A DNA stretch of 32,960 bases from contig MNXM01000057.1 of assembly GCA_001872605.1 (NCBI GenBank), positions 1 to 32,960 on the forward strand, given 5' to 3'. The notes under the pieces were generated by a model. It worked only from the letters and a program-made list of their open reading frames with translations, was not told the origin of the DNA and did no database searches. Each line of letters starts with the position of its first letter. Position 1 is the stretch's first letter. Below, in pieces: positions 1 through 32,960 of this stretch. This stretch comes from Armatimonadetes bacterium CG2_30_59_28. GTDB lineage: Bacteria; Armatimonadota; Abditibacteriia; CG2-30-59-28. Both the position numbers and the translations under genes were made by a program.

Positions 1-31
1 AGAAAAGATGTCCTTTCTTGGCGCTCGGTAG

Positions 32-385
32 TCAGTTGTGTGAGCTACCGGACGCTGAAGCGATCCGGCGTCTAATGGGGAAGAATTTACGAACGGATGC
101 ACTAGGAATGTCACGAACAGCCAGAGCAACTGCGGAATCCAGCGGCGTAATGACCACGGCAGCCTCGGGGTCGTCAACCGCCGAAAGAATGCGCTCCAAC
201 ACGGTCTCCGTCAGCCTGCCTTTTTCTATCAGGTAGCAAATCTCCACGATCGAGATGGAGGGCAGATAGATTGGGAATCCAGCATTCTCGGCCTCTGTAA
301 ACGCTACCAATGCCTTCGTGCTCAGGATTCCTGGCTCCAGGATATACCAGGAGATGGCGTGAGTATCGGCAACCACAGGGCCCAT
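32..385 (-). pseudogene. PIN-domain (VapC-like) toxin, C-terminus apparently decayed
   Basis: The first 85 residues read like a VapC-type PIN ribonuclease: VADTHAISWY (first catalytic Asp), then SISIVEICYLIEKGRL with the second acidic residue. PIN toxins cut RNA using a Mg-binding acidic cluster. The start is the ATG at 385, which has GGAGG 7 nt upstream and overlaps the antitoxin stop by 1 nt (TGATG), so translation is probably coupled. Family members normally end with a PDRIIAAT-like motif, carrying the third Asp, and a short basic tail. Here the frame gives RRRIASASGSSHN and then stops, while a PDR occurs in another frame at about 70-78. In-frame sequence after the stop still resembles a toxin tail. 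I infer a frameshift or substitutions that removed the last active-site Asp, so the toxin is probably inactive. The family call is firm; the decay call is moderate. Confidence 0.6.
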
Positions 386-609
386 CAGAAATCCTCCCGC
401 GGAAAGTTGCCCCACATTTCACGCCGAGCCTCGGCGATATCCTCTTCCGTGATATGAATCCCAAGGTCAGCACAGAGGCCCTTGAGACTCCTCCGCGGTT
501 TGCGGGATCGGTTCTTCTGGGCCAGATACTCCACGAAGTCAAGCACTTCGCGCTGGTGATGGTCGGGAAGGTCCCTCAGTTTCTCAACAACGGCCTGCTG
601 CACGCTCAT
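385..609 (-). CDS. Antitoxin of a VapBC-like module (DUF2281-like)
   Basis: A 74-residue protein starting MSVQQAVVEKLRDLPDH, followed by a QREVLDFVEYL helix and an acidic C-terminal tail ending NFPREDF. This matches the small DUF2281-type antitoxins that precede PIN toxins: the helix is followed by a charged tail that typically wraps the toxin. I start at the ATG at 609, which has GGAGGAG about 8 nt upstream, rather than at the upstream in-frame codon. The gene overlaps the toxin start by 1 nt and has its own promoter just upstream. Autoregulation is usual for such pairs but no operator is obvious here. If the toxin is dead, this antitoxin may be a relic of a once active pair or may serve to neutralise related toxins. 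Confidence 0.7.
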   Translation of the reverse strand: MSVQQAVVEKLRDLPDHHQREVLDFVEYLAQKNRSRKPRRSLKGLCADLGIHITEEDIAEARREMWGNFPREDF

Positions 610-643
610 GTTGCACTCCTCCTGCATTGCCCTCTCGCCAACG

Positions 644-672
644 ATGGTAACGATGGGAACCCGGCGTGTCAA
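644..672 (-). promoter_or_regulatory. Predicted sigma70 promoter of the antitoxin/toxin pair
   Basis: On the minus strand there is TTGACA (672-667), a 17-nt spacer and TACCAT (649-644), about 35 nt before the antitoxin ATG at 609. The -35 box is a consensus match and the -10 keeps the key TA...AT bases. Confidence 0.55.
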
Positions 673-685
673 GGGAATTCTCTCC

Positions 686-699
686 GCAGACTCGTCTGC
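686..699. repeat. Short hairpin between kinase gene and antitoxin promoter
   Basis: GCAGAC-TC-GTCTGC forms a perfect 6-bp stem. It lies 16 nt past the histidine kinase stop codon and just ahead of the TA promoter. It could be a weak transcription terminator, but there is no T-tract on the expected side, so the role is uncertain. Confidence 0.3.
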
Positions 700-714
700 T
701 CCCGCGCTCCCCCC

Positions 715-3342
715 TCACATTGGCACTTCCCCCTCAACCCTCGTCCCTTCCCCTGGCCTGGACTCGACCGTCAGATTCCCTCCGAGCAAGGTCGCCCGTT
801 CCCGCATTCCGGCCAGGCCGACAGTGGCCCGCGCCGCGAGCACCGTGTCCATGTCAAACCCCGCCCCGTGGTCTTCGATCAGCAAATGCATGCGATCCTC
901 ATCCGCGCGCAACCTCACGCCCACCTCGGACACGCCCGCGTATCGAGCGACATTGGTCAGCGCCTCCTGAACGATCCGGTAGGCGGCGGTTTCGACTTCG
1001 AACGAATGACGTCGGTCCAGCCCGGTCTGCTTAAAGTCTACCTCCACACCGGTTTGGTTCGTGTAACGCTCGAAGTGCCACAGCAGCGTGGGCAGGAGAC
1101 CGAGGTCATCGAGCATCGAAGGTCGCAGTTCCAGTGACAGATCGCGGACTTTGGTCATGAGATCGGCAACCATGCTTTGCGCCTCGTCCAGCGAAGCCGC
1201 GGCCGCGTGCGGCGGCAGGCTCCGGCCCATCTCGATAGTCAGCTTCAGCCCCGTCAGCAGTTGCCCGATCTCGTCGTGCAGCTCGGTGGCGATGTGCCGC
1301 CGTTCACGTTCCTGGACGGCCAGCAGATCGCGAGAGAGCGATTGCAGCCGGTCGGCGTAGTCACGGATTGACTCCTCCGCCTGCCGGCGCGCGGTGATCA
1401 CTTCCGAGAAAAGGATGATGCCGCCGATTTCACCGGTGGCTTCATGCCAGGGACGAATCTCCCAGCGCACCCAGTCCAGTCGGCCATCCGCGCGGGGGAA
1501 GGGATCTTCGTCGCACTTCTCCACCGCACCCGCCAGGCAACGACGGTGAATTTCCTTCCATCTTTCTGGCATTTCCGGGAAGACTTCGTAGTGCGAGCGG
1601 CCAATCACGCTCTGTTCTCCGAGATCATAGTCCATGAGGTAGCGATGGCTTGCCACAACGTACTTCATATCCCGGTCGAACATGGCAATGGCCGCAGGAG
1701 AATGCTGCACAAACAGGCGCAGCACTTGCTCGTTCCTCCGCAGTGCCTCTTCTGCCCGCTGGCGGTCGGTGATGTCCAGTAAAGTCACCAGGCGGTGTGG
1801 CACACCGCTCAACGAAATCACGTCCGCTGAAAGCACGATATGGCGAAGACTGCCGTCGCGGACCCGCACTACGACCTCGGCATTGCGCACCGATCCGTCA
1901 CTTCGCTGGATGAGTTCAAGTACTTTCTGGCGCTCCTCCACGCTGACGATCTGCAAATCGACAACACTCTTCCCAATAATTTCCTCCTGGGAATAGCCGA
2001 GGAAATCCGCAAACGTCTGATTGACGTCCACATTCCTGCCGTCGAGTGTAGCAAGAACGAGCATCGCCGGGTTGGAATGAAACGCCTTGGAGAATTTCTC
2101 CTCGCTCTCCCGTAGCGACGCCTCGGCCTGCTTGCGCTCGATGGCAATTCCTGCGATGTGCGTTGCCCGTTCGATCAATCTGAAATCTTCTTCTCCGGGG
2201 CTGCGCGGTTGCCGGTAATACATCGCAAACGTTCCAAGAACCCTTCCGTCGGCGTCTATGATTGGCGTCGCCCAACAGGCTCGCAGTCCGTGTGCTCTGG
2301 CAAGCTCGCGGTAGTCATCCCACAAGGGGTCAGTCTCGATGTCGGTGACAATGACGGGCGCCTGACGATACGCCGCGGTGCCGCACGAGCCGGCGGCAGG
2401 GCCAATTTCTGAGCCGTCCAGAGCCCGGATGTATGCCTCCGGGAGGTTGGACGCTGCACCATGATGCACGTGGACGCCGTCGGGATCGAGCAAGAGAATG
2501 GAGCCGAGGGAGTCGTGTGAGAGCGCTTCGATGTTTCCCACGATGGCATTCAGCACCTCGCCCAGCGGCGCCCTCGTAGAAACCAATTCGAGACAATGTC
2601 GTTCCGCGGCCAGCAGGGCCTCCGCACGCACGCGCTCGGTCACGTCCTCCAACGCCGCCACCATTCCATCCACTCGCCCGTCAGCGTCCAGTAGTGGCGC
2701 GGCGTTGATGGACAGCAACACGCGCCGCCCGTCGGGCCACTCGATGGCGTGCCGCACGCCGAAGACGGCCTGCCCGGTATCCATGACCCGTCGGAAGGGA
2801 AGCTGCTCATGTGGGAGAGGACCGCCCTCGTAGTCGGTAATGCGCCAGGTTGGAGCGTTGTAAGTAGCGCGGGTTATTTCGTCCCTCGCCAGTCCCAAGA
2901 CCACTTCCGCGCGGCGATTGGCAAAGGTGATCTGTCCCTCCCGATCAACCACCGTGATCGCAACCGGACTGGTTTCCGTGATGCGCTCCAGCAGACTACG
3001 CTCACGGCGCAGCGCCGCTTCCGCGTGTTGACGGCGCTCCAGCAGCAGAGTAGTTACCCATAAAACGGAAATCCCCATCGCCCGATTGAGGAGGGCCAGT
3101 TTCACGGATACGCCGGGCGGAGACAGAAAGAAGCCGAGCACGATCATACCTGTGCAAATGGTGGCAACGATCGTAGGATACCACCGCTTTCCCGCACGGG
3201 TTGAGACGAGTAGAGGAAGCAGATACAGATACAGCAACCACACCGCGACACCCAACGGGGTCAACGAGTCAAGGATGAAGATGGTGGCGGTCAACAGGAC
3301 TATCGCTGGGAAAACTGTCGAGGTGGTCTTGTCGGTTTTCAT
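715..3342 (-). CDS. Membrane PAS/GAF sensor histidine kinase, NarL/DegS type
   Basis: An 875-residue sensor kinase. About four hydrophobic segments in residues 8-105 form a membrane sensor. They are followed by a PAS domain (near 125-240), a GAF domain (near 255-400), two more PAS domains (near 415-660), a HisKA_3 dimerisation domain with the phospho-acceptor His689 in RHIATELHDEIGQ, and a HATPase_c domain. The last shows the N box EALTN, the G1 motif DHGAGF and the G2 region GLAGMRER. Kinases of this class autophosphorylate on His and pass phosphate to LuxR/NarL-type response regulators. No regulator lies next to it, so it is an orphan in this window. The start at 3342 is chosen because GGAGGT precedes that ATG by 5 nt. 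The ligand is unknown; PAS and GAF domains commonly bind heme, flavin or small molecules, but no cofactor signature is evident. Confidence 0.92.
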   Translation of the reverse strand: MKTDKTTSTVFPAIVLLTATIFILDSLTPLGVAVWLLYLYLLPLLVSTRAGKRWYPTIVATICTGMIVLGFFLSPPGVSVKLALLNRAMGISVLWVTTLLLERRQHAEAALRRERSLLERITETSPVAITVVDREGQITFANRRAEVVLGLARDEITRATYNAPTWRITDYEGGPLPHEQLPFRRVMDTGQAVFGVRHAIEWPDGRRVLLSINAAPLLDADGRVDGMVAALEDVTERVRAEALLAAERHCLELVSTRAPLGEVLNAIVGNIEALSHDSLGSILLLDPDGVHVHHGAASNLPEAYIRALDGSEIGPAAGSCGTAAYRQAPVIVTDIETDPLWDDYRELARAHGLRACWATPIIDADGRVLGTFAMYYRQPRSPGEEDFRLIERATHIAGIAIERKQAEASLRESEEKFSKAFHSNPAMLVLATLDGRNVDVNQTFADFLGYSQEEIIGKSVVDLQIVSVEERQKVLELIQRSDGSVRNAEVVVRVRDGSLRHIVLSADVISLSGVPHRLVTLLDITDRQRAEEALRRNEQVLRLFVQHSPAAIAMFDRDMKYVVASHRYLMDYDLGEQSVIGRSHYEVFPEMPERWKEIHRRCLAGAVEKCDEDPFPRADGRLDWVRWEIRPWHEATGEIGGIILFSEVITARRQAEESIRDYADRLQSLSRDLLAVQERERRHIATELHDEIGQLLTGLKLTIEMGRSLPPHAAAASLDEAQSMVADLMTKVRDLSLELRPSMLDDLGLLPTLLWHFERYTNQTGVEVDFKQTGLDRRHSFEVETAAYRIVQEALTNVARYAGVSEVGVRLRADEDRMHLLIEDHGAGFDMDTVLAARATVGLAGMRERATLLGGNLTVESRPGEGTRVEGEVPM

Positions 3343-3420
3343 ATCGCACCTCCAGAGGTGTTGTATGCCGTGGACCGCTCGTGTCACCGGCAGCGGAGGA
3401 CACTGTCGGCCACGAGTATA

Positions 3421-3813
3421 TCACGGATTCAGAGCGCCCCTGAGCGAGTTTAGGCGCAACCGGAGTCGCTCGCGGCGCAAGGTGATGGCGGCGAGGAGAA
3501 GGTGAACGGCCTCCCGCAGGACGAGAGTCGTTTTCACAAGGAGGGCCGTTAATGCTCCATGATGTTTCCTGAAGTAGTAATGGGTACTACGAAGCGAGGC
3601 CAGATGGGTCAGTGGCCGGACCTCGCCGCTGCTTCCGCCGAAGTGGTGGTGGACGACTTTTGCTCGTGGAAGATAGACCACTTTCCATCCCGCCGCCTTG
3701 ATCCGTTTGCACCAGTCAATGTCTTCCCAGTAGAAGAAGCCTTCATCCAGCAGACCGACCTGCTCGAAGGTATCCCGACGCACCAGCATCGCTGCGCCGG
3801 AGACCTCATCCAC
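3421..3813 (-). pseudogene. C-terminal remnant of a family 2 glycosyltransferase
   Basis: The 130-residue reading frame begins abruptly with DEVSGAAMLVRRDTFEQVG, followed by LLDEGFFYWEDIDWCKRIK and a VVHHHFGG motif. This is the acceptor half of GT2 rhamnosyltransferase-like enzymes, in which the ED(V/I)D motif and the downstream His are typical. The nucleotide-binding N-terminal half is absent: in-frame stop codons lie directly upstream and the RAYT relic starts only 37 nt away. The only start codon is GTG at 3813 without a good ribosome site. I interpret it as the stump of a larger gene cut by rearrangement or element insertion. Confidence 0.75.
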
Positions 3814-3850
3814 TATTCACTTCTCTTCATCCCGACGAGGGGTCACCTCT

Positions 3851-4382
3851 TCAATCTTTAATCTTGGCATCGGATCCTGTAAGTCTTTTCGCCAAGTGCT
3901 CAACATCTTTGCGGAACTTGCGGTCCTGGAGCATCTGCTCCGCCACTCGCCGATGGGCAATACTCACGGCCGGTGCGCCGATCCCACCAAGGCGGACTCA
4001 CAGAGTCCGATTTCGACCCTTTACCCGTATCTCCGACTCCTCGATGACATACGCATCTGACACTATCCGGCAGATGCTGCCCAAATCCATTCTCGGCAAC
4101 GCACCCTGCAGCCACGCCACCTCTTCCTGCGGCTTTTGTATTGCCAGCCTCTCTCGCACCCGCTCCACGAACTCCCGCGTCCCCAAGTACCGCGCCATAC
4201 AACATCTCCCGCAACGGGTCCTCGGGCATCTCAGACTCGACGAACTCCCGATACTTCTCGATCTGTTCCTTGGGCGTGCCACCGAACTGCCGCAGCGTCG
4301 GTGCAACCTCCAACCAGTAGTGCAGACGCCCACGATGGATTTTCTCGTGGAGCGTGGCACGGCAATTGTCAACACGCGGCAT
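3851..4382 (-). pseudogene. REP-associated (RAYT/Y1_Tnp-like) transposase relic in several frames
   Basis: Three blocks in order resemble the C-terminal half of REP-associated tyrosine transposases. The first contains LRQFGGTPKEQIEKYREFVE, frame A, to about 4195. The second is LGTREFVERVRERL through VSDAYVIEESEIRVKGRN, frame B, to about 4011. The third is GGIGAPAVSIAHRRVAEQML through KIKD and a stop at 3851. The shift between the first two lies near 4190. Between the second and third, a 17-bp palindrome with an in-frame TGA sits where relatives have roughly 25-30 more residues (the YLxRxxTGxxxxEIG part). The catalytic Y1 region with the HUH motif and Tyr is missing; only a start-like MPR remains at 4382. 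It is clearly dead. RAYTs mobilise REP palindromes, which is relevant because palindromes lie inside and just upstream of it. Confidence 0.75.
3993..4009. repeat. REP-like palindrome, copy 1 (inside RAYT relic)
   Basis: A perfect 7-3-7 palindrome, CGGACTC-ACA-GAGTCCG, flanked by G and A. Read on the minus strand it is the unit TCGGACTCTGTGAGTCCGC. It interrupts the RAYT coding sequence and contributes an in-frame TGA. Confidence 0.85.
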
Positions 4383-4421
4383 TGTGGGGGGTGTAAGTAA
4401 GATTTGTGATGGCGCATGATT

Positions 4422-4438
4422 CGGACTCTGTGAGTCCG
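4422..4438. repeat. REP-like palindrome, copy 2 (upstream of RAYT relic)
   Basis: CGGACTC-TGT-GAGTCCG, flanked by T and C, 40 nt upstream of the start-like ATG of the RAYT relic. It is identical to copy 1 in the opposite orientation, so the RAYT relic lies between two inverted copies. Confidence 0.85.
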
Positions 4439-4451
4439 CCGTGATCGTCAG

Positions 4452-4475
4452 CCCTGTAGCCCCTCTGCTACAGGG
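4452..4475. repeat. Second type of short palindrome, upstream of RAYT relic
   Basis: CCCTGTAGC and GCTACAGGG form a 9-bp perfect stem around a 6-nt loop (CCCTCT). The sequence is unrelated to the CGGACTC family but sits 13 nt from copy 2. It has no T-tract and no gene upstream that it would terminate. Confidence 0.6.
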
Positions 4476-4538
4476 GTAATGTGACGGTTCCACCTGTTCC
4501 CTGCGAGCCCCCGCTCGCTCAGCTTACTTGCACCCGCG

Positions 4539-4922
4539 CGCGTCGATGCGCTTGCGCAGAACTTTGACATCTACCCGACGCTTTGCGACGCGGCGGGAAT
4601 TGCAGTCCCCGATACCGTAAAGGGGAAGAGCTTTCTGCCGGTGATACGTGGGGAAGAGCAAAAGGTCCATGAATACGCGTTCTCCTTCTACACCCATTAC
4701 CAGCGGATGGTTACAGACGGCTGCTGGAAGATGATCCGCTACTACAGGGATGCCTGGCCGGGAATGGAGGGAGACACGGACACTCTGCAGCTTTTCGACT
4801 TGACGGGAGATCCGTGGGAAACTGCGAATATTGCCGACCATCACAGAGACGTTGTTTACCGTCTGGCCACGGAACTGGAAAAGTGGCAAAGGGCTGTGGG
4901 CGACCCGCTCCTCCACGAATAG
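4539..4922 (+). pseudogene. C-terminal remnant of an arylsulfatase-family enzyme
   Basis: The frame reads VDALAQNFDIYPTLCDAAG, then a GKSFLPVIRGEE segment, MVTDGCWKMIRY, and LFDLTGDPWETANIAD. This is the typical last quarter of type I sulfatases, which hydrolyse sulfate esters using a formylglycine and Ca. The catalytic C-x-P-S-R region and most of the protein are missing. Recognisable homology begins near 4539, directly beside the RAYT relic and the palindromes, so the gene was probably truncated by rearrangement there. No start codon with a ribosome site serves this fragment. Confidence 0.75.
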
Positions 4923-5025
4923 CATTCAGTACCCGGTACTCAGACTGGCAGTATGCCGGCCCCTTCGATTGCAGGCCGGTTGGCAAGTGACCACGGGTGG
5001 TTCCATCGACGAAAGTTGGGAATCG

Positions 5026-5055
5026 TTGTGCCTCATATAGCGAATATGCTATGAT
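5026..5055 (+). promoter_or_regulatory. Predicted promoter and operator of the higBA pair
   Basis: TTGTGC (5026-5031), an 18-nt spacer and TATGAT (5050-5055), about 30 nt before the toxin start. An inverted repeat ATAGC...GCTAT (5037-5041 and 5048-5052) lies inside the spacer and overlaps the -10 box. That is where an autorepressing HigA-type antitoxin would be expected to bind. Confidence 0.5.
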
Positions 5056-5085
5056 TGCAGTCGCCGGCTGGCGTGGAGGGCGCAA

Positions 5086-5427
5086 GTGTGGAGAGTTGAA
5101 TTCTATTCCGACACAAGCGGAACGGAACCGGTGAAGAATTTCGTTGTTGCGCAGGACTACAAGCACAGAGTCAAGATTCTGCGCGCTTTTCAACTACTGC
5201 AGGAATTTGGCCCTTTGCTCCGAGAGCCTCACGCCAAACACGTGGGAGGAGGTCTCTGGGAACTGCGAATTCGGTCCGGGAGGAACGCTTACCGTATTTT
5301 GTACTTCCTCCATGCGGACGGAGCGTTCGTTCTTCTCCACGCTCTCCAGAAGAAACAGCACAGGCTGCCACCGGGTGACATCGAGATAGCCGAGAAAAGA
5401 AGGGCGGACCACTTGTCGAGGAGGTAG
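5086..5427 (+). CDS. higB: RelE/HigB-type toxin
   Basis: A 113-residue RelE-superfamily toxin (phage-derived Gp49/HigB-like). It shows WRVEFYSD at the start, then GLWELRIRSGRNAYRILYF and a VLLHALQKK segment, the core strands of the fold. These toxins cleave mRNA in the ribosome. The start is GTG at 5086 with GGAGGG 5 nt upstream. The order is toxin first, antitoxin 4 nt downstream, as in higBA. All family core segments are present and the gene looks intact. The symbol is given by family and gene order; specificity is not proved. Confidence 0.85.
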   Translation: MWRVEFYSDTSGTEPVKNFVVAQDYKHRVKILRAFQLLQEFGPLLREPHAKHVGGGLWELRIRSGRNAYRILYFLHADGAFVLLHALQKKQHRLPPGDIEIAEKRRADHLSRR

Positions 5428-5431
5428 AACC

Positions 5432-5776
5432 ATGTCCCTACGGAAGAAATCGGTAGGAGGGTCTTCTATTGAGGGCTTCCTTGCGGAACAGATGCAGGAC
5501 CCATCCTTCGCTGACGAATATCAAAAGAGCGAATGGGAATACCAGGCCGCCAAAGCGGTGATCCGGCTGAGACTGCAGCACAAAATGAGCCAGGAGCAAT
5601 TGGCGAAGCAGGCTGGAGTGCCTCCATCGACCATCGCTCGGATAGAGTCCATGTCCTTTTCTCCTACGGTGCGGATGCTTAACAAGATCGCCGCGGCAAC
5701 GGAGACCCAGTTGTTCGTTGATTTTGTCGAGAAGACAAACGGTGGTTCCGTACCCCAAATGGCCACGGCGCGTTAA
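5432..5776 (+). CDS. higA: XRE-family HigA-type antitoxin
   Basis: A 114-residue protein with a C-terminal helix-turn-helix of the XRE/Cro type: KMSQEQLAKQAGVPPSTIAR, then IESMSFSPTVRMLNKIA. This is the DNA-binding antitoxin of the preceding toxin and the likely repressor of the pair. The ATG at 5432 is preceded by GGAGG about 7 nt upstream, within the last codons of the toxin. The N-terminal 35 residues probably contact the toxin. It ends 23 nt before gatB. Confidence 0.85.
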   Translation: MSLRKKSVGGSSIEGFLAEQMQDPSFADEYQKSEWEYQAAKAVIRLRLQHKMSQEQLAKQAGVPPSTIARIESMSFSPTVRMLNKIAAATETQLFVDFVEKTNGGSVPQMATAR

Positions 5777-5799
5777 GTTCCAACTCATCTCTGCTCGCG

Positions 5800-7251
5800 A
5801 TGGTGATTAGTTTGACAGAATTCGAACCCGTTATCGGGATGGAAATGCACACAGAGCTTGGGACGCAGAGCAAGATCTTCTGCGGTTGCAGCACTGCGTT
5901 TGGCGCGGAGCCTAACACGCAGACTTGCCCCGTTTGCCTGGGTCTGCCGGGTTCTCTTCCCGTGCTGAACCGTCAGGTCGTGGAGTACGGACTGCGGGCC
6001 GCTCTGGCTCTTCACTGCAAGGTGAATGCTCCGTGCATCATGGAACGCAAGAACTACTACTACCCCGACCTGCCGAAGGCGTATCAGATTTCTCAGCGCA
6101 TGTTGCCACTGGGCGCGGAGGGGTATGTCGAGATACCAGGCGACGGAGGGACAAAGCGAGTGGGTATCACCGACGCCCACATCGAGGAGGACACCGGCAA
6201 GTCGCTCCACGGTTCACTGGCCGGAGACCCCGACTCCAGCCTCATCGACTACAATCGCTCCGGCATTCCCCTGCTGGAGATCATCAGCGAGCCCGACATG
6301 AACTCGGTCGAGGACGCGGAAGCCTACATGGAAACCATGCGTTCCATCATGCTCTATCTCGAAGTCTCCGACTGCAAAATGGAGCATGGGCGGATGCGCT
6401 TCGAGGCGAGCGTCTCACTGCGCCCCAAGGGAACGACAAAGCTGGGAACGCGGGTGGAAATCAAGAACCTCAACTCGTTTCGAGCGGTGACCCATTCTCT
6501 GCTGAGCGAGATCGATCGCCAGCGGAAGCTGCTCGGAGCGGGCGTGGAAATCGTGCAGGAAACCATGCTCTGGGACGAAGAACGCGGAGTCACTGAGCCG
6601 ATGCGCTCAAAGGAGTTCGCGCACGACTACCGCTACTTCCCTGAGCCGGACCTTGTTCCCATTGTCATTGATGATGCGTGGATCAACCGGGCGCGCGCCG
6701 TCCTGCCCGAACTGCCCCGCGCCCGGCGACAGCGATTTGTCCGGGAATTCAGCCTGCCGGAGTATGACGCCACGGTTCTTACCTCCGCCAAAGCTTCGGC
6801 GGATTTCTTTGAAACGGCGACCGGCCTTTACGATAGTCCCAAGGTTATTAGCAACTGGATGATGGGCGATTTCGCCGCTCTACTGAACGCGGACGGCAGG
6901 GAGATTCAAGATTCCTCCGTGACTCCCAAACGGCTCACCGATATGCTGAAAATGATTGATGGGGAAATCATCAGCGGCAAGATCGCCAAGACCGTGTTTG
7001 AAGAGATGTACCGCACCGGCAGGGCCCCCGGAGAGATCGTCAAGGAGAAAGGACTCGTCCAGATCTCGGATGAGTCAGCCGTCGAGTTGATTGTCGACGA
7101 AGTAATTGCCGAAAACCCCGACGCCGTTGAGAATTTCAGAGGCGGGAACGAGAAATCCATCGGTTTCCTCGTGGGTCAGGTTATGAAGAAGAGCCGCGGA
7201 AAGGCTAACCCGCAACTGGTGAATGATCTCCTGAAGAGGAGGATGGGATGA
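5800..7251 (+). CDS. gatB: Aspartyl/glutamyl-tRNA(Asn/Gln) amidotransferase subunit B
   Basis: A 483-residue GatB, the kinase/transferase subunit of GatCAB that amidates misacylated Glu-tRNA(Gln) or Asp-tRNA(Asn). Hallmarks are PVIGMEMHTELGTQSKIFCGC with the second Cys pair in TCPVCLGLPG (zinc site), ERKNYYYPDLPKAYQISQ, DYNRSGIPLLEIISEPD, and the C-terminal Yqey-like tail (residues about 335-483, ending VNDLLKRRMG). The length is normal. No strong ribosome site precedes the ATG at 5800; a GTG one codon later is possible. gatA and gatC are not adjacent. There is no clear promoter in the 23 nt after higA, so read-through from the toxin-antitoxin promoter is possible. Confidence 0.96.
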   Translation: MVISLTEFEPVIGMEMHTELGTQSKIFCGCSTAFGAEPNTQTCPVCLGLPGSLPVLNRQVVEYGLRAALALHCKVNAPCIMERKNYYYPDLPKAYQISQRMLPLGAEGYVEIPGDGGTKRVGITDAHIEEDTGKSLHGSLAGDPDSSLIDYNRSGIPLLEIISEPDMNSVEDAEAYMETMRSIMLYLEVSDCKMEHGRMRFEASVSLRPKGTTKLGTRVEIKNLNSFRAVTHSLLSEIDRQRKLLGAGVEIVQETMLWDEERGVTEPMRSKEFAHDYRYFPEPDLVPIVIDDAWINRARAVLPELPRARRQRFVREFSLPEYDATVLTSAKASADFFETATGLYDSPKVISNWMMGDFAALLNADGREIQDSSVTPKRLTDMLKMIDGEIISGKIAKTVFEEMYRTGRAPGEIVKEKGLVQISDESAVELIVDEVIAENPDAVENFRGGNEKSIGFLVGQVMKKSRGKANPQLVNDLLKRRMG

Positions 7252-7336
7252 CTCGGCGGTGGAACCGGATGGGGATGGTACACCAGACTCCGCCTGAGTG
7301 AGGGAATGTCGCGGGGAGTAGCCAAGGGCTCCGCAA

Positions 7337-8785
7337 TCAGCGGTATCCTCGTTGCGCGAGAGCATCACGAAAGGCGACGTATCCTTCGTCGTATGCGAGC
7401 GCCAGTCGTTCATCCGGGTCAACGCAGTGACGGACGCGCACCATCTGATTCTGTGCGTCACGGCAGCTCCCCAGCCGCGGAGCGCCTGCGAGGATGGCGG
7501 AGCCGAAGGCGCTGGCGGGGTTCTGTGGGACAAGCATTGAGCGGCGGGAGACTGCGGCGCGAATGCGTAGCCAGAGATCGTTCTTCGTCGCACCGCCGGT
7601 TGCGTGCGTTGCGTTCGTGCGCGGGAGACCCAGCGATTCCAGCACACCGATTCCCATCCGCTCGAGATAGGCAATTCCCTCCATGCCCGCGGCAAACCGT
7701 TCGGCAACATCGGTGATTTCCGTAAGGCCGAATCCTTTCGCGGTTGGGCAGGAGAAGGGGAACCTCTCCCCTTCCGTTTCCAGAGGATAGACGTACCGAC
7801 CCGTGGGAATTCGCTCCGCAGCCTGCGCCTCCAAGTGCGGCAAGCTCACGTCCGACGTTGCCGTTCTCACCCATCCGGCTCCCGCACTGGACGCGGCGCC
7901 CGGCAGGTAACCTCCATCGGGGTGCCGGTGGTTATAGATCCTCTCTCCAGTATCGACGAGGGGTGACTCCGAGCCGCCCTTGAAAACAAGTGTCGTACCC
8001 AGAGTTACATTCAGGTCCCCCGGCGCCTTGATGCCGGAGGCAACCGCGGCGGCGGTTCCGTCAGTGCATCCGCTGACGACGGGTATGCCTCGCGGAAGCC
8101 CCGACTGCCCCGCTGCCGCGTCTGTGAGGTAGCCAATCACCTCTCCCGAAGGACGAACCCGCGGGAATCGATCCAGCGGTAGACCCAGCGTGTGCTCGAT
8201 CTCCGCGGGCCACTCGAGGGTGCCGGGGTTCACTCCGGTCTTCAGCGCAGAGGAGACATCGGTAACCTCAAAGCAACCGGTTAGCATTCCGACGATGTAG
8301 TCAGTCTGATGCACAACCGATCGGCACCTGTCGATGAGTTCTGGGTTGTTTCTCTTGATAAACAGTAGTTTGCACAGCGCAAACGCGGGAGCGATGCCGA
8401 TCCCGTAGGGCTGCAGCACATCGCGCAACGCATTCTGCGCCTCGGCGCAGAGGTCCGCTGCCCTCAGGTCGCTGTAGAGAATGCCCGGCGTGATCGGCGA
8501 GTGAGCATGGTCGAGCAGCAGGAACGTGCCCGAGGTCGCGTCCACCGCAATGCCGACGACTTCGGGAATGGGCTTCTCCCGGAGTAAAATCGCGCCAAGC
8601 TGATGCAGCACGTGCCACACGGTTTCCGTCCACACATGGGGGGATTGCTCAACGGTGGGGCCTTCGCAACGAGTGGTTCCCGCAGGGAAGTCGCACTGAA
8701 CTGCCGCCACCATCTCACCATCGAGAGACGCCGCCATCGCTCGTACACCGGTGGTGCCGACGTCGATGCCGATGCTGAGTTCCAT
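7337..8785 (-). CDS. FGGY-family carbohydrate kinase
   Basis: A 482-residue sugar kinase of the FGGY (actin-like ATPase) fold. The N-terminal phosphate-binding motif is IGIDVGTTGVRAMAASLDG, and the second domain contains PVVSGCTDGTAAAVASGIK, LNVTLGTTLVFKGG and the adenosine motif THATGGATKNDLWLRI. It resembles the D-ribulokinase/sedoheptulokinase branch (YDR109C-like) more than glycerol or xylulose kinases, but the substrate cannot be read from sequence. The gene lies 45 nt downstream of the aldolase/dehydrogenase fusion on the same strand. The two probably form a pathway of sugar phosphorylation followed by retro-aldol cleavage and aldehyde oxidation. The start is ATG 8785, with GGAG 9 nt upstream; ATG 8800 is an alternative. 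Confidence 0.88.
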   Translation of the reverse strand: MELSIGIDVGTTGVRAMAASLDGEMVAAVQCDFPAGTTRCEGPTVEQSPHVWTETVWHVLHQLGAILLREKPIPEVVGIAVDATSGTFLLLDHAHSPITPGILYSDLRAADLCAEAQNALRDVLQPYGIGIAPAFALCKLLFIKRNNPELIDRCRSVVHQTDYIVGMLTGCFEVTDVSSALKTGVNPGTLEWPAEIEHTLGLPLDRFPRVRPSGEVIGYLTDAAAGQSGLPRGIPVVSGCTDGTAAAVASGIKAPGDLNVTLGTTLVFKGGSESPLVDTGERIYNHRHPDGGYLPGAASSAGAGWVRTATSDVSLPHLEAQAAERIPTGRYVYPLETEGERFPFSCPTAKGFGLTEITDVAERFAAGMEGIAYLERMGIGVLESLGLPRTNATHATGGATKNDLWLRIRAAVSRRSMLVPQNPASAFGSAILAGAPRLGSCRDAQNQMVRVRHCVDPDERLALAYDEGYVAFRDALAQRGYR

Positions 8786-8829
8786 CGCTCGTTTCTCCAT
8801 GGCGAATGAACGCCCGTCCACAAGGAAGG

Positions 8830-10797
8830 TCAGATCACTCGTTCATTACCGCCGTCCACGGGTATCTGCGCCCCCGTCGTTTTCGCAAAAAGGGGCCCGC
8901 ACAACTCGGCTGCCAGTTCAGCGACATTATGACTGGTGACCTCTGTTCGCAGGACGTTATGGGTTTTGTACTCCCCCACGGTCATCTTGTAGTGGGCAGC
9001 GCGTTTCTGGAGGACTTCCTCCGTCCAGATGCCGGTGTCGAACACAGCGTTCGGGTGCAGCGTGTTCACCCGGATGCCGTCGTCGCCCCACTCCAGAGCC
9101 GCCACGCGCGCCAGTTGGTTCATGGCTGCTTTGGAGGCCGAATAAGCCGCCGCTCCGGGTCCGGGAGCGGGGACGTTCTTTGAGCCGATGACGGCCACGC
9201 GTCCGCCGCGAGGCGCGAGTTTGAGCAGTGGATGCAGTTCCCTCATCAGCACAAGGTTTGAGTCCAGGTTAATTCGCATGACGCGATTCCACTCGGAGGT
9301 GGCGAGAGCATCAATGCGCACGCTGGGCGGGAAGATGCCCGCGTTCAGGACGAGCATGTCCACTCCGCCGAAAGCGCTGACCCCAGCGTCGAGGGCATTC
9401 ACGACCGCATCTTCATCGGTCAGGTCGCACCGGAGACCGAGGACCTCGGGCAGCTCAAACATGTGAGTGATCTTCGCGTTAAGGTCGAGGGCCACCACCG
9501 CCGCGCCACGGGACACGAGAGAGTCCACGCACGCTCGACCGATTCCAGATGCGGCGCCGGTGACGAAGGCGACTTCACCCGTGAAGACCTTCAGCGGGCC
9601 GGCTTTCAGCAGTTTGGCCTGTTGCAGTTCCCAATACTCCATGTCGAACATGTCCTGTGCGGAAAGGGCCTGCCACTTTTCCAGTAGTTCAGAGCGGAGA
9701 ATGATGTTGATTGCGTGCTGGTACAAGTCGGTCGCGATGGCTGCGTCGCGAGCCGAACGTCCCAGCGCGCACATGCCGATGTCCGGGTCGAGCACGATGC
9801 GCGGCGCAGGATCGTGCATGGTTAGATTCCTGCCTCCGGAGCAGGCAACGAAGTACTCTTCGTAGGCTCGTCGGTACTCCTGAACATCCCGTCCCAGCAT
9901 GGGCACGCGCTTGGTGCGGATGGCGTGGTCAGGTGTTGCCGCTCCCTGTAACGCGATGCGGCCAATATCCTCACGTCGGGCGAAGGCAATACAGGTGTCG
10001 TCCGAGCAGGTTCGCATGATAATCGGGGCGCCGGCGGCTTCCGAGATATTGCCGCGAAGTGAAGCGAGTTCGACGCGCGAGACTTGCGTCCGCGATGCCG
10101 CCTCGACTTGCGGCAGATGCCATGCGCCCTCTTGCGCAAGGTACTGTTCGGCGAGGTCGACCAGTTCAATCATCCTCTCGTACGATGATCTCGCAGTGTC
10201 GCCCAAGGTGAACAGACCACGGTGCATTAGCACCACGCCGACCGTTTGGGGCCCCGCGTGCTCAGGGAGGAGTTCGGCACAACGACGCGCCAGTTGGAAT
10301 CCCGGCATGGTGTAGGGGACGACGACCACGCGGTCGCCGTAGATTTCTCCGACCCGTTCCAGTCCCCCGGGAGTGTTCATCACCGACAGGAGAGCATCGG
10401 CATGGGTGTGGTCCACGTACTTCGCCGGAAGCACCGCGTGGAGAATGGCCTCCACCGACGGATTGGGCGCGGCGGGGTTTCGCTTGCAGGCGTACAGTTC
10501 GCGAGCCATCTCCGTGTCGGAGAGCGACTTCAGTGCAACCAGCCGGCGGAGATGCTGTATGCGAAGGGCAACGAAATCCTGCGGTTCGATGGTCGCCAAA
10601 TCCGCCCCGCTGCTCTTGACATACAGCACATTCTCTTCTCCGCCAAAGAGGTTGCGCTCCTGCAGCTTGACGGAGGTGTTCCCCCCGCCGTGCAGCACCA
10701 GCGACGGATCGCTGCCCAGCAATCGCGAGGTATAAACCCGCTGGCCTATCTCACTGCCATACTGCTGTGCCTCTGCGTCATTCCACAAACTCTTCAT
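8830..10797 (-). CDS. Bifunctional class II aldolase / short-chain dehydrogenase (RhaD/RhaEW-like)
   Basis: A 655-residue fusion. The N-terminal half (to about residue 395) is a class II aldolase/epimerase domain, with LHGGGNTSVK for phosphate binding and DHTHADALL supplying zinc-binding His residues. The C-terminal half is an SDR dehydrogenase with the NAD motif TGAASGIGRA and the catalytic YSASK near LARVAALEWGDDGIRVN. The architecture matches bifunctional rhamnulose-1-phosphate aldolase/lactaldehyde dehydrogenase proteins. These cleave a ketose-1-phosphate to dihydroxyacetone phosphate and an aldehyde, which the SDR domain then oxidises or reduces. Substrate identity is inferred only from architecture. 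The start at 10797 has GGAGG 7 nt upstream. The neighbouring FGGY kinase probably makes its substrate. Confidence 0.9.
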   Translation of the reverse strand: MKSLWNDAEAQQYGSEIGQRVYTSRLLGSDPSLVLHGGGNTSVKLQERNLFGGEENVLYVKSSGADLATIEPQDFVALRIQHLRRLVALKSLSDTEMARELYACKRNPAAPNPSVEAILHAVLPAKYVDHTHADALLSVMNTPGGLERVGEIYGDRVVVVPYTMPGFQLARRCAELLPEHAGPQTVGVVLMHRGLFTLGDTARSSYERMIELVDLAEQYLAQEGAWHLPQVEAASRTQVSRVELASLRGNISEAAGAPIIMRTCSDDTCIAFARREDIGRIALQGAATPDHAIRTKRVPMLGRDVQEYRRAYEEYFVACSGGRNLTMHDPAPRIVLDPDIGMCALGRSARDAAIATDLYQHAINIILRSELLEKWQALSAQDMFDMEYWELQQAKLLKAGPLKVFTGEVAFVTGAASGIGRACVDSLVSRGAAVVALDLNAKITHMFELPEVLGLRCDLTDEDAVVNALDAGVSAFGGVDMLVLNAGIFPPSVRIDALATSEWNRVMRINLDSNLVLMRELHPLLKLAPRGGRVAVIGSKNVPAPGPGAAAYSASKAAMNQLARVAALEWGDDGIRVNTLHPNAVFDTGIWTEEVLQKRAAHYKMTVGEYKTHNVLRTEVTSHNVAELAAELCGPLFAKTTGAQIPVDGGNERVI

Positions 10798-10872
10798 TGC
10801 AGCGCCTCCATTGTCCGGGTCCAATCAGCCACAGTCCATTGCTCCGTCGTGCCGCAGAACCTGACCGTCAAG

Positions 10873-11313
10873 CTACGCGCCCAACACCGAGGTGCATTGC
10901 GGGCAACGTGTTGCCTGAACGGGAATCGTGCAGAAGCAGAAAGCGCACTCCTTGGTTTCAGGGGCATCTTCCTTCGACTCTTCCACTTTCTTCAGACGGT
11001 TCACCTGCCGGACAACGATGAAGATGGCGAACGCCACAATCACGAAGTCGAGCACCGTGTTGATGAACAACCCGTAGTTGATGGTGGCAGCTCCCGCCTT
11101 TTTGGCGGCGTCCAGGGAAGCATAGGTCTGTCCCGACAGATTAATGTAGAGATTGGAGAAGTCTATCTTCCCCATGAGCAGTCCGATGGGCGGCATCAGC
11201 ACATCGCTGACGAAGGAGGTCACTATCTTCCCGAACGCCGCCCCGATGACGATGCCCACCGCCATGTCCAGTACATTGCCCTTCACCGCAAACTCTCTGA
11301 ATTCTTTCAGCAT
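10873..11313 (-). CDS. mscL: Large-conductance mechanosensitive channel with zinc-ribbon tail
   Basis: A 146-residue MscL, the pentameric inner-membrane safety valve opened by tension during osmotic downshock. The start is [20 protein letters not shown] (amphipathic helix plus the first part of TM1), followed by [20 protein letters not shown] and a second helix, [20 protein letters not shown]. After the cytoplasmic helix the tail carries [19 protein letters not shown], a zinc-ribbon-like pair of C-x2-C motifs. Many bacterial MscL proteins have this tail but E. coli lacks it. The start at 11313 is preceded by AGAGGAG and lies 16 nt after the GT-C gene, so the two are probably co-transcribed. 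Confidence 0.95.
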
Positions 11314-11329
11314 CTCAGTCTCCTCTTGT

Positions 11330-13270
11330 TCAGTCTTTGATCCCACGCGAACGACCCGAGGTCACCTCCATCACCAGAATTCTTCCGTTGCGCGTGTCGT
11401 GCAGGACGCGGAGGTCCCCAGTCTGAATCCCCTGCCGCATCAACGCAGGCAGACCTCCCTCCTGCTCCAAGGGGAAATATGTCTGGTTGATGAGAACATG
11501 CGTCACTCCGAGCCGCGTCCAATGCTCAATCAGATCCTCGGGCGACCGGAGGCTTTGATAGGGAATCAGCGTGTGGTGTCCTGGGTCTCCCCACAAGTAC
11601 TCCCGGTCCAGGTAGAACCCGCGTGGCTCGCCGTATGTGATGATCTTCGCGTTGCGGGGCAGGTTCTCGTTGATCCACTGGCACATTGCATATTGATCGA
11701 GGTATCGAGAGAGATACACCTCCTGCGACATTGTCCCGATGGCTACCGGAAGCGTCATCCTCGTTATGAAGCGATTGAGTCCAATGAGAAGTACGGCGAA
11801 GAGAATGAGAGATAGATCGGCCATCCAGCGCACCTTTGCCGACCGTTCCTGCAGTGCGGCGATGCAGCAACCTGCAGGGATGCTCAGAATTGCCAGGCAG
11901 GGAATCAGATACCGGTTGTATTGCATGATGGCGAACCAAGCGCCTGATAGAAGCAGCGAAACCCACAGGAGACGTCGCAGGGGCGGCGCGCAGGGCAGCA
12001 GTAGTAGTGGCGCTACAAACAACAGGTACAGCGGGCCCACCGCGCTGGACATCGAGGGTTGTACCTCGTATCGTATCGGCGTTTTCTGCACTCCCCCCGA
12101 AAGGCGGGCGTCGGTCTTCGTCGCAATGCTGAACGGGTAGACGGACACACGCCAGGGGGTCGTGAGCAGTCCGACGAGGCTGCGGTCGCCGTAGGATTTC
12201 TGCTCGGCCCAATAGCTGTCGGCGGTCTCCTGATTCCAGTTCCGCCCCCCAAAGATTCCGTAAGCAAAGGGATAGACGGGATTCCCCGTCCACGCAAGGT
12301 TTTTCAGGTACCACGGAGAAGCAACCACACAAGCCAGGAGCAGTACCTTCAGCGCCTTTCGCATCTGGTGTCTGAAATCTGAATCCAGAATTCCCACCGC
12401 GGCCACCAGCATTGCCACCGTCATTACCGCGAAGATGACGATGCCCAGGTATTTCGTTCCCATCAGGAATCCGCCACACAGGCCGGCGGCCACCCACCAC
12501 CCAGAGCGCTTCTCAATAAGGGTCTGCTCAAGGGAGTAGAATAGCAGCAATGCGAACAGGGCGAGGGCAATATCCACGTAGGCAGTGGACGCTTCGGAGA
12601 ATACTGCTGGTGTCAGTCCGAAGACCAGCGCGGCCATCAAACCGGCCCGACGCGAGAACTGCCTCCTCCCCATTTGATACAGTGCGAGCAGTGTTAGAAC
12701 GAACGACCCGAAGTGGAATAGCTTCGCAGCAATTGCGCCGCGCAAGCCAAGCCCGAGCGTGTATAGCATTTCCATCGTGAACGGGAAGTTGGAGTGGTGG
12801 TCGTAGGGGAGATACTCAATGCGGTGTCTGGCGAGGTATACCTGCGGCGCGGCCAGATGATAGGTGAGTGAGTCGTAGTCGTTCGCGATGGGTGGCGTCA
12901 GAGTCGCTGTTAGAGTGATCAGCAGGTTTACCAGGAGCAGACCGAGTATTACCTTGTCAAAGATGAAAAGGTTGTTCGTCTCATTGTTGGACGATCTTAG
13001 GTTCACTGGTCGCAGCTTCAAGGCGAGCAGCGCAACTGTTCCCGCCGCTACCAGAAGCGCCATCAACGCGGCGGGGGTCAGCGGGCCAATCAGACCCAAC
13101 GCGAGCACGAGGTATGCCACGATGCCCAGCCCGCATGGTAGACAGACGACGATGGATTCCAGTAGGGAGTCGAACCGCAGTCGCGACGCGCCGAACAGGT
13201 GAAGCGCGAGACCGAAGGCGATCAGACAGACGAGGAAAAGAAAGAGGATGTCGAGAAGGTGAGATAACAA
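11330..13270 (-). CDS. GT-C/PMT-type multi-pass membrane glycosyltransferase
   Basis: A 646-residue protein with about 12-13 hydrophobic segments and the PMT/ArnT-like signature [20 protein letters not shown] in the first periplasmic loop, where the acidic pair is the usual catalytic site. [19 protein letters not shown] and [11 protein letters not shown] follow, and a soluble C-terminal domain begins after residue 520. Such enzymes move sugars from polyprenyl-phosphate carriers onto lipids or proteins at the outer face of the membrane. The assigned start is TTG at 13270 with only a weak ribosome site; an in-frame TAG 30 nt upstream limits extension. mscL follows after 16 nt. Acceptor and donor are unknown. 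Confidence 0.8.
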
Positions 13271-13300
13271 CGCGTAGCCACGGTTCCCATCGGAGTGCCG

Positions 13301-13414
13301 CTACCCTGTGATGAAGGCTGCAACATTGGCGAGATAAACCATCGAGACGACGATGACCCATCCGACGATGACAATATCTGAAAGCTCGCTATTGGACGAA
13401 TTCTGTGATTGCAT
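13301..13414 (-). CDS. Possible small single-span membrane protein (37 aa)
   Basis: An ORF of 37 residues: a polar N-terminus (MQSQNSSNSELSD), then one hydrophobic helix (IVIVGWVIVVSMVYLANVAA) and FITG. It fills much of the gap between pspA and the GT-C gene, all on the minus strand, and ends 30 nt before the GT-C start in the same frame. The clean polar-then-hydrophobic pattern suggests a real membrane peptide, perhaps one working with PspA at the membrane. It has no strong ribosome site and I recognise no family, so it could be chance. Confidence 0.4.
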   Translation of the reverse strand: MQSQNSSNSELSDIVIVGWVIVVSMVYLANVAAFITG

Positions 13415-13515
13415 TCACCGACACCGGATGACAGGATAACGGAATGGAGAGACCCCCCGGACACGTCGCCGTCCCGTCGTCAGCATTCAACCGCCACTGC
13501 CGACTTATTGCCTGC

Positions 13516-14331
13516 CTACTGCGTTCCCGTCTGCTGTTGCGGTTGCATGGTCGGCTGGTCCGATCCCGGTTCGGTCGCCTCGGAGTCTGAGTTCGCTGCT
13601 TCCAGCGTCCGCTGTGGGGGTGCGACGGGTTCCATGGTCTTCTCGTCCCCCGCTTCCTCGGGTGCCATGCCCAGTTGTCGTTTGTATTCCAGCAACTTCT
13701 CATCCACGCCAATTCGCGCAGAGGCTTTCTTGATGTCATTCAGCTTAGAGTCCACCCCGGAAGTCGCGAGCTCAACACGAGCCTGGGCTCTGGCAGCGCG
13801 CTCGTCGATCTTCTCGGTCATCCGGTCGAGAATGTCCGTCTGGTCTCCAATCTCGAAGGAGGTCATCAGGCCGGCAAGCTGCTCCTGCATCTTCGCCTGC
13901 TTGCTCTTGTTGATGGCCCGCATGGCTTCCTGAATCTTCTGGTTCATGGTGCGCATGAAGTCATCGCGCGCGTCGCGCGCTTTTTCAGACGCGGCCTTGG
14001 CCAGATTATACTGTTGTCGCGTGTCTTCCAAGTCTTCGCGGGCCGTCTCAACTGCAGAGATCAGCGTCTTGGCTTCTTCCTCATATTCCGGGCCGAGCTT
14101 GATGGCAGCAATGATCTGAGCGTCCAGATCGGTCACCTTCTTCTCCAATCGCTCGACCTGGTTTTTCGTCATGTACTCATTCTTCATAACCTCAGCCACG
14201 GTGTCGTTCATCTTCGGCACTTGGGAGCGCATGTCATCCATGTACTGCTGCAGCATCCGGTCCGGGTCCTCCAACCCGCGCACGAATACGCCAAAGAAAG
14301 ACCGAATTGCCATCCACATTCGTTTGAACAT
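13516..14331 (-). CDS. pspA: PspA/IM30 (Vipp1-like) membrane-stress protein
   Basis: A 271-residue, mostly alpha-helical coiled-coil protein of the PspA/IM30 family. These peripheral membrane proteins assemble into ESCRT-III-like rods and rings that protect damaged inner membranes. It starts with the amphipathic helix MFKRMWMAIRSFFGVF, followed by the family segment DPDRMLQQYMDDM. Long heptad-rich helices run to about residue 220, then a Gln/Pro/Thr-rich disordered tail ending QQQTGTQ. No pspF, pspB or pspC lies nearby. It has its own promoter upstream (TATAAT at 14415-14410). The downstream 37-residue membrane ORF could be a partner. Confidence 0.9.
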   Translation of the reverse strand: MFKRMWMAIRSFFGVFVRGLEDPDRMLQQYMDDMRSQVPKMNDTVAEVMKNEYMTKNQVERLEKKVTDLDAQIIAAIKLGPEYEEEAKTLISAVETAREDLEDTRQQYNLAKAASEKARDARDDFMRTMNQKIQEAMRAINKSKQAKMQEQLAGLMTSFEIGDQTDILDRMTEKIDERAARAQARVELATSGVDSKLNDIKKASARIGVDEKLLEYKRQLGMAPEEAGDEKTMEPVAPPQRTLEAANSDSEATEPGSDQPTMQPQQQTGTQ

Positions 14332-14690
14332 TGATTACCCCCGAGTGCATTTCTGAACCCGCCGCGTCGCACACAATGCGCATCCTGCGTGCAGCCGCGG
14401 CCTCGCTGCATTATACCAAATCCGGTTGTAAGTGAACAAGGAGCGGAGATGACTTTTACGCTGGTTCATGGAAACCCTGTTCGGTTGTACAGGAGTTGTC
14501 CGCGTCAGGCACAGTCACGCGCCGCACACGTGCTCCTCCCTTCTCGCTCTCTCTCTGCCAGAGGGCAGGGCAACGGTTCCATCTGGAGAAAAATCTCGAG
14601 AAGTCTCTGTTGCTCTGCTGTTTCAACTTTGACAGGAATCCTCCCGCCTACGATGGTAAGCCCGATCACCGGACAGGAGAGAGGATCGCC
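14332..14690. other. Intergenic region between pspA and A2M relic
   Basis: 359 bases without a convincing gene. It holds the pspA promoter near its left end. The rest, from about 14440 to 14690, has open frames with no recognisable protein signature and no clear ribosome site. It is probably decayed sequence from a former alpha-2-macroglobulin gene, since the last part runs in frame into the recognisable A2M tail. Confidence 0.5.
14410..14439 (-). promoter_or_regulatory. Predicted pspA promoter
   Basis: On the minus strand TTGTTC (14439-14434), an 18-nt spacer and a perfect TATAAT (14415-14410). The predicted leader is about 75 nt. It looks like a housekeeping-type promoter; no sigma54 (GG-N10-GC) element is evident, unlike the E. 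coli psp operon. Confidence 0.6.
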
Positions 14691-14993
14691 AATAATCAGC
14701 GCGGCGCGGCGAACATGGTGGTCGTGGACCTCGGCATCCCTCCGGGGTTTGACGTGCAGACCGGAGACCTCGCCGAGCTCGTCGGCTCCAAAGTGTTGAC
14801 GAAGTTCGAGCTGACTGGACGACAGGCCATTCTCTACCTCGACCGCGTCGAACCCGGCAAGCCGGTTACCTTTGAGTACCGACTAAAGGCCCAGTACCCG
14901 CTGAAAGTCAAGACTCCCGGATCGACCGTTTACGAATACTACGCGCCCAAAGTCGCCGCGGTGGCAAAGCCGGTGGAGATGGTGGTGAAGTAG
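14691..14993 (+). pseudogene. Alpha-2-macroglobulin family C-terminal remnant
   Basis: The frame from NNQRGAANMVVVDLGIPPGF through RQAILYLDRVEPGKPVTFEY to STVYEYYAPKVAAVAKPVEM matches the final (receptor-binding-like) domain of bacterial alpha-2-macroglobulins. These are very large periplasmic or outer-membrane protease traps. Complete family members exceed 1500 residues; here only about 100 remain, and the thioester and bait regions are absent. Upstream sequence in the same frame back to 14496 is not recognisable. A second, shorter copy of the same tail occurs 320 nt downstream. Confidence 0.75.
14971..14991 (+). repeat. Direct repeat, left copy (A2M tail)
   Basis: 21 bp from CGGTGGAGATGG to GTGAAGT, identical to 15292-15312. 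It encodes the PVEMVVK end of the A2M relic. Similarity extends upstream of the repeat with changes. Confidence 0.8.
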
Positions 14994-15024
14994 TGCTACA
15001 ATGAGCGGCGGAGGTGAAGCGACC

Positions 15025-15309
15025 ATGGCACATACCATGACGTTACAGGTTCCCGATGACATCTACCAGCCACTGGTGAATGCGGCGGAAGTGATCGACC
15101 GCCAGCCAGAGGAAGTGGCCGTCGAGTGGCTCAGCTCCGTGGCCAACGACGTCAACCACGATCCTTTGCTGGCGTTGGCAGGTACGCTGGAATGTGAACT
15201 GACTGACGTGGCTGACCGGCATGACGACTACATAGGGCAAGGACTGCCGAAGGAAGCGAACAATCTCCCAATGCGTCCGCAGTCGCACAGTCGGTGGAGA
15301 TGGTGGTGA
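15025..15309 (+). CDS. Orphan antitoxin-like protein
   Basis: The protein starts MAHTMTLQVPDDIYQPLVNA, then AEVIDRQPEEVAVEWLSSV, and a conserved-looking DPLLALAGTLECELTDVADR HDDYIGQGL stretch. This resembles small (about 85 aa) ribbon-helix-helix-like antitoxins that usually precede a PIN toxin. The ATG at 15025 is supported by GGAGGTG 8 nt upstream. No toxin follows. The last 14 residues (from about PMRPQSHSR) are read out of frame through a second copy of the A2M tail, so the native C-terminus has been replaced. It may still make a functional DNA-binding antitoxin, or be a relic. Confidence 0.6.
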   Translation: MAHTMTLQVPDDIYQPLVNAAEVIDRQPEEVAVEWLSSVANDVNHDPLLALAGTLECELTDVADRHDDYIGQGLPKEANNLPMRPQSHSRWRWW

Positions 15310-15312
15310 AGT
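15262..15312 (+). repeat. Second copy of the A2M C-terminal tail (with 21-bp direct repeat)
   Basis: In the frame not used by the antitoxin ORF this reads QSPNASAVAQSVEMVVK, closely similar to APKVAAVAKPVEMVVK at the end of the A2M relic. The last 21 bp are identical (15292-15312 against 14971-14991). The antitoxin gene is thus sandwiched between two A2M ends, which suggests former tandem A2M genes or a duplication. Confidence 0.6.
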
Positions 15313-15370
15313 GCAGCCGCTTGGCGGACAGGAATGCCCGCCCTCCAAAACCGTTGGCAAAATCCCTGCT

Positions 15371-15994
15371 CTAAGCAGGCGGGGGGGCGGCAAAGGATAC
15401 TCGCTGAGGGTGCACTGACGGGGAAGGTGAAGTGCTCTTACGGTGCTGCCCTAATCTTGCCGCGCATACTCGTGACGTACTCTCTTCCAGGAAATCGAGC
15501 GGTGGCGGTATTTTCGTGATGACATCTCGTGCCTCATTGCTGACGGGGCCGAGCAATTCCAACAGTATCCCGCAGCCTTGCACCCTCCGTTCGGCAGCAC
15601 GATCTCTCGAGGCGGTCAACAGACTCTCCGCAAGTCGTACCAAGTTCTCTTCCACAAACTGCCAGTTGGCCAACTTCTCCTTGGAGTGTCTGATTACTCG
15701 CCCGAGTCTCACAACCAGGTCTTCATAGACACCCGCGGCAAATTCGCCGGTATGGTTGGCGCAGAACTGGAAGAGAAGCCTCGCCGTAAAGCGCCATTCA
15801 CAAACCGAAGACTCCAAGTCCACCCACTCCTCTCGGGGTATGACGCCGTCGAGCCCTTTCTCTACCATTCGGTCCACCAGGCGAGCGTAATCATCAAGCT
15901 CGACCTCTTGTTCACGGAACCCGGCGGCCGTTCTGCCGCCTTGTCCGTGTTTCTGAAAGAGACCTCTGAAGAGAACAAGTCTTACAGCGGGCAC
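15371..15994 (-). CDS. Hypothetical protein, helical, unknown family
   Basis: A 207-residue frame from GTG 15994, with AGGAG just upstream. I do not recognise it. The middle (VELDDYARLVDRMVEKGLDG to LLELLGPVSNEARDVITK) is amphipathic and helical, with evenly spread charged residues and no low complexity, as in a real protein. The opposite strand also carries an open frame (15578-16135), but that reads less like a protein. The last 30 residues look poorly ordered. It lies between an orphan antitoxin and an IS element, so it may be a cargo gene or a decaying one. No neighbour suggests a role. Confidence 0.4.
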   Translation of the reverse strand: MPAVRLVLFRGLFQKHGQGGRTAAGFREQEVELDDYARLVDRMVEKGLDGVIPREEWVDLESSVCEWRFTARLLFQFCANHTGEFAAGVYEDLVVRLGRVIRHSKEKLANWQFVEENLVRLAESLLTASRDRAAERRVQGCGILLELLGPVSNEARDVITKIPPPLDFLEESTSRVCAARLGQHRKSTSPSPSVHPQRVSFAAPPPA

Positions 15995-16658
15995 CGGACT
16001 CCTGCGCTCAAACGGCGCGCTGCTTCAGTGTCATGTCCCATTCTGAGCGTCCATTATCGCACGTTCCGGGTGGTTGCGCACTTCTACGGGAAAGGGGTCT
16101 TCCCCAATGCTTTCAAGTTGTTTGGAGCAGGGTAACGCGACAGGGCACCTCCTTTGGCAGTGCGAGTTGCCTAGCCTCCAACTTAGGCATTTCTTTGGGA
16201 GGCGGCAGACCGGCCTCCAAGCGGGCCTGAGTGTATCCAGCCCAATACAGCAACCATGCCAAAGCGATCTGTAATTCTCGCAAGAGCTGTGTGGGAGAAA
16301 AGGGGCGCTTCTGACCGGAGTGATATAGAACCAAAAGGCAGTAGACGATCAAGGCCATCAGGAGTTGGCGTTGGACCGCGGTCGCACTGTAGCCAACGAA
16401 GGACTTCACCTGCAGGCTCCGCTTGATCCACCGAAACACAATTTCAATCGTCCAACGATAGCGGTATAAGAGGCAAATCTTCCAGGCAGCCAGATTCCTT
16501 ATGTTGGTGAGAATCTGCAGCGGATTGCCTTTGCTATCTAAAACCTTGAGAAACCGGTAACGATGGCGAGCCCTGTTCTCCGGACTGCCCAACTCGATTG
16601 CATAATTTCCCAGGAGGGTATACCCCGTTCGGACAGAAGTCTTGGGAGGGGGCCGCTG

Positions 16659-16675
16659 CGGACTCACAGAGTCCG
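16659..16675. repeat. REP-like palindrome, copy 3
   Basis: CGGACTC-ACA-GAGTCCG flanked by G and A, inside the IS4 transposase. The reading frame shifts across it by +1 modulo 3, between HKGYRWKVV and TSVRTGYTLLG. Confidence 0.85.
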
Positions 16676-16942
16676 ACTTGAACCACTTTCCAACGGTACC
16701 CTTTATGAAGCTTAGTCACGAAAAAGCTCTTGGCTTCGGCGATCCGGTCATAGGTCTTAATCCCCCGGTAGCCGCAGTCAAAAAGGTAAATCTGACCTTC
16801 TGCCAGGTCCAGGTCCAATTCCAAAAGCTTCTCAAAATGCTTGGCATCGTTCTCTTTCGCAGTGGCAATGAGGATCTTTTCGATTCCCTGGCATCCAGCG
16901 CCCAGCTTGAGTTGCACCCGCACACCCGCCTGTGTGTCACAT

Positions 16943-16959
16943 CGGACTCTGCGAGTCCG
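16943..16959. repeat. REP-like palindrome, copy 4
   Basis: CGGACTC-TGC-GAGTCCG flanked by T and C, inside the IS4 transposase between SPPLASTLRY and TQAGVRVQLK. The frame shift across it is again +1 modulo 3. Confidence 0.85.
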
Positions 16960-17231
16960 CATAGCGCAGAGTTGAAGCCAATGGGGGGGAAAGTTCACAC
17001 GTCGTAGAGTCGAAAAGGTGAGTGGTCGTCAACAGCTCTTGGATTCCCCGCAGGGCCGCGGGATTCAGGTCTCGCAAGACCCGAGGGGTTCCGGCTGCGC
17101 TGCGAAGTTGTGCGATTAAATCATTAAGGGCCTCGACCAGCGGTTCCAGCGGACGCCCCGCATTGGCATCGGCGAGCGCTTGAACACTCGCTTCAAAGCG
17201 GGCGCCGTAAAGAATATACAGTGGGTCGTTT

Positions 17232-17248
17232 CGGACTCTGCGAGTCCG
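17232..17248. repeat. REP-like palindrome, copy 5
   Basis: CGGACTC-TGC-GAGTCCG flanked by T and C, in the N-terminal third of the IS4 transposase. A TAA stop lies a few bases upstream on the coding strand. Confidence 0.85.
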
Positions 17249-17296
17249 CGGCAATTATGGAATGATGATCCCGTAAACTGCGAACTCGGGTCGGGG

Positions 17297-17313
17297 CGAA
17301 CTCTGCGAGTTCG
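17297..17313. repeat. REP-like palindrome, copy 6 with compensated arms
   Basis: CGAACTC-TGC-GAGTTCG flanked by G and A. Relative to the other copies both arms changed together (G to A in one, C to T in the other), so the stem stays perfectly paired. Confidence 0.8.
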
Positions 17314-17533
17314 AGAAGAAAAGGACCCAGGATCGCAAGAAGGGCTTGAAAAAAATCTTCCGGGCATTCTTGTCAAAGTGATAGTGCTCAGCGTTTTGAG
17401 CTAACCGCAAGAGCGCCAGCGGTTGCACCAGACGGCTTAAGGCTTTCGGACATGCGAACTCGCGAAACTTGAGGTGCATTGCTGTCATGGTGGCTTCGTT
17501 CCTTGCTACGGAGATGGGTGCAACGAATCGCTT

Positions 17534-17548
17534 CGGACTCTGAGTCCG
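17534..17548. repeat. REP-like palindrome, copy 7, short loop
   Basis: CGGACTC-T-GAGTCCG flanked by T and C, in the leader of the IS4 element upstream of its transposase start. The arms are identical to the main type but the loop is 1 nt instead of 3. Confidence 0.8.
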
Positions 17549-17592
17549 CGCAAAACGGACCGCTACGCAGCCCTCAGGCTATATTATAACCT

Positions 17593-17607
17593 CGGACTCT
17601 GAGTCCG
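17593..17607. repeat. REP-like palindrome, copy 8, short loop
   Basis: CGGACTC-T-GAGTCCG flanked by T and C, 59 nt from copy 7 in the same orientation and between the IS4 transposase start and the right inverted repeat. Confidence 0.8.
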
Positions 17608-17683
17608 CAGCGACTACGTCGCCTCCAAATGCACCTTGCCCCACTATGCCAAAAAAACGGGCAAAACAACTTGACAGCATTGG

Positions 17684-17956
17684 GTGCAGGCCCATCTTCT
17701 GGTTTGCTTCCTGGCGTATGTCCTCTGGAAGACGTTGGCGCAGTCCCGACCTGTCGGGACGGGGTTGGGAGACGAGCCGCGGAAGGTGTTCGATGAGATC
17801 GCACAAATCCGCTTGGTAGACGCGATCCTGCCTACCCGTCAAGGGATTGAAATTCGTAAACGCTGTATCACCCAGCCCACCGAACACCAGGCGATCCTGC
17901 TGGACAAACTGAAACTCCACCTGCCCAGACAACTGTCGATGCACGAAATGCAGTGA
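17684..17956 (+). pseudogene. IS1634-type transposase, C-terminal fragment
   Basis: About 90 residues: QAHLLVCFLAYVLWKTLAQ, then GLGDEPRKVFDEIAQIRLVD, LPTRQGIEIRKRC and AILLDKLKLHLPRQL. This is the usual end of IS1634-family DDE transposases (the AHFLVCFLALVLWRTLE-type segment with the trailing catalytic region). The fragment begins exactly at the right inverted repeat of the IS4 element. The rest of the gene is absent on the far side of that element, so insertion was accompanied or followed by deletion. An 18-bp palindrome sits inside the frame. Confidence 0.75.
17743..17760. repeat. In-frame 18-bp palindrome in the IS1634-type fragment
   Basis: GTCCCGAC-CT-GTCGGGAC, a perfect 8-bp stem. 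It encodes SRPVGT exactly where relatives have a short loop before GLGD, so it looks like an 18-nt (in-frame) insertion. The sequence differs from the CGGACTC family. Confidence 0.65.
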
Positions 17957-18002
17957 AGAAAATGAACCCTCGATCCAATCACCACGGGCTTTTTGACCGC
18001 TT

Positions 18003-18103
18003 AGAACTCGTCCAACACTAACTCCGCGTTTTAGTAGCAGGCATCGCCGTCGCTCCGAGGTGTTCGGCTGAACTTGACGCGGAATTATTGTTGGACGAGT
18101 TCT
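18003..18103. mobile_element. MITE-like element with long inverted repeats
   Basis: AGAACTCGTCCAACA at 18003-18017 is perfectly inverted at 18089-18103. Pairing continues inward with few mismatches (TAAnTCCGCGT on both sides) for about 28 bp. The body of about 45 bp has no ORF. The whole is about 101 bp, or 105 bp with the outer TTA/TAA-like bases. Its size, terminal repeats and position in an IS cluster fit a non-autonomous transposon. An alternative is a transcription terminator for the convergent ends, but there is no T-tract. Confidence 0.6.
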
Positions 18104-18119
18104 TACGGCGGAACTTGGG

Positions 18120-19721
18120 TTAATCCTCAACCTCCCGCTTCTGCAGAATGCGTTGCAGAAACACCGTGCAACCTGCAAACAGCAGAAAAACAAGGACAAA
18201 ACAGAAGATGAGCGTGAGGGGAGCATGATATCGGATAGCGTCCAGGAGCAGCATGTCGGTAGGCGGGAACCACAGAAATCCAGTAAGCGGTGAGCAAGAC
18301 CACGACCAATGGAAGAGATGATTGTAAATGGTCGAGTCGCTGATCCCCTGCGTGATCAATTGCGCACGCCTCCAAAAACTCCAGTCAAAGACGTTTCCCT
18401 TGATCAGCACGATCTGGACAAAGAGGGAGAGCGCCATCGTTGCGCATAGAATTCGCGCTTTCACTTGAAAAAGCCGCCGAGACTGCCAGGCTCCCAGGTC
18501 CTCCAACAAGAGAATCAGCAGGAAGGGAAGCAGCACCATCAGCAACCTGGGACCGATGCACACACCGCCATGCCAATCGCTACGCGCGGCGACGAAGATG
18601 AATCTGAGAATGCACATGGCAGCGATCAACATGGCCTCCCTCGGCCACCGGCGGCGGAATGATGGAAACCCAAGGAGACAGGAAACGACGATCGGGGCGT
18701 ACAATAGAAGTCCTTTGCCGGGACTGACGGACAACCCCAGCATCCCGATCCACGGTGCCACAAAGTGTCCGTAGCGATTCATTCTGCCGGTCTCCAAGGG
18801 ATTCCCGAAGCGCGCGTAGTTGTGAAACAGAAGGACGGATGCGCACGCGAGCAGAGGCAGAGCAAATACAATGGGAGAAAGGTGGTGCGCTGGCTGCCTG
18901 TCCGTCGTCTCGCTGAAGTCAGCCGGTTTCCGGTGCCGCGTGTTCGTGACGACGTACCAAAGGAAGAAGGGGACTGCAAGAGCAATCGAGATGTGGGTCA
19001 GCGTGGAGAGCCCGAGAGCCAACCCGGCCAGAAGAAGGCGGCACGAACCGTGTGAGCGGATTGTCGAATTACCTGAACGAGATTGCGGCAACAACTGTTC
19101 GAAAGAGAAGAGCAGAAGAAGCGTGGCGAGAGGTTCTGAAAAGCCATCACGAGAATAGGCCCAGGCGGGTGTTGCCAGTCCGAAGAGCAACGCGATGCAT
19201 ACGCCAATCTCAACACGAGCTTCCAGACGACACGCGACGCGATACAAGAGCGCACAGGTCAACGAGGTAACCAGCACGTTGAGCCAGACGGCAAACAAAC
19301 GGACTGTCTCGTTGAAGTTGGTGCGGGTGTAGTAGTCGCGAAAGAAAGGACGACGTGAGAGGAACTCGAAAAAGGCGGGCCAGCGCTCGACACACGACCT
19401 CCCGAGGGCATGGAACGGAACCATCGCGACGGATTCCCCCGGCCCAAACAGCGAGTAGAATTCACCGTCTTTGCCGCGGGAGGAACCGAAGCCGGCCCAT
19501 CCATTGATGGGCTGAATGCTCCAGTCTCCCTCCGTGGCAAGGCTCTGAGCGGCCCGGAAGACAAGCTCACCATCCGGCGAACTGATGCGTCCGCTCATCG
19601 TCAGGGTGTACAGCGCGAGGAAGAACAGGAAGAGCGCGAAGGCCGTCTGATGGTTCTTCGGGAACAGTCCGTCGGCATGTTCTCTCTTTTGCTTAACATC
19701 GTGCCACCAGGATCTCAACAC
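18120..19721 (-). CDS. GT-C type multi-pass membrane protein (PMT/GT39-like)
   Basis: A 533-residue membrane protein with about 10-11 hydrophobic segments. After the first span (ALFLFFLALYTLTMSGRI) comes an acidic first loop, SSPDGELVFRAAQSLATEGD, as expected at the active site of dolichyl/polyprenyl-phosphate-dependent glycosyltransferases. The conserved-looking PVSPGKGLLLYAP-like segment (LSVSPGKGLLLYAPIVV) and the SDWHGGVCIGPRLLM loop fit this family of uncharacterised GT-C proteins. The start is GTG 19721 with GGTGAGG upstream. It overlaps the oxidoreductase stop by 7 nt, so it is translationally coupled to that gene. Donor and acceptor are unknown. Confidence 0.75.
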   Translation of the reverse strand: MLRSWWHDVKQKREHADGLFPKNHQTAFALFLFFLALYTLTMSGRISSPDGELVFRAAQSLATEGDWSIQPINGWAGFGSSRGKDGEFYSLFGPGESVAMVPFHALGRSCVERWPAFFEFLSRRPFFRDYYTRTNFNETVRLFAVWLNVLVTSLTCALLYRVACRLEARVEIGVCIALLFGLATPAWAYSRDGFSEPLATLLLLFSFEQLLPQSRSGNSTIRSHGSCRLLLAGLALGLSTLTHISIALAVPFFLWYVVTNTRHRKPADFSETTDRQPAHHLSPIVFALPLLACASVLLFHNYARFGNPLETGRMNRYGHFVAPWIGMLGLSVSPGKGLLLYAPIVVSCLLGFPSFRRRWPREAMLIAAMCILRFIFVAARSDWHGGVCIGPRLLMVLLPFLLILLLEDLGAWQSRRLFQVKARILCATMALSLFVQIVLIKGNVFDWSFWRRAQLITQGISDSTIYNHLFHWSWSCSPLTGFLWFPPTDMLLLDAIRYHAPLTLIFCFVLVFLLFAGCTVFLQRILQKREVED

Positions 19722-20785
19722 TGAATCCTCACCCGTTCTCCGGAGTCCTGCGACTCCTGCCCCGCATAGCAGACCAGGTGTGTGTTGAGGGCGTCTTCCG
19801 GCGTGATGTTGGTGTCGCGCCCTTCCCGAATGGCGTCGATGAAATTGTTGACCTCGGTGGCTGTGTCGTGGATCAGCGTGTGGAGTCTCAGATGAGAGAA
19901 GTCCTCGGCCCGCTTCAGTTTGCCTGAGAAGTAACCATTGTCATTTTGCGAGTGCTGCAGAACGTACAATATCCCCTTGAGCGGCAGGAATCGCAGAGCG
20001 CCCTCCGTGCCGGTGACCGTGTATTCGTACTGGTGTCCATACGGCTCTGAATACCCCACCTCGTCGGTCCACACCTCCGGGTTACCGGAACGGGTGTGAC
20101 AGGTGACGACGTGCCCCACGAGTCCACTCCGAAAGATAAACGTGCTGAAATCTGTATCATGAAACTCGTAATAGGGAACCACCTTTGGGGCCCCGATGGA
20201 CACCACGCTCTCCACCTCGTCTCCACTCCAGAAGCGGAAGAGGTCGATAACGTGGCAGGTTTCCATGAGGAACATGCTGCCTCCATCGGTACGTTTTCCC
20301 TTCCATTGAGGGCAGAATGCGCCGCGGTAGTGGATGACTTGAAATGAGACAGAGGTCCCAATTTCTCCACTTTTCAATATGTCGGCGACACGAAGAGGCA
20401 GAACCGAATTGCGCAACTCGAAGCCGACGTGCAGGATGCGTTGCTGTTCGCGAGCGACCCTCACCATCTCCCTTGCGTCGGGTTCGTTCAGCGCCATCGG
20501 TTTCTCACAGAGCACATGTTTGCCCGCTCTGAGTGCATCCAGTGCCATCGGCGGGTGCATGCGATTGGACGCGGCGATGATAACAGCGTCGATTTCCGGT
20601 CGCGTCAGCAATGCGCGGTAATCCTCCAGAACCTCGATGCCGCACTCCTGGCGCGTGATTTCCGCGTTCTGAGGGATCACCTCCGCCCCCGCTACCCCCC
20701 CAACATTCGGGTTCCGCTGACAAGATTTCACATGACCGCGGCCTGCTTGCCCGCAACCAATTACTGCAATGTCCAACGTCTTCAT
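19715..20785 (-). CDS. Gfo/Idh/MocA family NAD(P)-dependent oxidoreductase
   Basis: A 356-residue sugar-dehydrogenase-like protein. The N-terminal Rossmann fold has IAVIGCGQAGRGHVKSCQ, the substrate/cofactor motif GKHVLCEKPMALN carries the EKP triad, and the C-terminal alpha/beta domain contains the YRGAFCPQWKGKRTDGGS and SMFLMETCHVIDLFRFW segments, with the His used in catalysis by relatives. Family members oxidise or reduce inositols, pyranoses or nucleotide sugars. It sits between the M19 dipeptidase (12 nt upstream) and the GT-C protein (7-nt overlap), so it belongs to a three-gene operon. The substrate is not predictable. Confidence 0.9.
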   Translation of the reverse strand: MKTLDIAVIGCGQAGRGHVKSCQRNPNVGGVAGAEVIPQNAEITRQECGIEVLEDYRALLTRPEIDAVIIAASNRMHPPMALDALRAGKHVLCEKPMALNEPDAREMVRVAREQQRILHVGFELRNSVLPLRVADILKSGEIGTSVSFQVIHYRGAFCPQWKGKRTDGGSMFLMETCHVIDLFRFWSGDEVESVVSIGAPKVVPYYEFHDTDFSTFIFRSGLVGHVVTCHTRSGNPEVWTDEVGYSEPYGHQYEYTVTGTEGALRFLPLKGILYVLQHSQNDNGYFSGKLKRAEDFSHLRLHTLIHDTATEVNNFIDAIREGRDTNITPEDALNTHLVCYAGQESQDSGERVRIQC

Positions 20786-20797
20786 CTCTTCTTCCTC

Positions 20798-22045
20798 TCA
20801 GATCAACCCCTCGGCGGATTCTTCCACTGCCCTGAGTACTCGCAAGAAGTTGCCACCGATGATCTTGGCGATGTCCCCCTCAGAATATCCTCTGGCGACG
20901 AGTCCCACAGTGAAGCACGGCCAGTTGGTCCAGGCAAGGCTTTGCTGCTGCTCCTCATCCGGGGTCGTATGCAGGTGTTGCACGCTCTCCCACGCGCCAT
21001 ACCAGGCATCGCCGTTGTAGGGGCTGACTTTGGGATACTTCTCCCACGGGGAGGGCACGTCGGTGTAGTGTGGCATGGGGTACGTGGTGTCCGTTCCAAT
21101 GCCAACGTGGTCGACCCCCATGAGATCCACGGCATAGTCGATGTGGTTGAGCAGGTCTTTCAGAGTGCCTCGCTCCCCCAAGAAGTACGGGATGGCGCAA
21201 ATTCCCACCAGACCGCCGGTGTCGGCGATGGCTTTAAGGGCATCGTTGTTCTTGCCGCGGGGGTGAGGGTGAATGGACTGGCAGGCGGTGTGCGTCGCCA
21301 TGATGGGCGCCTTCGAGTGATTCGCCGCATCGATGGTCGTCTGTTGGCCGCTGTGCGGCGTGTCTACCACCATCCCGATGCGGTTCATGTGCTTCACCAC
21401 CTCGCGGCCGTGCAGGCTGAGTCCCGCGTCCGCAGGTTCCATACACCCGTCCCCCAACCAGTTGCGGCGGTTGTACGTGAGGTGCATAATGCGAATGCCG
21501 AAGCGGTAGTAGATGTCAATCCACCGCAGCATCTCGACTCCATCCACGAATCCGCCATGCGCGGGGGGACAGTTGGCGCTACAGAAGACCGCAAGCTGCC
21601 CGTCACGGCATGTCCCCGTCTCAGCTTCCGCGGCCTGTGTCGCCTTCTTGATGGAGCCTTGCAGGTTGTCGAAGGCATGGATGTAGTACGCGATGCGGTT
21701 GAGGCTGTGGTGCAGATTCTTCTCGCTACCGCACGCCAGGACGGTCGCCTTGAGTCCGGTCGCGCGGATGGCACTATCGAAGTGCGCGCGGCATTCGTCG
21801 TCGCAGATGTGGCTGTTACCGCGCAACCATTCGCCGGCGAGACCAAGTTCCTCCGTAGATGCTCCGTTCTCCGCCATCGCACCAAGCCTTCCCTGCGCCT
21901 TGCGGGACAGCGTGCCCGGCAGGAAGCCAAAAAGGTCACAGGTGAAAAGTCTGTTGTGAAGTTCCATTCCCTTCTCAATCTGTTCCGTCGTTGCGCTGAT
22001 GTGCTTGAGTGCGGTTTCTCGAGCCACCTCGATGTAGGATTGCAT
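20798..22045 (-). CDS. Membrane dipeptidase-like metallohydrolase (peptidase family M19)
   Basis: A 415-residue M19-like TIM-barrel enzyme. It shows RIMHLTYNRRNWLGDGCMEP, DAGLSLHGREVVKHMNRIG, VVDTPHSG and APIMATHTACQSIHPH (two metal/active-site His), VDHVGIGTD (conserved Asp) and a GYSEGDIAKIIGGNFLRVL ending. The N-terminal HxD pair and the central bridging Glu of classical dipeptidases are not visible: the equivalent spots read FTCDLFGFLP and LAVFCSANCPP. It may therefore be a divergent subfamily with one metal or another substrate. The start at 22045 has AGGAGG about 10 nt upstream. It is the first gene of the operon with the oxidoreductase and the GT-C protein and has a strong predicted promoter. 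Confidence 0.82.
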   Translation of the reverse strand: MQSYIEVARETALKHISATTEQIEKGMELHNRLFTCDLFGFLPGTLSRKAQGRLGAMAENGASTEELGLAGEWLRGNSHICDDECRAHFDSAIRATGLKATVLACGSEKNLHHSLNRIAYYIHAFDNLQGSIKKATQAAEAETGTCRDGQLAVFCSANCPPAHGGFVDGVEMLRWIDIYYRFGIRIMHLTYNRRNWLGDGCMEPADAGLSLHGREVVKHMNRIGMVVDTPHSGQQTTIDAANHSKAPIMATHTACQSIHPHPRGKNNDALKAIADTGGLVGICAIPYFLGERGTLKDLLNHIDYAVDLMGVDHVGIGTDTTYPMPHYTDVPSPWEKYPKVSPYNGDAWYGAWESVQHLHTTPDEEQQQSLAWTNWPCFTVGLVARGYSEGDIAKIIGGNFLRVLRAVEESAEGLI

Positions 22046-22106
22046 CGTTGCCTTGCCTCCTGATAGACAGCCTGGAATCGGGACCGTGTGTCTACTCACG
22101 TACTCG

Positions 22107-22148
22107 GACAGGATGTACTCGAACTCGCAGAATCCGATGCATCCTGTC
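22107..22148 (-). promoter_or_regulatory. Leader hairpin of the dipeptidase operon
   Basis: GACAGGATG (22107-22115) pairs perfectly with CATCCTGTC (22140-22148) around a 24-nt loop. It would form in the 5' leader of the dipeptidase transcript, 62-104 nt before the ATG. The loop contains a decayed REP-like palindrome. The role is unknown; protein binding or attenuation are options. Confidence 0.4.
22120..22136. repeat. Decayed REP-like palindrome, copy 9
   Basis: CGAACTC-GCA-GAATCCG matches the CGGACTC/CGAACTC family at 14-15 of 17 positions, with two unpaired arm positions. It is the only family member outside transposon relics. Confidence 0.45.
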
Positions 22149-22190
22149 AATCCTGTCAAAATGTTGTACCTGAGTAGTTACGAGACCGTC

Positions 22191-22219
22191 ATTATACCTG
22201 TTCCGCACAGTTCTCCCAA
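22191..22219 (-). promoter_or_regulatory. Predicted promoter of the dipeptidase operon
   Basis: On the minus strand TTGGGA (22219-22214), exactly 17 nt, and a consensus TATAAT (22196-22191). It gives a leader of about 140 nt to the ATG at 22045. Confidence 0.65.
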
Positions 22220-22223
22220 CCCG

Positions 22224-22252
22224 TTGCGTTGCCAGCCTGATTCCACTACAAT
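22224..22252 (+). promoter_or_regulatory. Predicted promoter of the TPR gene
   Basis: TTGCGT (22224-22229), 17 nt and TACAAT (22247-22252), 37 nt before the ATG at 22290. It is divergent from the dipeptidase promoter, with the two -35 regions only 4 nt apart. Confidence 0.6.
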
Positions 22253-22289
22253 CAGATCAATTCCAAACCACCAACATGGGGGTGCATAC

Positions 22290-23108
22290 ATGCGCTGTCT
22301 TGGAAGACTTTTTCTGGCGCCTCTGCTCGTCGTTGCGGGCATAGCGGTGTATTGCTACTATACTCCGGTGGATGAATACTGGCGCGCCCGTGGATTGATG
22401 AAAGTCAAGCAGACGGACGCGGCGATCGAGTATTACCGGAAGGGAATTAAGCGATTCCCGGCGAGCAAATACACCCCCCAGGCTCGGTACGAGTTGGGAC
22501 TGGCCTACTTCGCAGAGAAGGAATACGCCAGTGCAGCGGTTCAATTGCGAAAAGCCATCGACGAGGATCCGGGAAACTCAAAGGCCGCGGAAGCCCAATA
22601 CACTGTGGGTGTTTGCTGCCTGAAGGCGGGTAAAACCCGGAAGGCCATCAGTGAACTCAACAAGGTTCGCCAGAATTACGGCGCCGTGCGCGGGCTGGCC
22701 GCCAAGTCGGAACTGCAATTAGCTCAGTTGTACTTCGATGAGGGTCATTTCGCCGCCGCGGCAAAGAAGGCATCCTGGATTCTCACCAATGAAGGGAGCA
22801 ACGAGCATGCTGCCGCGGCCCGCCTCTTGCTGGGAGATATCGCCCTGAAGGCGAAGAAGACCGGAAACGCCATCAAACACTATGAGCAGGTGACGGCGGA
22901 CTACCCCTCCAGCACGGAGGCCCTTGAAGCGCAACTAAAACTTGCCAAAATCTACCGCGACCAGAAGAAGTACAAGGAAGCCTGGGCGGCGTACAAGGAG
23001 CTTCTGCACGTTTCCGGGCAGATGGGCCGGCAGTTGTTCCAGGACGAACGGCTCAGGACCATTGTCGACGAGGGCAAGCGGCTCGGCGAATCGCTGCTGA
23101 AGCAGTAA
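22290..23108 (+). CDS. Membrane-anchored TPR-repeat protein
   Basis: A 272-residue protein. Residues 1-10 are polar/basic (MRCLGRLF) and a hydrophobic segment to about residue 24 (APLLVVAGIAVYCYYTP) serves as signal anchor. At least five tetratricopeptide-like repeats follow, for example TDAAIEYYRKGIKRFPASKY, EYASAAVQLRKAIDEDPGNS, KTRKAISELNKVRQNYG and GNAIKHYEQVTADYPSS. The arrangement resembles YbgF/BamD-like periplasmic scaffolds, which mediate protein-protein contacts, but no specific partner is indicated. The ATG at 22290 is chosen because of the upstream GGGGGTG and because translation further upstream is not protein-like. It has its own promoter. Confidence 0.82.
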   Translation: MRCLGRLFLAPLLVVAGIAVYCYYTPVDEYWRARGLMKVKQTDAAIEYYRKGIKRFPASKYTPQARYELGLAYFAEKEYASAAVQLRKAIDEDPGNSKAAEAQYTVGVCCLKAGKTRKAISELNKVRQNYGAVRGLAAKSELQLAQLYFDEGHFAAAAKKASWILTNEGSNEHAAAARLLLGDIALKAKKTGNAIKHYEQVTADYPSSTEALEAQLKLAKIYRDQKKYKEAWAAYKELLHVSGQMGRQLFQDERLRTIVDEGKRLGESLLKQ

Positions 23109-23196
23109 GGCAGAACTTCTCTTTGCATCCCATACAACTCCCGAAGCAGCGATCAGGCGCGCCCCACCGCTGGAGTGTGTGGAACGGGCCACTTCC

Positions 23197-23226
23197 TTGA
23201 CTCTCCCGTTAGCGTAACGATATAAT
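23197..23226 (+). promoter_or_regulatory. Predicted promoter of the UPF0173 hydrolase gene
   Basis: TTGACT (23197-23202), an 18-nt spacer and a consensus TATAAT (23221-23226), about 50 nt upstream of the ATG at 23277. Confidence 0.7.
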
Positions 23227-23276
23227 GCCAACGTCGCTCTGCCATCGACCATTGACCTTCTGAAACGAGGTATGCC

Positions 23277-23954
23277 ATGCCAAAACTACAGTTCATGGGA
23301 CACGCTTCTTTTGTGATTTCCGACGGTGATAACCGCATCGCTATCGACCCCTTCCTGACAGGCAATCCGCAGGCCACGATTACTGCGGATGAACTCGACG
23401 TAAACGCTATCGTGCTGACGCACGGACACTCCGATCACGTGGGCGATGCCATCAGCATCGCGAAGCGATGCAACGCTACCATCGTCGCGGTGTTCGAATT
23501 GGCCACCTACTGCGGGCAGAACGGCGCGAAAGCGCATCCTCTCCACATCGGCGGGGCCCGGCAGTTCGACTTCGGGTGGATCAAAATGACCCCCGCCTGG
23601 CATGGTTCGTGCATTGGTGATGACAACCACTACCTCGGCGTCGCCGCGGGAGTTCTGGTGACCGTGGGGGGCAAGACGATCTACCATGCTGGTGATACCG
23701 GACTATTCGGCGACATGAAGCTCATTGGCGACCGCCATCCGCTCGACCTTGCCATCGTGCCCATCGGTGACAACTTCACGATGGGCATTGATGACGCGGC
23801 AGAAGCGACGCGGATGCTGCACCCGAAGAAGGTTGTCCCCTGCCACTACAACACGTTCGATCTCATCGCGCAGAATCCGGAGGAGTTCAGAACCGCCGTC
23901 GGGTTTGCGGCGGAGTGTATCATCATGAAATCCGGAGACGAGATCGAGGTGTGA
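23277..23954 (+). CDS. UPF0173-family metallo-beta-lactamase-fold hydrolase
   Basis: A 225-residue metal-dependent hydrolase of the UPF0173 (YtkL-like) group. It starts LQFMGHASFVISDGDNRIAI, followed by the metal motif LTHGHSDHVGDA, a second His in MTPAWHGS, the Asp in IYHAGDTGLFGDM, and the final His in VVPCHYNTFD. All ligands for a two-metal site are present and the length is typical. The natural substrate of this group is not established. It is a single gene with its own promoter; the dedA gene follows after 130 nt. GAGG precedes the ATG by about 6 nt. Confidence 0.92.
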   Translation: MPKLQFMGHASFVISDGDNRIAIDPFLTGNPQATITADELDVNAIVLTHGHSDHVGDAISIAKRCNATIVAVFELATYCGQNGAKAHPLHIGGARQFDFGWIKMTPAWHGSCIGDDNHYLGVAAGVLVTVGGKTIYHAGDTGLFGDMKLIGDRHPLDLAIVPIGDNFTMGIDDAAEATRMLHPKKVVPCHYNTFDLIAQNPEEFRTAVGFAAECIIMKSGDEIEV

Positions 23955-24022
23955 CGGTCGGTGGTGGACGACGTGTTCGCCCATGCCCTTCTCAATCCCG
24001 CCGCGACGTCATCACGGTTTGC

Positions 24023-24039
24023 CACGGCCATTGGCCGTG
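24023..24039. repeat. 7-3-7 palindrome upstream of dedA
   Basis: CACGGCC-ATT-GGCCGTG is a perfect palindrome with the same 7-3-7 geometry as the CGGACTC family but a different sequence. It lies between the UPF0173 gene and dedA. It could be a REP-like element, a weak terminator (no T-tract) or an operator. Confidence 0.5.
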
Positions 24040-24084
24040 TACCACGCCCCATCATTTTGTCTATGCTGAAACTGCGGAGGTTGC

Positions 24085-24753
24085 ATGGAAGTACTTACGC
24101 ACGCCATTGATTTTATTCTCCATGTGGACGAGTATCTCGAGGATATCATCAACAACTACGGGTTGTGGACATACCTTATTCTCTTTGTTATCATCTTCTG
24201 TGAGACAGGGCTTGTCGTGACCCCGTTCCTCCCGGGGGACTCGCTACTGTTCGCAGCGGGGGCACTGACGGCCCGCACCGACTTGCAGCCGGTGACGCCG
24301 TTCCTGCTCCTGGCCGCGGCTGCGATTATCGGAGACTCGGTCAATTACTCCATAGGGAAATGTGTGGGGCCCAGAATATTCAGCGGAGAACACGTGCGCT
24401 TCCTGAACAAAAAACATCTCGACCGAACTCATGAATTCTACGAAAAACATGGAGGGAAGACAATTATCCTGGCAAGGTTCATCCCCATCATCCGCACCTT
24501 TGCGCCCTTCGTTGCGGGGATCGGCAAAATGACCTATGGGAAGTTCATCTCCTACAACATTTGGGGTGGCATGGCCTGGGTCGCGCTTCTTGTGTTTGCG
24601 GGCTACTACTTCGGAGGACTAAAGGCGGTGGAGAAGAATTTCTCCCTGGTAGTCCTTGTCATCATTTTCCTATCAATTCTTCCGCCAGTGCTCGAGGTTG
24701 TGAAACACAGGGCCCAGAGCGCAGGAATAAGCAAAGCAGGAAGTGATGAGTGA
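24085..24753 (+). CDS. DedA-family integral membrane protein
   Basis: A 222-residue DedA/VTT-domain protein; relatives include undecaprenyl-phosphate and phospholipid flippases or scramblases. Diagnostic motifs are IIFCETGLVVTPFLPGDSLL, in which E and the FLPGD sequence are conserved, and ILARFIPIIRTFAPFVAG with the conserved Arg and Pro residues. A terminal membrane helix is followed by a polar tail ending AGSDE. Four to five membrane or re-entrant segments are visible. GGAGG lies 4 nt before the ATG at 24085. It probably supports recycling of the C55 lipid carrier used by envelope glycosyltransferases, but which lipid it moves cannot be told. Confidence 0.92.
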   Translation: MEVLTHAIDFILHVDEYLEDIINNYGLWTYLILFVIIFCETGLVVTPFLPGDSLLFAAGALTARTDLQPVTPFLLLAAAAIIGDSVNYSIGKCVGPRIFSGEHVRFLNKKHLDRTHEFYEKHGGKTIILARFIPIIRTFAPFVAGIGKMTYGKFISYNIWGGMAWVALLVFAGYYFGGLKAVEKNFSLVVLVIIFLSILPPVLEVVKHRAQSAGISKAGSDE

Positions 24754-24844
24754 CAAAGAGGCGGTGCAAAAGGTGGATGGCAATGACGACCTCCGCGCTG
24801 CGTAGTAAAATGAGCGTGCAAGTCGTTGGCAAGGTGAAACGACA

Positions 24845-25777
24845 ATGAAACTTGGCATCGACCCGAAAGTTGACTACGCGTTCAAGTGGCTCTTCGGCAA
24901 TGAGAAAAACTCGCGAATCCTGATTCATCTGCTCCATGCGGTTCTGAATCCGCCGCCGGAGGAACAGATTGTGGAGCTTCAAATCCTGAACCCGTTCAGC
25001 GAGAAGATGGCGCTGGATGAAAAACTCTCCATTTTGGATATTAAGGCGCGAGACCAACTGGGTAGACAGTTCAACATCGAGATGCAGATGGTTCCCAGGG
25101 CCGGGATACGGCAACGGGTTCTATACTACTGGGCGAAGCTCTATGCCGAACAACTGGGCACAGGGGAAGATTACTCTCTGCTGAGACCAACACTGTCTGT
25201 TTGCTTCGTTGACAGAGTAGTCTTCCCGGCTGTTGAAGAGCACCATCTGCAATTCCGCCTGTTAGATGCGAAGCGAGGCGTGACGCTCACAAACGATCTG
25301 AACATCCACTTCTTCGAACTGCCGAAATTCTTGAGGGGCGTGGATGATCTGACAACACCACTGGATGCCTGGCTCTATTTCCTGCGAACGGCAGATGAGC
25401 TGGAAGCGGAGAGGCTGCCTGCCTCTTTGAATATCCCGGAAATCCGGGAGGCGGTGGAGGTACTCAAAATGCTTGCGCAAGTAGACATGCAAAAGGAAAT
25501 CTATGAGGGTCGTATTAAGGCGCGGCGCGACGAGATAAGCTGGCAAAAAGAGGCGGAAAGAGAAGGTCTGCAACAGGGCCTGCAACAGGGCCTGCAACAG
25601 GGGCTGCAACAGGGGTTGCTCCGGGGACGAGAGCAGGGAGCGATCATCGGCCGGGTCGAGCTCCTGCAGACCTTGTTACATCAGACGCCCACACCGCGCG
25701 ACGAACTGATCGCCATGGACATTAGCGAATTGCAGCAGCTTGAGGACACGTTGACCAAGCAGATAGCGCGACATTAA
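24845..25777 (+). CDS. Rpn-family PD-(D/E)XK nuclease/putative transposase
   Basis: A 310-residue protein of the Rpn/PDDEXK_2 family (recombination-promoting nucleases). It starts LGIDPKVDYAFKWLFGNEKN. The nuclease core shows Asp65 in LSILDIKARD, then Glu79 and Gln81 in FNIEMQM, matching D...ExQ/K catalytic patterns. Then come RVLYYWAKLYAEQL and a FFELPKF segment. The C-terminus has four GLQQ repeats encoded by four 12-bp repeats, common in these proteins and able to vary in number by slippage. It sits 13 nt before rtcB. The family is known for DNA nicking or cleavage and increased recombination; what it does here is unknown. Confidence 0.88.
   Translation: MKLGIDPKVDYAFKWLFGNEKNSRILIHLLHAVLNPPPEEQIVELQILNPFSEKMALDEKLSILDIKARDQLGRQFNIEMQMVPRAGIRQRVLYYWAKLYAEQLGTGEDYSLLRPTLSVCFVDRVVFPAVEEHHLQFRLLDAKRGVTLTNDLNIHFFELPKFLRGVDDLTTPLDAWLYFLRTADELEAERLPASLNIPEIREAVEVLKMLAQVDMQKEIYEGRIKARRDEISWQKEAEREGLQQGLQQGLQQGLQQGLLRGREQGAIIGRVELLQTLLHQTPTPRDELIAMDISELQQLEDTLTKQIARH
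25568..25615 (+). repeat. Four in-frame 12-bp tandem repeats (LQQG) in the Rpn gene
   Basis: CTGCAACAGGGC repeated at 25568, 25580, 25592 and 25604 (the last with a G end). It encodes LQQG repeats. Because the unit is a multiple of 3, gain or loss of units would keep the frame. Confidence 0.9.
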
Positions 25778-25790
25778 GCGGTGACAACAG

Positions 25791-27251
25791 ATGGCTGAAT
25801 GGGACGGACCCATTGAGAAGATCGACGATTACCGCTGGCGCGTGCCGCGGAGCTATCGTCATGGAATGAACGCGGATGGCGTCCTGTACGCGTCCGAGAA
25901 ACTGGTAAGGGACATTCGCAAAGATCAGGCGCTGGAGCAGATGGCCAATGTGGCCACGCTCCCGGGTCTGGTCGGTTGCTCGATGTCCATGCCGGACACT
26001 CACTGGGGTTATGGATTCCCCATCGGAGGCGTGGCCGCCTTCGACATGGAAGAAGGTGTCATCTCTCCCGGCGGCGTCGGCTACGACATCAACTGCGGTG
26101 TGCGCCTGATTCGCACGGACTTACAAGTGAATGAGGTCCTCCCGCGCATCGAACCACTGGTAGACGAGTTGTTCCGCCTCATCCCTTCCGGCATGGGATC
26201 CAAGAGCGCGGTGGTCAAGGTCTCTGAAGCCGAACTGGACGAGGTCGTCACCAAAGGAGCGCAGTGGGCTGTGGGCCGCGGTTTCGGGACGCGTGAGGAC
26301 CTCGAACACACCGAGGAACGGGGTCGCGTCGAGGGCGCGGACCCCACCCAGATCAGTCCCCGTGCCCGGCAGCGCGGCCTCCCACAGATTGCCTCCCTCG
26401 GCGCCGGGAACCACTTCATCGAGGTGCAGGTCGTCGAGGAGATTTTCGACCCGGCGGTCGCGCAGACGCTGGGGATCCTCGATGTTGGTCAGGTCACGGT
26501 GATGGTGCATACCGGCTCCCGCGGGTTGGGCTATCAGGTGTGTGATGACTCGCTGGAGAACATGCAGCGCGCGGCTGTGAAGTACGGCATCCAACTCGCC
26601 GACCGGCAACTTGCCTGCGCGCCCATTCCGTCCGATGAGGCACAGTCCTACCTCGGCGCAATGCGGTGCGCTGTCAACTACGCCTTCGCCAATCGGCAAG
26701 TCATCACCTATGCAATGCGGCAAGCCTTTGAGAACATTTTCGGTCAAGGATGGGAGAAGCTGGGCCTGCAACTGGTCTACGACGTCGCACACAACATTGC
26801 GAAGATTGAGGAGCACGAACACAACGGCCAGATGAAGAAACTGTGCGTCCACCGCAAAGGCGCGACGCGAGCGTTCCCGCCCGGACATCCTCAGCTTCCG
26901 GACGATTACCGCGAGATCGGTCAACCGGTGCTCGTGCCAGGCGACATGGGAACGTGTTCCTACGTCCTCGTCGGCACCGAAACCGCTATGCGGGAGACCT
27001 GGGGTTCCACCTGCCACGGCGCGGGGCGCGTAATGAGCCGCAATCAGGCTCTGAAGCGTATCCGCGGCGATGAACTGCTCCAGCAACTCCGCGCCGAGGG
27101 CATCGTTGTCAGAGCCGAAAGCAAGAAGACCGTGGCCGAAGAAGCCCCCTTCGCATACAAAGATGTTGGCGAAGTGGTTGATTCATGTCAGGGAGCGGGC
27201 ATCTCGAAGAAAGTGGCGAAAATGCGACCTATTGGAGTTGTCAAGGGATGA
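25791..27251 (+). CDS. rtcB: RNA-splicing ligase RtcB
   Basis: A 486-residue RtcB, a GTP- and Mn-dependent ligase that joins 3'-phosphate (or 2',3'-cyclic phosphate) to 5'-OH RNA ends in tRNA splicing or RNA repair. Key features are SMPDTHWGYGFPIGGVAAF, GGVGYDINCGVR with metal-binding Cys102, IASLGAGNHFIEVQ, VHTGSRGLGYQV, CVHRKGATRAFPPGH, and TWGSTCHGAGRVMSR, whose His is guanylylated. Length is typical and no intein is present. No archease, rtcA or RtcR-type regulator is adjacent. It follows the Rpn nuclease by 13 nt and may be co-transcribed with it, so cleavage and repair genes are linked, although this may be chance. Confidence 0.97.
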   Translation: MAEWDGPIEKIDDYRWRVPRSYRHGMNADGVLYASEKLVRDIRKDQALEQMANVATLPGLVGCSMSMPDTHWGYGFPIGGVAAFDMEEGVISPGGVGYDINCGVRLIRTDLQVNEVLPRIEPLVDELFRLIPSGMGSKSAVVKVSEAELDEVVTKGAQWAVGRGFGTREDLEHTEERGRVEGADPTQISPRARQRGLPQIASLGAGNHFIEVQVVEEIFDPAVAQTLGILDVGQVTVMVHTGSRGLGYQVCDDSLENMQRAAVKYGIQLADRQLACAPIPSDEAQSYLGAMRCAVNYAFANRQVITYAMRQAFENIFGQGWEKLGLQLVYDVAHNIAKIEEHEHNGQMKKLCVHRKGATRAFPPGHPQLPDDYREIGQPVLVPGDMGTCSYVLVGTETAMRETWGSTCHGAGRVMSRNQALKRIRGDELLQQLRAEGIVVRAESKKTVAEEAPFAYKDVGEVVDSCQGAGISKKVAKMRPIGVVKG

Positions 27252-27253
27252 GT

Positions 27254-27349
27254 GCGCAGCCCCCGTAGGTTAGAGCTCCAGCTCTCACAAGGCCGGAATT
27301 CCGATCCACAGCGTGTTAGAGCTGGAGCTCTAACCGACGGGGGCTGCGC
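27254..27349. repeat. Long inverted repeat (two REP-like palindromes facing each other)
   Basis: The 32-bp arms 27254-27285 and 27318-27349 are inverted with one mismatch, separated by 32 nt. Each arm contains a smaller palindromic core: TTAGAGCT-CC-AGCTCT on the left and TTAGAGCT-GG-AGCTCTAA on the right. It lies 3 nt after the rtcB stop and just before the large secreted-protein gene. It would form a very stable hairpin in the rtcB transcript and may act as an mRNA 3'-end stabiliser or terminator. There is no T-tract directly after it. Confidence 0.85.
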
Positions 27350-27378
27350 GTGTTGCACGAAGGAGAAGTATCTACGCT

Positions 27379-30300
27379 ATGAAGACAGGTAATCTCATTG
27401 GGCTTCTCGCCGCTGCCCTTATCGCCTTGCCCTTGGCCACATGCGCCGCGAAGGCGCCGGTTGTCGGCTTCATCATTGTGGATGCCGACAAGTACTTTGC
27501 GGAGGAGCAGCGCTACAATCCCTTCGCGAAGCGGGTGTTGGAGCCGAACGGGTTTGGCTTTGGGCTGGCGGAGTGGATGCAGTTCTGGGGAGACCAGGCG
27601 AACGAGAACGCGACTCTCGACCTGCTGCGCAAGTTCAACGTGATGGTCGTGGACACGCCGTTCGACAACAGCTTTACCGAGATCGGGCCTGCGAAGCAGC
27701 GTTCCGCCGCCGCGGCGCGCAAGGCGCTGGAGCAATACCTGCAGGAAGGCGGCAGCGCCCTGCTGATCCTGCAGGCGGTACGCTATCCCGGCGACAAGGA
27801 CCAGGACTATGCGAACCTAATGATCGAAGGTCTCGGCGTCCAGATGCTGCATGAAGGCGTCTTCGATTCGAAGCGGAGCTTCAAGTCGCCCATCGCCTCC
27901 ATCTTTCCTCCCGAGGGGTTCTGTTGGACGGAGAATGTCACCAAAGGGCACCCAGTGACCGAGGGCGTTTCGCGGCTCTGCCTTCCGCAGTATCACAACG
28001 GCAACACTCCTGGTGTTGTGGGGATGAAGGTATCGCCGGAGTGGCAAGTGCTCGTTCGCGGCGAGGAGAGCGCGCAAAGCTACGTCGTGACCCGTGAGCA
28101 TGTCACCGACTACAACCAGGTCGGAACCTACAAGTCCGCTCCGCCCATCGTTGCAGTCCGCGCCTTTGGGAAGGGCCGCGTGATGGCCTTCAGCGTTCCC
28201 GCGCGTAGTGTCTCCACCAACTACGGCGTGGCCGGCTGGAACATGATCGTCGAGACGGCCGGTAACGCCGAGGCCAAACTTCCCAGCGACGGCGGACGCA
28301 TGACACTGAACGCGCTGAAGTGGCTGGCGGAGACTTCACGGGACAATCCCGATCTCGGCACCTTCAAGACCGATCCCGTCGGGCGCGTGCAGTTTCCGAA
28401 GAGCATCGAGTTCGACAAGTATGAGTTCCCCGCGCCGGCAAAAGGCGTGCGCGGAATCCTCGGAGCGAAGACCGCGCTTAGCGACGGTGCGGGGTCGGTG
28501 GAGGAATACGTCGCATCGTCGAAGGCAGCGGGGTTGTCGTTCATTGTCTTCAATGAGTCGCTGGAGAAGATGGCGGCGGAGAAGCTGGAGCAACTGAAGG
28601 CAGAGTGCAAGCGGCTCTCCACCGACAGCTTCTACGCCTGCCCCGGCGTGGAGTTTACCGACGACCTCGGCAATCGCTGGGCGATCTGGGGCGAGCGCGT
28701 CATCTTTCCGCAGGGCAAGTTCAAGCGGGCATACGGAGAGACGACTGCCGAGCGACCCGAGCTGGTGCAGTGGGACGGGCAGGTGCTGCACAACCCCGGG
28801 CAGTACTGGGAGTATTGCGCCTACACGCCCAACATGCTGCTGACCTACCGCAACCTGCGCGCGAAGAACGCGCACCCGGCGAACATGTGGTGGTTCTACC
28901 GCCTGCCGCCTTATGTCTATGACCGCGGCAAGCTGGTCGAGGACCAATTCTCCGAGTGGCTGTATGCGCTGCGCGACATCCGGCACATCACCCCTGCTTC
29001 CTACACGCGGATTTATGCGCCTTCCGAAGTCGCTGCGGCAGCGGCGACGAGCGCCACCGGAGGCCGCGACCTCGCCTCCATGCGCGATTGGCTCAACACG
29101 CGGTGTGGCAGCTTCGGCCATCACGCCGTCCCCTATGTGACCGGCGGACCGGTGATCGAGCAGTGGGCCGCCATCAATTCCCAGCACGACGTGCCCTTCG
29201 ACGTGCGTGGCAAGCAGCGTGCGCGGTTGCGGTTTCACGTGAGTTCTGCGGACGGCATTCGCGAAGTCAAGGTTCACAACTGCGACTATGGCGTAGTGCG
29301 GCGCTTCCTCGCCAATGGTCAAACCGCCTTCGCACAGGAATTTGAGCTGGCGCACGACCGCGACCACACCCTCACCCTCGAAGTGACCGACATGAAGGGA
29401 CGCAAGGCGGTCTCGGAGAAGATCTATCTCTTCTCCTACAAGATGAGTCTGTTCCGCTGTGGAGACAATCTGAACTTCCTCGGCGGCGTCGGGCTGTGCT
29501 GGCACCCGGACCGCAACGAGATGCTGAACCTGGGGCAGATGTACCAGGGCACTCCGGTGGAGAGCATCGGCGGCTACGACTCGGCCGCGGCGCTCACCAA
29601 GCAGGCCGTCCTGCGGATGAATGCCATTGACCATATCAACACGCAGGAGTTGAAGGAGTACCCCTTGCCGTGGGAGCAGGGAATCATGCGGAAGATTCTC
29701 GACGTGAAGCTGCCGGGCAACGACGTGAAGATCTGCGACATGGACATGGGGCCGCTGGTCGAGCGGTACGACTCGTTGACCCGCGACACTCCCGCTCGCA
29801 CCAGCGTCCCGGCCGTTGTCGCGGAGAACCAGCTCTTCAGCCGCACTCACCGTGCCTACTACTTGCAGAACCGAACCAACATGTATATCGCCTGGGACTA
29901 CCGCCGTGCGCGGGAAGGATCGGAGAACTACCGCGGCGGCATGGTGTGGCACGAAGGGAAGATTACGTTCAAGCGCGACGCAACGCTGGCCGGCTCGATG
30001 CCCATCATGCTCTTCTACTTCACCGGAGGTGCGGCGGACGGAACTCCCACCACGCTATTCCTGAAAGACGCCGCGGGCGGGCCGGTCGCCTCCGTGCTGC
30101 CCAAGGGAGGACAACCTTCTTACAAGCAAGGCGCGATTGCGCCCGGTGGCTACGTGACAGCGGGACCGTGCGACGTCTACTCGGTCTTCTACGCGGCTTC
30201 AGACACCAACTTCCGCTATGCCCTCGTCTCTGATCCCGCAACCGGTCGCATCAACCAACTGCAAGTCGGTCTGGGACAGAACGGCCAGAAGGTGACGGCA

Positions 30301-30927
30301 GGAACGGAGATCACGTATCGCTTCGGCGTGGCGACTCTCGGCGGCCCGCTGCTGACGACCGAGCAGTCCATCGCCAAGTTCGAAGACCTCGGCGACAGCT
30401 TCGGAATCGGCGATACAGCCCGTAGGGGTGTCGACGACCACGGTGTCCGCGCCGCCTGCACCACCGGGAAGCTGGTCAGCCGCGAGATGTTCCTCACCGT
30501 CCAGGCCGACCGTAACGAGGCGCAGTTTAGAGTGGAACCTCGTGAGACCATCGTCGACCTGCCGATTCGTGTGCAGGGAATCGAGGACAACGGGTGCGCC
30601 GCCGTCTACAGCACCGCGCGTCCGTGGTTCCGCTGGGTCGGCGTCGCCGAGGGTTCGGCCTGGTTCCAGGAGAGCGTTGACAAAGGTTCGGAGATCTGGG
30701 CAGGCAACGTGTTCGTCTGTGACAACAAAGAGGTGAAGCTCACCCTCGTCCGCGATGGCATCGCCGAAGGCCGCCAGACGTTCCTCGAAGTCCACAATCC
30801 GACAGACAAAGCGATCAAGGCGACCATCACCTCACCAGAGCACGCGCCCTTGTACGGCGGGACACGCCTGATCGTGGACGCACCAGCAGGGACGAGCGTG
30901 ACTGTGCCGGTGAAGCCGGTGAGGTAG
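27379..30927 (+). CDS. Large secreted protein: GATase/ThuA-like domain plus degenerate PHP-like domain
   Basis: 1182 residues with a Sec signal peptide (LIGLLAAALIALPLATCA). Residues about 28-330 resemble class I GATase/ThuA-like domains: VVGFIIVDADKYF, then ALEQYLQEGGSALLILQ, HPVTEGVSRL and FGKGRVMAFSVPARS. Residues about 359-600 resemble a PHP phosphoesterase (KTALSDGAGSVEEYVASSKA, SFIVFNESLE, YACPGVEFTD), but the HxH and TDH metal ligands are replaced (LGAKT, FNES). After about residue 610 there are beta-rich, Ig-like stretches (RLRFHVSSADGIREVKVHN, LTLEVTDMKGRKA). Conserved Trp/Tyr-rich segments suggest carbohydrate or surface binding. GAAGGAG lies 11 nt before the ATG. It appears to be a monocistronic exported protein. 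The function is unknown; comparable giant proteins occur in polysaccharide-degrading environmental phyla. Confidence 0.8.
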   Translation: MKTGNLIGLLAAALIALPLATCAAKAPVVGFIIVDADKYFAEEQRYNPFAKRVLEPNGFGFGLAEWMQFWGDQANENATLDLLRKFNVMVVDTPFDNSFTEIGPAKQRSAAAARKALEQYLQEGGSALLILQAVRYPGDKDQDYANLMIEGLGVQMLHEGVFDSKRSFKSPIASIFPPEGFCWTENVTKGHPVTEGVSRLCLPQYHNGNTPGVVGMKVSPEWQVLVRGEESAQSYVVTREHVTDYNQVGTYKSAPPIVAVRAFGKGRVMAFSVPARSVSTNYGVAGWNMIVETAGNAEAKLPSDGGRMTLNALKWLAETSRDNPDLGTFKTDPVGRVQFPKSIEFDKYEFPAPAKGVRGILGAKTALSDGAGSVEEYVASSKAAGLSFIVFNESLEKMAAEKLEQLKAECKRLSTDSFYACPGVEFTDDLGNRWAIWGERVIFPQGKFKRAYGETTAERPELVQWDGQVLHNPGQYWEYCAYTPNMLLTYRNLRAKNAHPANMWWFYRLPPYVYDRGKLVEDQFSEWLYALRDIRHITPASYTRIYAPSEVAAAAATSATGGRDLASMRDWLNTRCGSFGHHAVPYVTGGPVIEQWAAINSQHDVPFDVRGKQRARLRFHVSSADGIREVKVHNCDYGVVRRFLANGQTAFAQEFELAHDRDHTLTLEVTDMKGRKAVSEKIYLFSYKMSLFRCGDNLNFLGGVGLCWHPDRNEMLNLGQMYQGTPVESIGGYDSAAALTKQAVLRMNAIDHINTQELKEYPLPWEQGIMRKILDVKLPGNDVKICDMDMGPLVERYDSLTRDTPARTSVPAVVAENQLFSRTHRAYYLQNRTNMYIAWDYRRAREGSENYRGGMVWHEGKITFKRDATLAGSMPIMLFYFTGGAADGTPTTLFLKDAAGGPVASVLPKGGQPSYKQGAIAPGGYVTAGPCDVYSVFYAASDTNFRYALVSDPATGRINQLQVGLGQNGQKVTAGTEITYRFGVATLGGPLLTTEQSIAKFEDLGDSFGIGDTARRGVDDHGVRAACTTGKLVSREMFLTVQADRNEAQFRVEPRETIVDLPIRVQGIEDNGCAAVYSTARPWFRWVGVAEGSAWFQESVDKGSEIWAGNVFVCDNKEVKLTLVRDGIAEGRQTFLEVHNPTDKAIKATITSPEHAPLYGGTRLIVDAPAGTSVTVPVKPVR

Positions 30928-31056
30928 AGAGTCTCTACTACTACGACGACAACCTGCAAATCCTGCGGGAGCACGTGGCGGAGGAGTCGGTGGATGGAAA
31001 TCCTGGAATCGTTTGACACACACTCACGCTCTGCGTAGAATAGTGCTCAACACGCC

Positions 31057-31958
31057 ATGACAGTACCGCATCCCATCCCGTATCAGGGCAGCAAGCGCAA
31101 CATTGCGCCGGACATTTTGGGCTATTTCCCGCCAAAGGTGCATGCCCTGCATGAACCCTTTGCCGGATCGGCTGCTGTGTCCCTCGCCGCGGCGGCGCGC
31201 GGGTTGGCTGAACAGTATTGGCTTAACGATCTGAACAAACCTCTAATGGATTTATGGGCGACGATCTCAACTCTCCCGACGAGATCGCCCAACAGTATGA
31301 GGCGCTCTGGAAGGATCAACTGCCCAATCCCCGCGCCTTTTACGATGAGATCAGAGACGAGTTCAATGCAACCGCCAGACCGGACTGTTTTCTGTATCTC
31401 CTCGTACGGTGTGTGAAAGGCTCGGTGAGGTACAATGCGAACGGAGAGTTCAACCAAAGCCCCGACAATCGAAGACGCGGCGCTCTCCCCAAGACCATGC
31501 GAGAGATGATCTTTGGCGCTTCCTATCTTCTCAAAGGGAAGACCACCCTCACTTCACAAAACTACCGGGACGTTTTGCTCAAGGCGACAAAGGATGACTG
31601 GGTTTACATGGACCCTCCCTACCAGGGAGTCTGCGGAAACCGTGATTCCCGTTACCTGACAGGTGTTCAGTTCTGCGAGTTCGTCGAGGCGCTGGAGCGG
31701 CTTAACGGTAGGCAGGTCAGATACATCGTGAGCTACGATGGTCGGACGGGCAGCAAAGTTCACGGCAAGCCACTGCCCTCGCACCTTGAACTGACTCTGG
31801 TGGAAATCCACGCGGGAAGGTCCTCCCAGGCCACTCTCCTGGGGAGAGATGACATGACCGTGGAATCGCTCTACCTTTCCCCTGCCTTAACGGCGGAAAT
31901 TGCGAGACGGGAGGGGCGAAGGTGGGGAGAGATAAGAGATGATGGAGAGGAACTATGA
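31057..31958 (+). pseudogene. D12-class DNA adenine-N6 methyltransferase, frameshifted
   Basis: Two overlapping frames encode one Dam-like (D12/MT-A70-unrelated) methyltransferase of about 300 residues. The first (31057 on) gives IPYQGSKRNIAPDILGYFPP, LHEPFAGSAAVSLAAAARG (SAM-binding FxGxG-like) and YWLNDLNKPLMDLW. The second (31254-31958) gives NSPDEIAQQYEALWKDQL, CVKGSVRYNANGEFNQSPDN, VYMDPPYQG (catalytic DPPY) and the C-terminus. The join needs a -1 change between 31255 and 31268; a lost base giving LWATI-LNSPDE restores the reading. It could be a true mutation, a sequencing error or, less likely, programmed frameshifting. The stop overlaps the TIR gene start by 4 nt (ATGA). Relatives methylate adenine in short DNA sites. 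Confidence 0.85.
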
Positions 31959-32803
31959 GTGAAGACCTTCAGTTCGATATGGCGCTCTCGTACAGCGACT
32001 CCGATGCTTGGCTTGCCAAGGACCTGGCCAACTTGGTGTTGCGATATGGTTATGAAGTATACTGCGCGGACTTGCAGCCGGACCAAGCTCGGGGGTTTCT
32101 TCGGGCGAATCTCCGAGAGATATACCGAAGTGCATGTGTCAATGTCGTGATTTGGTCGAAGGACTACGCCGCGAAAGAAAAGGACAGCATTGTTGGCACG
32201 GAGATGCGACTTATTATCAACCGGCATATTGAGAAAGACGATGCCAGGGCTTTATTTGTCCTCGCCATAGACGGCACACCGCCTCAGGATGATTTGCAGG
32301 AGGTGCTCTTTCATAAACTGAAAGACATCGGGATCACGGGCGCTGAGAAGTGTGTTCTTTCGCGTCTAAAGGACTTAGCAACATTTAGGACGGCAGGCAA
32401 GGTGTGCCATCCCACTGGGACTGAACATGATAGAGGCCAACTTCATCCTTGTTCCTTCTTCATCCAAGAGGGATTTCAGAAGGATTGTCTGGGCAGGTGG
32501 CGAAGGTTGGCCGATGTGGAGATTCGCTTTCCCAGACCGAGTCCTGTGAATACCCCCCACGTTTACCTCATTCCCAGTGGAAAAGTGATGAACCTGCTGT
32601 CTCACACCCTTATTCTTGAATCCGACCCAACACAATTGGACTCTAAGCGGAAAGCGACCATCGAATTCGTAAACGCGAATAGAGGGACAAAACTCAACGG
32701 ATATTGGTTCTACATGAAGAAAAACGACGCTGAAGTCGCGACGGTATACTGTGAATCCTACGATGACTTTCTCAATGAGCAACTACGCCTGCAACACCCG
32801 TAA
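31955..32803 (+). CDS. TIR-domain protein with unknown C-terminal domain
   Basis: 282 residues. The TIR domain (about 6-135) starts FDMALSYSDSDAWLAKDLAN, then VLRYGYEVYCADLQ, CVNVVIWSKDYAA and VGTEMRLII. Glu83 falls at the position of the catalytic glutamate of NAD-cleaving TIR enzymes, and FVLAIDGTPP is the following core strand. Residues about 140-282 (from GKVCHPTGTEHDRG to NEQLRLQHP) form a second domain I do not recognise. TIR proteins in bacteria are often defence effectors that deplete NAD or make signalling nucleotides. The ATG overlaps the methyltransferase stop (ATGA), so it is coupled with it. The pair suggests a modification/effector module, which is an inference from context. Confidence 0.85.
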   Translation: MSEDLQFDMALSYSDSDAWLAKDLANLVLRYGYEVYCADLQPDQARGFLRANLREIYRSACVNVVIWSKDYAAKEKDSIVGTEMRLIINRHIEKDDARALFVLAIDGTPPQDDLQEVLFHKLKDIGITGAEKCVLSRLKDLATFRTAGKVCHPTGTEHDRGQLHPCSFFIQEGFQKDCLGRWRRLADVEIRFPRPSPVNTPHVYLIPSGKVMNLLSHTLILESDPTQLDSKRKATIEFVNANRGTKLNGYWFYMKKNDAEVATVYCESYDDFLNEQLRLQHP

Positions 32804-32835
32804 GGCGGTGTCAATAAATAAAGGTATCATCTCGG

Positions 32836-32960
32836 TCAGTGCGTTGAGGGGTGAATGGTGTAATTCCAGTCGCCATGAAAGGGGTTTCGTTTCAGGTTCA
32901 CTCGCTTGATTTCCTCATCCGTCACTTTCCGGCCGGTCGGATATTTCCGGCGATCCAGAC
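32836..32960 (-). CDS. ISAzo13-type transposase, C-terminal end (partial, runs off window)
   Basis: Read on the minus strand from the window edge, the frame gives LDRRKYPTGRKVTDEEIKRV, then NLKRNPFHGDWNYTIHPSTH and a TGA stop at 32836. This is the very conserved end of ISAzo13-family (Rhodopirellula-type) transposases, which finish K-FHGEWNYTIKP. Only about 40 residues lie inside the window, so integrity is unknown. It converges with the TIR gene, leaving 32 nt between the two stop codons, so the methylase-TIR pair is bordered by a mobile element on this side. Confidence 0.8.
   Translation of the reverse strand, partial: LDRRKYPTGRKVTDEEIKRVNLKRNPFHGDWNYTIHPSTH

Follow-up and report, generated by a model that had tools for sequence, protein, structure and literature searches.

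Rickettsia palindromic elements (RPEs) are palindromes that insert in frame inside genes. They are 105–146 bp long (PMC2229807). The element RUP is 107 bp long, targets TA, has ends in common with IS630-Spn1 and can occupy and inactivate IS transposases; MITEs such as RUP duplicate their target (PMC2229807). REPs are smaller hairpins, which require either a GTAG or a CGTC tag and, in the GTAG type, a RAYT gene as well (PMC3733652, PMC8266576); the GTAG REP hairpin has a stem of 5–13 bp and a loop of 2–20 (PMC3733652), and the REP of S. maltophilia a perfect stem of 8 bp and a loop of 3 nt (PMC8266576). Tiny palindromes also spread in organelle genomes, including those of Volvox (11–77 nt; PMC2670323), the sponge RHE (17 bp; PMC2800124) and the yeast GC clusters GC18 and GC42, the latter with AG target-site nucleotides (PMC4478555). 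Finally, Spy transposons of the PHIS superfamily encode a DDE transposase and use the palindromic target AAATTT with no duplication (PMC4482050). In a literature search of incomplete coverage, we found no description of a mobile unit as small as the one considered here in a bacterial chromosome, and none of comparable palindromic repeats in Armatimonadota.

Results

A 19-bp palindromic unit recurs in the window

The window, that is, the whole stretch of 32,960 nucleotides that was analysed, is contig C288 of the draft MAG of Armatimonadetes bacterium CG2_30_59_28 (5.49 Mb in 344 contigs). With up to three mismatches allowed, TCGGACTCTGYGAGTCCGC occurs at six window sites (0.02 expected), five of them exact, and a strict 7-N-7 pattern at seven window sites (0 expected); no Rfam matches were found within the window. 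All palindromes named in the first-pass annotation were located, including the two short-loop forms at 17534 and 17593, the compensated copy with reversed flanks, and the decayed copy near 22120. The positions in that annotation are those of the inner 17 bases and differ by one base once the flanking T and C are included. The features are as follows:

3992–4010, minus strand: 19-bp unit TCGGACTCTGTGAGTCCGC, exact match
4421–4439, plus strand: 19-bp unit TCGGACTCTGTGAGTCCGC, exact match, within a ~200-bp repeat
16102–17685 (about), minus strand: dead IS hosting six units, DDE_Tnp_1, with terminal inverted repeats CCCCAATGCTTTCAAGTTGTTT / AAACAACTTGACAGCATTGGG
16658–16676, minus strand: 19-bp unit in the IS transposase relic, exact match, the frame stepping by one across it
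16942–16960, plus strand: 19-bp unit in the IS relic, exact match, left target TCACA^
17231–17249, plus strand: 19-bp unit in the IS relic, exact match, left target TCGTT^
17296–17314, minus strand: compensated unit with a CGAACTC stem and reversed flanks, G...A
17533–17549, plus strand: 17-bp unit with a one-nt loop (T), strict pattern match
17592–17608, plus strand: 17-bp unit with a one-nt loop (T), strict pattern match, right flank matching contig C146
22119–22137, minus strand: decayed unit, matching TCGGACTCTGYGAGTCCGC with three mismatches

The ~200-bp repeat around the 4421 unit has five other copies (L024, L041, L063, L072 and L073), in which the unit is identically placed. In the dead IS the DDE_Tnp_1 transposase is broken into fragments. 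Those on either side of the 16659 unit both match DDE_Tnp_1 (Pfam), and the minus-strand frames around it (16998 mod 3 = 0, 16667 mod 3 = 2) differ by one step, which fits an insertion of 19 bp and not one of 17 bp. The frame shift that had been proposed for two copies is thus borne out at 16659; at 16943 the step is equal (17254 mod 3 = 1) and the upstream ORF has no Pfam match. On contig C146, a related fragment carries the left flank of the 16943 unit and the right flank of the 17593 unit on the two sides of one palindrome, and the 650 bp separating the two units in the window IS are absent; either recombination between units or ordinary short-repeat deletion would yield this loss. A search of 60 genomes turned up no relative of the window IS whose gene is intact.

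Structure and distribution of the family

Flanks included, the full unit reads TCGGACTC-NNN-GAGTCCGC, and the family takes the form T-CGRACYC-(1-5 nt)-GRGTYCG-C. The further copies anticipated by the first-pass annotation are abundant: the full-genome search gave 344 units in the host genome, compensated stems included, and the strict palindrome alone was found at 210 sites in 5.49 Mb versus one site for a reversed-pattern control. When all hairpins with 7-bp arms were counted without bias in 1.25 Mb, the CGGACTC stem ranked first (97) and the compensated CGAACTC stem second (20). T...C (or G...A) flanks border the stem in 81 of 96 cases. In the flank logo, positions −2 to −4 are unconstrained and −5/−6 are C/T; solely T and C border the stem. 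Loops are mostly 3 nt (range 1–5), giving units of 17–21 bp, and a single strand of the unit folds to the expected hairpin.

Conservation of the fold was examined in all 19-mers flanked by T...C in which at most two stem positions mismatch, complementarity not being demanded. All 30 double changes within one stem pair were complementary (30/30); two double changes fell across different pairs, and six changes were single. Most of the 30 belong to one shared subfamily and, therefore, do not represent 30 events. These compensatory arm changes demonstrate that the fold is conserved, as had been claimed from the window. Palindromes of the form CGAACCC have T...C flanks too; because they lie mostly inside larger composite repeats and are without the target motif described below, they were excluded from the statistics.

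The unit is restricted to few genomes. Of the other class members, G001 (NC_groundwater_1070_Ag, a sister genus, 72% complete) has 124 units, G003 (CG06_land_8_20_14_3_00_66_21, a different family within the class) has 10, and four (G002, G004, G005 and G006) have none. Among 291 genomes of the phylum none beyond these has more than three: the 284 further Armatimonadota genomes have a chance-like 0–3 matches each, which mostly have non-complementary arms, as chance predicts. Across 84,980 species, in a search from which the records of the own genome were possibly excluded, the 19-mer TCGGACTCTGYGAGTCCGC was found only in G001, in G003 and at two isolated Clostridia/Lachnospiraceae sites, which look like chance matches. 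Three independent assemblies carry the unit. The relatives that an exact search retrieved are groundwater MAGs of the Armatimonadota; no units were found in viral contigs. The genomes compared are draft MAGs, and all sequence data come from assemblies.

Occupied and empty sites define the insertion

For a comparison of occupied with empty sites, the flanks of each copy were joined and searched across ~2.1 Mb of sequence, which gave about ten independent cases of occupied and empty homologous sites. Five are a clean +19 with no duplication (L015:512 vs L050; L028:15906 vs L021 and L015; L069:443 vs five empty homologues; L076:6185 vs L050; L144:9944 vs L142), and two more are +19 with one substitution adjoining the junction (L015:420 and L043:876). 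At the others the net gain is smaller, with one or two target bases lost: +17 at L033:6321, where the two bases are AT and whose insertion is also present in a paralogous repeat (L146:7220), +18 at L098:7321 of G001 relative to homologues in its own genome, and +15 at L042:8823, a 17-bp unit, relative to G001. From these net lengths, the inserted piece is a 19-mer that includes T and C, occasionally minus one or two target bases. Direct sequence comparison thus establishes insertion and the length of the unit, which is that of the 19-bp unit proposed in the first-pass annotation, and also that the target-site duplication typical of MITEs is absent.

The same comparison bears on the idea that local template-switch mutation at quasi-palindromes creates the units in place. 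Perfect stems would be expected from such a process, and compensatory changes are a product of quasi-palindrome correction; we nevertheless hold it to be extremely improbable, because one stem recurs at hundreds of unrelated sites and the empty homologues contain no partial palindrome.

Insertions inside genes also support the unit length. Among conserved proteins, an 18-bp unit with a 2-nt loop adds exactly 6 residues (SDSGVR) to a ROK kinase, and a P-type ATPase has 5–6 extra residues at a unit. Among de-duplicated copies from G000 and G001, 7 of the 8 units with loops of 2 or 5 nt, whose length of 18 or 21 bp preserves the frame, are situated in open frames, versus 43 of 118 for the others (p = 0.006). 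That loop length follows the reading frame is expected only if T and C are part of the unit. In this in-frame, in-gene insertion the unit is like the RPEs, which differ in being 105–146 bp long as opposed to 18 or 21 bp for the in-frame units.

Most copies are outside genes. Based on gene calls made with a home-made hexamer score, only 26 of 82 CGGACTC copies are in ORFs while 84% of the genome is coding. We attribute this avoidance of coding DNA to selection, as expected if mostly neutral insertions survive, a suggestion already made from the window. The companion suggestion, that most copies lie in dead transposases, holds within the window but not genome-wide: near the 62 non-ORF copies, about 3–5 of the best neighbouring reading fragments matched transposases, with no such match among the 25 families listed for the control. 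A conserved dyad that lies mostly outside genes might also be a regulatory or structural protein-binding site under selection. We regard this as very unlikely, as units are present or absent between paralogous repeats with a precise net length of 19 bp, in-gene insertions have a frame-dependent loop, loops range from 1 to 5 nt, and units have no fixed position relative to genes.

Units insert at a palindromic target

Alignment of insertion points revealed a preference that the first-pass annotation had not seen, for the target TCNNN^NNNGA. With copies oriented by T...C, 48 of 90 have TC exactly 3 nt to the left of the insertion point (6.6 expected) and 38 of 90 have GA exactly 3 nt to its right; TC and GA at any other offset are near background. 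Both half-sites are present in 18 of the 90, one in 50 and neither in 22; the two half-sites count as if independent. Half-sites pre-exist in the empty homologues (e.g. those of L015:512, L069:443 and L144:9944), demonstrating that the motif belongs to the target and not to the insert. When copies are oriented by T...C, the motif occurs about equally often on the two strands; such symmetry suggests an activity with two-fold symmetry that works on double-stranded DNA, and argues against a directed single-strand mechanism. A palindromic target opened at its centre with no duplication is a feature that the unit has in common with Spy transposons, which offer a precedent for the insertion chemistry proposed below. 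Spy transposons, however, are eukaryotic cut-and-paste elements with their own transposase; the unit, at 17–21 bp, has no DDE transposase of its own, and no such parent element was found for it.

In five pairs the units adjoin with no base between them (C|T), and in four of these pairs the loops differ. The unit with loop A that stands alone in L034 is present in the homologue L039 with a second unit, of loop GCA, directly after it; at least this pair, therefore, arose via insertion and not via duplication. All five pairs share one orientation, which tandem duplication would also produce. The edge of a CGGACTC unit itself reads TCCGC^, a TCNNN half-site (TCCGA-3' on the other strand); units of the CGAACTC subfamily end in TTCGC, and the match between unit end and target is therefore not general.

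Search for the mover

No gene repeatedly flanked by units was found, and across the seven class members, of which G001 is 72% complete, unit number shows no relation to the counts of Y1_Tnp, resolvase, IS110 or reverse transcriptase genes. The Y1_Tnp counts are relevant to whether the units are REPs, hairpins that a Y1 (HUH) tyrosine transposase of the RAYT/TnpA-REP kind would cut and join as single strands. The unit shares with REPs and REPtrons its hairpin size, its hundreds of mostly extragenic copies, its non-autonomy and the lack of any coded protein, and it inserts with no target duplication. Moreover, Y1_Tnp genes are present in the genome, and the junction of abutting units at C|T recalls the cleavage of TnpA-REP at CT (PMC8266576). 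However, no GTAG or CGTC tag adjoins the stem, no association with or flanking of a RAYT/Y1 gene was found, and the abutting pairs include no head-to-head dimers. The Y1_Tnp loci L114 and L115 instead sit among another palindrome, CCCCAYG-6-CRTGGGG, the Y1_Tnp loci L116 and L118 are without the unit, and Y1_Tnp number is unlinked to unit number (13 genes and no units in G004; 2 genes and 124 units in G001). The unit also differs in its palindromic target, about equally frequent on both strands unlike that of a directed single-strand insertion, and in its insertion measured as exactly 19 bp. Thus, we consider it unlikely that the units are REPs. What looks like the host's own REP system consists of the Y1_Tnp genes, some of them two-domain, with CCCCAYG-6-CRTGGGG, and is unrelated to the unit. 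The first-pass reading of the units as mobile REP-like palindromes therefore stands for a mobile family, and "REP-like" applies by analogy only.

Alternatively, each palindrome could be a scar, left when a larger transposon with CGGACTC inverted ends was excised and its ends joined, which would account for the inverted ends, the variable loops and the occasional small losses at junctions. Such an element should survive somewhere, yet single arms preceded by T, the mark of a longer form with cargo, are not commoner than arms with A, C or G in that position and have no association with TCNNN, and no full element with CGGACTC ends was found at contig ends (draft genome, 1.94 of 5.49 Mb fully read). 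About 340 scars without one full copy would be hard to explain, and we judge this origin quite improbable. The comparison with RUP and bacterial MITEs is similar: like the unit they are non-autonomous and can sit in IS transposases, but the unit is 19 bp, makes no target duplication and has no parent IS that we could find in the draft sequence read.

Discussion

We conclude that the unit is probably a non-autonomous mobile element of 19 bp (17–21), pasted whole into double-stranded DNA at TCNNN^NNNGA, duplication-free and sometimes with a loss of 1–2 bp. From the symmetry of the target we infer that the mover would be a two-fold symmetric enzyme acting in trans, which would contact TCNNN half-sites on either strand and open the target at its centre; the ends would then be joined, sometimes after slight trimming. 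Because the ends of CGGACTC units carry a target half-site, each insertion may create new targets at its edges, which would possibly explain the end-to-end units of this subfamily. Several observations are in tension with this reading: no candidate enzyme emerged from the searches for flanked genes and for gene families tracking unit number, 22 of the 90 targets have neither half-site, the ends of the CGAACTC subfamily do not match the target, and an ordinary transposase complex with paired ends would seem to need more double-stranded DNA than 19 bp. The mover itself may be missing from the draft, may have been lost or may be a host enzyme. More tentatively, the family could possibly represent a novel type of minimal mobile DNA, in which a 19-bp hairpin with ends bearing the TCNNN half-site of its target is moved by a dedicated enzyme acting on double-stranded DNA at similar sites with no duplication, every insertion generating further targets and the loop being its sole cargo.

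In size the unit is nearest to the organellar hairpins (yeast GC clusters, Volvox palindromes, sponge RHE and double-hairpin elements), which are likewise tiny, spreading and non-coding. Unlike these inhabitants of organelle genomes, it occupies a bacterial chromosome and has a precise target, TCNNN^NNNGA. Present at more than 300 genomic places, it is among the smallest mobile DNA units seen in a bacterium and illustrates how little such a unit can consist of: a pair of 7-bp arms, a short loop and a single base on either side. It also gives protein genes a sequence-specific route to gain 6-residue inserts, in which loop length sets the reading frame. Since the genome itself discloses unit length, target and the absence of duplication, the hunt for the enzyme is well defined: the protein wanted works on TCNNN^NNNGA and can handle a hairpin of 19 bp.

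Units in IS relics, and a palindrome in composite repeats

Compared with window positions 16942-17608, the related IS fragment of contig C146 of the same draft genome (fetched stretch L075:212-470) lacks the 650 bp between two units and retains a single palindrome, a difference that we take to be a deletion between units. Several units also lie inside and around another relic:

C73, around 12841-13116 (L036): IS110-type transposase relic

The palindrome CGAACCC-TTT-GGGTTCG, with T...C flanks, is enclosed by larger composite inverted repeats (cccctcaccct / agggtgagggg), among others at:

L020:764
L031:12989
L057:12310

It may be an older unit that was trapped in another repeat and amplified with it.

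Other repeats in the genome

At the ends of many contigs lies a further palindrome family with a CCCCGGA/CCCCGAA stem and a 5-nt loop; these contig-end palindromes are without T...C flanks and form part of longer repeats at which the assembly breaks. Examples are:

L053:54-126
L061:54-126
L028:18589

An additional repeat, TGTGTGAGCTACCGGACGCTGAAGCGATCCGG, is found at ~19 of 191 contig ends. Two genes each encode two tandem Y1_Tnp domains in one frame and are bordered by multiple copies of the palindrome CCCCAYG-ATTCAT-CRTGGGG, whose outer bases are conserved:

C41, near 6621-7409 (L115): about 330 aa
C78, near 4787-5563 (L114): about 280 aa

These look like an unusual double-domain RAYT with a REP family of its own.
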